Source: Chryseobacterium fluminis (GTDB lineage Bacteria > Bacteroidota > Bacteroidia > Flavobacteriales > Weeksellaceae). From it: 64,000 nucleotides of DNA. The notes below the pieces were generated by a model. It did no database searches. It was not told the origin of the DNA and saw only the letters and a program-made list of their open reading frames with translations. This document shows positions 1-64,000 of the stretch, one piece after another; the first letter of the stretch is position 1, and each line of letters starts with the position of its first letter. Location of the stretch: NCBI RefSeq assembly GCF_026314945.1, contig NZ_CP111121.1:620001-684000 (forward strand). Reading direction: 5' to 3'. A program made the position numbers and the translations under genes.

Positions 1-116
1 GCCCCTTTCGGTCTGTGAATAAATCCCAAGTTTCTTTCTTTGGTTTCTGTAAGTTGTGGGTTTCTTAAACTTACGAATCTGAAAAGCGTTTGTGACGCAT
101 TGTTGTTTGTAGACAT
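1..116 (-). CDS. Partial CDS: N-terminal 38 codons of an unidentified protein running off the left edge
   Basis: On the minus strand an ATG at 116-114 opens a frame with no stop to the window edge. It begins MSTNNNASQTLFRFVSLRNP and continues with a charged segment (TETKERNLGF). The composition is protein-like: polar start, no signal peptide, and an FRFVSLRNPQL stretch typical of a folded soluble protein. It has no signal sequence, unlike the many secreted proteins nearby. The family is not recognised from this fragment. No -7 box was found just upstream. The 400 bases to the right hold no other gene, so it probably has its own promoter. Reality as a gene is likely; function is unknown. Confidence 0.55.
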   Translation of the reverse strand, partial: MSTNNNASQTLFRFVSLRNPQLTETKERNLGFIHRPKG

Positions 117-526
117 TTGTGTAAATTTGTTTTAGTTTTATAAAAGGTTAAGATTTGAAGCCTCTTTTTATTAGAGTATCTTCAGGTTTTAGCCTTATTT
201 TTTTTAGGTGGTATTCAGGCTAAGATATGTCCACCATGAGTTTTAAATTCGAGTTTCATTTTCTGTGTTTTTCTATACTGTAAATATCAATCAGGAAAGC
301 GACGAAACTTGACGTGTTATAATTTTGGTGGAAATTTTTTGAAAAAATTTGAAGATTTTGAAAATTAGCTTGAAAAAGCCTTGGTGATATAATTAAGTTT
401 CTTGCAGGCTTTAATTTTAGAAGTTTAAAGCTTAGTAATTTTTATGTGAACTCAGAATTCCTCTGTAGAGAAAAAAGATGATTTTGATTTTATCTATCAA
501 ATATTCATTCCCAATAGGTTTTATTC
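117..526. other. AT-rich intergenic stretch, no gene seen
   Basis: This gap lies between the leftward partial gene and the decayed T9SS cargo gene. It is AT-rich with stops in all frames. Small A/T direct repeats occur around 330-370, and an imperfect AAAGCC...GGCTTT pair around 384-416. Neither looks like a known RNA or a terminator. Confidence 0.5.
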
Positions 527-1389
527 TTAACGTGCTATATTTTCCGTTTCGTCGACTGACCCCTTTACAGGATTGGATATACCTGAATTCGGTTATCATA
601 CTGCATCACCTCATTTGTTCCTAACGAGCCGGAAGTAGTAAAAGTCACTATAAACGGCATATCCATAGGATAATCCACTGCTGTTGATGGATTTCCGTCA
701 TCAATGACAGGAGCCCATGTTCCGGCCACCGCATCATACTGCTTAGCATTAAAACCAGCTAAACCGCGGGTTCCCGGAATCGTAACGGCAGGTGAGAATC
801 CTGAGCTTGCAGATACTGTATTCTGTTATTGATATTTCACCCAGTAGGTTCCTGAAGTAAGCGTTACAGGAGTATTAGCGGTTATTCTCCAGATTTTTCT
901 GGTGGTACCGGGCGTTGAACCCACCGGAACCTGGGTATTAAAGATTCTGTACATATTCGAATCTGCTCCCGAAGCAAACCGGTTGGTCGTATCGTCACCG
1001 AAAACACTAACTGCACCCGTTACTGACGGATCCGAGCTGTAGATATTCACTCTGGCAGTCGTAAACGGAGCTGCAAGTCCTGTATATCCGGTTTGGTATG
1101 CAAAGAAATCTATGCTGGTGATCTGCCATTGTGTATTTGCCGGAATGGTAAAATCGTCCGCCAGGAAAAAACTGGCTGTAGCAGAACTGTACGTCCCTCC
1201 ATAACCGGCACTTGTATTGGATTCTGTTGTATTTCCTGTATTATTCTAAACTTCAGACCAGGTATATCCTGCGGGTGCGGCAACTCCGCTTTTAGTCGTA
1301 GCACCGGTACTTAAACCTCCGTTATTATAAGTTTGTGCTAAGGTTAAATGTGCTATAAGCCCTATAGCGGCAAGTAAAGTTTTTTTCAT
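527..1389 (-). pseudogene. Decayed secreted T9SS cargo gene (two nonsense codons plus a frameshift in the sorting signal)
   Basis: A signal-peptide start (MKKTLLAAIGLIAHLTLAQ) opens at 1389 on the minus strand. The same frame continues protein-like for about 275 codons, interrupted by TAG at 1246-1248 and TAA at 826-828. The body is beta-rich (AGYGGTYSSATASFFLADDF, TSGTYWVKYQ, GSLGTNEVMQYDNRIQVYP). It ends at a TAA at 565-567 just after VYP. Restoring one base there gives YPNPVKGSVDE, the start of a type A T9SS sorting domain, but that frame stops again at 527-529. Known: such domains are about 70 residues long, so most is missing. Inference: a dead cell-surface or secreted protein gene. A run of sequencing errors is less likely because three independent lesions are seen. 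Confidence 0.8.
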
Positions 1390-1555
1390 GGGATATTAAT
1401 TCTTATAGTGGTAATAAAATATAATTATATCAACAATTAAAACTTATATTTAATAAATAATAATTACCAATATTGCAATATTTCATATGATTTGTTAATT
1501 TTAGAATATTTGAACTTTAGGGAATAATCTCTGCTCTAGACCTATAAAAAACAGA

Positions 1556-1583
1556 AAAACTTCACAGATTTATGTGAAGTTTT
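1556..1583 (-). terminator. Rho-independent terminator after the proline dehydrogenase gene
   Basis: Perfect 11-bp stem (AAAACTTCACA at 1556-1566 with 1573-1583) and a 6-base loop. On the minus strand it is followed by TTTTT, about 20 bases past the proline dehydrogenase stop. Confidence 0.8.
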
Positions 1584-1603
1584 ATATCATAAGGGAAGGA
1601 TGA

Positions 1604-2770
1604 CTATTTCTTTCTTCTTTCCAGTTCTTTCTTAATAAGCCCCAGTTCTCTTCCGGTCTGACCTGCTACGGAGGTGTTTTCGCGAGCTCTTCTGGTCAGG
1701 TATGGTACGACATCTTTTACAGGTCCGTAAGGAAGATATTTAGCTACGTTATACCTCTTATCAGAAAGGTAGAATGTAATATTATCGCTCATTCCGTAAA
1801 GTTGTCCGAAATATACATGCGGATTACCGTTTTCCAAAGATGCTGCTTTCATTTTATCCATCACCAATTCTGAAGAGATCTCGTTATGCGTTCCGAAGAA
1901 AGCGGAAACGTTGTCCAGATGATTCATCACAAAATCAATTCCGGCATTATAGTTTTTATCAGAAGCATCCTTCGTAGGCTGAATAGGATCTGCATATCCT
2001 TTTTCTCCCGCTCTTGCCCGCTCTTTCTCCATATATGCTCCGCGGACGATCTTATATCCGATAAAATAATTTTTCTCGCGGGCTCTTTTCAGGTGTTGTT
2101 CCATATATTCCAGCCTGCCGGTTCTGTACATCTGGATGGTATTCCAGACAATGGGTTTTTCCTGGTTATACTTTTCCATCATCTCCTCACAAAGCCGGTC
2201 TGCTGCATCCTGCATCCAGGTTTCCTCCGCATCCACCATTACTTTTTTATCATTTTCATGGCACAGCCTGCATACCTCATCGAACCTTTTTACAACTCTG
2301 CTCCAGTCTTCTTTTTGACTGGAAGTAAGTTCGGCATTTTTCCCTACGGCTTCATAAAGATCAATCCGTCCAAAAGCGGTAGGCTTAAAAACAATAAAGG
2401 GAATGGCCGGATTTCCGACAGAAAACCTTACAATATCTTTAATTTCTTTACAAACGGCATCAAAAGTTGCCTCATCCTCTTTTCCCTCAATTGAATAATC
2501 GAAAATACTTCCAACGCCTCTTTTAAAAAGCTGCTTTACTACTTTCATACTTTCTTCACGTGTTTCTCCGCCGCAAAATTGCTCAAACAAAGTGTTTTTA
2601 ACAATTCCGGTAACGAAAGGAAGGTTGTTATGAATAGAAAAATTAAGAACAGAAGTTCCTAGAGTGGTAAGAGTAGGCTGCTCAATCATTTTGAACATCC
2701 AGTACGCTTTCTTTAACTGTGCATCAGATTTATCTGCAAATGCAACTTTAGTATCGTTAAAAATGGGCAT
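1604..2770 (-). CDS. Proline dehydrogenase (monofunctional ProDH)
   Basis: FAD-dependent oxidation of L-proline to delta1-pyrroline-5-carboxylate, the first step of proline catabolism, at the membrane face. The 388-residue product has the length of a stand-alone ProDH barrel, without the P5C dehydrogenase half of long PutA proteins. Visible family signatures are IVRGAYMEKERARA in the C-terminal half and YLTRRARENTSVAGQ near the end, which carries the paired arginines used in proline binding. It is a single-gene unit with its own -7 box (2797-2804) and terminator (1556-1583). The P5C dehydrogenase partner is not in the window. The start is the only ATG near the family's usual N-terminus. High confidence in family and function. 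Confidence 0.93.
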   Translation of the reverse strand: MPIFNDTKVAFADKSDAQLKKAYWMFKMIEQPTLTTLGTSVLNFSIHNNLPFVTGIVKNTLFEQFCGGETREESMKVVKQLFKRGVGSIFDYSIEGKEDEATFDAVCKEIKDIVRFSVGNPAIPFIVFKPTAFGRIDLYEAVGKNAELTSSQKEDWSRVVKRFDEVCRLCHENDKKVMVDAEETWMQDAADRLCEEMMEKYNQEKPIVWNTIQMYRTGRLEYMEQHLKRAREKNYFIGYKIVRGAYMEKERARAGEKGYADPIQPTKDASDKNYNAGIDFVMNHLDNVSAFFGTHNEISSELVMDKMKAASLENGNPHVYFGQLYGMSDNITFYLSDKRYNVAKYLPYGPVKDVVPYLTRRARENTSVAGQTGRELGLIKKELERRKK

Positions 2771-2796
2771 TACTTTTATATAAATTTAAGGTTCTG

Positions 2797-2804
2797 CAAA
2801 TGTA
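2797..2804 (-). promoter_or_regulatory. Bacteroidota -7 box for proline dehydrogenase
   Basis: Minus-strand TACATTTG matches TAnnTTTG. It lies 26 bases before the ATG at 2770. No clear TTG -33 element was found at the expected spacing. Confidence 0.55.
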
Positions 2805-2836
2805 AGAATAACCTCAGTCTTTTTAAAGAAAATCTT

Positions 2837-3766
2837 CTACAATTTACCTTCGATCCCGTTCAGAAGCATCGCAATAATACCTACAAAAACCCAAAGCCGC
2901 AGAATATTGAGCGTCAGGAAATTACTTTTTCTGGAGGAATTTAAAAGCAGGTAAACACAGGCAATCATTACAAATAATCCTCCTGTAAAATAATATGCCA
3001 TAAATCCGGCGATGCCTGTTCTCATAATGAGTTTCATGGATACGGCAATCGTTACCGTTAATAAAGAAATTATAATTCCTTTGTAGGTCCTGCTGTTAAA
3101 ATAATTGGGAATCGTAGTATATCCAAAAGCTTTATCGACACTCTTGGTCAGTGCATCTTTTACGATATCAATACATAAAAGTATCAGGAACAAGAAAATA
3201 GCCATAAGCAGCACTTTCTTTGAAAAAGTTTCGTAATAAACCATCATTCCGAAGAACGGGTATAAGGTAAGACTGACGAAAGTAAGGTTATTGACCAATA
3301 GAATCCTGCTTAATTTGTGACTGTAAAACCACATAAAAAACTGATAGATCAGAAAAAACACAAATACTTTATGAGAGATCAGCCAGGCAACACTCAGCGA
3401 TATAATAGTCAGGGCCAGATAGGCATACAAAAAGTATTTCTGTTTAATGAAACTCTGAATTCTGGTTCTGAAAGGTTTCACGATATGATCTTTTTCAAAA
3501 TCATAAAACTGATTAATCGTTCCTCCTGCCAAAATGGTTAAGACGGTGCAGAAAATAATCCCGTGCACTTTAAAATCAAAGACAAATTTTCTGAAACTTT
3601 CATCCTGATTAAATAGGAAAAACGTTGAAACATAAAGGGCAAAAGTAAGTAATAAGGCAACAAAAAAGCGAGCTCCCAAAAGAAAGCCCACAAATTGTGA
3701 AAATCTGTAAAACAGAGATTTTTGGATATAATTTTTCTGTTGGGAAGTTTCTTTTTCAGAATTCAT
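2837..3766 (-). CDS. UbiA-family prenyltransferase
   Basis: Integral membrane enzyme of the UbiA superfamily, which transfers a polyprenyl chain from a diphosphate to an acceptor. The 309 residues contain about eight to nine hydrophobic helices. The first aspartate motif is seen as NQFYDFEKD and a second Asp-rich site as DIVKDALTKSVD, both expected to bind Mg-diphosphate. It starts 10 bases after the stop of the mevalonate kinase gene, so the two are probably co-transcribed and linked to isoprenoid supply. The acceptor is not evident; quinone or ether-lipid-type head groups are both possible. An N-terminal soluble leader of about 25 residues precedes the first helix. Family call strong, substrate unknown. 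Confidence 0.85.
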   Translation of the reverse strand: MNSEKETSQQKNYIQKSLFYRFSQFVGFLLGARFFVALLLTFALYVSTFFLFNQDESFRKFVFDFKVHGIIFCTVLTILAGGTINQFYDFEKDHIVKPFRTRIQSFIKQKYFLYAYLALTIISLSVAWLISHKVFVFFLIYQFFMWFYSHKLSRILLVNNLTFVSLTLYPFFGMMVYYETFSKKVLLMAIFLFLILLCIDIVKDALTKSVDKAFGYTTIPNYFNSRTYKGIIISLLTVTIAVSMKLIMRTGIAGFMAYYFTGGLFVMIACVYLLLNSSRKSNFLTLNILRLWVFVGIIAMLLNGIEGKL

Positions 3767-3776
3767 TCACAACATT

Positions 3777-4709
3777 TTAGAATCTGTAAATCACCTCTTT
3801 CTGGAAGCCGTCAAGCATTTTTTCTGCTTTTTCATAGTCTTTGGTAAAGCCTAAGATGTAGCCGCCGCCGCCGCTTCCGCATAATTTCAGATAATACGCA
3901 TTAGAATCCAATCCTTTTTTCCAGATATTAAAAATACTTTCAGGAATCATCGGACGGAAATGTTCATATGCCCAATAGGAAAGCTTTTTCAGATTTCTGA
4001 AGAACGGATTCATATCTTTTTTCAGAAAAGAATCAATACATGCATTGTTATAGCGGATGAATTCTTCTTTCATCGTTTTACGGAAGCCTTCAGTTTTCAT
4101 TTTCTCAAAGAAAATCTGGATCATAGGTCCCGTTTCACCGGTAATTCCAGAGTCGATCAGAAAGATGGCCCCTTTTCCCTCTTCTCCTTTAGGGATAGAA
4201 ACCCTGCCGAGGTTTTCTTTATTTTCGATGAGAATCGGCAGATTCATATAGCAGATCAACGGATCCATTCCGGAACTTTTGCCGTGGAAATAACTTTCCA
4301 TCTGTCCAAAAACAGCTTTCAAAGCCTTCAGATTATCTTTGGAAATGCTTTCCGGCTCATGCTTCTGAACAGCATATTTTTCAAATATTGCAGCAACCAG
4401 AGCTCCGGAACTTCCTACACCATACCCTTGCGGAATATTGGAGTCAAAAAAAAGACCGTTTGAAATATCATTTTTGAACCTTTCAACGTCTAATTTAAAC
4501 CCTGCAGGAAGATCTAATTCTGTAAGATAACCGGAATATTCTTGTAAATGTTTATTTGATTTTTCTTCAAATTGGGAAGCGGTTTCTGAATCAGAAAACT
4601 TTAAGGTCCCTTTGTAGAAGCTGTACGGCACCACAAGACCCTGGGAATCTTCGATCATTCCGTATTCTCCAAACAAAATTATTTTTGCATAAAATAGAGG
4701 ATTCGTCAT
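3777..4709 (-). CDS. GHMP-family kinase, probable mevalonate kinase
   Basis: Cytoplasmic kinase, most likely phosphorylating mevalonate in the mevalonate route to isopentenyl diphosphate, which Flavobacteriia use. Of its 310 residues the N-terminus (FYAKIILFGEYGMIED) is GHMP motif 1. The ATP-binding loop is PQGYGVGSSGALVAAI (motif 2, PxxxGLGSSA-like), and KLCGSGGGGYILGF near the C-terminus is motif 3. It is first in a two-gene unit with the UbiA-type prenyltransferase, which fits an isoprenoid role. Phosphomevalonate kinase and galactokinase are alternatives within the superfamily, but size and context favour mevalonate kinase. A -7 box lies at 4729-4736. Confidence 0.85.
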   Translation of the reverse strand: MTNPLFYAKIILFGEYGMIEDSQGLVVPYSFYKGTLKFSDSETASQFEEKSNKHLQEYSGYLTELDLPAGFKLDVERFKNDISNGLFFDSNIPQGYGVGSSGALVAAIFEKYAVQKHEPESISKDNLKALKAVFGQMESYFHGKSSGMDPLICYMNLPILIENKENLGRVSIPKGEEGKGAIFLIDSGITGETGPMIQIFFEKMKTEGFRKTMKEEFIRYNNACIDSFLKKDMNPFFRNLKKLSYWAYEHFRPMIPESIFNIWKKGLDSNAYYLKLCGSGGGGYILGFTKDYEKAEKMLDGFQKEVIYRF

Positions 4710-4728
4710 CTGACAATAAATCTTTTTA

Positions 4729-4736
4729 CAAAGTTA
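4729..4736 (-). promoter_or_regulatory. Bacteroidota -7 box for the mevalonate kinase/UbiA unit
   Basis: Minus-strand TAACTTTG matches TAnnTTTG and lies 19 bases before the ATG at 4709. A TTG occurs upstream but at only about 14 bases spacing, so the -33 element is uncertain. Confidence 0.5.
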
Positions 4737-4854
4737 AAAATTATTCTCCTCAATGTTAGCAAAATTCACGCCGAAATTTCATATTTTTTTAACAGATTTC
4801 TCATTCCCCTATTCTCACGAAGATGCAATAAAGATCAATATGTTAATTAATCAT

Positions 4855-4862
4855 TACTTTTG
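4855..4862 (+). promoter_or_regulatory. Bacteroidota -7 box for the 4.9 kb secreted protein gene
   Basis: TACTTTTG matches TAnnTTTG exactly, 27 bases before the ATG at 4890. No TTG at the usual -33 distance. Confidence 0.5.
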
Positions 4863-4889
4863 CCGAAATTAATCTAACATCTGTTTTTA

Positions 4890-5420
4890 ATGAAAAAAAT
4901 TTTGTTTTTTTTATTGTTATCAGGTCTTGTTTTCGGTCAGAACAGGTCAAGGGATACCATTATCGAAAAGACTCCTGTCGCCATTATAAAGCTTGGAAAA
5001 CATAAGATCTATATCATGAGAAAATCTGATCAGAAACCCTATATTCAGCAGAAAGACGGTTCTTATACCTCTGAGGATACCCCGTATATCAGTATCAGAC
5101 TCGAATCTGCTGCCATGAAAATGAAACCACAGGCGTATATAAAAGCCCGGTTTGATGATATGGATGAAGACGGAAAATGGGTAAAATCCCTACCGGAGAT
5201 CAGTGGCAGGGAATCCTTGGTGTACACCGAATATTTTGAAAAGGAGAAAAAGATTTTTAAGTCGGTCTATTTTCCTTTGAAGGACCGGTTTATTGTTCTG
5301 TATATTACTGTATTTTATGAGAATGATGATGATAAAAAAGATCTGGATTTCGGTATAGACGACTTTCTTGAAAATGGTCTTATTATTATTGAAGACTATT
5401 ATCTCCATTATAAAATATAA
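4890..5420 (+). CDS. Small secreted protein of unknown function
   Basis: A 176-residue product starting with a clear signal peptide (MKKILFFLLLSGLVFGQ) cleaved before the Asn-Arg-Ser-Arg stretch. The mature part is charged, with a central segment KARFDDMDEDGKWVK and an acidic C-terminal third. No lipobox cysteine, sorting domain or known motif is seen, so a periplasmic location is the simplest guess. It is a lone plus-strand gene between two minus-strand units, with its own -7 box. The long hairpin 3' of it (5504-5535) is better placed to terminate the converging protease gene. Function not recognised. Confidence 0.75.
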   Translation: MKKILFFLLLSGLVFGQNRSRDTIIEKTPVAIIKLGKHKIYIMRKSDQKPYIQQKDGSYTSEDTPYISIRLESAAMKMKPQAYIKARFDDMDEDGKWVKSLPEISGRESLVYTEYFEKEKKIFKSVYFPLKDRFIVLYITVFYENDDDKKDLDFGIDDFLENGLIIIEDYYLHYKI

Positions 5421-5503
5421 AGGATTAGCCTCACTGATAGATGTGTGTTGAGAATCGTACATACGAAACCTTCATGTCTAGGGGTACCGTAAATTTCATT
5501 GAA

Positions 5504-5535
5504 AAGGCCGTTTTCACGAGTTGTGAGACGGCCTT
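5504..5535 (-). terminator. Terminator of the metalloprotease gene
   Basis: Perfect 8-bp stem AAGGCCGT/ACGGCCTT (5504-5511 with 5528-5535), extended by an inner partial stem. On the minus strand it ends in TTTTC, 26 bases past the protease stop. It may also stop the converging plus-strand gene, but no T run follows on that strand. Confidence 0.75.
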
Positions 5536-5560
5536 GTTCTGTATAATATCGGAAGCGCTG

Positions 5561-7714
5561 TTAATGTTTTATCAGTTTTTTAATAACCTTATCTTTTTCC
5601 GTTTCTACGCTTACAACATAACTTCCTGTCTGTATCGAAGAAATATCTACTTCCTGCTTATTTCCCTTTAAGGATGACTGTGACTTAATTAATCTTCCTG
5701 CTTCATCATATATTTTAAACGCCTTTAAAGCACTCTTCGAAGTGATTATCATTATATTTTTGGCAGGGTTCGGATAAATATGTACTGTATTGTCTTTTGT
5801 GTCGACATCTTCTACCGCTAAAACAGCACACGAAAAATTGGCCTTCCAGCCACTGTGATTTTCTGCAGGGTCAGAAACAAACCTTACGGTGATAGCTCCC
5901 GAAGAATGGGTAGAAGTAAAGGTCCCTGGTATTGAATTTCCGGTCAAATTGCCCCCGGTTGCGAATAATGGAGAAGAAACAGACGGACCATTATAAATAT
6001 ACATAAAATCATATCCCTGTTCTAATGAAAACTCCGTAAAAGTCATAGTAAGAGAATTTCCGGCTGTGGGATAAAATGTTTTGACAAATGTCTCATTATC
6101 TCCGTAATTTCCGGTCTCCCCTCCCGAGTCAGTAAATAAGGTACCGCTGCACCAGTCTGTATCGGTCAAAAATATCTGTGTTCTCTGATATCCGGCGGAG
6201 CAGTCTGTTCCTACGGAGAAAATATAATAAGTTGCCGGTTGAAGATTTGTAAAGTTTAATGTCTGCATAGTGGTAATTCCTGAAGAAATTACGGTACCGT
6301 CTATTGTCGTTAATCTATATTTCCATGAAGAAGAAACAGCATCTGTAAAGGCAGCGGTGGCAGAGTTATCGGTAATATCCGAAATATTGATTTCTGTTAC
6401 GGTAATAGGACATGCAGTTGTACAATTTGTACCGATACAGGCTTTTGAATCTATGGTATTCCGTATTAAGGCTGCCGGCTGCGGTCCGAACCCGTTGCTG
6501 AAACTGATGCCGACTCCTGAAATCAGGTGACAATAACTCATCATGGTGCCTTTTTCGGCTGCTGATGGAATAGGTCCCGTACAGCCTTCACTGTAGCCTG
6601 CCAGTGCACCACAACCGTCAATCGCGGTATTATTTCCGTTCCAGACACACGCATGAGTATGAGGTGATCCGAAACTGTGCCCCATTTCATGTGTCATGGC
6701 CCCGATCGTCCAGGAATATACAGGAACATTATTATAGTTTTGTGATATCCCGGAGTATGCATGGTTATAGGAACTGCATAAGGAATTCAGAAAAGCAACA
6801 CTCGTCGTAGTTGGTGAATTGACCAAATGAGCGAGATCACCATTAAATATTTGCCTGTTGGTTCTGAAACTATCAAGATTATCATTCGGAGATCCCGTGT
6901 AGGGGTCCTGGGTTGTCCAGATATTAATTTCATTTAGTGCAATTCTGACGTCATCATTTGTATAAAGGGTAGCGATATTGTTATGAACGGCCGTTAACCA
7001 GTTGGTCGTTGTAACAGGATCCGAGCCGTTATTGAGATAAGGATTATAACAAACTTCATAGTATATTCTTACGCAGTTCTGGGTAATCACCTTTTTATCA
7101 GGATCAAAAGAACCTTTTGTTATCTGATTTTCCTTCAATTCATCGGCCCCGCAGATAAAAGGATTAAGTCCGGTCAGTTTTGATTCTGAATAACTTACAA
7201 AATCTTCACTGTTTTTGACTTTGCCGACAACTATGTTTCCCAATTCAGGAGTGGAAGCTACTCCTACGATATCATTATCAAAGAAACTGAACGCTGCAAC
7301 CGACCTGTTATCCCCTTTCACGATTCCCTGGTAATAGACTCCGGGATTATAATTAACAATTTCTCCCTTGTCTGTCGTCACTTTGAAATCTTTAGTAAAG
7401 ATTTGGTTTTTATAAAGCTCAACTGTTAACAGTTTCCCGTCAAAAGGGAACGAAATTTCAACAGTCTCAGGTTTATCAGATACAATCCGTTTGAGTTCTT
7501 TAGGTTTTACTCTGATAACCGTGATGTCGGTGGCTGATTTTCTGTACTCGGATAGTTTTTCAGATTGGGAATTCAGTTCAAACAGCTCATATCTTTGGAA
7601 AGCTTTTCCCCGATTATGATATTCTGAAATTTTTTGAGCAACCGGTCTTAAATTCTGAGAAAGACCAAGCATTGAGCATTGTAAAATGCATAAGAGTAGA
7701 ATTTTTTTTATCAT
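5561..7714 (-). CDS. Secreted reprolysin-like zinc metalloprotease with CUB and T9SS sorting domains
   Basis: An extracellular or surface metzincin protease. Of the 717 residues, 1-20 form a signal peptide ending in LGLSQ, and about 21-200 is a propeptide-like region. The catalytic domain carries the zinc motif HEMGHSFGSPH (H342, H346, H352, catalytic E343) and a Met-turn at GTMMSY (around 391). A fibronectin-III-like domain follows (about 437-517), then a CUB-like beta sandwich (about 522-629, with WCSG start and GYDFMYIYNG). Last is a type A T9SS sorting domain (645-717, VHIYPNPAKN, ending KKLIKH). Known: this architecture is exported by Sec and then the type IX system of gliding Bacteroidota. 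Likely a degradative enzyme. Single gene with its own terminator; no convincing -7 box was found. Confidence 0.93.
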   Translation of the reverse strand: MIKKILLLCILQCSMLGLSQNLRPVAQKISEYHNRGKAFQRYELFELNSQSEKLSEYRKSATDITVIRVKPKELKRIVSDKPETVEISFPFDGKLLTVELYKNQIFTKDFKVTTDKGEIVNYNPGVYYQGIVKGDNRSVAAFSFFDNDIVGVASTPELGNIVVGKVKNSEDFVSYSESKLTGLNPFICGADELKENQITKGSFDPDKKVITQNCVRIYYEVCYNPYLNNGSDPVTTTNWLTAVHNNIATLYTNDDVRIALNEINIWTTQDPYTGSPNDNLDSFRTNRQIFNGDLAHLVNSPTTTSVAFLNSLCSSYNHAYSGISQNYNNVPVYSWTIGAMTHEMGHSFGSPHTHACVWNGNNTAIDGCGALAGYSEGCTGPIPSAAEKGTMMSYCHLISGVGISFSNGFGPQPAALIRNTIDSKACIGTNCTTACPITVTEINISDITDNSATAAFTDAVSSSWKYRLTTIDGTVISSGITTMQTLNFTNLQPATYYIFSVGTDCSAGYQRTQIFLTDTDWCSGTLFTDSGGETGNYGDNETFVKTFYPTAGNSLTMTFTEFSLEQGYDFMYIYNGPSVSSPLFATGGNLTGNSIPGTFTSTHSSGAITVRFVSDPAENHSGWKANFSCAVLAVEDVDTKDNTVHIYPNPAKNIMIITSKSALKAFKIYDEAGRLIKSQSSLKGNKQEVDISSIQTGSYVVSVETEKDKVIKKLIKH

Positions 7715-7860
7715 TTCTGTATTTTATTTAAGTACAAATAAACAAAAAAAATATACATCTGAAAAATAAATATGATTATTTACTCATTTTATCAAAAAAA
7801 AAGCACAAAAGCATATCATTGTACATGATCATTCTCCGTTGTTTCAGTACGGAACTAAAA

Positions 7861-7884
7861 AAAGACGTTATTTGTAACGTCTTT
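7861..7884 (-). terminator. Terminator of the UMF1-type transporter gene
   Basis: Perfect 10-bp stem AAAGACGTTA/TAACGTCTTT with loop TTTG, followed on the minus strand by a run of seven T. It lies 4 bases beyond the stop codon at 7889. Confidence 0.9.
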
Positions 7885-7888
7885 AAAT

Positions 7889-9379
7889 TTATAATGTATC
7901 TCTGTCTTTTAGCATCTTGACCTTAAGAAAGCGTATCAGAACTAATCCGATGGCAAAAAATATAGTCATGGACAAAGCTGCATATCTCATATTATTAAAA
8001 TGCTCAATCAGCGTTGCAAAAATGAAAGTTCCCAAGATGATGGCCATTTTCTCCAGAACATCATAGAAACTGAAAAATGTGGTATTCTCCATGGAATCCT
8101 CAGGAAGAAGTTTGGAATACGTAGATCTCGACATGGCCTGAAGACCTCCCATTACAAGACCTACCACTGCCGCTACCCCGTAAAACTGATACTCTACTGT
8201 CGGATTTTCCTTATTGAGAAAATATGCCCATAAACAAGCTACGATCCATAGGACAATCGCAATAGAAATGACATTTTTATTCCCGATTTTTCTTGACAGT
8301 CTTGAGAAAATAACGGCCCCGATAATCGCTTCAATCTGAATTACCAGAAGCGTCGCGATCAATTTATCCTGTGCAAGATTAATTTCGCTTTTTCCGAATA
8401 AGGTGGCCATTAGGAAAATAGTCTGCATCCCTACACTGTAAAAAAAGAAACTTGAAAGGAAAAACTTCAGGTTTTTATCTTTAAATAATTCGTTTCCGAC
8501 TTTAAAAAGCTCATGAAAACTTTCTTTGGCAATATCTTTATAAAAGCTCAGGTTATCTTTCAGAACCTCAAAGAAACCTCCCTGGTCCTGGTGTGTTTTA
8601 AAAATATTTTTATAGTTTAACAATACCAGATCTTTCGGAAGCTTTTCTTTTACATCACCAAACTGGGGAAGATGTTTAAAGGTATACTGAGAGAAACCAA
8701 ACCACCAGGCCCCGGTCAGTAAGAAACTGATTCTTGTAAATAACAGCTGCTGAGCTGCCCCTTTAGCAAATACCTGAATCAATAACAGACAGATCACCAC
8801 CAGCACTACAGAACCGATATATCCGTAAACATATCCCTTTGCAGAAAGCGCGTCCTGCTTATCCCTTGTTGCAATATCCGGCAGAAAAGAGTTATAAAAC
8901 ACCAGACTTCCCCAGAATCCTACACTCGCCGTGATACTGAACAGCAAACCTAAAAATACATTGTGCATTCCCGTGAACATGGCCAATCCCATACAGGATG
9001 TGGCACCCAGATAACAGAAAAACTGCAGGAAAGATTTTTTGTTTCCGATCGTATCTGCCAGCGAAGATAAAAACGGAGACAATAAAACAACAATAAAGAA
9101 AGAGATGGTAAGTGAATATCCGTACACCGCATCCGGCTGATATTCTCTTCCGAAAACTTTAATCATATGCCTTACCGGTACGTCGATCCAGGATTTTGTC
9201 TCTTCTACATATTCTTTCTTTTCATAAGCCGTGGTAAGGATAGAATAATAAATCGGAAAAATAGTAGAGGTAATAACCAGTGAATATACAGAGTTGGCCC
9301 AGTCATATACGGCCCAGGCCTTCATAATCTTTGGGTTGTTCTTTATATGTTTAGGCTGTTGATTTTCAATTTCAGACAT
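7889..9379 (-). CDS. MFS transporter, UMF1/Atg22-like family
   Basis: A polytopic inner-membrane transporter of 496 residues with about 12 helices. The N-terminus KIMKAWAVYDWANSVYSLVI is the hallmark of the UMF1 (vacuole effluxer Atg22-like) branch of the major facilitator superfamily. A long cytoplasmic loop (FKHLPQFGDVKEKLPKDLVL onward) sits between the two six-helix halves. Bacterial members have no settled substrate; amino acid or peptide efflux is only an analogy to yeast Atg22. Single gene with a -7 box (9399-9406) and a strong terminator directly after the stop. The family call is strong, the substrate unknown. Confidence 0.88.
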   Translation of the reverse strand: MSEIENQQPKHIKNNPKIMKAWAVYDWANSVYSLVITSTIFPIYYSILTTAYEKKEYVEETKSWIDVPVRHMIKVFGREYQPDAVYGYSLTISFFIVVLLSPFLSSLADTIGNKKSFLQFFCYLGATSCMGLAMFTGMHNVFLGLLFSITASVGFWGSLVFYNSFLPDIATRDKQDALSAKGYVYGYIGSVVLVVICLLLIQVFAKGAAQQLLFTRISFLLTGAWWFGFSQYTFKHLPQFGDVKEKLPKDLVLLNYKNIFKTHQDQGGFFEVLKDNLSFYKDIAKESFHELFKVGNELFKDKNLKFFLSSFFFYSVGMQTIFLMATLFGKSEINLAQDKLIATLLVIQIEAIIGAVIFSRLSRKIGNKNVISIAIVLWIVACLWAYFLNKENPTVEYQFYGVAAVVGLVMGGLQAMSRSTYSKLLPEDSMENTTFFSFYDVLEKMAIILGTFIFATLIEHFNNMRYAALSMTIFFAIGLVLIRFLKVKMLKDRDTL

Positions 9380-9398
9380 TCATTAAATATTAGTAGCA

Positions 9399-9406
9399 CA
9401 AAAATA
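9399..9406 (-). promoter_or_regulatory. Bacteroidota -7 box for the UMF1-type transporter
   Basis: Minus-strand TATTTTTG, 19 bases before the ATG. It lies one base from the thiolase terminator hairpin (9408-9435), so terminator and promoter are packed side by side. Confidence 0.5.
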
Positions 9407-9407
9407 T

Positions 9408-9435
9408 AAAAACCGCTGAATATTCGGCGGTTTTT
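9408..9435 (-). terminator. Terminator of the thiolase gene
   Basis: 9-bp stem AAAAACCGC/GCGGTTTTT (9408-9416 with 9427-9435) with a loop containing the palindrome GAATATTC. T-rich on both strands. Located 26 bases past the thiolase stop. Confidence 0.8.
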
Positions 9436-9460
9436 ATTTTCTTTTATTATTTTGTTAAAA

Positions 9461-10639
9461 TTACAGGTTCTCAATGACAATGGCAGAAGCCCCGCCGCCG
9501 CCGTTACAGATCGCTGCAGCTCCGTATTTGGCATTGTTTTGCTTTAATACATTGATCAGGGTAACAATAATCCTTGAGCCGGAACTTCCAAGCGGGTGGC
9601 CAAGCGATACCGCACCACCGTTTACATTCACTTTTGAGGCATCTAATCCTAAGATTTTATTGTTGGCCAGACCTACCACAGAGAAAGCTTCGTTAAATTC
9701 GAAAAAGTCGATATCTGTAAGTGCTAACCCTGCCTTTTTAAGAGCAATCGGAAGTACTTTCGAAGGGGCTGTTGTAAAATCTTCCGGTGCCTGAGCAGCA
9801 TCTGCATAAGAGATGATCTTAGCTAAAGGCTTAAGACCTAATTCTTCCATTTTTTCTTTAGAAACAAGAATCAGGGCAGAAGCACCGTCATTCAGTGTAG
9901 AAGCGTTGGCAGCTGTTACCGTTCCTTCTTCTTTTTTAAATACGGTAGGAAGAGTCGGTAATCTGTCGAAGTTTACGGATTTGTATTCTTCATCTTCCGC
10001 AAAAATAACAGGATCGCCCTTTCTTTGAGGAATGGTAACGGGAACAACCTCATCAGCAAACCTGCCTTCGCTCCATGCTTTTGCCGATCTCCTGTAAGAT
10101 TCAACAGCAAAATTATCCTGATCTTCTCTTGTAAAACTATAGTCTGTAGCGCATTTTTCTGCACATACACCCATATGAACTTTATTGTAAACATCCGTAA
10201 GACCGTCTAAAACCATTCCGTCCAACATCTTTACATCTCCTAGTTTGGTGGCATTTCTAGCATTATAATAATGCGGAACAGAAGACATATTTTCCATACC
10301 ACCGGCAACGATTACATCAGCATCGCCGGCTTTTATTGCCTGTGCAGCCATGGTCACAGCTTTCATTCCCGATGCACAAACTTTATTTACCGTCGTAGAA
10401 GGCGTTTCAATAGAAAGTCCGGCACCTATAGCTACCTGACGGGCAGGAGCCTGTCCTTCGCCAGCCTGCAGTACATTTCCCATATAGATCTCCTGAACAT
10501 TTTTCGGATCAAGACCTATTTTATCTAATGCTCCTTTCACGGCAACAGCTCCTAATTTCGTCGCAGGAACAGTGGATAAGCTTCCCAGAAAACTACCCAT
10601 TGGAGTTCTTACTGCGGAAACGATGAATACTTCTTTCAT
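9461..10639 (-). CDS. Acetyl-CoA C-acyltransferase (thiolase)
   Basis: Catalyses thiolytic cleavage of 3-ketoacyl-CoA, or condensation of two acetyl-CoA, in fatty acid or acetoacetyl-CoA metabolism. From MKEVFIVSAVRTPMG at 10639 the product has 392 residues, exactly the usual thiolase length; the frame stays open to 10678 but the extra 13 residues are not family-like. Catalytic residues are visible: C88 in NKVCASGMKA, the NEAFSVV motif, H348 in GGAVSLGHPLGSSG and C378 in CNGGGGAS. The sequence alone does not separate a biosynthetic acetoacetyl-CoA thiolase from a degradative thiolase. The mevalonate kinase at 4 kb shows that the genome needs acetoacetyl-CoA for isoprenoids. Single gene with terminator 9408-9435. 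Confidence 0.93.
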   Translation of the reverse strand: MKEVFIVSAVRTPMGSFLGSLSTVPATKLGAVAVKGALDKIGLDPKNVQEIYMGNVLQAGEGQAPARQVAIGAGLSIETPSTTVNKVCASGMKAVTMAAQAIKAGDADVIVAGGMENMSSVPHYYNARNATKLGDVKMLDGMVLDGLTDVYNKVHMGVCAEKCATDYSFTREDQDNFAVESYRRSAKAWSEGRFADEVVPVTIPQRKGDPVIFAEDEEYKSVNFDRLPTLPTVFKKEEGTVTAANASTLNDGASALILVSKEKMEELGLKPLAKIISYADAAQAPEDFTTAPSKVLPIALKKAGLALTDIDFFEFNEAFSVVGLANNKILGLDASKVNVNGGAVSLGHPLGSSGSRIIVTLINVLKQNNAKYGAAAICNGGGGASAIVIENL

Positions 10640-10688
10640 GTGTATACTTTTTTGATCAATGAGGTCTTTCGATCTCATTTTTATATTT

Positions 10689-11138
10689 CTATTTTTTGTT
10701 TTCTTTCACTTTCATCAATACCAGATCAAACTGCTCTCCATTGAGCTGAGAATTGATCTTGATATAGTTATCCTGAGTGGCAATGACCTTATTATTGTAA
10801 ACATCACCCACCTTTATCGGATTATTCTGTTCTGTTTTCTCAAGGACAATTACTTTATAATTACAGTCATCTATAAAAACGACTGTAGATTTAATGTAGT
10901 CTTTACCATCATTATAAAACTCTGTCTGCACGTTATTCTTTACAGTCATATACCAGAGATTTTTTGGATAGTTAGTCCGCAAAAATGTTCCTTCCTTTAT
11001 ATTACTGCATTTGGCAGGACTATCCACCGGCTTTTTCTGTACGGTTTCATGTTTTTTAGGATCGTTTTTTTTCTGAGCATTAACGGAGGAAATTCCCAGC
11101 AACAACAGGGCAACGGAAATTGTTTTTACATCATTCAT
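10689..11138 (-). CDS. Small exported protein of unknown function
   Basis: A 149-residue product with a signal peptide-like N-terminus (MNDVKTISVALLLLGISSVNAQ). A Lys/Pro-rich linker (KKNDPKKHETVQKK) follows, then a compact domain with two cysteines (AKCSN and DDCNY) that could form a disulfide in the periplasm. The segment KVIVLEKTEQNNPIKVGDVY resembles a small beta-rich binding domain, but no family is recognised. Its start overlaps the end of the upstream membrane-protein gene by 4 bases, so the two are translationally coupled. It ends 50 bases before the thiolase start. Confidence 0.7.
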   Translation of the reverse strand: MNDVKTISVALLLLGISSVNAQKKNDPKKHETVQKKPVDSPAKCSNIKEGTFLRTNYPKNLWYMTVKNNVQTEFYNDGKDYIKSTVVFIDDCNYKVIVLEKTEQNNPIKVGDVYNNKVIATQDNYIKINSQLNGEQFDLVLMKVKENKK

Positions 11139-11530
11139 ATCTGTGTCTTTTTATTATTATTTTTAACGAAAATCAGTACGAAAGCACCTAGAAATTCTAC
11201 GATCCAGCCCCATTTTAATTTTACTACTCCTGCGAAAGTTTCCTGCCATGATTTAAATGGAAGAAAACTGAAATACTGCAGTGACTGCATTTTTACAGCT
11301 GCCAGGGTGAAAATAAAGAACAGAACCAGAGCAATTCCTGATGCTCTTACTATTTTAGATTTATTATTCACAATCCCCAATAAGGCAATTGCAGAAAGAA
11401 TCCAGCATATAATCGCTAACGAATGGTCTAACTTCCAGTAATCCCAGTTTCCGATGACCGGAACATGAACCAATGGAAGAAAACTGCCAACTACAACGAC
11501 TATTAATGCTAATAACTGAATGTTTTTCAT
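11135..11530 (-). CDS. Small four-helix membrane protein of unknown function
   Basis: From MKNIQLLALIVVVVGSFLP the product has 131 residues with four predicted transmembrane segments. The first two bracket a short loop (PVIGNWDYWKLDHS) and the last one is WGWIVEFLGAFVLIFV, followed by a KNNNKK tail. The frame is open to 11566, but the extra 12 residues run back towards the terminator-like hairpin at 11558-11584, so the inner ATG at 11530 is preferred. It overlaps the next gene by 4 bases, forming a two-gene unit with the small exported protein. No family assigned. Confidence 0.7.
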   Translation of the reverse strand: MKNIQLLALIVVVVGSFLPLVHVPVIGNWDYWKLDHSLAIICWILSAIALLGIVNNKSKIVRASGIALVLFFIFTLAAVKMQSLQYFSFLPFKSWQETFAGVVKLKWGWIVEFLGAFVLIFVKNNNKKTQI

Positions 11531-11557
11531 AATTCTTAAAGTACCAAAATACAAAAA

Positions 11558-11584
11558 AAAACACACTTTAAATGAGTGTGTTTT
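11558..11584 (-). terminator. Terminator-like hairpin upstream of the small membrane protein gene
   Basis: 10-bp stem AAAACACACT/AGTGTGTTTT with a 7-base loop. On the minus strand a run of T follows. Its position only makes sense as the end of a leftward transcript from the 11.7-11.9 kb region, which now holds only a gene remnant. Confidence 0.65.
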
Positions 11585-11678
11585 AAAATTAACTGATTGG
11601 CTTCAATGATCTACAGATGATAAAAAAAACAGGCAAAATTTAATTATTCTTTAATAAAAATATCAAAATATTAATTAA

Positions 11679-11917
11679 TTAAAAATCTGAATCTACACTT
11701 CCCGATCCGGACTGCAATCCATATTTGCTGTTCGACCGGACATTATTATTAATATAGCCGTAATATATTTTTACATCAATACATTAAATCTTTTCAGACT
11801 GAATTGAAAATAAGAGAGTTCGTTCTGCTTATATGCAATAATACTGTTGGAAAACTCTGTATAATACTTATGAGAATAATGACATCTGTGTTTATTCTTC
11901 AGGATCAGTTTCAGTAA
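11679..11917 (-). pseudogene. Probable remnant of a small gene (two out-of-phase open segments)
   Basis: Minus-strand translation shows an open segment from about 11917 to 11771 reading HKYYTEFSNSIIAYKQNELS and YFQFSLKRFNVLM. It overlaps a second open segment in another frame ending at the TAA at 11679-11681, reading VKIYYGYINNN and YGLQSGSGSVDSDF. Both have protein-like composition, and a single frame change near 11780 would join them. No ATG start of good context is visible and a stop lies at 11918-11920. A terminator hairpin follows 95 bases downstream, as for a real gene. Inference only; chance open frames cannot be excluded. Confidence 0.3.
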
Positions 11918-11955
11918 CTATACGATAGAAACTTAAAGGTTTTACCCATAAAAAA

Positions 11956-11979
11956 ATGCGCTTTTCTGGAAAAGCGCAT
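11956..11979 (-). terminator. Terminator of the nucleoside permease gene
   Basis: Perfect 11-bp stem ATGCGCTTTTC/GAAAAGCGCAT with a 2-base apex, followed by seven T on the minus strand. About 30 bases past the stop at 12009. Confidence 0.88.
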
Positions 11980-12008
11980 CTCAATATTTTGAAAATTAAT
12001 TAAATAAA

Positions 12009-13289
12009 TTAATGTTTTATAGCAGATAATTCTTCCGGATTATGTTTATGCTTAAAAATAATCGCAAATAAGATGGTCACGACCAGGGCATATCCTGCAA
12101 AAATATACCATGAGGTTTGCCAGCCCTGAAGCTGTAAGGTAGGATCTGTCTGTGAAAAGACGTAATGATTAACTACCTCCTGGGCTCCCAGCATACCGAT
12201 TGTAGCTCCGAACCCATTCGTCATCATCATGAAAACGCCCTGTGCACTTGAACGGATGCTCTTATCTGTTTCTTTGTCAACAAATAAGGATCCTGAAACA
12301 TTGAAGAAATCAAATGCAATTCCGTAGACGATCATTGATAAAATAAACATCCATACTCCTCCACCCGGATTTCCAAGTCCGAATAGTCCGAATCTCAGTA
12401 CCCATGCGAACATCGCCATTAGCATTACTTTTTTGATCCCGAATCTCTTGAGGAAAAAAGGAATTAAAAGAATACAGGCCGTTTCGGATACCTGAGAGAG
12501 AGAAATCAACGCATTGGCATGATTGGCTCCCCAGGAGTCGCTGAAAGAAGGAATATCTTTAAAACTTGTTATAAACGGATTAGCATATCCGTTTGTAATC
12601 TGAAGTGAAACACCCAATAACATTGAAAAAATAAAGAAGACGGCCATTTTTTTGTCTTTAAACAGACTGAAGGCTTTTAATCCCAGGGCATCATAAAGGC
12701 TCTGCTTTTCTTCGCTTTTATTGGTAGGACATTTCGGTAATGTAAAGGAATAAATGAATAGGACAACTCCTAAAATCCCCGACACAAAAAACTGAGAATA
12801 GTTATTTTGATATCCTGTAAAATCCACAAATAGCATAGCACAGATGAAACCGATGGTCCCAAAAGTACGGATTGGCGGAAAGGCTTTGATGGTATCAAAA
12901 TTATTATTAACGAGCACGGTATAGGCTACTGAGTTGGAAAGCGCTATCGTAGGCATATAGAACATCACACTTAAACTATACAGAAGAAACAGTTTAGGGA
13001 ATTCCACATCAGCACCCGCTGCCATCCCGTAATATCCGGCTGCTACCAGAAAACCGGCTGCCAAAAGATGGCATATTCCCAGTAATCTCTGAGCCTGTAT
13101 CCATCTGTCAGCAATAATTCCCATCAGGGCAGGCATAAAAATAGAAACGATTCCCTGCATCGCATAAAACAGTCCTATTTTAGATCCCAATCCCACTGAG
13201 CCTAAATAATTCCCCATAGAGGTTAAATAAGCTCCCCAAACCGCGAACTGGAGAAAGCTCAGGATGGTAAGTCGTAGTTTTAAATTCAT
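12009..13289 (-). CDS. Nucleoside permease-like MFS transporter (nucleoside:H+ symporter family)
   Basis: A 426-residue, 12-helix inner-membrane transporter. The N-terminus (LRLTILSFLQFAVWGAYLTSMG) and the loop ADRWIQAQRLLGICHLLAAG are typical of the NHS branch (NupG/XapB relatives), which import nucleosides with protons. Family features include the second-half segment YGIAFDFFNVSGSLFVDKET. It lies 21 bases after the bifunctional nuclease gene stop, so the two are probably transcribed together. A role in nucleoside salvage would pair with the uridine kinase elsewhere in the window (26.5 kb), but they are not linked. Substrate range is inferred. Confidence 0.85.
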   Translation of the reverse strand: MNLKLRLTILSFLQFAVWGAYLTSMGNYLGSVGLGSKIGLFYAMQGIVSIFMPALMGIIADRWIQAQRLLGICHLLAAGFLVAAGYYGMAAGADVEFPKLFLLYSLSVMFYMPTIALSNSVAYTVLVNNNFDTIKAFPPIRTFGTIGFICAMLFVDFTGYQNNYSQFFVSGILGVVLFIYSFTLPKCPTNKSEEKQSLYDALGLKAFSLFKDKKMAVFFIFSMLLGVSLQITNGYANPFITSFKDIPSFSDSWGANHANALISLSQVSETACILLIPFFLKRFGIKKVMLMAMFAWVLRFGLFGLGNPGGGVWMFILSMIVYGIAFDFFNVSGSLFVDKETDKSIRSSAQGVFMMMTNGFGATIGMLGAQEVVNHYVFSQTDPTLQLQGWQTSWYIFAGYALVVTILFAIIFKHKHNPEELSAIKH

Positions 13290-13310
13290 AGTTAGTATAA
13301 AAAATATCTT

Positions 13311-13910
13311 TTAGTCAATTCTTTTCTTTCTCCTTTTGATCTCCTCCTGAATTTCAAGGGCCGTGTCGTAATCTTCTTCTTTAACGGCCTCATCCAGTAA
13401 TTTCTGGAGCTCTTCCATAGAGATAGATCTCAAATTATCTTCAGCGGGAACGGTCTCAGAAAATGCTTCTTCTTCTTTGGAAACGTCTTCCAGTTCCAGA
13501 AGTATTCCGGCTTCGTTCAAGACCTGCTGCGTTGTAAAAATAGGGGCATCGAATCTTACGGCCATAGCCACCGCATCTGAAGTTCTGGCATCAAGAATTA
13601 ATTCTTCATCATTTTCTTTGTTTCTGAAATTGATATTTGAGAAGAAAACGCCGTCTACGATCTGATAAATGATCACGGAGACCAATTCGTAATTGGCAGA
13701 AACAATAAACTTTGTAAATAAGTCATGGGTAAGAGGACGAGGCGGATGAATGTCTTTCTCAAGACCGAGAGAAATGGATTGAGCCTCGAAATTTCCTATA
13801 ACAACAGGTAATTTTATATGTGTCTCTTCATGTTCCAATAATAATGCGTACGCCCCGGATTGGGTCTGGCTGTACGATATTCCGCGAATAATTAGCTGTT
13901 TATAATCCAT
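13311..13910 (-). CDS. Bifunctional nuclease family protein (DUF151) with C-terminal UVR motif
   Basis: A 199-residue cytoplasmic protein. Residues 1-135 form a DUF151 domain (start YKQLIIRGISYSQTQSGAYA, core LILDARTSDAVAMAVRFDAPIF), a family with reported DNase and RNase activity in some members. An acidic linker follows (VSKEEEAFSETVPAEDN). The C-terminus (LDEAVKEEDYDTALEIQEEI) is a UvrB/UvrC-type helical interaction motif. That fusion suggests docking to a partner of the repair or Clp type, by analogy to UVR motifs in McsA and UvrB. First gene of a unit with the nucleoside permease. The -7 box ends only 5 bases before the ATG. Confidence 0.88.
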   Translation of the reverse strand: MDYKQLIIRGISYSQTQSGAYALLLEHEETHIKLPVVIGNFEAQSISLGLEKDIHPPRPLTHDLFTKFIVSANYELVSVIIYQIVDGVFFSNINFRNKENDEELILDARTSDAVAMAVRFDAPIFTTQQVLNEAGILLELEDVSKEEEAFSETVPAEDNLRSISMEELQKLLDEAVKEEDYDTALEIQEEIKRRKKRID

Positions 13911-13915
13911 AGCTA

Positions 13916-13923
13916 CAAATATA
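13916..13923 (-). promoter_or_regulatory. -7 box directly before the bifunctional nuclease start
   Basis: Minus-strand TATATTTG matches TAnnTTTG. Its final G is 5 bases from the ATG, which would place the transcription start at or next to the start codon. Confidence 0.55.
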
Positions 13924-13962
13924 AATCATTTTTTTTATTGTAGGATTTACTTTTAGACAAAA

Positions 13963-13987
13963 ATAAAAGCCCGGAAAGGGCTTTTAT
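13963..13987 (-). terminator. Terminator of the ETF operon
   Basis: 10-bp stem ATAAAAGCCC/GGGCTTTTAT with loop GGAAA. It lies about 90 bases after the etfA stop and just before the next promoter. Confidence 0.7.
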
Positions 13988-14075
13988 ATGTGAATTGTGA
14001 ATGAGCTCCGTTGTCGGTTTACCTGCAGTACATAAAACTGATAAGCAGACTGAGCGGCTATTGTCATTCTCTTAT

Positions 14076-15023
14076 TTATCCTTTAAGAGCTTTAATTTTT
14101 TCAGTTAATGCAGGAACTATCTGAAAAGCATCACCTACAACACCGTAATCAGCTGATTTGAAGAAAGGAGATTCCGCATCACTGTTGATCACAACAATTG
14201 TTTTAGAAGAGTTTACTCCGGCCAGATGCTGAATGGCACCGGAAATACCGATGGCAATATACAGATTCGGAGCAATCGCTTTCCCGGTTTGTCCCACATG
14301 TTCTGTGTGAGGTCTCCATCCGATATCTGAAACTGGCTTAGAACAGGCTGTGGCAGCACCCAAAACGTTAGCTAAATCTTCTACCATTCCCCAGTTCTCA
14401 GGGCCTTTCAGTCCTCTTCCTGCAGAAACTACGATTTCAGCTTCCTTGAGATCCAGCTTTCCTGAGCTCTGCTCGTGAGAAATCACCTTGGTATCTTCAT
14501 TGGCAACTGAAAGGTTTTTCACTTCTTCAGAACCTGACACGGCATTTTCTTTAACTCCGAATGCATTCTGAGAAACAGTAAGAATGACCCCTGCCGCTTC
14601 AGATTTTGCATGCATGAACCCTTTTCCTGAGAATGCTCTTCTTTTTACCTGAACAGGAGCAAGACTTTCCGGAGCTTCCAAAACATTGGTAATTAAAGAG
14701 TGGCCGTTCATTACTGCCAGCATCGGTGCTATGGAAGAAGCATCTGTAGTGTGAGGGAAAACAATGATATTACCGTTTGCCACTTCACTTACAGCCTGGG
14801 CATAAGCTTTGGCTGAGAAACTTTTAAGACCTTCGTCTTTGATATTGATGACATTAGATGCTCCATATTTATATAGTAAATCTGAAGAATCTGTGGGGTT
14901 TACCGAGATTGCCGTAACGGTATCTCCTGCCTTATCGGCAACAGCTTTAGCGTAAGAAACTGCTTCGAAAGCTGCTTTTTTGTAAACTCCGTTTATATTT
15001 TCTGCGTATACGAATACTGCCAT
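14076..15023 (-). CDS. etfA: Electron transfer flavoprotein subunit alpha
   Basis: Binds FAD and passes electrons from acyl-CoA dehydrogenases to ETF-quinone oxidoreductase. The 315 residues show an N-terminal Rossmann-like half and the conserved C-terminal FAD domain. Visible motifs are SAGRGLKGPENWG, DIGWRPHTEHVGQTGK, LYIAIGISGAIQHLAG and NSDAESPFFKSADYGVVGD. It is second in an operon, 37 bases after etfB, the usual beta-alpha order. The partner dehydrogenases are not in the window; the thiolase at 9.5-10.6 kb is nearby but separate. A terminator follows at 13963-13987. Confidence 0.95.
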   Translation of the reverse strand: MAVFVYAENINGVYKKAAFEAVSYAKAVADKAGDTVTAISVNPTDSSDLLYKYGASNVINIKDEGLKSFSAKAYAQAVSEVANGNIIVFPHTTDASSIAPMLAVMNGHSLITNVLEAPESLAPVQVKRRAFSGKGFMHAKSEAAGVILTVSQNAFGVKENAVSGSEEVKNLSVANEDTKVISHEQSSGKLDLKEAEIVVSAGRGLKGPENWGMVEDLANVLGAATACSKPVSDIGWRPHTEHVGQTGKAIAPNLYIAIGISGAIQHLAGVNSSKTIVVINSDAESPFFKSADYGVVGDAFQIVPALTEKIKALKG

Positions 15024-15060
15024 GATTTTTTTGTTTAAAGTTTAATGTTTGGGGTTAAGA

Positions 15061-15807
15061 TTAGATTACTTTAGCTTCTTCATGAAGTAACCTCACCAGT
15101 TCATCCAAATTATCAGGGGAAACCATTTTTACAGCTGCTCTTGGAGGAACGCTGTCGTAAGATACGCCCTGAACTTTCACTTCTGAAGAAGTAGCTTCTA
15201 CCACCTGTAAAGGTTTGGTTCTTGCAGACATTATTCCTCTCATGTTCGGAATAATAAGATCTTTTTCGTCCACTAATCCTTTCTGACCGGCAATTACGGC
15301 CGGAAGTTTCACAGAAATAGTTTCTTTTCCTCCTTCAATCTCTCTTACAGCAGTAGCTTCAGTTCCGTTTACGTCCAGACCTACTGATGCATTGACAAAA
15401 GGCTGATTTAATAACTGAGCAACCATTCCCGGAACAGAACCTCCATTATAATCAAGAGATTCTTTACCGCAAAGGATCAAATCGTAGGCACCGTTCTGAG
15501 CAACGGCAGCGATTTCTTTTGCCGTAGAATAGCTGTCTTTGGGATCAAGGTTTACTCTTACCGCATCATTGGCACCGATAGCCAGTGCTTTTCTGATCAC
15601 AGGCTCAGTAGCTGCATCTCCTACATTCATCACGGTTACGGTAGCGCCTTGAGCTTCCTGCAGCTTTATTGCTTTTGTTAATGCAAATTCATCCAAAGGA
15701 TTAATTACCCATTGAATTCCATTTTTGTCGAAAGCAGATTTATCTGCTGTGAAGTTAATCTTGGAAGTAGTATCCGGAACACTACTTATACAAACTAATA
15801 TTTTCAT
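15061..15807 (-). CDS. etfB: Electron transfer flavoprotein subunit beta
   Basis: Partner of EtfA; carries AMP and forms the ETF heterodimer. From MKILVCISSVPDTTSKINF at 15807 it has 248 residues, the usual size. The frame is open to 15837, but those extra 10 residues (MWRVKKLKQH) are not family-like. Visible features are the WVINPLDEFALTKAIKLQE motif, LILCGKESLDYNGGSVPGMV and the recognition-loop region ETISVKLPAVIAGQKGL. First gene of the etfBA operon. No perfect -7 box was found in the 190 bases upstream. Confidence 0.95.
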   Translation of the reverse strand: MKILVCISSVPDTTSKINFTADKSAFDKNGIQWVINPLDEFALTKAIKLQEAQGATVTVMNVGDAATEPVIRKALAIGANDAVRVNLDPKDSYSTAKEIAAVAQNGAYDLILCGKESLDYNGGSVPGMVAQLLNQPFVNASVGLDVNGTEATAVREIEGGKETISVKLPAVIAGQKGLVDEKDLIIPNMRGIMSARTKPLQVVEATSSEVKVQGVSYDSVPPRAAVKMVSPDNLDELVRLLHEEAKVI

Positions 15808-16001
15808 ATGTTGTTTTAATTTTTTTACCCGCCACATGAGACCTTACGGTTTCATGTTTCCTATTTTTTTGTTTCTCTTCCAGTATAAAATCGGGGATTC
15901 TATACAGAGATTTTGTTTTAATTAATTGTTGCTAATATAAATAAAAAAAATATTATGCATGCATAGCACTTATTATTTTACTATTCAATGCATTAAAATC
16001 T

Positions 16002-16709
16002 CTACTTTGCTGGTTTTGTTGCCCTAAATTCGATCTTACTCGGCAAAACACGGGGATTCATTTTTAAAATATCCAAAACCAGATTTCCCATATCTTCGGG
16101 CTGAATCTTCCATTCGTCTTTTTCTGAAGGAACATTTCCATTGAAGTTGGTGGCTACGGATCCGGGCATAATGACGGTTGATTTGATATTGTATTTTCTT
16201 AAATCGATCATTGCGGCCTGGGTAAATCCTACGACTCCGAATTTTGAAGCGTTATAACCTGTTCCGTTCTCAAAGAAATTGGCTCCGGCCAGGCTTGATA
16301 CGGTAATATAATACCCCTGTGTCTTTTTCAGTTCTTCCACTGAAGCTTTTAAGGTATAGAAAACGCCTGTCAGATTTGTGTCGATCATATCATTCCATTC
16401 TTCAGCGGAAAGTTGGTCTACAGGCTTGAAAATACCTAAGCCGGCATTGGCAATAACAAAATCCAGTCTTCTGAATTTCTCTTTAATATACCTTATGGCT
16501 TCTTCTTCACTTTCCAGACTTCTGACATCCGAAACAATTCCCAGAACGTTATCGGAATACTGCTGAAGTTCATGCTCAGCTTTTTCAACGTCATCTCTTT
16601 TCCTTCCGGAAAATGCCACTGAAACTCCATTTTCAAGTAATATCCTGGCAATTCCGAAACCGATCCCTTTGGTTCCTCCTGTTATATAGGCAACTTTATT
16701 TTCGATCAT
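16002..16709 (-). CDS. SDR-family oxidoreductase
   Basis: A short-chain dehydrogenase/reductase of 235 residues, cytoplasmic and NAD(P)-dependent. The nucleotide-binding TGGTKGIG is at residues 10-17, followed by a GRK segment that suggests NADP preference. NAG is at 88-90, and the catalytic set is S139, Y152 and K156 (GYNASK). The substrate-loop part (IMPGSVATNFNG) and C-terminus are classical. The substrate cannot be inferred. It appears to be a single gene, flanked upstream by the terminator of the 17 kb unit (16741-16764). Confidence 0.9.
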   Translation of the reverse strand: MIENKVAYITGGTKGIGFGIARILLENGVSVAFSGRKRDDVEKAEHELQQYSDNVLGIVSDVRSLESEEEAIRYIKEKFRRLDFVIANAGLGIFKPVDQLSAEEWNDMIDTNLTGVFYTLKASVEELKKTQGYYITVSSLAGANFFENGTGYNASKFGVVGFTQAAMIDLRKYNIKSTVIMPGSVATNFNGNVPSEKDEWKIQPEDMGNLVLDILKMNPRVLPSKIEFRATKPAK

Positions 16710-16740
16710 AATTTATGGATTTAAGTTCTTAAAAATAATA

Positions 16741-16764
16741 AAAACGCCCCAAATAGAGCGTTTT
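16741..16764 (-). terminator. Terminator of the M60 peptidase/small secreted protein unit
   Basis: 7-bp stem AAAACGC/GCGTTTT (16741-16747 with 16758-16764) with a 10-base loop and a T-rich 3' side on the minus strand. It lies about 190 bases past the stop at 16951; the gap holds no clear gene. Confidence 0.55.
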
Positions 16765-16950
16765 ATTAACCTAAGATTTATCAGTAATTTATTTTCAGTG
16801 AATTTTTCGAAAGTTACCCGCCATTCCGGAAATAACTCAGCGGATCATCTGAATCCATATTTCCATTTGAAAAGCAGGCAAAGAAAGATTTGCAGGACTT
16901 TCTTTTTATCCATGAAAGAAGCAATCGCTTTGTAGGAAAGATTCAATAGT

Positions 16951-17484
16951 TTATTTCCAGTAACTCCATTCCCTGCCGTTAAAAATAGCCAGGGAATTGC
17001 TTGCCGTATCATAGCACATCATCCCGGGATAAGGACTTTTGACGTTTAAGTGCGGATTCTGTATCTTAGGAAGAATCATCGCTTTATTGTCGGATTCCAG
17101 AACAATGACTCCTTTTGCATTGCTGGTGTGAGAGTTGATAATGATTCCCTGTGTAGTCGAATAATCAGGTGAGGGATTAGGGGTTATCTGAGAATCGTCT
17201 CCGCTGTCACTCAGATCGACCCAAATTTCATTTTCATACATTTTTACCTTATCATCACTTGTATCAAACAAAAATGTGCCGTTGTTATGAGAAGTAACTG
17301 TTGCCAGGGCTCCTGAAACATTCTCTACAGAAGGAAGAATAATTCCTTTCCTGTTAGAAGGGGAATCTTCAAAATCCAGTATGGTACTGTTCCCGTTAAT
17401 TTTATCTTTTGATATGGCAATCTGGCCATCAGCAAAACCAAACACATTCAGTACTGTGGCTATATATATTATATTTTTAATCAT
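16951..17484 (-). CDS. Secreted protein with repeated YDT...W modules, coupled to the M60 peptidase
   Basis: A 177-residue exported product (signal peptide-like MIKNIIYIATVLNVFGFADG). It carries two copies of a short module: GTFLFDTSDDKVKMYENEIW in the middle and GMMCYDTASNSLAIFNGREW at the C-terminus. Both have the form G-x(2-3)-(F/Y)D-T...(Y/F)-x-(N)G-x-x-W. The same module ends the M60 peptidase encoded just upstream (GMLLYDIQDKCTKLFNGTTW). The ATG overlaps the peptidase stop by 8 bases, so translation is probably coupled. No sorting domain or lipobox. Inference: an accessory surface or periplasmic protein acting with the peptidase. Confidence 0.75.
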   Translation of the reverse strand: MIKNIIYIATVLNVFGFADGQIAISKDKINGNSTILDFEDSPSNRKGIILPSVENVSGALATVTSHNNGTFLFDTSDDKVKMYENEIWVDLSDSGDDSQITPNPSPDYSTTQGIIINSHTSNAKGVIVLESDNKAMILPKIQNPHLNVKSPYPGMMCYDTASNSLAIFNGREWSYWK

Positions 17485-20400
17485 TGCAGCTTTTTTTAAT
17501 ACAGTTCCACGTGGTTCCGTTAAATAATTTTGTACATTTATCCTGTATGTCGTATAAGAGCATTCCTGCTTTCGGATCCGAAATAGAGTCTGAGGCAGCC
17601 GGTATGGTACTTACATGATTTATCCTTGTAACAACGAATCCTTTTGCTTTGGACTGCATTGCAAGGTGCCCGTTCGAAATTTTATCCTGCCAGCCTGGCT
17701 GTTTTTCCTGAATCGATATTCCTATTGTAGTATAGGTATCAGGCGTACCTCCTGCAGGAAGTTTTGTGCAGGTGGAGGGATAGACCCGGATTTTCTCTCC
17801 ATTATACCCTATTGCATATACGGCGGCCGCATCAGAAGGATAGTAAACTTTTGTCGTTTGGTCGGTGGTATCTCCTGTACCTTTGACGGATACATAGATC
17901 AGTTCGTTATTAGCATTCAAAGTTTCATAAGCAACTGCATTTTTCCAGACACTGTGCTGTACGGTAAGATAGCTGTTACTTAAGACCACTCCCTGCCCTG
18001 TCTGTCCGCTCAGAGAAAGATGATCCCGGAAAGCTGCAACATTCCGCGATGAAATATAATGTATGACCGGCGACACAGGGTTTTTGTAGTTCTGAGCCTT
18101 TATATGCGCTATAGTTGCATCGATCTGAGCCTGGGTGATGGTAAGCTGTCCGATACCGTAGTCATCAATAGCTCTGTCTATCGGTTTTAAAAACCCGGTT
18201 TTGGTAAAAAATTCAGTGAGGTCCTCCTGTACGGCAGAGCAGGTATTTTTCACAAAATTCAGAAGCAGTTCCCCGTTTGAAACGCCTGAAGCATTATAAT
18301 TCCTTGCCATATTGGCCACTATTCCAAACCAATGTGCATAATCTACGCCCGTATAACTGGAAGGGTAATTAAAGGAGAGGACGGGTGCATTGCGTGAAGC
18401 TCCGGCCAATTGATAATATAATTCAAGCTGCCAGAACGGTACCAGTACTTTAAAGACATCCGTATCGGCATTTCCCTGCAGGGCTTCCTTGTTGACAACT
18501 GTATTTAAAATGGCTCCATTTATTCTTCCTCCCACCACACTGGCCATTCCTGTCTGTGGTGGTAAAGATTCTCTTTCCAGACGGGACATCCCGTCGTTTT
18601 CGGGATTCATCTGATAATCTACCCAGGCACTATGCATATTATTGGTAACTTCCGTAGTACCGATCCACTTGAGGTCCGGTCTCACCTGATTTACATGGCC
18701 AAATTCATGAGCAATTCCCCAAAGCGACAACTTACCGGCACCAGCCAGACTCTCTTCGCCCCATGTAGCATCCATATTTATGCCTAATCCACCTGCGTAC
18801 CAGCCCCCGCCATTATTACTATAGCTGAACATTCGGTTTTTTGGGACCAAATTATATTTATACAGCCCCATCACGAGCCATTCATTTTTTACGATAAGGT
18901 CATATTTTGAAATCAGTTCGTCAGGATTGAAAGCGGCATAAGTTTTCAGCATGCTTTTTTTATAAACCAAATGCGAATGGTTCCCCACAACATCGATCAT
19001 ATGGTACGCAGAATTCGTCAAATTTGCCTGCCAGTCACTCAGTGTAGAATTCTGATAGTGATACAGACCGTTTACCCTACCCGAAACAATATTGACTTTA
19101 ATATCAGGCAATGTCGTATCGGTATTGTAATAGCTGATGTATCCTAATCCGGTGTTGGTAAGCTGTAATACATTCAGACCATTACGCAGCTCATAGTAGG
19201 ATGTAATACCATTAATGGTGGTAGAAAAATCCTTTACCTGCAATGAAACATTGACTCCTGAAGGGATATTCTGAACAAACAGCGCCACCTTGTTCCCCTC
19301 GGCAAATACAATTCCTGTAGGATTTTCAAAGCTGTCGTAGCCGGTTCCCACCTTTAAATTACCCGTAGTAGCAGCTATGGTTGGATAAACCTTATAATTC
19401 TGAACTCTATATTTACGGACATAAGTCCCGTTGAAAAGACATTGTGCCAAACCTTTATAGAATGGCGAGGTCATGGCATCTATATCTGCCTGTGTAACAG
19501 ATGGCCGTAATGTCGAATAAATATTATCTGCAAAAATATGGGTATAAGGGTTCGCATTTCCTATTGTATAAAAGCCCATTTCGGCACAGCTTGCAAAATT
19601 TCCCAGTCCGCTGTTTACTGTAATTCTTATATTAAGAGGCGTGATCTGGCTGGGAAAATAAACATTTACCGGAACAGAAGAATTCTGAAAATCGAACGAC
19701 ATCAGGGTGATGAACGTAGGGTCTGATAAGGTATTATAACTGATGGTCACGCCTCCGAATCTACCATTAGTTCCGTTGACTCTCGGGGTATATTTCAGAT
19801 AATCAACAGGGGTAGCACCGTCTAATCTGTAATTTAACACTACCGGGAAAGTGGTACTGCCATATGAAGAATGATACAGTGTATTTACGTCGTTATCATA
19901 AGATTTATCTATGTTTTCTCCGGACTGGTAAGATGATGCCGTTGTTCCGGCGGGTATAATTGTAGCCTTTATATCACTGGCGCCATTTACATTCAGTTCC
20001 GATGTATTGATTATGCAGTCTGTCCCATCATTGATCACAGGTTGTGATTCTGAAAAGAATCTCATTTCTGCGCAGCTCGAAAAGTTTCCCACTCCTGCAT
20101 TTACAGAAATTTTAATACTGTAAGGATTCTGAATGGCCGTTGGAAAAATAACTTCCTTATCCTGTATAGTAGCAGCCCAGATCAAATCGGTGGTTACCGG
20201 AATGAAAGTATTAGGTGCCACCTGTGTACTGTAAGAAATATTGATCTTGGTCCACATCCCGTTTGTCCCGCCAGATTGCCTCGGCGTATAAACCAGTTTT
20301 TTTATGCTGGTGACATTGGACGTAAAATAAAACTGCAGCTCATCCGGAATACCGTTCTGAGACCATTTCGAATGATACATGGTCGCAGTGTTTCCGTCGA

Positions 20401-20530
20401 GCAGTTTGTCTATTTCATTCCCTGGCTGTGCCGGCTGTGAAGATTTGACCGTATACACGGGAACCTGCACAAGCTGTGAGAAACTTTGAAATCCAATGAT
20501 CAGAAGGAATAATAATAACAATTTTTTCAT
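17477..20530 (-). CDS. Secreted M60-family (enhancin/mucinase-like) metallopeptidase
   Basis: A large exported zinc peptidase of 1017 residues from the signal peptide start MKKLLLLFLLIIGFQSFSQ at 20530; the frame is open to 20560 with a non-family extension. After the signal there are two tandem discoidin-like (F5/8 type C) domains, each with DGNTATMYHSKW or DNDVNTLYHSSY and a shared VNAGVGNFSSCAEM / VNSGLGNFASCAEM end. The M60 catalytic domain follows, with HEFGH at residues 608-612 and the likely third ligand E627 (IGTTE). Known: M60 enzymes of host-associated bacteria cleave mucin-type glycoproteins, and the discoidin domains probably bind glycans. The tail ends in a YD...W module shared with the next gene, not in a T9SS sorting domain. 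Promoter at 20549-20580. Confidence 0.9.
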   Translation of the reverse strand: MKKLLLLFLLIIGFQSFSQLVQVPVYTVKSSQPAQPGNEIDKLLDGNTATMYHSKWSQNGIPDELQFYFTSNVTSIKKLVYTPRQSGGTNGMWTKINISYSTQVAPNTFIPVTTDLIWAATIQDKEVIFPTAIQNPYSIKISVNAGVGNFSSCAEMRFFSESQPVINDGTDCIINTSELNVNGASDIKATIIPAGTTASSYQSGENIDKSYDNDVNTLYHSSYGSTTFPVVLNYRLDGATPVDYLKYTPRVNGTNGRFGGVTISYNTLSDPTFITLMSFDFQNSSVPVNVYFPSQITPLNIRITVNSGLGNFASCAEMGFYTIGNANPYTHIFADNIYSTLRPSVTQADIDAMTSPFYKGLAQCLFNGTYVRKYRVQNYKVYPTIAATTGNLKVGTGYDSFENPTGIVFAEGNKVALFVQNIPSGVNVSLQVKDFSTTINGITSYYELRNGLNVLQLTNTGLGYISYYNTDTTLPDIKVNIVSGRVNGLYHYQNSTLSDWQANLTNSAYHMIDVVGNHSHLVYKKSMLKTYAAFNPDELISKYDLIVKNEWLVMGLYKYNLVPKNRMFSYSNNGGGWYAGGLGINMDATWGEESLAGAGKLSLWGIAHEFGHVNQVRPDLKWIGTTEVTNNMHSAWVDYQMNPENDGMSRLERESLPPQTGMASVVGGRINGAILNTVVNKEALQGNADTDVFKVLVPFWQLELYYQLAGASRNAPVLSFNYPSSYTGVDYAHWFGIVANMARNYNASGVSNGELLLNFVKNTCSAVQEDLTEFFTKTGFLKPIDRAIDDYGIGQLTITQAQIDATIAHIKAQNYKNPVSPVIHYISSRNVAAFRDHLSLSGQTGQGVVLSNSYLTVQHSVWKNAVAYETLNANNELIYVSVKGTGDTTDQTTKVYYPSDAAAVYAIGYNGEKIRVYPSTCTKLPAGGTPDTYTTIGISIQEKQPGWQDKISNGHLAMQSKAKGFVVTRINHVSTIPAASDSISDPKAGMLLYDIQDKCTKLFNGTTWNCIKKSCND

Positions 20531-20548
20531 ACATCTGTTTTTTGTATG

Positions 20549-20580
20549 CAAATTTAGCATATGAAAATTATTTATTGCAA
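20549..20580 (-). promoter_or_regulatory. Bacteroidota promoter of the M60 peptidase unit
   Basis: Minus-strand TTG (20580-20578), a 21-base spacer, then TAAATTTG (20556-20549). The -7 box lies 18 bases before the ATG at 20530. Confidence 0.65.
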
Positions 20581-20776
20581 AGAAGAATTAACTTTTTATC
20601 TATGAGCCTATTAAGTTGTGTAGATTATTCTTAAAATTTTCCGGAGTTATTTAAATTATACGGCAGTGCAACGCTACATAATTAATATGAAAACACTTAT
20701 CACGACATACTGATACTTATAAGCCGGATCATATTTCTTCGTTAACAGTAATATAATGTATGCATTACAAAAAAGA

Positions 20777-20800
20777 AACGCTCCGTTTTACGGGAGCGTT
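20777..20800 (-). terminator. Terminator of the M20 dipeptidase gene
   Basis: 8-bp stem AACGCTCC/GGAGCGTT followed on the minus strand by TTTCTTTTTTG. It lies 19 bases past the stop at 20819. The rest of the 20.58-20.78 kb gap is AT-rich with no gene seen. Confidence 0.82.
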
Positions 20801-20818
20801 CATGATATCAGGAATCTG

Positions 20819-22198
20819 TTATTTCGAATAGTTCTCGAAGAACAGCGGAATGCTTTCAATCCCTTTGTAGAAATTGAATAGCCCATAATGTTCATTTGGA
20901 GAATGGATGGCATCGGAATCCAGACCAAAGCCCATCAACACGGATTTGGCGCCTAAAACCTTCTCAAACATTGAAGTTATGGGAATGCTTCCCCCTCCTC
21001 TATACGGAAGAACTTCTTTACCGAATGTAGATTCCATGGCTTTTTTAGCGGCTAAAAACTCTTTGGTATCAGTCGGTAACACATAAGGCATCCCGCCGTG
21101 ATGCGGAGTCACTTTAACCCTCACATTATCCGGAGCTATTTTATTGAAATATTTTGTGAATTTCTCAGTAATTTCTTCCGGAGTCTGGTAAGGAACTAAA
21201 CGCATGGAAATTTTTGCAGATGCTTTTGAAGGAATCACCGTCTTAGCTCCTTCTCCTGTATAACCGCCCCAGATCCCATTGCAGTCCAGGGTAGGACGGA
21301 TAGAAGTTCTTTCCAGGGTAGTATATCCTTTCTCACCTTCAACGTCTTCTAAACCGATCGATTTTTTGAATTCTTCCGGATTATCCTTCAGTTTATTCAT
21401 ATCTGCTCTGTCTGCATCCGAAACATCTTCCACGTTGTCATAAAAACCGTCGATCGTGATCTGCCCGTCTTCATCGATTAATTCTGCGATCATTCTGGAA
21501 AGCACATGAATAGGATTCGGAACTGCCCCGCCATATAGTCCGGAGTGCAAATCCCTGTTGGGTCCTTCAATTTCGACTTCTACATAGCTTAAACCTCTTA
21601 AACCTGTTGTAACGGTCGGTTGCTCATTGCTGTAAATGTGGGTATCCGAAATTAAAATACAGTCGCAAGACAGTTTCTCTTTATTTTCATTAACGAAATC
21701 TCCTAGGCTCACCGAACCTACTTCTTCTTCACCTTCCAGGATAAATTTAACATTACAAGGTAGCGCATTGGTCTTCATCATTGCTTCAAAAGCTTTTAAG
21801 TGCATGAAAAACTGTCCTTTATCATCTGCGGAACCTCTTGCAAAGATTGCTCCGTCCGGATGGAGATCCGTTTTTTCAATATAAGGCTCGAAAGGTGGCT
21901 TTGTCCATAATTCCAGAGGATCGGCAGGCTGAACATCGTAATGTCCGTATACCAGCACAGTTGGTAAACTTTTATCTAAAATTTTTTCTCCGAAAACAAT
22001 GGGATATCCCTTGGTCTGGCAAACTTCGACCTGATCTGCACCTGCATTCTTCAGGTATTCTGCCACCACATCCGCACACTTCAATACATCATCTTTATAG
22101 GCCGGATCTGCAGAAATAGAAGGAATCCTCAATAACTCAAATAATTCATCCACGAAACGCTGTTTGTTTTCGTTAATGTAATTTAATGTCTCTTGCAT
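20819..22198 (-). CDS. M20-family dipeptidase
   Basis: A cytoplasmic zinc dipeptidase of 459 residues in the M20/M25/M40 clan, releasing amino acids from di- and tripeptides. The metal-site motifs are in order: VYGHYDVQPAD (His ligand and catalytic Asp), ARGSADDKGQ (bridging Asp), EGEEEVGS (catalytic Glu then ligand Glu) and ISDTH. The dimerisation-domain region includes RDLHSGLYGG, and the last His ligand lies in DAIHSPNEHYGL. Size and motifs match carnosinase/CPG2-type dipeptidases. Single gene with its own terminator. Specificity is not determinable from the sequence. Confidence 0.93.
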   Translation of the reverse strand: MQETLNYINENKQRFVDELFELLRIPSISADPAYKDDVLKCADVVAEYLKNAGADQVEVCQTKGYPIVFGEKILDKSLPTVLVYGHYDVQPADPLELWTKPPFEPYIEKTDLHPDGAIFARGSADDKGQFFMHLKAFEAMMKTNALPCNVKFILEGEEEVGSVSLGDFVNENKEKLSCDCILISDTHIYSNEQPTVTTGLRGLSYVEVEIEGPNRDLHSGLYGGAVPNPIHVLSRMIAELIDEDGQITIDGFYDNVEDVSDADRADMNKLKDNPEEFKKSIGLEDVEGEKGYTTLERTSIRPTLDCNGIWGGYTGEGAKTVIPSKASAKISMRLVPYQTPEEITEKFTKYFNKIAPDNVRVKVTPHHGGMPYVLPTDTKEFLAAKKAMESTFGKEVLPYRGGGSIPITSMFEKVLGAKSVLMGFGLDSDAIHSPNEHYGLFNFYKGIESIPLFFENYSK

Positions 22199-22326
22199 TG
22201 TAAAATTTTGTTTTGTTAAAAGTAAAAAAAATGCCGAGCAGGAGCAAACAAAAACATATAATTTTCCTCAGGTTGATTTTGTACAGACTTTGTTTTCATT
22301 TCCTGAACAGGAAACGGGTTACTGCC

Positions 22327-22424
22327 ACCCTAGCCCCGATTGTAATGAAAATCCCGCAATGAAGCGGCGGAGCAAAGCGGAGCCGCGTCATGAGGAATTG
22401 TAATGGAAAGCGGGATAAAGCTCC
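22327..22424. repeat. REP-like intergenic repeat, about 100 bp
   Basis: A GC-rich island inside AT-rich intergenic DNA. It contains ATCCCGC (22351-22357) and the inverted GCGGGAT further right, a central hairpin GCGGC...GCCGC (22364-22386), and two near-identical TTGTAATG(A/G)AAA segments. The edges read CTAGCCCCG at the left and AGCTCC at the right. The composition and nested symmetry fit a dispersed non-coding repeat. No second copy was seen in the window, so the repeat status rests on its structure. Confidence 0.45.
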
Positions 22425-22433
22425 AAAAAAATA

Positions 22434-22451
22434 TCCTGCATTTCTGCAGGA
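22434..22451 (-). terminator. Terminator of the small lipoprotein gene
   Basis: 7-bp stem TCCTGCA/TGCAGGA with loop TTTC, followed on the minus strand by ATATTTTTTT. It lies 26 bases past the stop at 22477. Confidence 0.8.
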
Positions 22452-22476
22452 CATCTTTTATATTGTTACTGAATAA

Positions 22477-22776
22477 TTAATGTTCAGCCTTAGGGTTCTG
22501 AGATCCTTCCGGAATTGGAGTCGCGTCAGAATGTCTTCCGTCCTGCGGCTGAGCTGCAGCACGGGTAGTATCTGTACTATCAGACCTTTCGTGCCCATCA
22601 TGTGCATCTCCTCTGTATTCAGAAAGATTGTCCTGCTCACCGCTGGTCTGCTCATCGTCAGAATATCTGTCAACACCTTCTTCAAGCTTAATAACACTCT
22701 TATTTCCGCCAGCCTGAATTTTTTTACAGCTTACCGCTACTGTAGCAAGGGCTAAACATATAACTAATTTTTTCAT
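22477..22776 (-). CDS. Small lipoprotein of unknown function
   Basis: A 99-residue product with an SPII signal peptide (MKKLVICLALATVAVSC, lipidated C17). The mature part is short, hydrophilic and probably disordered, rich in D, E, S, T, G and H (VDRYSDDEQTSGEQDN and AHDGHERSDSTDTTR). No domain is recognised. The residues after the cysteine are KKIQAGG. It is flanked by its own terminator and a 136-base upstream gap. Another frame inside it is open on the same strand but has no signal or family features. Confidence 0.72.
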   Translation of the reverse strand: MKKLVICLALATVAVSCKKIQAGGNKSVIKLEEGVDRYSDDEQTSGEQDNLSEYRGDAHDGHERSDSTDTTRAAAQPQDGRHSDATPIPEGSQNPKAEH

Positions 22777-22912
22777 ATGTAAAATTTATTTTTAAAGGTC
22801 ATATGGAATCGCATCATTTTAGCCGGTTACCATTGTTTTTACAGCAGGCGATTTCACGTTTAATTTTTTAACTGCCCAAAATTAAGAAATCCTCCTTTTT
22901 TCGGCAACATTT

Positions 22913-24061
22913 TTATACTGATTTTAAAATTATTTTGCCTTTTTTGGATTGGGTAAAAATAAGATACTCTTTGCCTCCATCCTTTAAACTATATTTTTTC
23001 TTAATTTCTTCAGGTTTTAAAGGATAGTTTTTGGAGATAATATTAAACTGTTCTTTCTTTTTAATCTGCCTGGCTTCAATTATTTCCATTTCAAGAATTC
23101 TCCCCGGAAAATCAGGTTTCTTTTCGTCGCAAGTGTACAGATGAGTATTCGGGTGAAGCTTTTTCAATCCGAAACTTTGTGAAATCAGATTAAAAATACC
23201 GGCCTTTAAAATGGAATTGTTGGGAATATAGATGTATTTTCCGGGTTCAGCATACTCAGAAACTGCATTTTCTTCATCCTCAAACCGATACTCAAAGTCA
23301 GATTCACCACTTTCAAGATTTACACAGGTACAGCTGATATTTCCGGAATTTTCCCGGGATAAAAAAATAACGACTTCCTTCACATCATTTTTTACAGCGA
23401 TGATGTCGATTCTGAAGATGTCCGGTAGAACCGAGATCAAATATTTAAGGTCAATCAGCGGTGATAATTTTACAACTACCTGCTTGGAAATAGAAAGCAG
23501 TTTTTCCTGTATTTCGATGATATTGGGAGATAGATGTTCTAATAAGAAGACTTTATTTTTCTGAGCATCCCTTCTGGCCGGATCCAGATACACCGTATCA
23601 AAATATTCCTGATGTGCAGGTAAAAAATCTTCCAGTTTCTGGTTGATGAACCTTGCTTTTTTGCCCAGGACATTCCAGTTGTGCGCTACGGTTTCCAACA
23701 GATCCTTATTCTGCTCTACCAAAATGGTTTCTTCAAAATTCCGGGACATATAATAGGCATCTATTCCAAAACCGCTGGTAAGGTCAATTAGTTTTTTACC
23801 TTTTAAAATTCCGGATTTGTAAACGGCCGTTTTTTCTGATGAAGATTGCTCCAGGCTTAGCTGTGGAGGGAAAATAATGCCTTTTTCCAACAGAAAAGGA
23901 AATTTTTTCTCTGCTACCTGTTTCCCTTTGATCTGCTGAACGATTTCCGACATAGAGACTTCCGGAAACGGAGATTTTTTTAATAATAAGGAATGCAGAT
24001 CGGCAGACAGATTTGCATGGATATATTCCTGAATTTCTTTGTTTAATATTGTATTCCCCAC
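22913..24061 (-). CDS. Class I SAM-dependent methyltransferase with THUMP-like C-terminal domain
   Basis: A 382-residue cytoplasmic protein. The middle carries the SAM-binding core LIDLTSGFGIDAYYMSR (motif I), LVEQNKDLLETVAHN and YLDPARRD (post-motif). The C-terminal part (YPLKPEEIKKKYSLKDGGKE) fits the THUMP-like domain of these proteins, suggesting RNA as substrate. The N-terminal helical region (NKEIQEYIHANLSADLHSLL) is in place. The start is unusual: the only suitable codon is GTG at 24061-24059, which overlaps the inverted repeat of the neighbouring GxxExxY unit. The next in-frame ATG would remove 36 conserved-looking residues. Target nucleotide unknown. Confidence 0.82.
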   Translation of the reverse strand: MGNTILNKEIQEYIHANLSADLHSLLLKKSPFPEVSMSEIVQQIKGKQVAEKKFPFLLEKGIIFPPQLSLEQSSSEKTAVYKSGILKGKKLIDLTSGFGIDAYYMSRNFEETILVEQNKDLLETVAHNWNVLGKKARFINQKLEDFLPAHQEYFDTVYLDPARRDAQKNKVFLLEHLSPNIIEIQEKLLSISKQVVVKLSPLIDLKYLISVLPDIFRIDIIAVKNDVKEVVIFLSRENSGNISCTCVNLESGESDFEYRFEDEENAVSEYAEPGKYIYIPNNSILKAGIFNLISQSFGLKKLHPNTHLYTCDEKKPDFPGRILEMEIIEARQIKKKEQFNIISKNYPLKPEEIKKKYSLKDGGKEYLIFTQSKKGKIILKSV

Positions 24062-24505
24062 AGATTTCGCAGATTTTCACAGATCATTATGCTTATTTTA
24101 GAATATTCCATTTACTTCCGGAAAATATTTTTATCTATATGATCGGTATTAAAATTAACTAATATTCCTAACTTTAGTCCTGTCAGCTTTAAATAAGTCA
24201 ACAACTGTTTGTGATGAACATTATTAATTTCTGAAATTGATTTTATTTCAATAATAAATTTGTCATTCACTATAATATCAGCAATAAAGCTCGATTCGAT
24301 CAACATATCTTTGTAATGGATAAAAATAGGAACTTGACTATTAACATGTAATCCTAAGTTTTTCAATGCGTAGATTATTATTTTCTCATATACTTTTTCT
24401 AATAATCCTGGCCCCAACTCGTTATAAACAGAAAAAATACATTTTCTCTCATTCGTGTCTGTTTCCGAAAAATGTAAAAAATCTGTGGAAATCTGCGAAA
24501 TCCGT
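24060..24505. mobile_element. GxxExxY unit bounded by 25-bp inverted repeats
   Basis: A 446-bp segment between the dinB-like and methyltransferase genes. Its ends are 25-bp inverted repeats with two mismatches: 24060-24084 (ACAGATTTCGCAGATTTTCA...) and the complement of 24481-24505 (ACGGATTTCGCAGATTTCCA...). It carries only the GxxExxY gene. No target duplication is obvious and no transposase is present, so any movement would need help in trans. The left repeat touches the GTG start of the methyltransferase; the right one ends 10 bases before the dinB-like stop. Mobility is inferred from structure alone. Confidence 0.5.
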
Positions 24506-24516
24506 AGGAGTGACAT
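24112..24516 (-). CDS. GxxExxY protein (PD-(D/E)XK nuclease-like fold)
   Basis: A 134-residue product defined by GPGLLEKVYE, the GxxExxY signature. Further right it has a nuclease-like core: SSFIADIIVNDKFIIEIKS gives the D...ExK arrangement of the PD-(D/E)XK fold, followed by HHKQLLTYLKLTGLKLGILVNF. The cellular role of the family is not established. The N-terminus is odd: RISQISTDF is simply the translation of the flanking inverted repeat, and the usual first helix seems shortened. The true start may therefore be internal. The ATG overlaps the dinB-like stop (TAATG). Confidence 0.8.
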   Translation of the reverse strand: MSLLRISQISTDFLHFSETDTNERKCIFSVYNELGPGLLEKVYEKIIIYALKNLGLHVNSQVPIFIHYKDMLIESSFIADIIVNDKFIIEIKSISEINNVHHKQLLTYLKLTGLKLGILVNFNTDHIDKNIFRK

Positions 24517-24959
24517 TATCTTTTATAAAAAATATAATCCGTTACTACAGGCTCAATGCCATTTTGCCTTAGCAGAGAATTGATCTGCCCTCTGTGGTAG
24601 GTCGAGTGATTGACCGCCTGAAAAAGCATTTCAAAGATACTGTTTTCGAATGCTGTTCCTTTTGAATTATGATATTCTCTCCTTTGATCAGGATCATAAT
24701 TTTCAATAATCTGAATGCTGTTCTTAAAGTTCTGCTGATTAATTTCTTCCAAACTATCAAAAGGATTAATCTGCCAGACTTCAAATGTTTTTTCACCGAG
24801 AATCCTTGCATTCCAGATCTGCTGGGCATTAAGGATATGGTTGATTAAGCGTACGGTCTTTTCATCAGCTTTGGGAAGATTGTCAGAGATAATTCTGATC
24901 ATTTCATTGTTAAAATGAAAAGTATATTCAAATAAATCAATTAATTTTTCTCTCATCAT
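24516..24959 (-). CDS. DinB-like four-helix metal-binding protein
   Basis: A 147-residue protein of the DinB/YfiT superfamily: four-helix bundle, metal-dependent, often thiol-transferase-like but mostly uncharacterised. The key signature is QAVNHSTYHRGQINSLLRQNG near the C-terminus, giving two of the three metal His ligands. The third is expected in the first helical pair (INHILNAQQIW). The start overlaps the end of the mutase subunit gene by 4 bases (ATGA), showing translational coupling. The biological role is not inferable. The DinB name refers to DNA-damage induction in Bacillus, not shown here. Confidence 0.82.
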   Translation of the reverse strand: MMREKLIDLFEYTFHFNNEMIRIISDNLPKADEKTVRLINHILNAQQIWNARILGEKTFEVWQINPFDSLEEINQQNFKNSIQIIENYDPDQRREYHNSKGTAFENSIFEMLFQAVNHSTYHRGQINSLLRQNGIEPVVTDYIFYKR

Positions 24960-26119
24960 TCATACATTTCTGCCCAACGTACTGCTCTTATTTCTTTCTC
25001 GTCATAAAGATCTTCAACAGACTTTCTGACGTCCAGCTTAGGATATAAATTAACGCCAATCAGCTTTATCTTTCCTTCTTCTACCCACTTTTGCTCTTCT
25101 ATTGCATGATCATAGATCTTTTTCTGTATGATTCCCTTCTTTAAAAGTTCAAGATAGCCACCATCCGCCTCAATTTCCACGAACAATGCCCAGGCCTTTT
25201 CTGCAATCTGCTGCGTAATATCTTCTACATAATAACTTCCATTCGCCGCGTCTTCAAAAACGTTGATGATACTTTCATACGCCAGAACGATCTGCTGTTT
25301 AAAAGATATTTCCTCAGAATTATCCGTACTTCTGTCTACCAGATAATTATTGCTGAAAACGGCATCCGCACCGCCGATCATTGCTGAAGCAAGCTCCAGT
25401 GTGGAACGGATCAGATTATTTTCAATATCTGAAACCGCTTTATTCCTCAATGAAGTCTCTGCGAAAATATAAGGTATTTCATCTAAACCGTATTCTTTTG
25501 AGAATTGGTTGAAAACAATCTTAAAGGCTCTCAATTTCGCCATTTCAAAGAAGTAATTCCCTCCCACTGCCAGTCTGAAAACGAGTTTACTGATGATCTC
25601 AGGTCCGTATAATTCAACCAGTTCTTTGGTTTGGGCAAGAGCGAATCCTAACTGCTGGTCAATAGCTGCTCCTGCATTCTGGTGAAGCGCGATATCGATA
25701 CAGATATTTCTTTTAAACTGCTTTGCTAAGAGTTCTTTGACGAGCTGATCATCAATCAGTGCATTTTTTTCATCAAAGACATTGATGAGAGAAAAATACT
25801 GATCTTCCTCTGTGGGACTGATATGGCCAGCCAGATCTTTGTTGTTAACGAAAATAGTCTTCTGCTGAAGCCCCTCCACATTATGATCCAGAATAAATGC
25901 AAATACATCCTCTTCCAGACTCTCGTGATATCTGGCAACCAGATGTGTGTTTTCCTCTATTTTCGGAAGGTTTACCAAAGGCTTTTTTACGGAATCATAA
26001 AAAGGCTTCACCTCAATTCCTTCCAAATTATCTTTTTTGAGAATGGAGTAAATATCTTCAGTTTTAAGTTGCTTTTTTACTAAATTTTCCCAGCCTGAGA
26101 AGGTATCTGTATTTGCCAT
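24956..26119 (-). CDS. Methylmalonyl-CoA mutase small (beta) subunit-like protein
   Basis: A 387-residue protein with the substrate-barrel region of methylmalonyl-CoA mutase but no C-terminal B12-binding domain, as in the non-catalytic small subunit of the heterodimer. Recognisable stretches are NICIDIALHQNAGAAIDQQL, LVFRLAVGGNYFFEMAKLRA, YIFAETSLRNKAVSD and NLIRSTLELASAMIGGADAV. Known: it pairs with a catalytic large subunit to interconvert succinyl-CoA and methylmalonyl-CoA. The large-subunit gene normally follows directly; here the next gene is the dinB-like one and no large subunit is in the window. About 120 residues shorter than the longest small subunits. Confidence 0.85.
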   Translation of the reverse strand: MANTDTFSGWENLVKKQLKTEDIYSILKKDNLEGIEVKPFYDSVKKPLVNLPKIEENTHLVARYHESLEEDVFAFILDHNVEGLQQKTIFVNNKDLAGHISPTEEDQYFSLINVFDEKNALIDDQLVKELLAKQFKRNICIDIALHQNAGAAIDQQLGFALAQTKELVELYGPEIISKLVFRLAVGGNYFFEMAKLRAFKIVFNQFSKEYGLDEIPYIFAETSLRNKAVSDIENNLIRSTLELASAMIGGADAVFSNNYLVDRSTDNSEEISFKQQIVLAYESIINVFEDAANGSYYVEDITQQIAEKAWALFVEIEADGGYLELLKKGIIQKKIYDHAIEEQKWVEEGKIKLIGVNLYPKLDVRKSVEDLYDEKEIRAVRWAEMYE

Positions 26120-26161
26120 TTAGGGTAGAGTTATGCGTTCAGGGTTATACGTGATGAGTGC

Positions 26162-26518
26162 TTATTTTTTTGCGACTTCTGTACTGTCGACCACCAGAAT
26201 GAAAATTTCTTCATTCGGTTTTTTCATAAAATAATTTTCCCGTGCGTATTTTTCTTTTTCAGATTTATTGTTCATCAGCTTCTTGTAGAAAGCATCATTT
26301 TTTTCGTATTCTGTTTTATAATACTCCAGCTGTTCTTCGTACTTGTTAATCTCACCGTTGAGTTCATTAATCACAAGAAAAGAAGTTTTATCAAAAAAAA
26401 TCATCCACACCAGAAACAGACAGATCGTCAGCACATATTTATTAAGTACATAATGCTTAATAAACCTCACTGTATCTGATGTGGGTTGTATGTCTTTTAT
26501 TAATTTTTTTTCAGCCAT
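26162..26518 (-). CDS. Septum formation initiator (FtsB/DivIC-like)
   Basis: A 118-residue bitopic membrane protein: short cytoplasmic N-terminus, one transmembrane helix (NKYVLTICLFLVWMIFF), then a periplasmic coiled coil (NELNGEINKYEEQLEYYKTE) and the typical end (YARENYFMKKPNEEIFI). This is the FtsB/DivIC architecture that links FtsL and FtsQ/DivIB in the divisome. It lies 11 bases after the uridine kinase gene and upstream of the mutase subunit gene, probably in one transcript. Family call strong. Confidence 0.9.
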   Translation of the reverse strand: MAEKKLIKDIQPTSDTVRFIKHYVLNKYVLTICLFLVWMIFFDKTSFLVINELNGEINKYEEQLEYYKTEYEKNDAFYKKLMNNKSEKEKYARENYFMKKPNEEIFILVVDSTEVAKK

Positions 26519-26529
26519 TACCGTATTTT

Positions 26530-27144
26530 TTAGTGCTTTCTCAACGAATTTTTAATTACAGTAGTCAGAAAATCGATCGCTACTGAATTTTGTTTCATGT
26601 TCGGAATAATCAGGTCTGCTTCATTTTTAGAAGGTTCGATAAATTCCTGGTGCATAGGTTTGAGTGTCGTCTGGTAGCGGTGTAATACCTCATTCAGATC
26701 TCTTCCTCTTTCCTGGGTATCTCTTCTGATTCTTCGGATCAGTCTTTCATCAGAATCTGCATGAACGAATACTTTCAGATCAAACTCTTTTAATAATTCT
26801 TTGTTGGTAAGCACCAGAATTCCTTCTACCACCAGTACATTTTTTGGTTCTACCGTGACATGATCGCCTGTTCTGGAATGGGTAACAAAGCTGTAAATCG
26901 GCTGCTCGATCGCTTCATTATTTTTCAGTGCTTTTACATGTTTTAACATGAGTTCAAAATCGATCGATTTTGGATGGTCATAATTTAAGGCTTCCCTTTC
27001 TGTAAGGGTCAGATTATGATTATCGTGATAATAATTATCCTGAGAAAGGATATTCATTCCTTCGATATCCAGCTGTTGAAGTATTTTGTCAACAACTGTA
27101 GTTTTGCCGGATCCTGTACCTCCTGCAATTCCTATTACAAGCAT
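26530..27144 (-). CDS. udk: Uridine kinase
   Basis: Phosphorylates uridine and cytidine with ATP or GTP in pyrimidine salvage. The 204-residue protein starts with the Walker A loop GIAGGTGSGKTTVVDKI and continues with the family motif LSQDNYYHDNHNLTL. The substrate-side stretch YDHPKSIDFELMLKHV is followed by the lid RIRRDTQERGRDLNEVLHRY and the VEGILVLTNKEL region. It heads a probable operon with the DivIC-like and mutase subunit genes. A -7 box lies at 27172-27179. Confidence 0.95.
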   Translation of the reverse strand: MLVIGIAGGTGSGKTTVVDKILQQLDIEGMNILSQDNYYHDNHNLTLTEREALNYDHPKSIDFELMLKHVKALKNNEAIEQPIYSFVTHSRTGDHVTVEPKNVLVVEGILVLTNKELLKEFDLKVFVHADSDERLIRRIRRDTQERGRDLNEVLHRYQTTLKPMHQEFIEPSKNEADLIIPNMKQNSVAIDFLTTVIKNSLRKH

Positions 27145-27171
27145 TCTTATTGAGTTTCTTTATAGTTGGTA

Positions 27172-27179
27172 CAAATATA
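27172..27179 (-). promoter_or_regulatory. Bacteroidota -7 box for the uridine kinase operon
   Basis: Minus-strand TATATTTG, 27 bases before the ATG at 27144. No clear TTG at -33. Confidence 0.5.
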
Positions 27180-27371
27180 CTATTTTATTTAAAAGCGGGA
27201 AAAAGGAAGCACCAAGATGGAAGGTTTATTCTGAAAAATATAATCAGGCGAAGAAGTGGCGATAATTTTTAATGATACAGCGGATAAAATTATGGTATTA
27301 ATCAGTTTTGTACTCAGGACTGTTATATTTGACTATAATACTGCGTTGCAGATTCGAATGTGATGGGCTTA

Positions 27372-27574
27372 GGTAATAAGTACCGCACGAAAGGATTCGT
27401 GCGGCAGCGGTGATCTTTTTCTGATAAGGCTATTCTTTAATTTGTAGATTTTTCCAGATTATAGACCTAACTAACAGGACAGTAAAACTATTAGCCCAAG
27501 CATTTCTCCTCGCTACTGCACGAATCCTTTCCTCGCTACCGCACGAATCTTTTCGTGTGGTAGCCTGTATTACC
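27372..27574. repeat. Inverted pair of palindromic repeats (BIME/MITE-like), about 200 bp
   Basis: Two copies of one repeat lie in opposite orientation. The left copy (27372-27410) reads GGTAATAAGTACCGCACGAA and on through TTCGTGCGG; the right copy (about 27534-27574) is its imperfect reverse complement. Each copy is itself a hairpin: 27383-27391 with 27396-27404, and 27536-27547 with 27552-27563. A partial third copy (CTACTGCACGAATCC, about 27513-27527) sits beside the right one. The roughly 120-bp core between them is AT-rich with no gene. It occupies the 750-base gene-free gap between udk and clpS. Confidence 0.65.
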
Positions 27575-27684
27575 CATAGATTCTAAGACAACACTGTCTT
27601 CTAAAGTATCTTTTATCAGAATAATTTTTGCACTGCGGAATCTAAAATCACTGCTTGGAAATCCGAAACTCTGTTTAATAAGCT

Positions 27685-27711
27685 CTACCACACGAAGGAT
27701 TCGTGCGGTAG
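27685..27711. repeat. Third palindromic copy of the CCGCACGAA repeat
   Basis: CTACCACACGAA at 27685-27696 pairs with TTCGTGCGGTAG at 27700-27711 across a 3-base loop, followed by CGGTG as in the copy at 27.4 kb. Same family as 27372-27574 and the copy near 63.94 kb. Confidence 0.65.
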
Positions 27712-27874
27712 CGGTGTTTTAATGCTATCAGGAAGAAACTGATATTAAGGATTGTCCCTGCACAGGATCATAGAATATTTTAATTTAAAAGATGCTTTGT
27801 TCCCGCTTTGCGTATGATAACCGGGACAGTAACTTTCAGTCAGAGAAAAGTCCTGTAAGCGGTCCACAAAAAAA

Positions 27875-27892
27875 TCCGGCATTTCTGCCGGA
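27875..27892 (-). terminator. Terminator after clpS
   Basis: 7-bp stem TCCGGCA/TGCCGGA with loop TTTC, followed by seven T on the minus strand. It begins 4 bases past the clpS stop. Confidence 0.88.
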
Positions 27893-27896
27893 CTTT

Positions 27897-28199
27897 CTAT
27901 ACGATTTCGCTTGTTAATTCTCTTGAAATTAATCTTTCATGCATCGGCTTCAGGATATCCATAGAGCCTGTTTTTACGGTGCATTTGCCTTTATAATGAA
28001 CCAACATGGTGCATTGTTCGGCCTGTTCTGTTGTATGTTTGCAGATTTCTATCAGACAATCAATCACATAATCAAAAGTATGAATTTCGTCATTATGTAA
28101 AATCAATTTGTAGACATCATCCGTTTCATCCAAAACCAGTACTTCCTCTTCATACTGACGTTTTGGGTTTTCGTAATCTTTTATATTGTTATAAACCAT
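27897..28199 (-). CDS. clpS: ATP-dependent Clp protease adaptor ClpS
   Basis: Delivers N-degron substrates to ClpAP-type unfoldases. The 100-residue protein has a short flexible N-terminus (NIKDYENPKRQYEEEVL) and then the ClpS core: YKLILHNDEIHTFDYVIDCL includes the substrate-pocket NDE/H and the DYVI helix, and MLVHYKGKCTVKTG forms the following strand. It lies 12 bases after the CNNM/CorC-type gene stop and probably shares its transcript. A strong terminator follows directly. Confidence 0.93.
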   Translation of the reverse strand: MVYNNIKDYENPKRQYEEEVLVLDETDDVYKLILHNDEIHTFDYVIDCLIEICKHTTEQAEQCTMLVHYKGKCTVKTGSMDILKPMHERLISRELTSEIV

Positions 28200-28211
28200 T
28201 TTTAGTTAGTT

Positions 28212-29567
28212 TTAAACTTCCACGATATCAATCAGATCATTTAAATTGTTTGGCTGTTTATAAACCAATTCTACAATCTCAACACTCTTATTATTCATTT
28301 TCAGAATCTTGAAATGATAATTTTCAAGGTCAAACTCCTGGTTTTCCTCCGGAATATCTTCAAGCTCATGAAGAATGAAGCCTGCTAATGAGTTATACTC
28401 ACTTTCTTCCGAAAGGGGCAGTTTCTTCGGTAGAAATTCATTGATTTCGTCAAGAGGCTGCGTCGCCTGAACCCAATAAGTATCATCACCTATTTTGTCA
28501 ACTATTTTTTCTTCATCATCCTCTTCATCCTGAATTTCTCCCACCAGCTCCTCAAGAATGTCTTCAAGGGTAATGATACCTTCCGTACCTCCGAACTCAT
28601 CAATAACAATCGCAAGATGCTGCTTTTTCTGCTGGAAAATCTTCAGTAAGTCTGAGATCTTTTTGCTTCCCACTACAAAAAATGCATCCCGCATTAATTC
28701 CTTAAGATCATCGTGACTAAGCTCACCTTTCCGTTTAACGAATTCCCGGATGATTTCTTTCGTATACAGGATTCCTATCACATTATCAATGGAATTCACA
28801 TATACCGGAATACGGGAATAGCCGCTTTCCATGATTTTATTGATGATTTCATTAATATCTTCTTCAAAATCGATCGAAGTGATATTCTGGCGGGGAACCA
28901 TGATCTGTTTCGCGGAATGATCGGTAAAATCAAATGCATTTTTGATGATCTCATAATTCTCTTCTTCAATCTCTCCACTGTCAGCACTCTGTTTTACCAA
29001 AAGCTGTAGTTCTTCTGTAGAGTGAATCTCCTGTTCTGAGGCAGGATGAATTTTAACCAATCTCAAAAAGGTATTCGACATCAGGTTCATCAACCAGATA
29101 AATGGTTTGAAAACCGTATAAAAAACACGCAACGGAACAGCGGTTGCCATGGTTGTTGATTCCGATTTCCTGATGGCTATTGATTTAGGAATCAATTCTC
29201 CAAATACAATATGCATAACCGTAATCAGTACAAAACTGGTAACAACTGAGATCGTGGTGATCGTAGCCTGGGCCATCTCTACGTTCAGGGAATGAAAAAG
29301 ACTTTCCACAACATGATGAAGAGCGCTTTCCCCTACCCAACCTAAGGCAAGAGAGGCTAATGTAATTCCGAGCTGAGTGGCAGAAAGATATTCATCAAGA
29401 TGCTTGATGATATGCTCAGCCTGCTTAGCCATTGAGTTTCCTTCGGCTGCCTTTAGCTGGATTTGAGAGTAACGAACTTTAACAATTGAAAATTCTGCGG
29501 CTACGAAAAAGCCATTTAATAATACAAGTAATAAGGCTACCAAAAGCCTGACTATGTCCGAGTCCAT
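28212..29567 (-). CDS. CNNM/CorC-type hemolysin-family membrane protein
   Basis: A 451-residue inner-membrane protein. Residues 1-200 form the CNNM (DUF21) transmembrane domain with GITLASLALGWVGESA and the GELIPKSIAIRKSE motif. Two CBS modules follow (about 205-335; IMVPRQNITSIDFEE at the start and LAIVIDEFGGTEGIITLEDI near the end). A CorC/HlyC domain closes the protein (about 350-440). Known: relatives such as CorB/MpfA act in Mg2+ export, with CBS domains sensing ATP-Mg; the hemolysin name is historical. Co-transcribed with clpS. A -7 box lies at 29594-29601. Confidence 0.92.
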   Translation of the reverse strand: MDSDIVRLLVALLLVLLNGFFVAAEFSIVKVRYSQIQLKAAEGNSMAKQAEHIIKHLDEYLSATQLGITLASLALGWVGESALHHVVESLFHSLNVEMAQATITTISVVTSFVLITVMHIVFGELIPKSIAIRKSESTTMATAVPLRVFYTVFKPFIWLMNLMSNTFLRLVKIHPASEQEIHSTEELQLLVKQSADSGEIEEENYEIIKNAFDFTDHSAKQIMVPRQNITSIDFEEDINEIINKIMESGYSRIPVYVNSIDNVIGILYTKEIIREFVKRKGELSHDDLKELMRDAFFVVGSKKISDLLKIFQQKKQHLAIVIDEFGGTEGIITLEDILEELVGEIQDEEDDEEKIVDKIGDDTYWVQATQPLDEINEFLPKKLPLSEESEYNSLAGFILHELEDIPEENQEFDLENYHFKILKMNNKSVEIVELVYKQPNNLNDLIDIVEV

Positions 29568-29593
29568 TTAGAAATTATATAAATTTATTGGTA

Positions 29594-29601
29594 CAAAGAT
29601 A
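29594..29601 (-). promoter_or_regulatory. Bacteroidota -7 box for the CorC-type gene and clpS
   Basis: Minus-strand TATCTTTG, 26 bases before the ATG at 29567. The rest of the gap to 29880 shows no gene; a plus-strand TATATTTG at 29686-29693 precedes only a 13-codon open frame. Confidence 0.5.
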
Positions 29602-29886
29602 TATAAAATAAAAATAACCTGCGCCCATGCAAAGATAATTCCTCAATATTAGAAGTATGATAATGCCCGCTACAGCTGTTTAACCTATATTTGCGATGAA
29701 ATTTAATTTTTAATTAAATTTTAAATTCCTGATTTCATGAAAAAGGCTTTCATCATCAGATTTTGTCACTTCGGCTGAATTTTGATTAAACCGTACAGAA
29801 AAAATATTCTGACATGATAGACCATTTTACTGATGTGATCAATAAATTAATACGAAAATTTAAGTCTACGGCCATAAGCAACAAAA

Positions 29887-29909
29887 AAGCACCGATTAAA
29901 TCGATGCTT
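29887..29909 (-). terminator. Terminator of the ATP synthase operon
   Basis: Imperfect 10-11 bp stem around AAGCAcCGATT...AATCGATGCTT with one mismatch, followed by TTTTTTG on the minus strand. It lies about 20 bases past the atpG stop. Confidence 0.72.
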
Positions 29910-29930
29910 CAGTATTTTTAAAATAATTCT

Positions 29931-30800
29931 TTATGAATTTTTTAAAGCTTCTGCTCCTGAAACGATTTCCAGGATTTCGTTTGTAATAGCTGCCTGTCTT
30001 GCTTTGTTATAGAAAATGACAAGATCATTTTTAAGAGCCTGAGCATTATCCGTTGCTTTATGCATCGCAGTCATTCTAGCCCCGTGTTCTGATGCTACTG
30101 AATCTAAAACCGCTTTAAAAATCTGAGTTTTTATAGATTTCGGAATCAGATTATCTAAGATTTCGGCTCTGTTCGGTTCAAAAATATAATCAGTTTCTAC
30201 ATGAGATTCTGCATCATCAACGTCAGCCATGGTAATCGGAAGAACTTTCTCTGTCGTTACTTCCTGCGTAGCTGCATTCACAAATTTATTGTAAATAACA
30301 TACACTTCATCAAATTTACCTTCTTTAAAGCTGGTCATTACTGCGTCTGCAACATTAGCCACCCTATCAAAGTTCAGATTATCAAAAACAGCACTTTCGT
30401 TTGAGTATACTGTACGGGTCTTTCTTACTGCATCGTAAGCTTTTTTACCGATAGAAAGTACTTCAACCTCATATTGTGATTTATTCTGAAACTGTGCATT
30501 CAGCTCTTTAACAATAGAAGAGTTAAAGGCACCTGCCAAACCTCTGTTTGAAGTAACGGCAATAAAAAGTATTCTTTTAACCTCTCTTTTCTGAGCATAA
30601 ATAGAAACCTGGTCAGGATCTGAGCTGGAATTTACATTCTGGATGATCTCCTGTAGTTTTTCAGAATAAGGTCTTAACATCACGATTGCATCCTGTGCTT
30701 TTTTAAGTTTCGCTGCCGAAACCATCTTCATAGCACGTGTAATTTGCATCGTAGATGAAATTGAAGTAATTCTGCCTCGTATTTCTTTTAAGTTTGCCAT
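29931..30800 (-). CDS. atpG: ATP synthase F1 subunit gamma
   Basis: Central rotor shaft of F1. The 289-residue protein has the N-terminal coiled-coil helix (LKEIRGRITSISSTMQITRAMKMVSAAKL) and the matching C-terminal helix (EHGARMTAMHKATDNAQ and NKARQAAITNEILEI), the two halves of the shaft. The Rossmann-like middle domain begins LFIAVTSNRGLAGAFN. It is the last gene of the window's atp cluster, 76 bases after atpA, with a terminator following. The spacer upstream holds TTTAAGG repeats. Confidence 0.96.
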   Translation of the reverse strand: MANLKEIRGRITSISSTMQITRAMKMVSAAKLKKAQDAIVMLRPYSEKLQEIIQNVNSSSDPDQVSIYAQKREVKRILFIAVTSNRGLAGAFNSSIVKELNAQFQNKSQYEVEVLSIGKKAYDAVRKTRTVYSNESAVFDNLNFDRVANVADAVMTSFKEGKFDEVYVIYNKFVNAATQEVTTEKVLPITMADVDDAESHVETDYIFEPNRAEILDNLIPKSIKTQIFKAVLDSVASEHGARMTAMHKATDNAQALKNDLVIFYNKARQAAITNEILEIVSGAEALKNS

Positions 30801-30876
30801 TAATTTTGGTTCAAGGTTTAAGGTCTAAAGTTTAAGGTTTAAAACATTGAATTCTAAACCTTAAACATTGAATTTT
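30801..30876. repeat. TTTAAGG direct/inverted repeats between atpA and atpG
   Basis: The spacer contains several copies of a TTTAAGGT unit, including AAGTTTAAGGTTTAAAACATTG. An inverted partner lies to the right (TAAACCTTAAACATTG). ACATTGAATT occurs twice. The arrangement could form an intercistronic hairpin in the mRNA. Confidence 0.5.
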
Positions 30877-32454
30877 TTAGTTATATTTAGAAGCTAAATC
30901 ATTAGCAGCCTGCTTAAGAACACCTGTGATAGAATCATCGATTTTCCCGGCTTTAATAGCAGCCATGGTATCAGGATGCTTAGATCTTAAGAACTCGATA
31001 TATTCGATTTGGAATTCTTTTACTTTTCTGATAGGAACGTTTCTCAGTAAGTTTTCAGTTCCGGCGTAGATCATGGCTACCTGGCTGTCTACAGGAAGCG
31101 GAGAGTTTACCGGCTGCTTAAGGATCTCAACGTTTCTTTCTCCTTTGGAGATTACTGCCAAAGTAGAAGCATCAAGGTCAGAACCGAATTTAGCAAATGC
31201 TTCCAGTTCTTTATACTGCGCCTGATCCAATTTAAGTGTACCGGACACTTTTTTCATTGATTTGATCTGAGCGTTACCTCCTACCCTTGATACAGAGATC
31301 CCTACGTTGATCGCAGGACGTACCCCTGAGTTGAATAGATCAGACTCCAAGAAGATCTGTCCGTCTGTAATAGAGATTACGTTTGTAGGAATATAAGCTG
31401 AAACGTCACCTGCCTGCGTTTCAATGATCGGAAGTGCTGTTAATGAACCGCCTCCTTTCACAATTGGTCTTAAAGACTCAGGTAAATCATTCATCTGGCT
31501 TGCAATTTTATCATCAGCGATAACTTTTGCCGCTCTTTCCAATAATCTTGAGTGAAGATAGAAAACGTCTCCAGGATAAGCTTCACGGCCCGGTGGTCTT
31601 CTCAATAGCAGGGAAAGCTCACGGTAGGCAACCGCCTGTTTGGATAAATCATCATAAACGATCAAAGCCGGTCTTCCGGTGTCTCTGAAGAACTCACCGA
31701 TAGAGGCTCCTGCCATTGCAGAGTATACCTGCATCGGAACCGGGTCTGATGCGTTAGCAGCAACGATCACTGTATAGGCTAAAGCGCCTTTGTCAGAAAG
31801 TGTTTTAACGATTTGTGCTACCGTAGACGCTTTCTGTCCGATAGCTACATATATACAGTATACAGGATTACCTGCATCGAAAAATTCTCTTTGGTTGATA
31901 ATCGTATCGATCGCAACAGTCGTTTTACCGGTCTGTCTGTCACCGATGATTAGCTCTCTCTGACCTCTTCCTACAGGGATCATAGAGTCGATTGCAACGA
32001 TACCTGTCTGTAAAGGCTCAGTTACCGGCTGTCTGAAGATAACTCCAGGCGCTTTTCTTTCCAGTGGCATTTCGTATAAATCCCCAGTAATAGGACCTTT
32101 ACCATCGATAGGGTTACCAAGAGTATCCACTACTCTTCCTAACATTCCTTCTCCTACTTTGATAGAAGAGATTCTGTTTGTTCTTCTTACTGTATCTCCT
32201 TCTTTTACTAATTTACTTTCCCCTAACAAAGCAACCCCTACGTTGTCTTCTTCAAGGTTCAGTACAATACCTTCTACATCACTAGAAAATTTCACCAACT
32301 CTCCGTATTGTACGTTTTCTAACCCGTATACACGAGCAATACCATCACCGATGGTTAAAACTGTACCTACTTCCTCAACGTTTGATTGAGTATCGAAGTT
32401 GGCCAATTGCTGTTTTAAGATCGCAGATACTTCTGCCGGATTTATTTCTGCCAT
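30877..32454 (-). CDS. atpA: ATP synthase F1 subunit alpha
   Basis: Non-catalytic nucleotide-binding subunit of the F1 hexamer. The 525 residues include the N-terminal beta-barrel, the P-loop [15 protein letters not shown], and [27 protein letters not shown] with the alpha signature and arginine finger region. The [18 protein letters not shown] segment is also seen. The gene follows an unrelated secreted-protein gene that separates it from atpH. The beta and epsilon genes are absent from this cluster, as is usual in Flavobacteriia. Confidence 0.97.
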
Positions 32455-32486
32455 TGTATGGTTGTTTTTTCTTTTTTAAAATAATA

Positions 32487-32981
32487 TTATTTTCCTATAC
32501 TAATATTAACACCGCTTGCGGGTCTTGTGTCCTGAATAATTACGGTCTGGGTAGCATTGTTCTGGTAATACCGCTTAGAAAACTGCTGGCCGTATTTTTC
32601 AACAAGCCTGTTCACTTTTTCCATATTAAAACTTCCGTCTTCATTGAATACTCCGGTTTTATAAAGGGCTTTAACGGTAGATTTATTGGTTTCAATTACT
32701 TCATATGATAAGTTTGTTCCCAAAAACTTTACCTCACACCATGATACTTCACCTTCTTTATTATATTTATCCCTCTTCGCAATATCATTGGTTTTATGAA
32801 GAATCACCGCGACTTCACTGTCTTTATACTGAATGTTGCATTCAGAATCAAACATTCCGCAACCGTCATACTTAGCCCATTCTTTACCGTCTATGGTAAT
32901 AATGCCCTTTTTCATTTTTATATCCTGTCCAAAAGCGAAACAAGAGACGACAAGCATTGAACTAAATAAAATTTTCTTCAT
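32487..32981 (-). CDS. Secreted protein of unknown function inside the ATP synthase operon
   Basis: A 164-residue product with a signal peptide (MKKILFSSMLVVSCFAFGQ). The mature part is basic with three cysteines (DGCGMFDSECNI and VSWCEV) and ends in DTRPASGVNISIGK. No family is recognised and no ATP synthase subunit has this form. The gene sits 17 bases below atpH and 32 above atpA, in the same direction and without an internal terminator, so it is transcribed as part of the operon. Location in the periplasm or outer membrane is inferred from the signal. Function unknown. Confidence 0.78.
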   Translation of the reverse strand: MKKILFSSMLVVSCFAFGQDIKMKKGIITIDGKEWAKYDGCGMFDSECNIQYKDSEVAVILHKTNDIAKRDKYNKEGEVSWCEVKFLGTNLSYEVIETNKSTVKALYKTGVFNEDGSFNMEKVNRLVEKYGQQFSKRYYQNNATQTVIIQDTRPASGVNISIGK

Positions 32982-32998
32982 AATACAAGAATGTATTT

Positions 32999-33538
32999 TT
33001 AGTTTAACTGGAAATCCTTTTTAACCTGATTAAGTTTAGATTTCACTGAAGCATCTACTAACTGGTCACCCACTCTCAAAATATAACCTCCAAGAATATT
33101 TGGTTTTACGTGCAATTTCAAGTCGTAGTTGGAATCAGCATTCACCAGGTTGGTAGATTTTAAAATCTGGTCAAGGTTTTCTTTTGAAAGCTGAGTCGCT
33201 GTCGTAAGAGTGATTCTCTGTACTCCGTTGATATCTTCCACTTTATTGATAAACTCCTGAGCGATATTTTTCAATTGATTTTCTCTTCCCTGTCTGATCA
33301 CCAAGGTAATCAAATTCTGTGAAGAAGGAGATAAACTTTTGAAAATCTCCTTGGCTACTTCTGCTTTCTTTTTAGAATCGATGTAAGGCGTATTAAAGAA
33401 TTTGTTTAAATCCTGAGATTCAGCCATGATCTTTACTACATCTTTCATTTCAGAAAATACAGTAGCCGTTTGCCCTGACTCATTAGTGAAATCAAGTAAA
33501 CCTTGTGCGTATCTTTTAGCTACTTTAGATGTAAGCAT
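32999..33538 (-). CDS. atpH: ATP synthase F1 subunit delta
   Basis: Peripheral stalk subunit that fixes F1 to the b subunits. The 179-residue product starts with the classical KVAKRYAQGLLDFTNESGQ. It contains SSQNLITLVIRQGRENQLKNIAQEF, and the C-terminal PNILGGYILRVGDQLVDASVKSKL motif is diagnostic for delta/OSCP. It starts 2 bases after the atpF stop, so translation is coupled. The next gene is the unrelated secreted protein and not atpA. Confidence 0.95.
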   Translation of the reverse strand: MLTSKVAKRYAQGLLDFTNESGQTATVFSEMKDVVKIMAESQDLNKFFNTPYIDSKKKAEVAKEIFKSLSPSSQNLITLVIRQGRENQLKNIAQEFINKVEDINGVQRITLTTATQLSKENLDQILKSTNLVNADSNYDLKLHVKPNILGGYILRVGDQLVDASVKSKLNQVKKDFQLN

Positions 33539-33540
33539 TA

Positions 33541-34035
33541 TTAGTTAAGGTTAGATTTGTTTAAATAATTTTGAACTAATTCGTTTTGAGCTTCACTGTT
33601 ATCCAGTTTCTGCTTCAAAATAGATTCTGCAATGTTTACTGATAAAGCACCGATCTGAGTTTTGATATCTGCCATCGCAGCATTTTTCTCAGCATCGATG
33701 GTTTGCTTCGCAGCTTCGATCATTTTATCTCCTTCAGATTTTGCAGCATCTTTAGCTTCCCCTACGATTCTATCTTTAATTTCTCTAGCTTCTTTAAGGA
33801 TAGCATCTCTTTCGACTTTAGCTTCACGAATGATTCTTTCGTTATCCGCTTTAAGTTCTTCCATTTCTTTTTTAGCCAGTTTAGCTTGGTTTAATGCATC
33901 AACAATAGAAGTTTCTCTGTCGTTTACGGCATTAACAATTGGTTTCCAAGCGAACTTTGCAAGAAGAAACAATAGGATAACAAACGTAAGAGTCATCCAA
34001 AACAAAAGTCCAATTCCAGGTTCAATAATTCCCAT
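33541..34035 (-). CDS. atpF: ATP synthase F0 subunit b
   Basis: Peripheral stalk of the F0 sector. The 164 residues form one N-terminal transmembrane helix (GLLFWMTLTFVILLFLLAKF) and a long charged coiled coil (NERIIREAKVERDAILKEAR onward) ending in a helix that contacts delta. One b-type gene only is seen, fitting a b homodimer. The spacer to atpE (34036-34135) holds an 11-bp hairpin, while atpH follows within 2 bases. Confidence 0.95.
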   Translation of the reverse strand: MGIIEPGIGLLFWMTLTFVILLFLLAKFAWKPIVNAVNDRETSIVDALNQAKLAKKEMEELKADNERIIREAKVERDAILKEAREIKDRIVGEAKDAAKSEGDKMIEAAKQTIDAEKNAAMADIKTQIGALSVNIAESILKQKLDNSEAQNELVQNYLNKSNLN

Positions 34036-34081
34036 ATCTGTAAATTCTTTTTTAAGTGTTATTTTATGGATTGTTTTTAAA

Positions 34082-34118
34082 ATTCTTAGCAGCAGCCAAC
34101 CGCTTCACTGCTAAGAAT
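34082..34118 (-). promoter_or_regulatory. Intercistronic hairpin between atpE and atpF
   Basis: Perfect 11-bp stem ATTCTTAGCAG (34082-34092) with CTGCTAAGAAT (34108-34118) and a 15-base loop. On the operon strand only TTTT follows, so termination should be partial. It may stabilise the atpE part of the mRNA or lower downstream expression, giving extra c subunit. On the plus strand it is followed by seven T. Confidence 0.6.
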
Positions 34119-34135
34119 GTTTTTTTGAGGATAGA

Positions 34136-34354
34136 TTACTTGATGAAAGCACCAAAGATAATCGCAATAAGACCAGCACCTTCGATAAGACCAGCAGCAA
34201 TAAGCATTGCTCCCTGAATCTTACCAGCCTGCTCTGGCTGTCTCGCGATAGCATCCATTGCGTGACCTCCGATTTTACCGATACCTAGACCTACACCTAG
34301 TACTGCTAAACCGATACCTACGTAAACTAAACCTGCTCCAGTTGACATGTCCAT
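34136..34354 (-). CDS. atpE: ATP synthase F0 subunit c
   Basis: Proteolipid of the rotor ring. The 72-residue product makes two transmembrane helices joined by the polar loop ARQPEQAGKIQG. The first helix is glycine-rich (GIGLAVLGVGLGIGKIGG), and the second carries the essential carboxylate E58 (AGLIEGAGLIAIIFG). There is no Gln in helix 1 at the Na+ ligand position and no Ser/Thr after the Glu, which favours proton rather than Na+ coupling. The intercistronic hairpin follows it. Confidence 0.96.
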   Translation of the reverse strand: MDMSTGAGLVYVGIGLAVLGVGLGIGKIGGHAMDAIARQPEQAGKIQGAMLIAAGLIEGAGLIAIIFGAFIK

Positions 34355-34399
34355 AATAAATAAATTATATTAGTTAAAATTATTTTAAATTTTGTTTAA

Positions 34400-35527
34400 T
34401 TAGTGAGCGTGCTCCTCGTGTCCGTGCTCATGCTCGTGTTCCGCCACAGCGATACCAATAAATAATGCTGATAATACTGTGAAGATATACGCCTGTAATG
34501 CCGCTACCAGTAATTCCAGTACTGAAACAAATAATGCCAGTGGTACCGAAGCAAATCCTAAAAGCGGAGATTTGAAAATGAAGATCAGTGAAATGATCGC
34601 CAAAATCATAATGTGTCCTGCTGTAACGTTAGCGAAAAGTCGCATCATTAAAGCGAAAGGCTTTGTGAAGATTCCGATAATCTCGATTGGTACCATAATA
34701 GGGTACAACAAAAGAGGAACCGGCGGCATAAAGATATGTTTCCAGTAATCTTTATTGGCACTGAATAATGTAATTAATAAGGTAATGATTGCCAGTACCG
34801 CAGTGATGGCGATATTTCCTGTAAGGTTTGCTCCAAAAGGAAAGAAAGGAATCAGTCCGAATAAATTGTTGAACCAGATAAAGAAGAAAGCCGTTAATAA
34901 ATAAGGCATATATCTTTTATATTTAACCGAACCAATGTTTGGAATGGCCACTTCGTCTCTGATAAATACGATAACAGGCTCCAATAATTTCCCGGCACCT
35001 TTCGGCAGTTGAGATTTTTTATAGTTTCTGGCCATTCCGATAAAGATAACCGCCATAAAAATCACTGACAACAACATGGAAGCTGCATTTTTGGTAATGG
35101 ATAGATCAAAAAATACCTGATCTGCTTTTTGCTTTCCGCTGATGATTGAAAATAACGTTGCTTTTTCAGTTCCTTTAGTAGAAACCACCTGACCTTCTTC
35201 TAACGTATACCCGACATGTTCATGACCGTGAGCAATACTGCTGGAAAGAAAAGTATGCCAACCCGCATTATCTTTAATAATAACAGGCAACGGAACAGAA
35301 ACGTGATGCTCTTCACCACTGTCATCCTTTGTAGTCCATAAATGCCATTCATTGGAATCCCCGATGTGTTCCATGATCATCTTGGTTGCATTAAAGCTCT
35401 CTCCTGCTTCTTTGTGCTCTACTTTTTCAGCTGATTTCTCACCCTCCGATTCATGCTGTGCACTCGCTAAACTGCTCATAAACATAAATAAAAATGCGAA
35501 AAATAATGAAGAAATTTTTCTGTTCAT
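34400..35527 (-). CDS. atpB: ATP synthase F0 subunit a
   Basis: Stator half-channel of F0. The 375-residue product is longer than the usual 240-270 because it has an N-terminal signal peptide (LFFAFLFMFMSSLASAQ) and a roughly 120-residue extracytoplasmic segment rich in His, Glu and Lys. The membrane part carries the conserved arginine in FALMMRLFANVTAGH. The C-terminus is a His/Glu tail (EHEHEHGHEEHAH). Extended a subunits with signal peptides occur in Bacteroidota. Second gene of the operon after the 90-residue membrane protein, upstream of atpE by 45 bases. Confidence 0.95.
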   Translation of the reverse strand: MNRKISSLFFAFLFMFMSSLASAQHESEGEKSAEKVEHKEAGESFNATKMIMEHIGDSNEWHLWTTKDDSGEEHHVSVPLPVIIKDNAGWHTFLSSSIAHGHEHVGYTLEEGQVVSTKGTEKATLFSIISGKQKADQVFFDLSITKNAASMLLSVIFMAVIFIGMARNYKKSQLPKGAGKLLEPVIVFIRDEVAIPNIGSVKYKRYMPYLLTAFFFIWFNNLFGLIPFFPFGANLTGNIAITAVLAIITLLITLFSANKDYWKHIFMPPVPLLLYPIMVPIEIIGIFTKPFALMMRLFANVTAGHIMILAIISLIFIFKSPLLGFASVPLALFVSVLELLVAALQAYIFTVLSALFIGIAVAEHEHEHGHEEHAH

Positions 35528-35606
35528 ATCTCTTTTTTAATCGTGTGCAAATATATCGATTTTATTAAACTCTACCAATATTAAAAATTGATTTTTATCA
35601 TCAATT

Positions 35607-35879
35607 TTAGTGAGATTTGTTAATGAGTTTTATTATAGGCATATATATAAGGAATGATGCGATAATAAAGCAGATAACAATAAAGAGAAAATTATCTCTT
35701 GTCTTATCAATAACTGCCAGCGAAACGATGAGCCAGATAATATCTTTTACAATATTTACGGCAATAAATTTCATCCCTGCATCAGGTTTCTGATACAAAT
35801 ATTTTCTAAAAATGATGTACACTGCAACATTAAAAACTGCTATTAAAAGTACAACAATCAAATGATCCCATAAATTCAT
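35607..35879 (-). CDS. Small membrane protein at the head of the atp operon (AtpI position)
   Basis: A 90-residue protein with three to four hydrophobic helices (DHLIVVLLIAVFNVAVYIIF, VNIVKDIIWLIVSLAVI and FLFIVICFIIASFLIYMPII). It occupies the place where many atp operons carry atpI/atpZ-type assembly genes, 79 bases before atpB, but the sequence is not clearly AtpI. A helper role in F0 assembly is a positional inference. The -7 box ends 4 bases before its ATG, so its mRNA may be leaderless. It is divergent from ffh. Confidence 0.72.
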   Translation of the reverse strand: MNLWDHLIVVLLIAVFNVAVYIIFRKYLYQKPDAGMKFIAVNIVKDIIWLIVSLAVIDKTRDNFLFIVICFIIASFLIYMPIIKLINKSH

Positions 35880-35883
35880 TCTG

Positions 35884-35891
35884 CAAAAATA
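35884..35891 (-). promoter_or_regulatory. -7 box of the ATP synthase operon
   Basis: Minus-strand TATTTTTG, 4 bases before the ATG at 35879. A TTG lies upstream at about 22 bases spacing (35916-35914). It shares the 107-base divergent region with the ffh promoter. Confidence 0.55.
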
Positions 35892-35956
35892 AAATTATAA
35901 TCCATAAAGAAAGCAAATCTCAACAGGTTATATAATATATATTATTAAAAATTCCT

Positions 35957-35964
35957 TATTTTTG
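35957..35964 (+). promoter_or_regulatory. Bacteroidota -7 box for ffh
   Basis: TATTTTTG matches TAnnTTTG and lies 22 bases before the ATG at 35987. Confidence 0.55.
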
Positions 35965-35986
35965 CAGACCTATAATTACAATACAT

Positions 35987-37348
35987 ATGTTTAATAGTTT
36001 ACAGGATAAATTAGACAAAGCGCTTCATAATATTTCAGGAAGAGGAAAAATCACGGAAATCAACGTTGCGGAAACCGTAAAAGAGATTCGTAGAGCATTG
36101 GTGGATGCCGATGTTAATTATAAAGTGGCTAAAGATCTTACCAAGAGAGTCCAGGATAAAGCATTGGGAGAAAATGTTCTTACTTCGCTTACCCCGGGAC
36201 AGTTAATGACAAAAATTGTTCATGACGAGTTGGTAGGCCTTATGGGAGGTTCCCAGGAAGGCATCAATCTTTCAGGAAAGCCTTCTGTAATTCTTATTGC
36301 GGGACTTCAGGGTTCCGGGAAGACCACTTTCTCCGGAAAGCTGGCCAATTATTTAAAAACAAAAAGAAATAAAAAACCTCTTTTGGTAGCGTGTGACGTT
36401 TACCGTCCGGCTGCGATCGACCAGCTGAAAGTACTGGGAGGCCAGATCGGGGTTCCTGTTTTCACAGAAGAAGGTTCTACCAATCCTTCCACTATTGCGG
36501 AGAATGCGATCAGTTTTGCAAAATCAAACGGTCACGATGTCGTGATTGTGGATACTGCGGGACGTTTGGCCATAGATGAGCAGATGATGAACGAAATCAA
36601 ATCGGTTCATTATTTTATCAAGCCAAACGAGACGCTTTTCGTTGTGGATTCCATGACAGGTCAGGATGCCGTGAATACAGCAAAAGCATTTAACGAAGCT
36701 TTGAATTTTGACGGTGTTGTTTTAACCAAATTAGACGGTGATACCCGTGGTGGTGCGGCGCTGACGATCCGTTCTGTAGTTGAAAAGCCGATCAAGTTTA
36801 TTTCTACAGGTGAGAAAATGGAAGCTTTGGATCTTTTTTATCCGGAAAGGATGGCAGACAGGATTCTGGGAATGGGAGATGTTGTTTCCCTGGTAGAAAG
36901 AGCTCAGGAACAGTTTGACGAAGAGGAAGCTAAGAAACTTCATAAGAAAATTGCTAAAAACGAATTCGGTTTCGATGATTTCTTAAAACAAATTAATCAG
37001 ATCAAGAAAATGGGTAACATGAAGGATCTGATGGGAATGATCCCCGGAGTGGGCAAAGCAATCAAAGACGTGGAAATCAGTGATGATGCTTTCAAACACA
37101 TTGAGGCGATCATCTATTCTATGACACCGGATGAAAGAAGAAGACCTTCTATTATCAATACCCAGAGAAAAAGCAGAATTGCAAAAGGTGCCGGAAGAAA
37201 AGTGGAAGATGTAAACCAACTGATGAAACAGTTTGATCAGATGGGTAAAATGATGAAGATGATGCAGGGACCTCAGGGAAAACAAATGATGCAGATGATG
37301 AGCAAAATGCCAAATATGCCCGGAATGGGAGGAATGTTTGGAAAATAA
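35987..37348 (+). CDS. ffh: Signal recognition particle protein Ffh
   Basis: GTPase of the bacterial SRP that, with 4.5S RNA and FtsY, targets nascent inner-membrane proteins. The 453 residues comprise the N domain (helical, to about 90), and the G domain with AGLQGSGKTTFSGKLA (G1), DTAGRLAID (G3) and TKLDGDTRGGAA (G4/insertion). The methionine-rich M domain follows (from about 325; MGNMKDLMGMIPG and MMKMMQGPQGKQMMQMMSKM) and binds signal sequences and RNA. Single gene with promoter and terminator. No 4.5S RNA was seen next to it. Confidence 0.97.
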   Translation: MFNSLQDKLDKALHNISGRGKITEINVAETVKEIRRALVDADVNYKVAKDLTKRVQDKALGENVLTSLTPGQLMTKIVHDELVGLMGGSQEGINLSGKPSVILIAGLQGSGKTTFSGKLANYLKTKRNKKPLLVACDVYRPAAIDQLKVLGGQIGVPVFTEEGSTNPSTIAENAISFAKSNGHDVVIVDTAGRLAIDEQMMNEIKSVHYFIKPNETLFVVDSMTGQDAVNTAKAFNEALNFDGVVLTKLDGDTRGGAALTIRSVVEKPIKFISTGEKMEALDLFYPERMADRILGMGDVVSLVERAQEQFDEEEAKKLHKKIAKNEFGFDDFLKQINQIKKMGNMKDLMGMIPGVGKAIKDVEISDDAFKHIEAIIYSMTPDERRRPSIINTQRKSRIAKGAGRKVEDVNQLMKQFDQMGKMMKMMQGPQGKQMMQMMSKMPNMPGMGGMFGK

Positions 37349-37372
37349 TTTCAATCAGACTATTTACAATAC

Positions 37373-37402
37373 AAAATCCGGCTCAGTGTTGAGCCGGATT
37401 TT
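37373..37402 (+). terminator. Terminator of ffh
   Basis: 13-bp perfect stem AAAATCCGGCTCA/TGAGCCGGATTTT with loop GTGT, continuing into a run of T. It lies 24 bases past the ffh stop. Confidence 0.92.
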
Positions 37403-37422
37403 TTTAATTGTACGTAAACAGA

Positions 37423-38073
37423 TTATTTATCTCCTTTCTGAGCTTTAGCTTTGATAAAATAGGAAAAACCTACATTCACCCCAAAAGTTTTTACATTGGT
37501 TTTTACATCCGTATTCATGATGGTTTCCTTATTTGAAAACTGGTCATAAGAAACTCCAAGGTTAATTCCCAGAGACGGTGTAGCCATGTACGTTACTCCT
37601 CCTTTCACTTTCCAGGCAAGACCGTCTGTCGTCACTTCATCCTGCATCAGTAAAGGATCAAAAATAGTTCCTCCGTTAGTTATGTTCACTTTTGTTTTAT
37701 TGGAAGCATACCCTATTCCTGCTCCTAAAAAAGGCACCAGCTTACTGGAATTCATGAAATAATAGGTGGCCGTAGGCATGGCAGAAAAAGTAGAATTGGT
37801 CGTTTTATTTCCTTCATATTTGGTCGTCGTACTCATATAACCCAAATCGATCCCTACTGCCAATCCGTCAATAACGAAATACCCTGCTGAAGGAGAAACT
37901 GAAAAGATATTTGTTTTCGGCCCGTCTGCAGACTGGCTTCCTACTTTTACAGTCGTGGTTGTGTTATTAAAACCCAACCCTGTGTTTCCGCTTATAACCC
38001 AGTCCCCTTTTGTCATCTGGGCATTTGATAATCCGAAAAGTGCAACAGCACCCGCTAATAATAGTTTTTTCAT
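37423..38073 (-). CDS. Outer membrane beta-barrel protein (paralogue 1 of a tandem set)
   Basis: A 216-residue exported protein with signal peptide MKKLLLAGAVALFGLSNAQ. The mature part is a run of alternating-pattern beta strands with aromatic ends (VSPSAGYFVIDGLAVGIDLG, ATYYFMNSSKLVPFLGAGIG) as in eight-stranded OmpA/OmpX-type barrels. It ends in VGFSYFIK plus a charged tail (AKAQKGDK). The signal peptide is nearly identical to those of the two genes upstream, marking a tandem paralogue set. Role (adhesion, porin or structural) unknown. Confidence 0.8.
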   Translation of the reverse strand: MKKLLLAGAVALFGLSNAQMTKGDWVISGNTGLGFNNTTTTVKVGSQSADGPKTNIFSVSPSAGYFVIDGLAVGIDLGYMSTTTKYEGNKTTNSTFSAMPTATYYFMNSSKLVPFLGAGIGYASNKTKVNITNGGTIFDPLLMQDEVTTDGLAWKVKGGVTYMATPSLGINLGVSYDQFSNKETIMNTDVKTNVKTFGVNVGFSYFIKAKAQKGDK

Positions 38074-38112
38074 GTTATTTAATTTAAAAAATTATTGTTG
38101 ATATTAATTTGA

Positions 38113-38781
38113 TTATTTCGCAAATACATATTTTACCCCAAAGGAGACCGCCGATAAGTTCAGACCGGCTTTATAGTTTTTACGGTCTGTATCGTCTTCA
38201 TTCTTATACTTAAAATTTCTGTATCCGAATTCACCCACTGTTGCTTCGACAGACCAGTTTTTGCTAAAAAAAAAATCCAAACCCGGTTTTACATTCACTT
38301 CCACTGAAGTATATTTTCTTTCAACGGATAAGGTCTGTACTGATATAAATCCGGACGTTCCGTCCATAGTAGTGACGATGGCATCCTGGTTTATTTTTCC
38401 GAATTCCATCGGGATTTCAAGTTGTCCGAAAAAGTATAATTTATCTGATAAATTCCAGTATTTTCTGATAAACGGAGCTACCGCAACGGCATTTGTTTTT
38501 CCGGTATAGTCGAAAAAATTGACGAAAGAACCGTAAGAGCTATCATAGTTATGTTCAGTTCTCCTGTTGATATACCCTAGCCCTGCTCCTACCGCCAGAT
38601 TTGGTGCTACAAACAGACCGGCTGTCGGGATTACTTTAAAGTTTTTTTCAGTGAGATCTATGTTTTTATCTTCCTGCTGAGTATAATTTATGGTCCCGGA
38701 TAGGTATCCTGTTCCTTTTTGGATCTGGGCATTGGAAAGCCCGAAAAGTACGATGGCACAGGCTAACTTAAATTTTTTCAT
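38113..38781 (-). CDS. Outer membrane beta-barrel protein (paralogue 2)
   Basis: A 222-residue barrel with signal peptide MKKFKLACAIVLFGLSNAQ. Strands include FKVIPTAGLFVAPNLAVGAG, FIRKYWNLSDKLYFFGQLEI and KPGLDFFFSKNWSVEATVGE. It ends in VSFGVKYVFAK, an aromatic-terminated last strand recognised by the BAM machinery. The body aligns by eye with the next gene (FVRKYWTLSDKLFIFGQLAV, GVKYVFAK), so the two are recent duplicates. 39 bases separate it from the 37.4 kb gene. Function not known. Confidence 0.82.
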   Translation of the reverse strand: MKKFKLACAIVLFGLSNAQIQKGTGYLSGTINYTQQEDKNIDLTEKNFKVIPTAGLFVAPNLAVGAGLGYINRRTEHNYDSSYGSFVNFFDYTGKTNAVAVAPFIRKYWNLSDKLYFFGQLEIPMEFGKINQDAIVTTMDGTSGFISVQTLSVERKYTSVEVNVKPGLDFFFSKNWSVEATVGEFGYRNFKYKNEDDTDRKNYKAGLNLSAVSFGVKYVFAK

Positions 38782-38802
38782 GGTATAGTTTTAATATGAG
38801 AA

Positions 38803-38827
38803 AAAGCCCTGAGAAACCCAGGACTTT
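38803..38827 (-). terminator. Terminator between barrel paralogues 2 and 3
   Basis: 9-bp stem AAAGCCCTG/CAGGACTTT with one G-U pair in the RNA and a T run on the minus strand. It follows the 38852 stop by about 25 bases, so this barrel gene is probably transcribed separately. Confidence 0.7.
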
Positions 38828-38851
38828 ATTTTTAATGCTTTTTAGCTGAAA

Positions 38852-39508
38852 TTATTTAGCGAAAACATACTTAACTCCGAAAGTTACTGAAGATAAGTTC
38901 AAGCCGAAGCTGTAGTTATTTGTAGCCTCACCGTCTTTTGGCTTGTAGTTGTTATAACCAAACTCACCGATAGTCGCTTCAATAGACCAGTTTTTGTTTA
39001 GGAAATAATCCAAACCTGGTTTTACTGTTACCCCTACCTGAGTATATTTAGCTTCTGTAGAAGTTGAATTGGTAGACGTTGTAGCACCTGTAGTAGCTAC
39101 TGTACTGTTTTCAATTTCAGTTTTTCCAAACTGCATTGGCACTGCCAATTGTCCGAAAATAAATAATTTATCGCTTAAAGTCCAGTATTTTCTTACGAAA
39201 GGAGCAACAACGAAAGCAGGCTCTTTCACCTCGTTAGTAGTAACGATAGTAGTACCACCTAATTGTGTTGTTGTAATATTTGTATCTTTTTGCGTCTGGT
39301 ATCCGATTCCTAAACCGATTGCTACGTTTGGAGCTACGAAATATCCAACAGTCGGTAATACATTGAAGTTTTCCGTTTTATTGTTCCCGTTGTTTGTCTC
39401 TTGTTGAGAATATCCAACAGATCCTGATAAATATACAGTCCCCTGAGCAATCTGAGCATTTGATAAACCGAAAAGTGCAACAGCACCCGCTAATAATACT
39501 TTTTTCAT
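38852..39508 (-). CDS. Outer membrane beta-barrel protein (paralogue 3)
   Basis: A 218-residue barrel with signal peptide MKKVLLAGAVALFGLSNAQ. Strands include FNVLPTVGYFVAPNVAIGLG, FVRKYWTLSDKLFIFGQLAV and KPGLDYFLNKNWSIEATIGE; the last is VTFGVKYVFAK. A Thr/Ser-rich loop (TVATTGATTSTNSTSTEA) in the centre is probably surface exposed and is the main difference from paralogue 2. A -7 box (TAATTTTG on the minus strand, 39544-39537) lies 28 bases before the start. No function assignable. Confidence 0.82.
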   Translation of the reverse strand: MKKVLLAGAVALFGLSNAQIAQGTVYLSGSVGYSQQETNNGNNKTENFNVLPTVGYFVAPNVAIGLGIGYQTQKDTNITTTQLGGTTIVTTNEVKEPAFVVAPFVRKYWTLSDKLFIFGQLAVPMQFGKTEIENSTVATTGATTSTNSTSTEAKYTQVGVTVKPGLDYFLNKNWSIEATIGEFGYNNYKPKDGEATNNYSFGLNLSSVTFGVKYVFAK

Positions 39509-39536
39509 TTTAAAAAATTTTAATACTTTCTGACAG

Positions 39537-39544
39537 CAAAATTA
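39537..39544 (-). promoter_or_regulatory. Bacteroidota -7 box for barrel paralogue 3
   Basis: Minus-strand TAATTTTG, 28 bases before the ATG at 39508. No TTG at the usual -33 spacing. Confidence 0.45.
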
Positions 39545-39669
39545 CACTGGGCAAGTGTAATATTAAAATTTGTTAATGTGATTAATATCATTGCTAAATA
39601 TTAGCGATTTTCGGCTGTAAAGCCTATTAAATAAAGGCTTTTGACTTTTCTATAAATTTTTCATCAAAA

Positions 39670-39695
39670 ACACTCCGATTTTTCAATCGGAGTGT
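39670..39695 (-). terminator. Terminator of the 39.7 kb barrel gene
   Basis: 11-bp perfect stem ACACTCCGATT/AATCGGAGTGT with loop TTTC and TTTTT on the minus strand. It lies 24 bases past the stop at 39720. Confidence 0.88.
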
Positions 39696-39719
39696 GAAAA
39701 TTATTATTTTTTAATATTC

Positions 39720-40229
39720 TTAATTTAAGAAGAAATTAGCTCCGAAGTTAACAGCTCCGAAATTAAATCTGTCGTCACCGTGCCAGTGATATCCATGATC
39801 TTTATATTTACTGCCGATATTCTGGAATCCTAAATACAGTTCAGCCTTTTTCATCTGATATCCTACTCTGGGTGCCACATACAGACCACTATTGATATAA
39901 TCTTTGGTAGAAATAGCTGCTCCAAGGTCCAATCCCACAAATAGAGGAATTTTATTAAATTTATATTTTGCAGAAGCTGCCACAGGAATAAAACCAAAAT
40001 CATCCACATTATCCTTTCCGAAAAAGTGAGAATATCCTGTAGTGACTCCGATATCCAGTCCTTTGGTAATGTTCCACATATAAGCAGCATCAATCCCCAA
40101 GGTTACACTTGCCGCATCACTTGCGTCTCCCAGCGGAGCTCCTACGTGACCACCCAATCTGAAACCTTCCTGTGCCTGCATTGCACCACCCAACAGTGCA
40201 AAAGCACCCAACAATAATAGTTTTTTCAT
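39720..40229 (-). CDS. Outer membrane beta-barrel protein, short type
   Basis: A 169-residue barrel with signal peptide MKKLLLLGAFALLGGAMQAQ. Strands include FRLGGHVGAPLGDASDAASV, GLDIGVTTGYSHFFGK and KAELYLGFQNIG, with a final NFGAVNFGANFFLN. It is distinct from the three paralogues below it (different signal, shorter, His/Asp-rich loop YKDHGYHWHGDD). Single gene with terminator. Function not known. Confidence 0.8.
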   Translation of the reverse strand: MKKLLLLGAFALLGGAMQAQEGFRLGGHVGAPLGDASDAASVTLGIDAAYMWNITKGLDIGVTTGYSHFFGKDNVDDFGFIPVAASAKYKFNKIPLFVGLDLGAAISTKDYINSGLYVAPRVGYQMKKAELYLGFQNIGSKYKDHGYHWHGDDRFNFGAVNFGANFFLN

Positions 40230-40312
40230 TTTTTAATAAGTTTTAAATATTGAAATTAAAAATCTTCTGTAAATACAAAAGATCATAGTACCATATTATT
40301 TAATACAAGAAA

Positions 40313-40339
40313 AAAGCGGAACAAATTTTGTACCGCTTT
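40313..40339 (-). terminator. Terminator of the 40.4 kb barrel gene
   Basis: AAAGCGG/CCGCTTT (40313-40319 with 40333-40339) extended inward by ACAAA/TTTTGT, followed by T on the minus strand. It lies 24 bases past the stop at 40363. Confidence 0.8.
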
Positions 40340-40362
40340 GCTTTTATTTAAAAAAAATAATG

Positions 40363-41037
40363 TTAGTTGCCTCCGAACTTAAAGCCTACTCCGATCTGGA
40401 AAAAGCTGTTTTTTAAGGTTTCGTTGCCTTCCGGGTTCTTAATAAGATTTGAAACACCTAAGTTATATCTTGCATCAAAAAACAATCCGTTTTCCAATGT
40501 ATACTCTGCACCAATAAATGGCGCAAGGTTCAACGTATTGATATTATCCTTCACATCTTCAGTAGAGCCGGTGGTTTCAGAGAAAGACTGTCCCAGTGCT
40601 GATCCTGATACCGTAGCAGAAACCTCCACTTTTGCAGAAGTAACAATCCCCACGTTAAGACCTAAACCAAAAGCCAAATTTTCTGTCGCATAATATTTAG
40701 CACTCACAGGAATCTGTACCGTTCCGAATTTCCAGTCTGATTTTTGAGTTCCCGTTACGGTAACCCCCATTTCAGTATAAGAAACAGCTTCTTCCTGCTT
40801 TCCTCCAAGTGGAGAATAAAGAACTTCACCCTGTACTGCAAATTTATCACTGATTTTATATTCAGCTAAAATTCCTGCGTAAAAAGTTGATTTTGAATCG
40901 AATTTATAAGACTCTCCCTCGCCTTCTATTTTAAGCATTGATAAAGAGTAACCTGCTTTAGGTCCGAATTTAAATTCCTGTGCGTTTAACGAAATTCCCA
41001 TTACAGCAACAGCTGCCAGAAGTAGAATTTTCTTCAT
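40363..41037 (-). CDS. Porin-like outer membrane beta-barrel protein
   Basis: A 224-residue exported barrel from MKKILLLAAVAVMGISLNAQ at 41037. The frame is open to 41163, but the upstream 42 residues precede the promoter and lack any coding character. Strands include FGPKAGYSLSMLKIEGE, FYAGILAEYKISDKFAVQGE, FGTVQIPVSAKYYATENLAF and a final FFQIGVGFKFGGN. The pattern fits the PorT/outer-membrane beta-barrel (OMP_b-brl_2) type. Promoter with both boxes at 41064-41093. Role unknown. Confidence 0.83.
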   Translation of the reverse strand: MKKILLLAAVAVMGISLNAQEFKFGPKAGYSLSMLKIEGEGESYKFDSKSTFYAGILAEYKISDKFAVQGEVLYSPLGGKQEEAVSYTEMGVTVTGTQKSDWKFGTVQIPVSAKYYATENLAFGLGLNVGIVTSAKVEVSATVSGSALGQSFSETTGSTEDVKDNINTLNLAPFIGAEYTLENGLFFDARYNLGVSNLIKNPEGNETLKNSFFQIGVGFKFGGN

Positions 41038-41063
41038 TGTATTAGTTTTTAAATTAATTGCCG

Positions 41064-41093
41064 CAAAACTAATACTATTTTTGTAATTAACAA
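41064..41093 (-). promoter_or_regulatory. Bacteroidota promoter (TTG-N19-TAGTTTTG) for the 40.4 kb barrel gene
   Basis: Minus-strand TTG at 41093-41091, exactly 19 bases, then TAGTTTTG at 41071-41064. It lies 26 bases before the ATG at 41037. This is the best-formed promoter in the window and it settles the start choice of this gene. Confidence 0.75.
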
Positions 41094-41355
41094 ATTTTAA
41101 TAAAATTAAATCTGTTTTATTTACAGGATTCTCCAATATTAATAAAAGATTCCACTCTTCCAAATAAGATCTTTAATTTTTCAGATATTTATTTTCCTGA
41201 AAGAAAGCCTTGAACCTGCAAACATTAGGCACATGTACTCAGCATCTTTCTCTCCAGATAGAAAACGGAACCAGATCCTTCAATACGTTCTCAACTGAAC
41301 ATTTACAGAAAGGTCTGATTCCGAATGTAGCTTTTTATGAATGAATAGCGAAAAC

Positions 41356-42312
41356 TTAATCTCTTACCCGCTTATCTTCTTCATTATAGGCCAGGATAAT
41401 TTTTCTGACCACCGGGTGTCGTACAACATCCTCCTCCGTAAGATGCACAAATCCAATCTCCTTAACATCTCTCAGAATCCTCATTGCTTCTTTCAGTCCG
41501 GACTGCTGTTTCGGAGGCAGATCGACCTGGCTTGGATCTCCGGTGATGATAAATTTTGCGTTCATTCCCATTCTGGTAAGAAACATTTTCATCTGAGAAT
41601 GGGTGGTATTCTGCGCCTCATCCAGGATCACAAAAGCGTCATCTAGTGTTCTTCCTCGCATAAATGCCAGCGGAGCCACTTCAATAACTTTCTTTTCGAT
41701 AAAACCTTCAAGTTTCTCATGCGGAATCATGTCGCGAAGTGCGTCATACAAAGGCTGTAAATACGGATCCAGTTTCTCTTTAAGATCTCCTGGAAGGAAA
41801 CCCAGGCTTTCTCCGGCTTCTACAGCCGGCCTTGTCAGAACGATCCTTTTCACCTGTTTGTCCCGTAATGCTCTGGCAGCTAATGCCACACTCGTATAGG
41901 TCTTTCCGGTTCCCGCAGGCCCGATGGCAAAAACCATATCTTTCTTCTCCGTTTCCTTTACTAACTTTTTAAGATTTGTTGTTTTGGCTTTAATAATTTT
42001 ACCATTAACTCCCTTTACGATAATATCCTGGTCAAAAACCAGCTGTTTTTCGTTTTCGTCTCTGATATTCAGTATATTTTCAACATCTTTAAGATCGATC
42101 GAATTATTTTTGGAAATAAATTTTACAATGTCATCCAGTTTCTGTTTAAATATATCTAGTGCCTCCTGATTTCCCACAGCAAAGATATAGTGATCTCTCC
42201 CCGTAATTTTAAGCGTAGGAAAGCTTGATTTGATTAAATTGAAATATTGGTTGCTCACCCCATAGAAGATTTTCGCATCGATATCTTCCAGATCATATGT
42301 TAATTCAAACAT
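41356..42312 (-). CDS. PhoH-like ATPase
   Basis: A 318-residue cytoplasmic P-loop ATPase of the PhoH family. The N-terminal part (GRDHYIFAVGNQEALDIFKQ) is a KH-like RNA-binding module. The ATPase core has FAIGPAGTGKTYTSVALAAR (Walker A), FVILDEAQNTTHSQMKMFLT (Walker B/DEAQ) and NAKFIITGDPSQVDLPPKQ. The end carries VRHPVVRKIILAYNE. Known: PhoH-like proteins such as YbeZ associate with the endoribonuclease YbeY in rRNA processing in other bacteria; ybeY is not adjacent here. Single gene. Confidence 0.93.
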   Translation of the reverse strand: MFELTYDLEDIDAKIFYGVSNQYFNLIKSSFPTLKITGRDHYIFAVGNQEALDIFKQKLDDIVKFISKNNSIDLKDVENILNIRDENEKQLVFDQDIIVKGVNGKIIKAKTTNLKKLVKETEKKDMVFAIGPAGTGKTYTSVALAARALRDKQVKRIVLTRPAVEAGESLGFLPGDLKEKLDPYLQPLYDALRDMIPHEKLEGFIEKKVIEVAPLAFMRGRTLDDAFVILDEAQNTTHSQMKMFLTRMGMNAKFIITGDPSQVDLPPKQQSGLKEAMRILRDVKEIGFVHLTEEDVVRHPVVRKIILAYNEEDKRVRD

Positions 42313-42511
42313 GCAGTATTTTTATTTTAGATTTTAAATTTAAAGTTTTTTTTCAAATACAACTTAAAGTTTTTAGCCATAATTGCTATTTTAGTCATTA
42401 TTCATTAGAACGCCTCTTCTAAACGGAACATTATGAAAGTATTATCACGATGATGTATCAATGGAATATAAAACAATTATTGTAAATTGATCCCTGTAAA
42501 ATCACATTGAC

Positions 42512-43012
42512 ATGAAAAATACAAATCAGAAATTCCGGCTTTATAAAGCCACAGTATTGGGAGGCTTTCTTTCAGCTATCGTGAAATTCGGATGGGAAGT
42601 CCCATTTCCTCCCCGAACGCCGCAGAGGGACCTTACCAATCCACCTCAGGCCCTACTGGAACAATTGGGAGTATCTGAAAAAATGTCTCACTATTCTTAT
42701 CTATACAATGAAAATGCCAGACCTGTCTTCAGCTTCATCGTTCATTTTGGATTCAGCTTTTTCTTTGCATGGATGTATTACCGGCTGGCAGAACGCTTTA
42801 AAATGATAACCTGGGGAGGGGGAGCATTATATGGCTTAAGTATTTATATTCTTTTTCACGTCATCATCATGCCGTTAATGGGAATTGTCCCCTCTCCGCT
42901 CCATCAGCCCTGGGAAGAACATTTTTCCGAACTTTTCGGTCATATCGTATGGGCCTGGTCCATAGAAATCGTCAGAATATATGTTAAGAGTAAACAGAAT
43001 TCAGTCATGTAA
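42512..43012 (+). CDS. YagU-family inner membrane protein (DUF1440)
   Basis: A 166-residue membrane protein with about four helices. The match to the E. coli YagU pattern is clear by eye: SAIVKFGWEVPFPPRTPQRD corresponds to the VKWGAEVPLPPRSP region, FHVIIMPLMGIVPS to the FPLMGLTP region, and the C-terminus SELFGHIVWAWSIEIVRIYV to SEIFGHLVWFWSIEIIR. In E. coli the family has been linked to acid resistance, without a known mechanism. Lone plus-strand gene with no neighbour in an operon. Family call good, role uncertain. Confidence 0.85.
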   Translation: MKNTNQKFRLYKATVLGGFLSAIVKFGWEVPFPPRTPQRDLTNPPQALLEQLGVSEKMSHYSYLYNENARPVFSFIVHFGFSFFFAWMYYRLAERFKMITWGGGALYGLSIYILFHVIIMPLMGIVPSPLHQPWEEHFSELFGHIVWAWSIEIVRIYVKSKQNSVM

Positions 43013-43157
43013 AACATAATTCAAAAGGTAAATATCATCATTCTTTATTTTTGTGGTTTTGAAGATCTGTTGTTTAATTTAAACCAATTCACCCGTATAC
43101 CCTTTATTTTAGTATATTTTTAAGGATTTAAATTCCTGTTAATTCCTTTATTTTAGA

Positions 43158-43165
43158 TAAATTTG
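43158..43165 (+). promoter_or_regulatory. Bacteroidota -7 box for the SAM hydrolase gene
   Basis: TAAATTTG, 26 bases before the ATG at 43192. No clear TTG at -33. Confidence 0.5.
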
Positions 43166-43191
43166 CAATACTATTATTCTACAAACCACTA

Positions 43192-44019
43192 ATGTCAATT
43201 ATTACCCTAACTTCAGATTTCGGAAATTTGGATTACAGAGTTGCCGCTGTAAAAGGCAGCATTCTTTCTCTGAATGAGACGGTTAATATTGTTGATATTA
43301 CTCACGATATTCAGGCATTTAATCTTATACAGACATCATATATTGTAAGAAATGCTTACAAACACTTTCCGAAAGGCTCTATCCATATTATCTCCGTTGA
43401 CAGTTTTCACCATAAATCGAGAAAAAATATCGTATTTAAGGCAGACGGCTCCTATTTTATCGCGGCGGACAACGGGATTTTGAGCTTGGTTTTTTTTGAT
43501 ATTAAACCTGAAGCCATCTATGAGATTACCTTAAACAACAGGTTTGATGATATTGTTAACTTTACTTCAACGGATGTTTTTGTTCCTGCGGCTGTTCACC
43601 TCGCAAACGGTGGCCTCCCGGAAGTAATCGGCAGGAAGATCGATTCTATAAAGCAGCTTATGTTCCCGAAGCCGGTCTATAATGAATCTGAAAAAATGAT
43701 CATTGGAGAGGTCACGTATATTGATAATTTCGGAAATATAATCTCGAATATCAATAAAGATTTCTTTGAAACGCTGGGCAAAGGCTATGACAATTTTACG
43801 ATAAAATTCAGAAACCTAAGCCTTTCAAAAGTATTTTCGAGCCATACGGAAGTCGTTTCAGATTGGGAAAGAGAAACCGAATATCACGGACAGTCTGCCG
43901 CAATCTTCAATGACAGTCAGCTATTGGAACTCACGATCTATAAAGGAAGCAAAAAAAACGGTGCAAAATCTCTGTTTGGGCTGAATGTCGGAGAAAATAT
44001 TTACATTGAATTTTTCTAA
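43192..44019 (+). CDS. SAM hydroxide adenosyltransferase (DUF62 / chlorinase-fluorinase fold)
   Basis: A 275-residue cytoplasmic enzyme of the family that splits SAM into adenosine and methionine with water, related to bacterial fluorinases and chlorinases. The N-terminal motif ITLTSDFGNLDYRVAAVKG contains the D and SDFG residues of the SAM pocket. VDITHDIQAFNL, ISVDSFHHKSRKNI and ADNGILSLVF mark the core, and EVTYIDNFGNIISNI the second domain. The halide-specific loop of fluorinases is not evident. Stands just upstream of the E2 gene with its own promoter. Confidence 0.9.
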   Translation: MSIITLTSDFGNLDYRVAAVKGSILSLNETVNIVDITHDIQAFNLIQTSYIVRNAYKHFPKGSIHIISVDSFHHKSRKNIVFKADGSYFIAADNGILSLVFFDIKPEAIYEITLNNRFDDIVNFTSTDVFVPAAVHLANGGLPEVIGRKIDSIKQLMFPKPVYNESEKMIIGEVTYIDNFGNIISNINKDFFETLGKGYDNFTIKFRNLSLSKVFSSHTEVVSDWERETEYHGQSAAIFNDSQLLELTIYKGSKKNGAKSLFGLNVGENIYIEFF

Positions 44020-44054
44020 AATTATCTATTTCATAAAAAAACCGATTTTTTTTA

Positions 44055-44062
44055 TATATTTG
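44055..44062 (+). promoter_or_regulatory. Bacteroidota -7 box for the E2 gene
   Basis: TATATTTG, 20 bases before the ATG at 44083. It lies in the short gap after the SAM hydrolase stop. Confidence 0.5.
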
Positions 44063-44082
44063 TCAAAATCTAAAAATTAAAA

Positions 44083-45393
44083 ATGGCAGAATACAAATTA
44101 TTGCTTCCTTCCATGGGAGAAGGTGTTATGGAAGCGACGATTATCACTTGGTTGTTCAACGAAGGCGATAATGTAAAAGAAGATGATTCCGTAGTTGAAA
44201 TTGCAACAGATAAGGTGGATTCGGACGTTCCCACACCGGTTTCGGGAAAAATCGTCAAGATTCTGAAACAGAAGGACGAGGTTGCAAAAGTGGGTGAAGC
44301 CATTGCTATTTTAGAAATTGAAGGAGATGGCGGAAACACAGCTGAAGAACAGACAACACCTGAGACGCCTGCAGTTCCGGATCCTGAAACCATTAAAACT
44401 ATTGAGCAGCCACTTCAGACCCCTGCATCAACAGAGTTTTCAGGAGATCTTTACCTTTCTCCACTGGTAAAATCAATTGCCCAACAGGAAAATATTTCTG
44501 AAACTGAACTTAAGACAATTAAAGGAAGCGGTTTAGAAGGAAGAATTACAAAAGAAGATATATTAGCTTACGTTAAGAACAGAGGAAACCAGCCGGCGCC
44601 ACAGGCTGCTCCGACACAAGAGGTATCATCACCTCCGAAGGCCGTTGCTGCTTCCGCTCCTGCTGCTACCATAACAGCTGCTGCAGGTGATGAAATCATT
44701 CCTATGGACAGAATGAGAAAAATCATCGCTGAAAATATGGTGAAAGCAAAACAGATTGCTCCTCATGTGACTTCTTTCATCGAAACAGATGTGACCAATG
44801 TTGTAAAATGGAGAGCTAAAAACAAAGATATGTTCGAAAAGCGTGAAGGTGAGAAACTTACTTTCATGCCGATTTTTGTAAAAGCGATCGTAAAAGCGAT
44901 TCAGGATTTTCCGATGATCAATGTTTCTATCAACGGTGATCATATCATTAAAAAGAAGAACATCAACATCGGTATGGCCACTGCTTTACCAGACGGAAAC
45001 CTTATCGTTCCGGTAATCAAAAATGCAGATCAGCTATCGCTTTCAGGTTTAGCGAAAGCCATTAATGATTTGGCTTACAGAGCAAGAAATAAAAAATTAA
45101 GACCAGAAGATACTCAGGGTGCGACTTATACGATTTCTAACGTGGGAAGCTTCGGAAACCTTATGGGAACGCCGATTATTCCTCAACCTCAGGTAGCCAT
45201 CATGGCCATCGGAGCCATTGTAAAAAAACCTGCAGTTCTTGAAACTAAAGATGGTGATGTAATCGCCATCCGTCAGCTGATGTTCATGTCTCACTCTTAC
45301 GATCACAGAGTGGTAGACGGATCTCTGGGTGGAATGATGCTGAAACATGTTCATGACTACCTTGAAAACTGGGACCTGAACACGGAAATTTAA
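44083..45393 (+). CDS. Dihydrolipoamide acyltransferase (E2) of a 2-oxoacid dehydrogenase complex
   Basis: Core acyltransferase of a pyruvate or branched-chain 2-oxoacid dehydrogenase. The 436 residues hold one lipoyl domain with K44 in EIATDKVDSD. A flexible acidic/Pro linker follows, then a peripheral subunit-binding domain (LYLSPLVKSIAQQENISETE and GLEGRITKEDIL), an Ala/Pro linker and the catalytic domain with SHSYDHRVVDG (H408, D412). The E1 and E3 genes are not adjacent, so complex membership is not fixed. It differs from the OGDH E2 at 58.4 kb, which lies next to its E1. A terminator follows at 45468-45489. Confidence 0.9.
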   Translation: MAEYKLLLPSMGEGVMEATIITWLFNEGDNVKEDDSVVEIATDKVDSDVPTPVSGKIVKILKQKDEVAKVGEAIAILEIEGDGGNTAEEQTTPETPAVPDPETIKTIEQPLQTPASTEFSGDLYLSPLVKSIAQQENISETELKTIKGSGLEGRITKEDILAYVKNRGNQPAPQAAPTQEVSSPPKAVAASAPAATITAAAGDEIIPMDRMRKIIAENMVKAKQIAPHVTSFIETDVTNVVKWRAKNKDMFEKREGEKLTFMPIFVKAIVKAIQDFPMINVSINGDHIIKKKNINIGMATALPDGNLIVPVIKNADQLSLSGLAKAINDLAYRARNKKLRPEDTQGATYTISNVGSFGNLMGTPIIPQPQVAIMAIGAIVKKPAVLETKDGDVIAIRQLMFMSHSYDHRVVDGSLGGMMLKHVHDYLENWDLNTEI

Positions 45394-45871
45394 TTGTAAA
45401 TGAGGAATGATAAGTTAAATGATTTAAATAATCATGATGAGCTTGTCGGAACATTTTTAAAATATAGACCTTCGATTTTCTTCGGAGGTTTTTTTTGTGT
45501 TTAAAATTAATATTAAGCTCCTGCCGCAGATACCATCCGGATCGAAAAAAATCTTCATAAATAAAGAGAAGCACAACCTAAAAGAACATTCAATAGTCTT
45601 CTGCTATTTTCACGTCTCGCTATTACTTCGTAACATACATTTGTCCGGTTATTCTTAAATTTTTCAACTATCCTTTATTCATTTCAAAGAGATCAAATTT
45701 TAATTAATAAAACAGGTTAATTACATCCAATCACATGATACTCTTTTCCGAATTGTTGATTGATTAATATCAAATTTAAGACAAACTGCAGATGCGGATT
45801 TAATTATTTAAAATATTACTGAAAATATAAAGACGCAAAATTTCCGTATTTTCACATTTCAAAATTAACAA
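45394..45871. other. Gene-free stretch between the E2 and ClC genes
   Basis: Holds the E2 terminator (45468-45489) and then about 380 bases of AT-rich DNA with no protein-like frame. A perfect TAnnTTTG box was not found before the ClC start; TATTTTCA at 45850 is the nearest weak match. Confidence 0.5.
45468..45489 (+). terminator. Terminator of the E2 gene
   Basis: 8-bp stem ACCTTCGA/TCGGAGGT with one G-U pair, followed by a long T run (45489-45496). It lies 75 bases past the stop. Confidence 0.8.
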
Positions 45872-47224
45872 ATGCTGAAAATATTCATTCTCCTACGAAA
45901 AAGTCTCAAAAAATCCTTCGACAACATCCGGAACGAACAGCTGAAGAACAATCTTCTTCAGGCGATTCCCTTTTGGATCGGATCTGTAATTACTGGTTTT
46001 TTGGCTGTTTTGTATGCTAAAATATTTGCGTGGGGTGAAGGTCTTCTGCATTTAATAATGAACTGGCATTCATGGATGATTTTCGTTATTGCTCCGATTG
46101 GTTTTGTCTTGTCGTGGTGGCTGGTGAAAGAATTTGCACCCAATGCTAAAGGGAGTGGCATCCCTCAGGTCATGGCTGCTGTTGAGCTTGCTAATCCCAA
46201 AGAACATAGAAAAATAAGAAGTTTATTAAGTGTAAAGATCATTGTTTTTAAAATGCTTTCTTCCGTCATTCTGGTCATTGGCGGAGGAGCCGTAGGCCGT
46301 GAAGGTCCTACTATTCAGATTGCAGGCTCTGTTTTCAGAAAAGTTAACGAATACCTTCCCGAATGGTGGCCGAAAATATCCAAGAAGAATATGATTATGA
46401 CGGGGGCGGCAGCAGGCCTTGCCGCAGCTTTCAATACACCTCTCGGCGGAATCGTATTTGCTGTAGAGGAACTTTCGAAAACCCATATCAACTATTTCAA
46501 AACCGCTCTATTCACCGCAGTGATCATCGCAGGATTAACCGCTCAGACTTTAGCAGGTTCGTATTTATACCTGGGTTATCCAAAAACAAATGAGGTATCA
46601 TTAATGGTGATGTTCCCCATTATCCTGGTGAGCGGTATTGCCGGTATTTTAGCGAGTCAGCTATCCGTTACGATGCTCAGAATGAACAACTGGAAAAAGA
46701 GAAAGCTGAAAACAGACAGGGCAAATGTGGCATTTCTGGTAGTTTGTGCTCTTATTATAGCATCTATTGCCTTTTTTATTAATCAGGAAATTTTGGGTTC
46801 GGGGAAGGAAATTATGGAGCGGGTTCTCTTTACAAAGGACAAACATGAACCCTGGTATGTTCCCCTTCTCAGGATGCTGGGACCTGCCCTATCCTTCACT
46901 TCCGGTGGCGCGGGAGGTATTTTTGCACCCGCACTTACGGCCGGCGCCAGTATCGGATCTGTAATTTCAGGAGCCATCAGCCTCACCCCGAATGAAACCA
47001 ATGTGGTGATCCTAGCCGGAATGGTGGCTTTTCTCACAGGAATAACCAGAGCGCCTTTTACCTCTGCTATTATCGTTCTGGAAATGACAGACAGGCACTC
47101 GCTGATCTTCCACTTAATGTTGGCTGGAATGGTTTCTTCCATTGTTTCTATTCTGGTCAGCAGGCATTCTCTGTATGATGTTATTAAGGTAAATTTTCTT
47201 TCGGAAATAAGAAAGGAGCCGTAA
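45872..47224 (+). CDS. ClC-family chloride channel/antiporter
   Basis: A 450-residue inner-membrane protein with the three ClC pore motifs in order: GSGIPQVMAAVE, GREGPTIQIAGS and GGAGGIFAPALTAGASIGS. The gating glutamate is present in GREGP, which in bacterial members usually goes with H+/Cl- exchange rather than channel behaviour. Duplicated hydrophobic halves are recognisable (GAAAGLAAAFNTPLGGIVFA and GMVAFLTGITRAPFTSAIIV). There is no cytoplasmic CBS pair, so it is the short bacterial type. Single gene; an inverted repeat with imperfect pairing lies just after it. Confidence 0.93.
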   Translation: MLKIFILLRKSLKKSFDNIRNEQLKNNLLQAIPFWIGSVITGFLAVLYAKIFAWGEGLLHLIMNWHSWMIFVIAPIGFVLSWWLVKEFAPNAKGSGIPQVMAAVELANPKEHRKIRSLLSVKIIVFKMLSSVILVIGGGAVGREGPTIQIAGSVFRKVNEYLPEWWPKISKKNMIMTGAAAGLAAAFNTPLGGIVFAVEELSKTHINYFKTALFTAVIIAGLTAQTLAGSYLYLGYPKTNEVSLMVMFPIILVSGIAGILASQLSVTMLRMNNWKKRKLKTDRANVAFLVVCALIIASIAFFINQEILGSGKEIMERVLFTKDKHEPWYVPLLRMLGPALSFTSGGAGGIFAPALTAGASIGSVISGAISLTPNETNVVILAGMVAFLTGITRAPFTSAIIVLEMTDRHSLIFHLMLAGMVSSIVSILVSRHSLYDVIKVNFLSEIRKEP

Positions 47225-47227
47225 CGC

Positions 47228-47284
47228 TTAGCGGTTCGCAGGATTCATGGATAGAAACCGATTCTGACCTTCGCAAACCGCTAA
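47228..47284 (+). terminator. Long inverted repeat after the ClC gene, possible terminator
   Basis: TTAGCGGTTcGC (47228-47239) pairs with GCaAACCGCTAA (47273-47284) around a 33-base apex, followed by a weak T-rich tract. Long loop, so termination is less sure than for the other hairpins. Confidence 0.5.
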
Positions 47285-47311
47285 TAATTTTTATAAATAT
47301 TAGCTTCCATA

Positions 47312-47342
47312 TTGTATATTACAAATATATTCTCTACTTTTG
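47312..47342 (+). promoter_or_regulatory. Bacteroidota promoter of the S6/S18 operon
   Basis: TTG at 47312-47314, 20 bases, then TACTTTTG at 47335-47342. It lies 34 bases before the rpsF ATG at 47377. Confidence 0.72.
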
Positions 47343-47376
47343 CACCTCGAAATAATTAACAAATTCATTTAACATT

Positions 47377-47718
47377 ATGAACAATTACGAAACTGTTTTC
47401 ATTTTAACTCCCGTTCTATCTGAATCTCAGGTGGAGGAAGCAGTGAACAAGTATGTAGATCTTATCAAAGAAAAGAACTGCGAAATCGTTGCTAGAGAAA
47501 ACTGGGGACTGAAAAAGCTGGCTTATCCGATTCAATTAAAAAAGAACGGATTCTACACTTTAATCGAGTTTAAAGGTGAAGGAACTGTAGTTGCTGATCT
47601 GGAATTAGCATTCAAACGTGACGAGAGAGTAATCCGTTACCTGACTACAAAACTGGACAAGCATGCTATTGATTATGCGATCACCAGAAGAACTAAAGTA
47701 AAGACAGCTAAGGCTTAA
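47377..47718 (+). CDS. rpsF: 30S ribosomal protein S6
   Basis: Small-subunit protein that binds 16S rRNA together with S18. The 113 residues begin [20 protein letters not shown] and contain [20 protein letters not shown] and [16 protein letters not shown], the ferredoxin-like S6 core. Slightly longer at the C-terminus (a basic [10 protein letters not shown] tail). First gene of rpsF-rpsR, 30 bases apart. No classic S6:S18 leader motif was recognised in its short 5' region. Confidence 0.96.
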
Positions 47719-47748
47719 TATTAACCCAATTTTAAAAAAGACAAAGAC

Positions 47749-48051
47749 ATGGCAATAGATGATATGGCTAAACAAGCCTCAGCTGGAGGAGAATCAGAAG
47801 TAAAGTTTCTTACTCCGCTTGATATCAATACAAAATCTGAAAAGAAATATTGTAGATTCAAAAAATTCGGAATTAAGCACGTTGATTACAAAGATGCTGA
47901 TTTCTTATTACAGTTTGTAAACGAACAAGGTAAAATTTTACCAAGAAGATACACAGGAACTTCTTTGAAATACCAAAGAAAAGTTTCTGCAGCGATCAAA
48001 AGAGCAAGACACCTTGCTTTGATGCCGTACGTAGCTGACTTGTTAAAATAA
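47749..48051 (+). CDS. rpsR: 30S ribosomal protein S18
   Basis: Partner of S6 in the platform of the 30S subunit. The 100-residue protein has an N-terminal extension ([20 protein letters not shown]), then the core [40 protein letters not shown] and [15 protein letters not shown]. It lies in the rpsF-rpsR unit. Two terminator-like hairpins with T-rich ends separate it from rplI. Confidence 0.96.
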
Positions 48052-48072
48052 GACAAAATAAAGAAACAAGAG

Positions 48073-48106
48073 AAAAGAGAAAAGACTCCGGTCTTTTTCT
48101 CTTTTT
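48073..48106 (+). terminator. Hairpin with T tract between rpsR and rplI (first)
   Basis: AAAAGAGAAAAGAC (48073-48086) pairs with GTCTTTTTCTCTTTTT (48091-48106) around TCCG with one bulge. It lies 22 bases past the rpsR stop and ends in a T run, so many transcripts should stop before rplI. Confidence 0.7.
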
Positions 48107-48167
48107 AAGTTGCTGAATAAATAATTAATTCTAACGATTTTTAGATTGAAGAAAAGAAATAATTTTT

Positions 48168-48193
48168 AAGACATCCGTCTTTCTTCTTTTTTC
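48168..48193 (+). promoter_or_regulatory. Second AAGAC/GTCTT hairpin in the rplI leader
   Basis: AAGAC (48168-48172) with GTCTT (48177-48181) around ATCC, followed by TTCTTCTTTTTTC. It repeats the shape of the first hairpin and may act as an attenuator ahead of rplI at 48233. Confidence 0.45.
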
Positions 48194-48232
48194 TTTGTTC
48201 TTTTCTCTAAAACTAAAAAACGGACAACAACA

Positions 48233-48754
48233 ATGAACATTATTCTAAAAAAAGACGTAGAAAACTTAGGTCTTGAATTCGACACGGTAAACGTAAAACC
48301 TGGTTACGCAAGAAACTTCTTAATTCCTCAGGGATATGCACTTTTAGCAACTCCTAAAAACGTAGCCGCTTTAGAAGCTACCCTGGAATCAAGAAAAGAA
48401 GAAGAAGCAAAATTAATCGCTGCTGCTAACGCGGTAGTAGATCAGTTGAAGAAGACTTCTATCACTATTCCTGCAAAAGTAGGTTCAGGAGATAAACTAT
48501 TCGGATCTATCAACAATGCAGATCTTTCTGCTGCTCTAGCGAAAGCCGGAGTTTCTGTAGAGAAGAAATATATCAAAATTCCTGGAAACACGATCAAAAG
48601 AACAGGTAAAGTTACGGCTAACATCAGATTACACAGAAATGTTGAATACAACTTTGAGTTCGACATCGTATCTGACGCACCGGTAGAAGCTCCTAAACCA
48701 GCTGCTCCTAAACCAGTAGCTAAAGTAGAAGAAACTCCTTCTGAAGAAGCTTAA
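48233..48754 (+). CDS. rplI: 50S ribosomal protein L9
   Basis: Large-subunit protein at the L1 stalk base. The 173-residue product starts with the N-domain (IILKKDVENLGLEFDTVNVKPGYARNFLIPQGYA), then a long helix and the C-domain (GSINNADLSAALAKAGVSVE). It is longer than the usual 148-150 residues because of an added C-terminal tail rich in Ala, Pro and Lys ([20 protein letters not shown]), common in Bacteroidota. A perfect terminator follows. Confidence 0.96.
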   Translation: MNIILKKDVENLGLEFDTVNVKPGYARNFLIPQGYALLATPKNVAALEATLESRKEEEAKLIAAANAVVDQLKKTSITIPAKVGSGDKLFGSINNADLSAALAKAGVSVEKKYIKIPGNTIKRTGKVTANIRLHRNVEYNFEFDIVSDAPVEAPKPAAPKPVAKVEETPSEEA

Positions 48755-48780
48755 GATTTTAAGAAATTTCTTAAATATAT

Positions 48781-48804
48781 AAACCACTTCGCTCGAAGTG
48801 GTTT
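48781..48804 (+). terminator. Terminator after rplI
   Basis: 11-bp perfect stem AAACCACTTCG/CGAAGTGGTTT with a 2-base apex and a following T7 run, about 27 bases past the stop. Confidence 0.92.
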
Positions 48805-48945
48805 TTTTATGGGTATTTATAAAAGCAACTCCAGTCACCGTTTAAAAGAAAATTTCAATTTTCACCCAAAGCTTGAGACTGTTTTGTCATTCGCTTCTGG
48901 CAATAGCATCAAATATTGAACAGTAGAATTCTTCAGCGCTCAGCC

Positions 48946-49749
48946 TTAAGCGTTTCCTTTTAGTTTCTGCTGATATTCCGTAGGCGGAATCCCGATAACC
49001 TTTTTAAAGATATTGCTGAATGATGAAAGGCTGTTGTACCCTACCATCATCGCAATTTCATACATATTATACTTTCCTTCAATCATCAGTTCCAATGATC
49101 TTGTAATTCTTAATGCCCGCAAAAAACGAACATAATTCATCCCCAAAATTTCCTTAAATTTTCTCGAAAGGGTTCTTGTACTCATCCCAAACTCCTTTGC
49201 CGTAGATTCTATGCTTAAATGCTTTTCCAGGTTAGCATGGATGTACTGTGCAATCTTTAAAAGCGTTTCATCACTGGGAAAAGGATGCTGAACCGGGAAC
49301 GCAAGCTGTTTATCCCTCTTTTCGGGTAAAATACCTTTCAGTGCTTTAAGAAAATAATATTGAGGCGCATCATTTTTTGTTATTTTACCATCCCATTCTT
49401 TTGTGTATAAAATCATCTCCCTCAGTAGATGGCTGACCGAATAGATATTGATTTCATCATAAAAGCCATTTTCGCCTTCTTCTTTTTTAAAATAAAAATT
49501 ATAAAGATCTACTTTCGGACTCGTGGAAAAAATATAATGCGGAGTGCCTGCAGGAATCCACATAAAACATCTGGCCGGCAGATACCAGTGCTTTGAATCC
49601 GTAAAAATATGCACAATACCTCCTTCTGCGTACACTAACTGTGCAGAACTGTGATGATGAATCTCCGTTTTAACACTTCCCGTCAGAACGTGGTAAATAT
49701 AAAACTCAGCGTCAGTTTCTTCAACGGCTCCAAAATGACTGTCATTCAT
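48946..49749 (-). CDS. AraC-family transcriptional regulator, divergent from an efflux operon
   Basis: A cytoplasmic regulator with an N-terminal cupin-type effector domain (IYHVLTGSVKTEIHHHSSAQ, GGIVHIFTDSKHWYLPARCF, WIPAGTPHYIF) and a C-terminal AraC pair of helix-turn-helices (IESTAKEFGMSTRTLSRKFK, and YEIAMMVGYNSLSSFSNIFK ending at IPPTEYQQKL). I use the ATG at 49749 (268 residues) because the domain begins there. The frame stays open to an ATG at 49851 and a TTG at 49860, which would overlap the -7 box of the divergent efflux operon. Adjacency makes it the likely local regulator of that operon. Effector unknown. Confidence 0.85.
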   Translation of the reverse strand: MNDSHFGAVEETDAEFYIYHVLTGSVKTEIHHHSSAQLVYAEGGIVHIFTDSKHWYLPARCFMWIPAGTPHYIFSTSPKVDLYNFYFKKEEGENGFYDEINIYSVSHLLREMILYTKEWDGKITKNDAPQYYFLKALKGILPEKRDKQLAFPVQHPFPSDETLLKIAQYIHANLEKHLSIESTAKEFGMSTRTLSRKFKEILGMNYVRFLRALRITRSLELMIEGKYNMYEIAMMVGYNSLSSFSNIFKKVIGIPPTEYQQKLKGNA

Positions 49750-49837
49750 AGAATAAAGATATAGAGAAAATTTCGATCTGGCGTAAATGAGCAAATCTTT
49801 TTCTGTTTTCACAAATCGTGTCCCTGTACGGGCATCG

Positions 49838-49845
49838 TAACTTTG
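49838..49845 (+). promoter_or_regulatory. Bacteroidota -7 box of the efflux operon
   Basis: TAACTTTG, 41 bases before the ATG at 49887. The -33 position has no TTG, consistent with activation by the divergent AraC-type regulator. Confidence 0.55.
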
Positions 49846-49886
49846 CCCCATCGAAATCAATTCAGCAAAAAACCTTCAATAAATTT

Positions 49887-51224
49887 ATGAAAATGACATT
49901 TAACGTATCCCGATATCACCGGATTGCGTTGTGCTTATTACTGATAAGTAACTTTCTACACTCACAGATGATAGATTTTCACCAGCTCAGCCTGCAGCAG
50001 GCCGTAGAAGTGGGATTAAAAAACAATAAAAAAATTCAGATCAGTCATCTGAACCATAAAATGTCCGAAACCAAAGAAAAGGATCTTCAGATGGAAAAAC
50101 TTCCGGACATAGAATTCCATACAAGCTATCACCAGGTTTCCAATCTTTTTCAGCATGAAAACGGCGTATTCGGTAAAGCAACAAAATATGATGTGATCAA
50201 CGGCATGTATGATTTTACCCTTTCAGCATCGGTTCCTCTGTATATGGGCGGAAGGATTAAAAATAATGAAAAGAAAGCGGCCATTGATACAGAAATTTCT
50301 TTATTGAAAACCCATTGGGACGAAAGGCAACTGACAATGGAAATCATCACCGCCTTTCTTCAGATCCATCATTTAAAAGAACAGCAAAGCCTGATTAACG
50401 ATAAGATGAGAGAGGATTCCGTTAATATCAAACAAGTGAAATCCCTGAAAGCCAATGGTGTTGTTACCGTAAATGAAGTCCTGAGAACCTCTTTACAGCT
50501 TTCGAATCATAAAATGAGCTGGACCGAACTCGATAATGATATACAGATTGCCGAACATCAGTTAAAGACGCTCCTTTCGCTTCCCGAAAGTCAGGAAATG
50601 CATGTGGATACAGCAGATCTGATCTCGGAAAATGCGGACATCCCTTATATTAATGAATTAACGGAAACTGCTCTTCATAAAAATGAATCTGTTGAAATGG
50701 CAACGAAAAACCTGTCTCTTAAGAAACTGGATCAAAAGATCACAAAAGCGGACTACCTTCCGGAAATTACAGCGGGAGGAGAATATTTTTTAAAATATCC
50801 GAATATGATGTTTTTCCCTCCGGAGCCATATGCTTACCGTTTGGGAATGATCGGGGTAAATCTTACCTATCCTATCGGAAATCTTTATAAAAGTAAATAT
50901 AAAGTGCAAGAGGCTAAGGAAAACATTGACCTCGCTAAACTGCAGATCGGTGAAAATGAAGAAAACATCAGGCATAAAGTCTATGAAGCGTACAAAAAGT
51001 TTGAAGAGACCGATCAGAAAGTGAAAATAGCAGAAGAAGCGATTATCCAGGCGAAGGAAAATTACCGTATCGTCAAAACAAAATATGCGAATAAATTAAG
51101 CTTAATTACAGAATTAATTGATGCTGATAATGCATATCTGGAAGCTCAGTCTAATCTCATTTCCGTAAAAATTAACCGACAACTTAAATATTATCAACTC
51201 CAATACACGATTGGAAACCTTTAA
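49887..51224 (+). CDS. TolC-family outer membrane efflux protein
   Basis: Outer-membrane exit duct of a tripartite efflux pump. From ATG at 49887 the product has 445 residues with a signal peptide-like N-terminus (MKMTFNVSRYHRIALCLLLISNFLHSQ). The frame is open upstream from a GTG at 49818, but that part covers the promoter. The repeated TolC helical halves are visible (HQLSLQQAVEVGLKNNKKIQ, QLTMEIITAFLQIHHLKEQQ and the C-terminal KYANKLSLITELIDADNAYL). It is followed 5 bases later by the adaptor gene, so the two are coupled. Substrates probably drugs or similar small molecules. Confidence 0.92.
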   Translation: MKMTFNVSRYHRIALCLLLISNFLHSQMIDFHQLSLQQAVEVGLKNNKKIQISHLNHKMSETKEKDLQMEKLPDIEFHTSYHQVSNLFQHENGVFGKATKYDVINGMYDFTLSASVPLYMGGRIKNNEKKAAIDTEISLLKTHWDERQLTMEIITAFLQIHHLKEQQSLINDKMREDSVNIKQVKSLKANGVVTVNEVLRTSLQLSNHKMSWTELDNDIQIAEHQLKTLLSLPESQEMHVDTADLISENADIPYINELTETALHKNESVEMATKNLSLKKLDQKITKADYLPEITAGGEYFLKYPNMMFFPPEPYAYRLGMIGVNLTYPIGNLYKSKYKVQEAKENIDLAKLQIGENEENIRHKVYEAYKKFEETDQKVKIAEEAIIQAKENYRIVKTKYANKLSLITELIDADNAYLEAQSNLISVKINRQLKYYQLQYTIGNL

Positions 51225-51229
51225 AAACT

Positions 51230-52275
51230 ATGGCACGAAAGCAACTGACACGAAAGGAAAAAAGGATCAACAAAACCATTACTGTATTCGCCTGGATCCT
51301 CATTATCAGCGGAATGACAGGGATGGTCAGCTTTTATCTTTTTTCGAGAAAAATGTAACGACAAATGATGCACAAATCGAGCAGTACATTACCCCTGTTT
51401 CCAGTAAAGTTTCAGGTTTCATTAAAATAATTAAGTTTAACGAAAACCAGTTTGTTCATAAAGGGGATACCCTGATTGTGATTGATAACCGTGAATTCGT
51501 TAACCAGGTGAAAATGGCTGAAGCCGGTCTTCACGCTAATGCCGACAACATTACCACGATCGAAAGCGGCGTCAGTACAAAGGCAAGCGATACCAAAATC
51601 ATTGATGCAAAAATCGCTTCTGCCAAAATTGATATATGGAAAACCGAACAGGATTTTAAACGATATAAAAACCTGGTTTCAGAAGATGCCGCAACCGAAC
51701 AGCAGTTTGAAAATGTAAAGGCATCGTACGAACAGGCAAAAGCAAACCTTTTAGCTTTAGAACAGCAGAAAAATGCGGTCCGTGCCAGCGTAGATGAGCA
51801 GGAAACAAAAGTAGCTCCTGTAAAAAGCCAGATTCAGCAAAGCTCGGCAAGTTTAAATAATGCTAAACTTTTTCTTTCGTATACCGTAGTCACCGCCCCT
51901 TATGACGGTTGGGTAGGCAAAAAGACGATTCAGGAAGGTCAGCTGATTAAAGAAGGTCAGGCCCTGGTTCAGATGGTCAGCCAAGAAAAATGGATCATCG
52001 CTAATTACAAAGAAACCCAACTGGGACAGATTGACCGGAATAAGGAGGTCATAATAACAGCCGACGCTTATCCCGATATAGAGTTTAAAGGAAGAATCGT
52101 ATCGGTTTCTCCAGCCTCCGGATCGCAGTTCTCATTAATAAAACCAGACAATGCAACGGGAAATTTTGTAAAAATCGAACAGAGATTTCCCGTAAAGATT
52201 ATTCTTGATCACAATCAGAACAACGATAAACTGCTTTCCGGAATGAATGTTCTGGTGAGTGCAAAGAAAATATAA
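51230..52275 (+). pseudogene. EmrA/HlyD-type periplasmic adaptor, frameshifted near the N-terminus
   Basis: Intended adaptor between the MFS pump and the TolC-like duct. The ATG at 51230 gives MARKQLTRKEKRINKTITVF followed by a transmembrane helix (AWILIISGMTGMVSFYLF) and stops at TAA 51356-51358. The rest of the protein (VTTNDAQIEQYITPVSSKVS, the biotinyl-lipoyl part, a coiled-coil hairpin, TVVTAPYDGWVGKKTI, KIILDHNQNND) continues to 52275 in another frame. One extra A in the five-A run at 51349-51353 would restore a 348-residue protein of normal EmrA form. The alternative upstream start in the second frame gives an unnatural N-terminus without a membrane anchor. Either a real lesion or a homopolymer sequencing error. 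Confidence 0.8.
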
Positions 52276-52553
52276 AGTTTGAGCGTGAGAGGGTTTGAGC
52301 GTTTTCTGTAGTAGTTAGATACATGGTCATCGATTTAACTTTCAATCCCTCATTCTCAAATTTAATCAACCAATTAAATTATATTTTTAGCGAAAAGGCA
52401 GAACAGCAATTTTGCCATTTTATCTTTTACTTTTTTACCCATTGCCTTTTGTCTTTTCGCATTTTCATTACTAAAAATCGCCTGGCAATTATTTGCCTGG
52501 AACGGACTCAATGCGATCAGTACGTTTTTTATTTATATTTATGTATACTCCTT
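52276..52553. other. Unusual 278-base gap between the adaptor and the MFS pump genes
   Basis: No gene of good quality is seen. It has GTTTGAGCG direct repeats at the left end (about 52280-52310). An imperfect inverted pair follows in AT-rich DNA (GCGAAAAGGCA near 52390 with TGCCTTTTgtCTTTTCGC near 52445-52462). The frame of the pump is open back to 52323, but that part lacks helix-forming sequence typical of the family. Confidence 0.45.
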
Positions 52554-54116
52554 ATGCAACATAATACTATTTATCACAAATGGGTGCCTCAATGGCTGAA
52601 ACTTCCGCTTCTGATCGTAGCGCTGTTTCCCCACCTGATGCTCTTGTCGATCTTACACTCGAACAGCGCCTTCACCTCTTCTTTTATGGATGTAGACTCA
52701 GATGATATCCAGTATTTAATGATTTTGATGTACGGGACATTTGTAGTTACCCTCTTAGTAATCCAGCGGTTTATGGCCTATTTCAGCGTAAAATATTATA
52801 CACTGTTAATGTCTTCCGTTTCCATTCTCATTCTTTACGGGCTTTCGGTAACCAATGATTATCATATTATTCTGGTTATCCGCTTTCTGGAAGGTATTTT
52901 CGGAGTGATGGAAGGAGCTATTTTTCTACCGCTCATCATTGCGGAGCTCAGGACAAAACACGCCAAAGAAATTGCTTACACCTTCATGTACACCATCATT
53001 CTCACCGGGGGCACATTAACGACTTCCCTGATGAAATCCAGCATTGAAGATTACGATTTTAAACATATGATTTTAATGATGGTCTATTTCCACGTCTTTG
53101 TTTTGATGATTGCCTTTGCCATTTTTAATAAAAACAGATTTTTCCCTAAAAAGCCACTGTATCAGCTTGATATTACAAGCTGGTTTCTGCTCTGGATCTG
53201 CCTTCAGGCCGGCGGATACGCGTTGATTTACGGAAAGAGAATGATGTGGTTCGAATCTGACATCATTGTGGGATGTTTTCTGATATTCCTGATTTTTGGA
53301 GGATTATTTATGCTAAAACAGAGAAATCAACAGCGTCCGTTTTTTCATTTTGAAGTATTCAGCTCTAAAAACCTGATTGCAGGGATTATTCTTTTTTTTA
53401 TTTTCTACATTCTGAGATCATCGATCAATAATGTATACAGTGTGATGACAACCGTCTGGAAATGGCCGTGGGACTACATTGTTGAAATCCAGTACTGGAA
53501 TGTTGCGGGAAGCATTCTGGGTGTTTTCCTTTCTGCAATATGTATCACAAAAGGAGCGTCTTCAAGGTTGGTATTCTTCACGGGATTTCTCATTTTGGCG
53601 ATTGACTGTGCATGGTTTACTTATACTTTTTATCCTGACACAACCCTGAGCACGATTTGTCCGCCTTTATTTCTTCAGGGCGTCGGGCAGGGACTGCTTT
53701 TTACCCCTTTGGTTTTCTTTTTAATTGCAGGAACACCCGAACAATATGTTTCCAATGCTACGGCAGTAGGAACGGCCACCAGATTCTGGACGACAGCGAT
53801 CGGATATGCCTTGATGCAAAACCTGATGTTATTTTTAACGTTAAAACATTCGGACGCATTAAGCTCAACATTGCTGGATACCAATCCTTTATTTTACTCA
53901 AAATGGAATGAGCTGTTCGGAACAAACATGACCAGACTTCCTGTCAATGAATCTCTGTCCATGACCGCCGCAGCTTTCAAGTCGAAAATTAATGCACAGG
54001 CGATACTCCTGTCCAATATGGAAATTTTTACGGGATTATTCTGGCTGGCATTAATAACGGCTTTCGTTATTCTGTTATATCATCCGGTAAAAATTGCGGT
54101 GAGAAATATTATGTAA
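52554..54116 (+). CDS. EmrB-type MFS efflux pump (DHA2-like)
   Basis: The 520-residue product from ATG 52554 has about 14 transmembrane segments as in the DHA2 drug:H+ antiporters (LPLLIVALFPHLMLLSILHS, a RFLEGIFGVMEGAIFLPLI motif C-like stretch, and VGTATRFWTTAIGYALMQNL near the end). An in-frame open extension to 52323 is not family-like. It lies 278 bases beyond the frameshifted adaptor, on the same strand, completing a TolC-EmrA-EmrB set. With the adaptor broken, pumping through the TolC-like duct is doubtful unless another adaptor substitutes. Confidence 0.85.
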   Translation: MQHNTIYHKWVPQWLKLPLLIVALFPHLMLLSILHSNSAFTSSFMDVDSDDIQYLMILMYGTFVVTLLVIQRFMAYFSVKYYTLLMSSVSILILYGLSVTNDYHIILVIRFLEGIFGVMEGAIFLPLIIAELRTKHAKEIAYTFMYTIILTGGTLTTSLMKSSIEDYDFKHMILMMVYFHVFVLMIAFAIFNKNRFFPKKPLYQLDITSWFLLWICLQAGGYALIYGKRMMWFESDIIVGCFLIFLIFGGLFMLKQRNQQRPFFHFEVFSSKNLIAGIILFFIFYILRSSINNVYSVMTTVWKWPWDYIVEIQYWNVAGSILGVFLSAICITKGASSRLVFFTGFLILAIDCAWFTYTFYPDTTLSTICPPLFLQGVGQGLLFTPLVFFLIAGTPEQYVSNATAVGTATRFWTTAIGYALMQNLMLFLTLKHSDALSSTLLDTNPLFYSKWNELFGTNMTRLPVNESLSMTAAAFKSKINAQAILLSNMEIFTGLFWLALITAFVILLYHPVKIAVRNIM

Positions 54117-54221
54117 TTTTAAAAAAACTTGCTGTAGTCTAAACTATGGGAATCAAGAAAGTTTGGGCTACCCTACAGAAGCAGGAAATTAATAAAATAA
54201 AGAAAGCTGCCTTAAATAATA

Positions 54222-54242
54222 AAACCGGGATATTCCCGGTTT
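54222..54242. terminator. Convergent terminator between the MFS pump and thioredoxin-like genes
   Basis: 9-bp perfect stem AAACCGGGA/TCCCGGTTT with loop TAT, with T-rich DNA on the plus side and A-rich DNA on the other. It serves the minus-strand gene ending at 54247 and probably the plus-strand pump gene. A second wobble-containing stem lies at 54134-54171. Confidence 0.82.
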
Positions 54243-54246
54243 ATTT

Positions 54247-54816
54247 TTATGACTTTGGAGTCCATTCGTTGAAGAAATTTTTCACTTTTTCGAAGCTGTA
54301 TCCTTTCCCTTCTTCCAAAACATCACTTCTCTGTATATGAATCATATTTCCGTCTTTATCTAATACAATAAAAACAGGATATCCGAATTTTTCACCCGGA
54401 TTTCCATATTGAGCGAAAACCTTTTCATTTTTGTTATCAGGAGAGTAATTCAGATGATAGTACAGATAATTGGCGTCTACAATTCCTTTCAGTTCAGGAG
54501 TGGTCTGCACATACTGGTTGAATCTGAGGCACCAGATACACCAGTTTCCCCCTGCCTGGATTATAATATTTTTGCCTTCCTCTTTTGCCTGAGCGATCAA
54601 TTTGGTAAGATCGGCTTCTGCATCGGCTTTAGGATCATAAGGTTTCGGTAATTTTGCCTTCTCCTCCACAGATCTCTTCTTGGCCTCTGCATCAGACCCG
54701 GCTTTGGTAATTAAAGCTTTTGAACTTTTGGTCTTATCTGCTGATGTATTGGATACTTTCTGGGAAAAAGCCAGAAAGCTTAAACCCAAAAATGCGATTA
54801 ACGATATTTTTTTCAT
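54247..54816 (-). CDS. Periplasmic thioredoxin-family protein
   Basis: A 189-residue exported protein from MKKISLIAFLGLSFLAFSQ at 54816; the frame stays open to 54984 but that part overlaps the divergent acyltransferase gene. After the signal there is a charged Lys/Ala linker (KKRSVEEKAKLPKPYDPKAD), then a thioredoxin fold with the active-site CxxC in GGNWCIWCLRF (C-I-W-C). FGYPVFIVLDKDGNMIHIQR is the cis-Pro strand. The fold is DsbD-gamma/thioredoxin_7-like, so a disulfide reductase or heme/cytochrome assembly role in the periplasm is likely. Divergent from the lpxL-type operon. Confidence 0.88.
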   Translation of the reverse strand: MKKISLIAFLGLSFLAFSQKVSNTSADKTKSSKALITKAGSDAEAKKRSVEEKAKLPKPYDPKADAEADLTKLIAQAKEEGKNIIIQAGGNWCIWCLRFNQYVQTTPELKGIVDANYLYYHLNYSPDNKNEKVFAQYGNPGEKFGYPVFIVLDKDGNMIHIQRSDVLEEGKGYSFEKVKNFFNEWTPKS

Positions 54817-54879
54817 AATATAAAAATAAAAAAATAATACTAATTCAAAGCAAAAACAGAACCATAATGTTATTATGCG

Positions 54880-54887
54880 TAAATTTG
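54880..54887 (+). promoter_or_regulatory. -7 box of the acyltransferase operon
   Basis: TAAATTTG, 8 bases before the ATG at 54896. It also overlaps an in-frame ATG at 54875, so the start must be the downstream ATG if this box is used. Confidence 0.6.
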
Positions 54888-54895
54888 CGTGTTTT

Positions 54896-55780
54896 ATGAA
54901 TTTTCTGATCAAAATATTATATTTAATCTCCAAGCTGCCACTGAAAATATTGTATATTTTTTCAGATATCATCTTTTTTCTCAACTATTATATCGTAGGT
55001 TACAGAAAAAATGTGATCACACAGAATTTACAGAATTCTTTTCCGGAAAAATCTGAAAAAGAGATCGGCGAAATACGGAAAAAGTTTTATCGCAACTTTT
55101 CGGATTATCTTGTAGAAACGATAAAATCCTTCAGCATCAGTGAAACGGAAGCCAGGGTAAGAATGCAGCACATTAATCAGGACTTATTTCATGAGGCTAA
55201 AGACGAAGGGAAGAATATCATTCTGATGGCAGGACACGTTTTTAACTGGGAATGGATGAATGCACTGGCTACTTTGACGCCCCAGAAAAACTCGCATCCG
55301 GTATATAGAAAAGTCAACAGCAGTTTTTGGGAAGATCAGATGAAGAAAGTCCGTAATAAATTCGGAAACGAAGCTTTAGAAGCCAATGAAGTTATTTTAA
55401 ATATTTTCAGAAATAAAAATGACGGAGAATCTATTTACATGTTTGTTGCAGATCAGACGCCCCATGTTGCCCATGTAAATTATGGCCTGCAATTCTTAAA
55501 TCAGCGTACGCCTGCCTTTATCGGTTACGATAAACTGGCCACCAGAATGGATCTGATTTTTATTTATTGTGAGATGAAGAAGGTGAAAAGAGGTTTTTAC
55601 CAGGTGAATTACCACAGAATCTATCCTGACGGGGAAAAATTCACAGAAAATGAAGTGGTAAAAAAATTTCATAAGCTGCTGGAAAATACTTTACATAAGA
55701 GACCTGACAACTATCTGTGGTCACATAGAAAGTGGAAATATCAGGACTCGATAAAAAAATATGATGCTGAAAAAAAATAG
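54896..55780 (+). CDS. Lysophospholipid acyltransferase family protein (LpxL-like)
   Basis: Adds a secondary acyl chain to lipid A precursors at the inner membrane. The start is MNFLIKILYLISKLPLKILY at 54896 (294 residues), chosen because the -7 box overlaps the upstream in-frame ATG at 54875. Visible family features are the N-terminal membrane anchor, GYRKNVITQNLQNSFPEKSE, the HxxxxD/E-like site in LMAGHVFNWEWMNALATL (His and Glu present), and FVADQTPHVAHVNYGLQFLN. First gene of a four-gene unit with a glycosyltransferase and two nucleic-acid enzymes. Distinct from the LpxM type only by inference. Confidence 0.9.
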   Translation: MNFLIKILYLISKLPLKILYIFSDIIFFLNYYIVGYRKNVITQNLQNSFPEKSEKEIGEIRKKFYRNFSDYLVETIKSFSISETEARVRMQHINQDLFHEAKDEGKNIILMAGHVFNWEWMNALATLTPQKNSHPVYRKVNSSFWEDQMKKVRNKFGNEALEANEVILNIFRNKNDGESIYMFVADQTPHVAHVNYGLQFLNQRTPAFIGYDKLATRMDLIFIYCEMKKVKRGFYQVNYHRIYPDGEKFTENEVVKKFHKLLENTLHKRPDNYLWSHRKWKYQDSIKKYDAEKK

Positions 55781-55786
55781 ATCAAT

Positions 55787-56755
55787 ATGTCGAAAAAAAT
55801 AGCCGTTGCCATATTAAACTGGAATGGTAAAAACTGGCTTGAGAAATTTTTACCCAGTGTTATCCGATATTCTCCGGAAGCTGATATTTATGTTATTGAT
55901 AATTTTTCTACCGACGGTTCAGCAGCGTTTTTACAGAGTCGTTTTCCTGAGGTCAAAATCATCAGGAATGATAAAAATTATGGTTTTGCGGGCGGTTATA
56001 ATGAAGGATTAAAAAAAATAAATAATGAGTTCTACTGTCTGCTGAACTCAGATGTGGAAGTTACGGAAAACTGGATTACGCCGGTTTTGGATCTATTTGA
56101 AGGGAATCCTGCTATTGCAGCGGTTCAGCCTAAAATTCTGTCTTTTAACCGCAAAAATTATTTCGAATTTGCAGGTGCTGCCGGCGGGCTAATGGATAAC
56201 CTAGGCTATCCGTACTGCAGAGGGCGTATTTTCGATGACGTTGAGGAAGATAAGGGACAGTACGATGATGAAACTGAGATTTTCTGGGCTTCGGGATGCA
56301 GTCTGTTCATACGTTCTGACGATTTTTGGGAACAGAATGGTTTTGATGCGAGATTTTTCGCCCACCAGGAAGAAATTGATCTGTGCTGGCGGTTAATCAA
56401 TACCGGGAAAAAGATATTTTATACCGGGAAATCTACTGTATATCATGTAGGCGGCGGAACACTGAATAAACAGAGTGCTCAGAAAACCTATCTGAATATC
56501 CGGAATAATTTTTCAATGATGCTGAAAAATCTACCTTTTCCAAAACTGATCGTACTGATACTGTTCAGATTATGCCTTGACAGTATTGCCGGGATTTATT
56601 TTGGCTTAAAACTGGGCTTTCCGCATTTTTTGGCAGTACTGAGAGCACATTTTAGTTTTTATGCCCAGGCTCCGGGAACATGGAAGCTTCGGCAAAAGCA
56701 TCAGAAGAGCCATTTTTATCAGACCAAATGGCTGGTTTTTAAACATTTTTTATAA
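55787..56755 (+). CDS. Glycosyltransferase family 2 protein
   Basis: A 322-residue inverting GT-A glycosyltransferase. The nucleotide-sugar half begins VAILNWNGKNWLEKFLPSVI and shows ADIYVIDNFSTDGSAAFLQ and the metal-binding LLNSDVEV (DxD-like). WASGCSLFIRSDDFWEQNGF and ARFFAHQEEIDLCWRL give the acceptor-side ED motif region. The C-terminus has hydrophobic helices (LIVLILFRLCLDSIAGIYF) for membrane association. It lies 6 bases after the acyltransferase, a fit for envelope polysaccharide or lipid A-core synthesis. Sugar and acceptor not determinable. Confidence 0.9.
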   Translation: MSKKIAVAILNWNGKNWLEKFLPSVIRYSPEADIYVIDNFSTDGSAAFLQSRFPEVKIIRNDKNYGFAGGYNEGLKKINNEFYCLLNSDVEVTENWITPVLDLFEGNPAIAAVQPKILSFNRKNYFEFAGAAGGLMDNLGYPYCRGRIFDDVEEDKGQYDDETEIFWASGCSLFIRSDDFWEQNGFDARFFAHQEEIDLCWRLINTGKKIFYTGKSTVYHVGGGTLNKQSAQKTYLNIRNNFSMMLKNLPFPKLIVLILFRLCLDSIAGIYFGLKLGFPHFLAVLRAHFSFYAQAPGTWKLRQKHQKSHFYQTKWLVFKHFL

Positions 56756-56760
56756 TACGG

Positions 56761-57276
56761 ATGAATCTGGTTTTTGATACTTATTATTTTGACGGAAACA
56801 GGGCCAATACCATTTGCCTGGCTTTCGAAGACTGGAAATCGGCCCGTCCGGATTTCGAGTTTTCTGAAATTAAAAACGGGGTCGAAGAATATATTCCCGG
56901 ACAGTTTTATAAAAGAGAGCTTCCCTGTATTGTCAGTCTTTTAGAGAAAATAAAAACCCGGATCCAGAAAATATCATGCATTATTATTGATGGTTTTGTC
57001 TACGTAGATGATGAAAAGGGTCCGGGACTGGGAAAACATCTCTATGACTACCTGAATGGTGGAATTCCCGTAATAGGAGTTGCCAAAACAAATTTTGCCA
57101 CGGTAGAACATTATAAATTACCTCTGATAAGAGGAATGAGTGCAAATCCTCTTTATATTTCAAGTGCAGGAATTGAAATGGATATGGCCTCTGATCTGAT
57201 CAGAATGATGCACGGAAGCTATAGAATTCCTACCCTTCTGAAACAAGTTGATCATTTAACCCGACAAATTAATTAA
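56761..57276 (+). CDS. Endonuclease V-like protein
   Basis: Probable deaminated-base repair nuclease acting at hypoxanthine in DNA or RNA. The 171-residue product is shorter than E. coli Nfi (about 220) but keeps the core: N-terminal FDTYYFDGNRANTICLAF with the first catalytic Asp, RELPCIVSLLEKIK with the likely catalytic Glu, and IIIDGFVYVDDEKGPGLGKH with the third acidic residue. GIPVIGVAKTNF is an endoV signature. The C-terminal helix of Nfi is reduced. It overlaps the operon context by 6 bases to the glycosyltransferase stop. Family call good by motif; activity inferred. Confidence 0.82.
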   Translation: MNLVFDTYYFDGNRANTICLAFEDWKSARPDFEFSEIKNGVEEYIPGQFYKRELPCIVSLLEKIKTRIQKISCIIIDGFVYVDDEKGPGLGKHLYDYLNGGIPVIGVAKTNFATVEHYKLPLIRGMSANPLYISSAGIEMDMASDLIRMMHGSYRIPTLLKQVDHLTRQIN

Positions 57277-57277
57277 A

Positions 57278-57832
57278 ATGGATTTTTGCGCATTAGATTT
57301 CGAAACAGCCACTCATGACCGGAGCTCTGCATGTGAGCTGGGCATATGCATTGTGCAGAATTCGCGAATTGTAGAAACTAAAACCTGGCTGATAAAGCCT
57401 CCGAGTTTTCCCTATTTTAATAAATTTAATGTGGCGGTACACGGTATCCAGCCGGAAGATGTAAAAGATGCTCCATCTTTCGATGAGATCTGGTATGAAG
57501 TACAGGAAATGATGTACGGAACTCTTATGATTGCGCATAACGCGAGTTTTGATGCAGGTGTTTTAAAAGGCTGTCTGGACTACTACGGCATGTTTAAACC
57601 AAGTTTAAACTATCTCTGCAGTATTCAGCTGGCAAAAAAATCTTGGAACTATCTTCCTAAATATGGCCTAAAACATCTTGCCGAGTATCACCAGATCCAG
57701 TTTAATCACCACAGAGCAGGAGACGATGCCGAAGCCTGCGCCAAGATTTCTCTTCTGGCTTTTGAAAAATTATTTCTGACGAGTAATGAGGAAGTTTCTG
57801 AATTTATGAAGCTTAAGATAAAAAAACTCTGA
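57278..57832 (+). CDS. DEDDh-type 3'-5' exonuclease (DnaQ-like)
   Basis: A 184-residue exonuclease of the DnaQ/RNase T fold. The catalytic set is visible: FCALDFETATHDRSSACELG gives the first Asp and Glu (DxE), LMIAHNASFDAGVLKG the second Asp, and FNHHRAGDDAEACAKI the His and last Asp of motif III. It is similar to exonuclease domains fused to DNA polymerase III epsilon or standing alone. It starts 2 bases after the endonuclease V stop, so the two are probably translated together and may act in one repair path. Last gene of the 54.9 kb unit. Confidence 0.9.
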   Translation: MDFCALDFETATHDRSSACELGICIVQNSRIVETKTWLIKPPSFPYFNKFNVAVHGIQPEDVKDAPSFDEIWYEVQEMMYGTLMIAHNASFDAGVLKGCLDYYGMFKPSLNYLCSIQLAKKSWNYLPKYGLKHLAEYHQIQFNHHRAGDDAEACAKISLLAFEKLFLTSNEEVSEFMKLKIKKL

Positions 57833-57897
57833 TCTTTATTGGATATAAGGCAACTCTCGTCAGCTTACTTATCTTGAATATTGAAAAAAAGGAGTAA

Positions 57898-58287
57898 TTA
57901 ATTACTCAGAACCTCGGACAGAAGGTTAAACTTCGGTATGTCTATTTCGAAACTTTCCTCGGTTTCCATGTTTTTGACAAGGTATTTTCCACTCATATTC
58001 CCTACTCCTGAACGTAACATAACATTTGAAAAATAACCGAAATTTTCATTTACCTGGATTTCGGGAGTCAGCCCGATCACTCCATCACCGATTATTTCCG
58101 TATATCCGAAACCGACGTCGAAGATCAACCATTTTCTTTTGAGGATTTTTATAGGAAAACTTCCATCATTTTCAATGGTAATATTATATTTGAAAACGTA
58201 ACGGTTTTCAGACGGATAACTGTTTTTACTATCATATTCAGGAACTACTGAAACTTTGATATCTGAGGTCATTTTTGAAAATATCAT
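57898..58287 (-). CDS. apaG: ApaG protein
   Basis: A 129-residue protein of the ApaG/FBXO3-like family (beta sandwich, FnIII type), linked to Co2+/Mg2+ homeostasis in enteric bacteria but of unclear function. The signature is in place: NSYPSENRYVFKYNITIENDG, LKRKWLIFDVGFGYTEIIGD and GYFSNVMLRSGVGNMSGKY. An inner ATG at 58272 is possible, but the longer start is used. Single gene in a convergent position; the gap to the exonuclease stop is small (65 bases). Confidence 0.92.
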   Translation of the reverse strand: MIFSKMTSDIKVSVVPEYDSKNSYPSENRYVFKYNITIENDGSFPIKILKRKWLIFDVGFGYTEIIGDGVIGLTPEIQVNENFGYFSNVMLRSGVGNMSGKYLVKNMETEESFEIDIPKFNLLSEVLSN

Positions 58288-58313
58288 CTTAATATTTTTA
58301 AAATAAATACAAA

Positions 58314-58338
58314 AATCTCGCCTTTTTAAGGCGAGATT
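58314..58338 (-). terminator. Terminator of the OGDH (sucAB) operon
   Basis: 11-bp perfect stem AATCTCGCCTT/AAGGCGAGATT with loop TTT and TTTTT on the minus strand. It lies 29 bases past the sucB stop. Confidence 0.9.
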
Positions 58339-58367
58339 AGAAATTTATATTATAATTTACTTAAAAT

Positions 58368-59615
58368 TTATAAGCCAAGACCCTTTCTTTCGTCTCCTCC
58401 CATTAGGATTTCAACAGGATTGTCGATAGCTTCTTTTACCGCAACAAGGAACCCTACGGACTCTTTTCCGTCGATAATTCTGTGGTCATAAGACATGGCT
58501 ACATACATCATCGGACGAATGACTACCTGTCCGTCTACGGCTACCGGTCTCTGGATAATGTTGTGCATTCCCAGGATCGCAGACTGAGGAGGGTTGATAA
58601 TCGGAGTAGACAACATAGATCCGAAAGTACCGCCGTTGGTAATGGTGAAGGTACCACCTGTCATTTCGTCAACAGTTATTTTACCGTCTCTTACTTTAAC
58701 TGCCAGATCTTTAATATTGGCTTCCACACTGCTGAAAGACATATTTTCAGCATTTCTCAGTACAGGAACCATTAATCCTTTAGGACCTGAAACAGCAATT
58801 GAAATATCGCAGAAATCATAGTTTACCTTGAAATCTCCGTCAATGGATGCATTAACATCCGGATACATCTGTAATGCTCTGGTAACTGCTTTAGTGAAGA
58901 AAGACATGAAACCAAGTCCTACACCGTGCTTCTGAGCAAATTCCTCTTTATATTGTTTTCTTAGTCTAAAGATCTCAGACATGTCAACTTCGTTGAATGT
59001 GGTCAACATGGCAGTTTCATTTTTCACAGAAACCAATCTCTGAGCAATTTTTCTTCTAAGAACTGAAAGTTTAGTGGTGGTTGTAGATCTTGAGCCTGTA
59101 GCCGTCAATGAATTTCCTCCCATTGCAGGTACCGCTGCCAGCTCGGCATCAGATTTAGAAATTCTACCGTCTCTTCCTGATCCTGAAACCTGAGAAGCAT
59201 CAATCCCTTTTTCGTCGAGGATTTTTTTAGCCGCTGGAGATGGAGCACCTGTCGCATAAGTCTGAGTTGGAGCAGCAGGCTTTGGAGCTTCCTGCTTTAC
59301 CGGTTCTGCCGCTTTTGGAGCTTCTTCCTGTTTTGGAGTTTCAGCAGCAGGAGCAGCGCCACCTGCAGGTTTTGCAGCATCTCTATCAATTAAACAAACT
59401 ACCTGACCTACCTGTACTACATCACCTTCTTCCGCTTTAAGCGTAATAATTCCACTTTCTTCAGCAGGCAATTCCAGGGTAGCTTTGTCTGAATCCACTT
59501 CAGCAATCGGTTGGTCTTTTTCTACGTAATCACCATCCTTTACAAGCCAGGTAGCAATTTCAACTTCTGTAATTGATTCGCCCGGCGAAGGAACTTTCAT
59601 TTCTAAAACTGACAT
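58368..59615 (-). CDS. sucB: 2-oxoglutarate dehydrogenase E2 (dihydrolipoyl succinyltransferase)
   Basis: Core of the OGDH complex in the TCA cycle; transfers succinyl from lipoyl to CoA. The 415 residues comprise one lipoyl domain (K44 in [11 protein letters not shown]), an Ala/Pro/Glu-rich linker with several KPA/EAP repeats, a subunit-binding domain ([19 protein letters not shown] and [12 protein letters not shown]), and the catalytic domain ending in HRIIDG (H378, D382). It lies 38 bases after sucA and is co-transcribed with it. E3 (lpd) is not in the window. Confidence 0.95.
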
Positions 59616-59653
59616 ATCGTATTTTTTATTTTTTTATTAATTATTATTTTAAA

Positions 59654-62470
59654 TTAAGCCGTTACAGGTCTTTTTACAGGAGAATCGTTGGTATCGAATA
59701 CTCTGTTGATGACCGCATTCTGATTTTTTTCAAACATTTTGTGACTTCCCGGAGCCGGAGCACCGCTTGGTACCGGAGCAACCACCTGAATTCCCGTATC
59801 TCTGAAGTTTCTTAAAATATAAGACCATGCTCCCATGTTTTCAGGTTCTTCCTGAGCCCATATAAGCTGCTTTCTGTTTTCATATTTATTAAAGATCGCC
59901 TCTATGGCATCATTCTGAAGCGGATACAGCTGTTCGAATCTGACTAAAGCGATATTTTCAGCATTTAACTCTTCTTTTTTAGCTAACAACTCAAAGTATA
60001 ATTTACCCGAACAAAGCACTACTTTTTCCACTTTTCCGGCATCTGCGGTCGGATCATCTAAAATCGGCTGGAATGTTCCCGTTGCGAAATCTTCCAATGG
60101 AGAAACCACTTTCGGATGTCTTAACAATGATTTCGGACTCATCACGATCAATGGTTTTCTGAACGACCATTTCAACTGTCTTCTCAACAGGTGGAAATAG
60201 TTGGCCGGTGAAGTGATATTAGCAACCACCATATTTTCATTGGCACAAAGGGTAAGGAATCTTTCCAGTCTTGCAGATGAGTGTTCAGCGCCTTGACCTT
60301 CTGATCCGTGTGGCAATAACATCACGAGACCATCCTGGATTTTCCACTTTTCTTCTGCAGCCGCTAAATATTGGTCAACAATAATCTGCGCTCCGTTAAC
60401 GAAATCTCCGAATTGCGCTTCCCAGATCGTCAGCGTATTAGGAGAAGCCATAGCATATCCGTAATCAAAACCTAAAACCCCATATTCTGAAAGGTGAGAA
60501 TTGTAGACATCGAATCTTGTTTCAGAAATATGTCTCAGAGGAATATATTCTTCTTCGGTATCTTCTGTTTTTACCACAGCATGCCTGTGAGAGAAGGTTC
60601 CTCTTTCTACATCTTCTCCGGAAATTCTGACGTTGTGCCCTTCAGTAAGCAGAGTGGCATAAGCCAGCCATTCTCCTAAAGCCCAATCCAGAGAATTTCC
60701 TTCAATCGCTTTCAGACGGTTTTCAAAAAGCCTTGTGATTTTATTGATGAACTTTTTATCTGCCGGAAGTGTTGACATTTTAACAGCCAGTTCCTTCAGT
60801 TTTGCCAGGTCATATGTTGTATCTACCGGTAACTGAACCGCTCCTCTTTTTCCAATCGGATAGTTTGTCCAGTCATCTGCCATGAAAACATCCATGACGT
60901 TTTTCTCTATTTCTTTGGATGCATCAAAATCTTTATCTAAAAGACCTTTAAAATCCGCTTCCATTTTAGCAATCACATCGTTGGAAGTGATGCTGTCCTT
61001 TAACAGTTTATCTTTATAAATTTCTCTTGGGTTCGGATGCTTGGAAATTAATTTATACAGGTTAGGCTGCGTGAATCTTGGTTCATCACCTTCGTTATGA
61101 CCATATTTTCTGTATCCTAACAGGTCGATGTATACATCTTTCCCGAATTTGGCTCTGAAATCGGCTGCAAAGTGGATGGCATGTACTACCGCTTCTGCAT
61201 CATCAGCATTCACGTGCATTACCGGTGATTCCGTAACCTTAGCTATATCGGTACAGTACGTAGAAGACCTTGCATCCATATAGTTGGTGGTAAAAGATAC
61301 CTGGTTATTAACAACAATATGCACGGTACCTCCTGTCCTGTATCCTTCCAGCGTCATCATCTGGGCCACTTCGTAAGCAATACCCTGTCCGGCCAATGCA
61401 CCATCACCGTGAATAACGATCGGTAAGATCTTAGAATAGTCTCCTTTATACTTATCATCCACTTTTGCACGGCAGATTCCTTCTACAAGGGCTGCCACTG
61501 TTTCCAGGTGAGATGGATTCGGTGTCAGGTTGATTGAAACTTCTTCTCCCGAAGCTGTCTTTATTTTTTTGGATGATCCCAAGTGATATTTCACATCGCC
61601 GGAGAATACATCTTCTTCAAATTCCTTACCTTCAAATTCCGAGAAAATCTGCTTATAAGACTTTCCGAAAATATTCGTCAAAACATTCAGTCTTCCTCTG
61701 TGGGCCATTCCTAAAACCACTTCATCAACTCCCAACTGCGACGATCTTGAGATCAGCTGATCTAAAGCAGGGATCAGAGTTTCCCCTCCTTCCAGGGAGA
61801 ATCTTTTCTGCCCGACAAATTTTGTGTGTAGATAATTTTCAAAAGCTACCGCCTGATTTAATTTAAGTAAGATCTCTGTTTTTTCATTGGCAGAAAGGAC
61901 CGGATGGTTTTCATTGACCTGCAGCCACTGCTTGATGAAATCCTTTTCTTCAACGTTATTGATGTAAATGTACTCAACACCGATAGAATCACAGTAGATA
62001 TTTTCCAGGTGCTGAATTAATTCCTGCAGCGTTGCAGGCCCTTTCATCCCAGTCTCAACGGCACAGTTAAATTTTGTATTTAAATCTGATCTGTCCAGAC
62101 CGAAATTTTCGATATCTAATGTCGGAGTATAATGTCTTCTTTCTCTAACCGGATTTGTCTTGGTAAACAAATGCCCTCTCGTTCTGTACGCCTCAATAAG
62201 GTTTACCACCTTAAATTCCTTTTTGATGTGCTCAGGAACCTCGCCGTTAGCTGCCGCCTGGGCTGCCTGCTGAACTGCAGGAGCTGAACTGGATGATGCC
62301 TGGATATATTGAATATTTTCGTCATCACCATAGTTCTCCAAAGCAAAATCGAATCCCTGAAAGAAGGATTTCCATGATGGCTCCAAAGAATCCGGATATT
62401 TTAAGTACTGTTGGTATAAATCCTCAATTAACTGAGAATGAGCTGCGTTTAGGAATGAAAATCTGTCCAT
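59654..62470 (-). CDS. sucA: 2-oxoglutarate dehydrogenase E1
   Basis: Thiamine diphosphate-dependent decarboxylase of OGDH. The 938 residues begin with the E1 N-terminal helix region (FSFLNAAHSQLIEDLYQQYL). They contain LGMAHRGRLNVLTNIFGKSY, the ThDP motif GDGALAGQGIAYEVAQMMTL and HIVVNNQVSFTT. The second-half signatures ANTLTIWEAQFGDFVNGAQI-type (APNTLTIWEAQF region) and LMLLPHGSEGQGAEHSSARL follow. Length is normal. First gene of sucA-sucB, with a -7 box at 62517-62524. The closing part (QVVAPVPSGAPAPGSHKMFE) is also family-like. Confidence 0.96.
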   Translation of the reverse strand: MDRFSFLNAAHSQLIEDLYQQYLKYPDSLEPSWKSFFQGFDFALENYGDDENIQYIQASSSSAPAVQQAAQAAANGEVPEHIKKEFKVVNLIEAYRTRGHLFTKTNPVRERRHYTPTLDIENFGLDRSDLNTKFNCAVETGMKGPATLQELIQHLENIYCDSIGVEYIYINNVEEKDFIKQWLQVNENHPVLSANEKTEILLKLNQAVAFENYLHTKFVGQKRFSLEGGETLIPALDQLISRSSQLGVDEVVLGMAHRGRLNVLTNIFGKSYKQIFSEFEGKEFEEDVFSGDVKYHLGSSKKIKTASGEEVSINLTPNPSHLETVAALVEGICRAKVDDKYKGDYSKILPIVIHGDGALAGQGIAYEVAQMMTLEGYRTGGTVHIVVNNQVSFTTNYMDARSSTYCTDIAKVTESPVMHVNADDAEAVVHAIHFAADFRAKFGKDVYIDLLGYRKYGHNEGDEPRFTQPNLYKLISKHPNPREIYKDKLLKDSITSNDVIAKMEADFKGLLDKDFDASKEIEKNVMDVFMADDWTNYPIGKRGAVQLPVDTTYDLAKLKELAVKMSTLPADKKFINKITRLFENRLKAIEGNSLDWALGEWLAYATLLTEGHNVRISGEDVERGTFSHRHAVVKTEDTEEEYIPLRHISETRFDVYNSHLSEYGVLGFDYGYAMASPNTLTIWEAQFGDFVNGAQIIVDQYLAAAEEKWKIQDGLVMLLPHGSEGQGAEHSSARLERFLTLCANENMVVANITSPANYFHLLRRQLKWSFRKPLIVMSPKSLLRHPKVVSPLEDFATGTFQPILDDPTADAGKVEKVVLCSGKLYFELLAKKEELNAENIALVRFEQLYPLQNDAIEAIFNKYENRKQLIWAQEEPENMGAWSYILRNFRDTGIQVVAPVPSGAPAPGSHKMFEKNQNAVINRVFDTNDSPVKRPVTA

Positions 62471-62516
62471 TATTACAGTGTATCTATTATTAAAATTTGT
62501 TTGTAGAATTAAACTT

Positions 62517-62524
62517 CAAATTTA
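62517..62524 (-). promoter_or_regulatory. Bacteroidota -7 box of the sucAB operon
   Basis: Minus-strand TAAATTTG, 46 bases before the ATG at 62470. No clear TTG at -33. Confidence 0.5.
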
Positions 62525-62593
62525 ATAAAAAAAACCGAGTTGGAACCGTTTCAGACTATTAAAAAAACTATAAAAGAAATAAATGTAAACAAT

Positions 62594-63634
62594 TTACTGA
62601 TAAACGGATAAAGAGAGCTTCATATTGACTTCCTGCCCTTCCATCGGACGTTCTAAGAAAGTCTGACGGATGTCATTAAAACGCATGTTATCCTTCTTTG
62701 CTTTCTGGATTAATTGTTGTATTGCCTTTACTCTTCCTTCGTAAGTTCCTTTATAATAAATCACATAATCCCGGGATGCATTTATGGTCCTGAAACTGAA
62801 ATTATTATCGGTAACGCCGAACTTTTTGGAAAGGGGAATTCCAAGAAAATAAGATACCTCTTTATCTTTATAATTATCCGCATCGGTAAGTAAGACCGGA
62901 AAACCGAATTCATCGTCTTTTTTACCCAGATCCATCGTCGTATAATTATAAATTTTATTATAATTGATCACAATATTTTTATACAGTGCATCTTTTTTGT
63001 TGGATGTACTAACATTAATGCCCAACAGGAGTGATGATTCTTTACTTTCAACAACCAGGCTGTCGTACTTTATAGCAGCCATCTGGTTGTCTTTTTCCAC
63101 TTTATTTCCCAAAACATTTTTGAGACTGTTCATGCTTTTTGTAATATTTTCAGCAAAACGGTCTTCTGTCCAGAAATTTTCAACCCTCCTGAGGACGGAT
63201 AATTTCGGAGTGTGAACGGACCATATAATTTTTGTTTTCTCTGCAGAAACGGGTTTGAATTTAACATCCACCAGCGTTGGATTTTCATTTTTGTTTTCAA
63301 ACAGCTGATATCTCAGGGTTTTATTCTGGTTTTCATAACGGATAAACATTTCTCCCTGGGTATCGTTTTTAGGATCTACATAGCTGATCGAACTCCCCTG
63401 CCCCTCATATGGAGTATAATAATCAATATCCATACTTTGGGAGCTTGTGAAGAAATTATTCCACCGGGTGAAATGCTGCAGATTATTAAACTGCGCAAAT
63501 ACCTTGTCTACAGGATAATCTATCTCTTTTTCTATCTTAAAACTCTTACTGTCATCTACAAAATAATACATGGAAGCAGCATAAGCTCCTACCAGCATGA
63601 CAACAATTATGATTATAACCTTAAAAAAACGCAT
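62594..63634 (-). CDS. SRPBCC-family membrane-anchored protein
   Basis: A 346-residue protein from MRFFKVIIIIVVMLVGAYAA at 63634 (the frame is open to 63652, but the -7 box overlaps that part). One N-terminal transmembrane helix anchors a START/SRPBCC-like domain: EIDYPVDKVFAQFNNLQHFT, FTRWNNFFTSSQSMDI and TKIIWSVHTPKLS are typical of polyketide-cyclase-like lipid-binding folds. The C-terminal part has a second, SRPBCC or GyrI-like module (FGFPVLLTDADNYKDKEVSY). Ligand unknown; location is the periplasmic side by topology. Promoter and start codon lie almost on top of each other. Confidence 0.82.
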   Translation of the reverse strand: MRFFKVIIIIVVMLVGAYAASMYYFVDDSKSFKIEKEIDYPVDKVFAQFNNLQHFTRWNNFFTSSQSMDIDYYTPYEGQGSSISYVDPKNDTQGEMFIRYENQNKTLRYQLFENKNENPTLVDVKFKPVSAEKTKIIWSVHTPKLSVLRRVENFWTEDRFAENITKSMNSLKNVLGNKVEKDNQMAAIKYDSLVVESKESSLLLGINVSTSNKKDALYKNIVINYNKIYNYTTMDLGKKDDEFGFPVLLTDADNYKDKEVSYFLGIPLSKKFGVTDNNFSFRTINASRDYVIYYKGTYEGRVKAIQQLIQKAKKDNMRFNDIRQTFLERPMEGQEVNMKLSLSVYQ

Positions 63635-63638
63635 TGCA

Positions 63639-63669
63639 CAAATGTAGTACAAATAAAAAAAGTGACCAA
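63639..63669 (-). promoter_or_regulatory. Bacteroidota promoter placed 4 bases before the SRPBCC start
   Basis: Minus-strand TTG at 63669-63667, 20 bases, then TACATTTG at 63646-63639. Its last G is 4 bases from the ATG at 63634, so the transcript would be leaderless. The -33 element overlaps the terminator hairpin at 63661-63682. Confidence 0.65.
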
Positions 63670-63682
63670 TATGTAGGTCACT
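63661..63682 (-). terminator. Terminator hairpin of an upstream minus-strand unit
   Basis: 7-bp stem AGTGACC/GGTCACT with an 8-base loop; on the minus strand a run of seven T follows. It ends transcripts from beyond the right window edge, as no gene is seen in 63.69-64.0 kb, and it is embedded in the promoter of the SRPBCC gene. The 210 bases to its right are AT-rich with no gene. Confidence 0.75.
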
Positions 63683-63904
63683 CTTGTTTTAAATTATAAT
63701 AAAGCAGTTTAAACTTTTCTATTATCCCAAAGTAGATCCGAAAGATTTCTAAACACTTAAGTTAATTATAGTAATCTACTTTACGTAAAAGAAGTACACG
63801 TAAGTTTTTTGAAAATCTTGATTTCACTGATATGAACTTTAATTATGTGTTTTTTTTTTAACTTTCTAAAGTGTACTTAAAATGGGTGAGATTACAGAGA
63901 CAAT

Positions 63905-63970
63905 AAGTACCACACACCGCTACTGCACAATCCCTGCTACCGCACGAATCCCTTCGTGTGGTGGTCTGTA
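63905..63970. repeat. Copy of the CCGCACGAA palindromic repeat
   Basis: CTACCGCACGAA (63937-63948) pairs with TTCGTGTGGTGG (63953-63964) across TCCC. A truncated unit (CCGCTACTGCACAATCC) lies just left, and AATAAGTACC marks the outer end, as in the 27.37 kb copy. Same family as 27372-27574 and 27685-27711. Confidence 0.65.
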
Positions 63971-64000
63971 GCAAACCACAAAGGAAATCCCAGATTTCTA

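Follow-up and report, generated by a model that had tools for sequence, protein, structure and literature searches.

A GxxExxY gene between phased inverted repeats in Chryseobacterium fluminis, possibly a member of a class of compact palindromic units

Can a segment of a few hundred bases, holding one gene and ending in a repeat that doubles as its neighbor's start codon, be a mobile unit, and if so, what maintains it? The preliminary description of a 64,000-nucleotide stretch of the Chryseobacterium fluminis genome (NZ_CP111121.1, positions 620,001 to 684,000; hereafter the window) proposed such a unit between a DinB-like gene and a methyltransferase gene. The explanation we lean towards, with somewhat more confidence than doubt, is that the segment belongs, as an old and decaying copy, to a widespread group of compact units, each made of a gene for a one-domain Cas4/RecB-like PD-(D/E)XK nuclease and of inverted arms matched to its lineage, in a layout like that of REPtrons.

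Anatomy of the segment

The genes run on the minus strand in the order methylmalonyl-CoA-mutase-like gene, DinB-like gene, GxxExxY ORF and PG_1098-like methyltransferase gene (Table 1), the DinB stop codon sharing one base with the ATG of the GxxExxY ORF (TAATG). A single GxxExxY gene between inverted repeats, as first described, is indeed what the locus holds, with arms on both sides of the ORF. The original measure of 25-bp repeats with two mismatches comes close: the core matches at 25 of 28 positions with a score of 20.5 (cross-paired flanks reach at most 18.0; n = 1190, 35 loci), and the full arms, 24046-24084 and 24481-24519, span 39 nt at 79% identity. With up to three mismatches allowed, the core arm pattern occurs in the 64-kb window at these two sites only (expected 0.00). 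Neither ORF inspection nor a profile search found a transposase gene in the unit, PF13366 and TIGR04256 being the only matches.

Table 1. Coordinates of the features of the locus in the window, and of three fused genes in other loci
Feature	Position	Strand	Remarks
PG_1098-like class I methyltransferase gene, GTG start	22913..24061	-	PF22013 76.7 bits, PF18096, PF03602
Methyltransferase GTG start codon	24059..24061	-	Within arm; arm and GTG retained in many congeners
Methyltransferase-side arm of inverted repeat	24058..24084	-	Three ~7-mers spaced 9-10 nt
GxxExxY / PDDEXK_3 ORF, 134 aa	24112..24516	-	N-terminus read through DinB-side arm
Conserved nuclease core of GxxExxY ORF (predicted)	24133..24444	-	Contig 644133-644444; TIGR04256 positions 8-111
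DinB-side arm of inverted repeat	24481..24508	-	Here translated as RISQISTD
DinB-like gene	24516..24959	-	PF05163 55.5 bits; TAA overlaps ATG of GxxExxY ORF
Methylmalonyl-CoA mutase small-subunit-like gene	24956..26119	-	Upstream neighbor of slot in congeners read
GxxExxY-RecQ fusion, L336	3353-6001	reverse complement	
GxxExxY-RecQ fusion, L337	3089-5737		
GxxExxY-RecQ fusion, L338	3012-5660		

The window ORF scores 126 bits against TIGR04256 (cut-off 35) and 127.5 bits against PF13366 (cut-off 22), which places it in the family; neither model states a function, and 7352 database proteins match the window copy at E <= 0.001. Its fold and the residues E, D, ExK and QxxxY assign it to the Cas4/RecB-like PD-(D/E)XK proteins, nuclease activity being predicted, and the catalytic set E40, D80, E90, K92, Q104 and Y108 is complete. 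No sequence-level PDB match to the protein was found below E 0.4. Unlike nucleases of the Cas4/RecB type such as the Cas4 protein SSO0001 (4ic1), the unit has no Cas gene in its annotated neighborhood. A role as a defense gene was considered and set aside, PADLOC having returned only weak Cas4 and PDC-M36A matches.

Close homologs start with M[TN]ENE[LI]SFYIRK, at a point within the arms, and have INGxx at the C-terminal end. The window copy no longer has this canonical start region or the usual last C-terminal residues, and its frame enters from the arm; it is probably a decaying copy. The preliminary description had the repeat translated as the N-terminus of the protein, which is true of the window ORF but not a shared feature, since healthy relatives start inside the arms.

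The further claim that the other repeat supplies the GTG start of the methyltransferase stands. The codon lies inside the arm, a TGA six codons upstream closes the frame, and the next in-frame ATG, GTG or TTG does not come until codon 37.

Framing of GxxExxY genes and the distribution of their arms

Inverted repeats frame GxxExxY genes at a much higher rate than they do control ORFs. Framing was measured by an inverted-repeat score with thresholds of 14 and 18, the controls being mechanical ORFs of the same loci and not all genes. Among 60 other-site loci of the genus, picked so as to leave aside the ELSYKIIGAA subfamily and also the methyltransferase slot, the threshold of 14 is reached by 41 and that of 18 by 21, compared with 6/227 and 1/227 control ORFs; 29 new loci from across the phylum yield 18 and 12, compared with 2/53 at either threshold (loci within one subfamily are not mutually independent in these counts). 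Universal framing is ruled out by the ELSYKIIGAA subfamily, which has no arms: among the best 30 TIGR04256 loci in the genus, 28 being of this type, one reaches 14, and it belongs to another subfamily. The C. fluminis genome itself has two further GxxExxY loci with unrelated inverted repeats, one of 43 nt at 95% identity and one of 24 nt at 92%, the latter locus being a fragment below the family cut-off; two more showed no acceptable inverted repeat. In L342 and L343, two GxxExxY genes lie close together within a single locus. That relatives have further GxxExxY genes accompanied by their own repeats suggests a type of small mobile element that has been overlooked.

When the loci were grouped by the similarity of their flanks (87 of 90 were usable), each subfamily came out at one to four places. 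One place, homologous on both sides, is occupied by two subfamilies, with arms of the CCACAAAAG type and the AAGTTCACTTTAG type respectively, and the methyltransferase slot likewise hosts type A (the window type) and type B, each with its own arms. Type B falls into four flank groups in seven genomes, with its own repeat nearby in 6/7 (L280 is at a contig end, and L281 has a deviating arm). Judged from these sequences, arm type follows protein subfamily, not place.

The arms are phased every 9-10 nt. Those of the window are built as CCACAGAT-TT-CGCAGAT-TTT-CACAGAT, and those of another family (L325) as CCACAGAG-TA-CGCAGAG-TTT-CACGGAG. The sample for arm covariation consisted of 20 single-arm slots of 43, the other 23 having been excluded because of distance, a short flank or weak arms. 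Paired arms match each other at 0.795 and arms of other genomes at 0.674, a difference reached in 0/5000 permutations (relatedness ignored). Mismatches between arms show no excess of G-U over A-C (37 vs 55 and 31 vs 30), so RNA pairing is not what keeps the arms alike.

The preliminary description had called for a search for other copies of the repeat pair, and the same ends do recur elsewhere, both with a GxxExxY gene and gene-free. Repeat A is found in 100/148 genomes and repeat B in 40/148 (search stringency differs between the two). The A repeats sampled comprise 19 single arms, 4 short hairpins and 4 GxxExxY-bearing copies (27/30; two cut loci skipped, own locus excluded); the B repeats comprise 11 single arms, 15 hairpins and 4 longer copies (30/30), the two longer ones inspected having no long ORF. 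Repeats are more numerous where a genome has the matching protein, but not where it has the other type (kinship ignored; with 6 supported pairs, too few, phylogenetically independent comparisons did not confirm the association). Genomes without the matching protein include 9 with at least 8 A repeats (two have a broken copy) and 12 with at least 8 B repeats; one of these, G074, has 43 B repeats and no B protein, and two of its GxxExxY loci have other arms. C. fluminis carries just one further A-type hairpin, gene-free, with 46 nt between its arms (L008, 1438-1531), and its second framed GxxExxY gene has arms that are not dispersed. A cobalamin riboswitch (RF00174, 95.5 bits, 1607-1792) lies 76 bases downstream of the hairpin.

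Such numbers bear on whether GxxExxY is merely a passenger, the arms being palindromic MITE-like repeats moved by another enzyme and the gene a cargo or a bystander trapped between a pair of them. In both repeat families the dispersed copies sampled are mostly single arms or hairpins without the gene, and several genomes are rich in repeats with no matching protein, as this would have it. Chance capture fails, however, to explain the framing of 41/60 and 18/29 loci against the controls, and arm type tracks protein subfamily at two slots. We regard this alternative as rather unlikely.

Turnover and age at the methyltransferase slot

The methyltransferase is present in 147/148 congeners, and 110 of the 147 slots were read: those of the 30 best matches and of the next 80 by score, with the 37 least similar left out. 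Window-type GxxExxY, whole, broken or as a remnant, occurs in 44, 43 times in the slot itself and once (L118) on the far side of DinB; two slots (L116, L143) hold another GxxExxY type with other ends. The remaining 64 have none by the scripted test (one, L088, carries a broken second-type GxxExxY on direct reading), and six of them reach the threshold for a GxxExxY remnant, two doubtfully (L031, L083). An A-type arm is present in 40 of the 64, a B-type arm in 2 and neither in 22 (score threshold 11). Empty sites, whose existence the preliminary description left to be checked, were found: 11 of the 110 slots (L076, L090-L093, L095, L101, L107, L117, L120, L123) are clean, with no arm and with 2-8 nt from the DinB stop codon to a TTG or GTG that lines up with residue 1 of the methyltransferase. 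These sites are too diverged to define a target-site duplication. The slot turns over fast.

The A-type arm in those 40 slots lies at the methyltransferase start. We infer that the arm outlives the GxxExxY gene because it carries the start codon. It had been stressed that the unit fits between its neighbors without killing either gene; part of this fit is explained by the retention of the arm after gene loss. A different hairpin occupies 10 of the 64 slots by a strict test, and more by eye. Beside the retained arm where GxxExxY is missing, another palindrome, in variants of GATGCTTCGAC...GTCGAAGCAT, lies in the intergenic region before the methyltransferase (L010-L012, L014, L015, L017, L022, L025, L026, L028-L030, L032, L036). 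In the L131 slot, a window-type GxxExxY with its own arms is followed by a B-type end that gives the methyltransferase GTG, apparently two units in succession.

Close homologs of the window protein form a block of 47 genomes (E <= 1.4e-38, 63-100% identity), with other-site matches among the 148 congeners at no more than 59%; some broken slot copies (58-64%) rank below this block. The close homologs adjoin this methyltransferase in 47/47 genomes, 42-1009 nt away, and distances between flanks correlate with those between GxxExxY sequences (40 slots; Mantel r 0.38, the largest of 2000 permutations being 0.25). With decayed forms common in the slot as well, recent insertion of the window unit is not supported. 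Of the non-autonomous mobile unit with reading-frame compatibility, as first proposed, the inverted-repeat ends, the GTG within the arm, the empty sites, the recurrence of the ends elsewhere and the relatives read in frame are all supported. An old state with fast loss would fit the slot sequences. On a locus tree of 108 rows, GxxExxY presence carries no phylogenetic signal (36 changes, shuffle mean 34; nearest neighbors agree in 28/56), so gain by transposition at the slot or homologous exchange between congeners may also have contributed.

Could the gene be an ordinary accessory gene, vertically inherited, its inverted repeats regulatory or terminator-like and its patchiness the product of repeated loss? 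The one fixed place of the close homologs, the gene remnants in some slots and the existence of an unframed subfamily are all what one would expect. It leaves unexplained, however, the dispersed arm copies and lineage-specific arm types, the presence in this slot of another unit whose ends differ, and in-frame insertion into other genes, and we consider it improbable.

Known systems and units read in frame inside other genes

Parts of the REPIN-RAYT literature (PMC3116915, PMC8049555, PMC3733652) describe an enzyme that is inherited vertically and does not copy itself, with one repeat flavor per enzyme and more repeats where the enzyme is present. REPtrons and TIRtrons are in turn described as single enzyme genes flanked by repeats of their own type, which are also dispersed as hairpins. 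The GxxExxY units share the flanking, their enzyme gene lying between inverted copies of a repeat of its own type. The enzyme, however, is a Cas4/RecB-like PD-(D/E)XK protein and not a HUH tyrosine transposase of the IS200/IS605 type, so these are not RAYT systems and the likeness rests on layout. The arms, moreover, are rows of ~7-mers every 9-10 nt instead of GTAG-tagged REPs, and repeat copy numbers are low here. By analogy, phased arms matched to the enzyme lineage, copies of those arms without the gene, vertical inheritance and rapid loss would amount to the REPtron layout with another enzyme.

On the reading we favor, the nuclease would recognize the phased arms as DNA, in a hairpin or cruciform, and would cut at them, thereby keeping the two arms alike. 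It could occasionally spread arm-loop-arm copies, with or without the gene, as RAYT transposases do with REPINs. Units would settle at gene boundaries and could stay there when their ends are in frame; the GTG in the arm would then be kept as the methyltransferase start even after the nuclease gene is lost. A broader version is tentative, and we would call it possible and no stronger: GxxExxY proteins may be the dedicated enzymes of unrecognized palindromic mobile elements that cross phyla, in which the upkeep and spread of cognate phased inverted repeats falls to a predicted single-domain Cas4/RecB-like nuclease and not to a transposase, long (gene-bearing) and short (gene-free) copies sharing in-frame-open ends able to donate start codons or to lie inside host proteins.

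An RNA-level element like the intervening sequence (IVS) of 23S rRNA, with arms paired in the transcript, the stem trimmed by RNase III and the neighboring ORFs tolerating it, is very improbable: in its dimensions and arrangement the unit is similar to the 428-nt Coxiella IVS with its ORF, and IVSs with an S23 ORF are likewise ~430 nt, with a decaying ORF between processed ends (parts of PMC4990558), and the RNA fold of the unit pairs its arms (z -4.87), but such pairing is already implied by the inverted repeat, the arms show no sign of an RNA-level pairing constraint, the protein family is different, and the unit lies between protein genes and not in rRNA, with no Rfam match at 23900-24700.

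GxxExxY is named in part of a paper on CRISPR reverse transcriptases (PMC8934634). We found no paper on PDDEXK_3 in the open-licence literature, and among the matches listed for open-licence papers on REPINs, palindromic elements, IVSs, in-gene palindromes and Chryseobacterium repeats none, by title and start of abstract, links GxxExxY to repeats. The pairing of subfamily to arm gives this very common family a directly testable DNA substrate, and palindromic repeats that lack an enzyme, in Bacteroidota and in other phyla, may gain an owner. The window case illustrates how a host gene can acquire its start codon from a mobile end.

Reading-frame compatibility, part of the original proposal, is supported by related units whose sequence is read in frame within other genes. 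Three genomes, all from one genus in the same phylum, have GxxExxY fused in frame to the N-terminus of RecQ (Table 1), and a protein search found such a fusion in Balneola sp. as well. The fusion could be a hint of functional partnership; RecQ was nevertheless set aside as a functional partner, the pilin-like and glycosyltransferase cases pointing to insertion at gene starts and not to a common pathway. In a Patescibacteria genome the right arm continues in frame into a gene carrying a prepilin N-methylation motif, the arm score of this locus being a modest 13.0. Protein sequence alone places GxxExxY inside a split glycosyltransferase domain at one common position in P0245-P0247, and elsewhere in a different glycosyltransferase in P0244; no relative of P0246 was found in the viral contigs searched.

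Rickettsia palindromic elements are short palindromic inserts inside protein genes, and RPE-1 is described as lying in an R. conorii gene. Three extra inserts in P0245 with similar translated ends, missing from P0246 and P0247, are apparently comparable on protein sequence. Unlike the Rickettsia elements, the long versions here carry a nuclease gene, and the window unit is intergenic and supplies a start codon. The short repeat-coded peptides of P0245 fall at alignment columns ~30-50, ~386-424 and ~451-515 of the glycosyltransferase.
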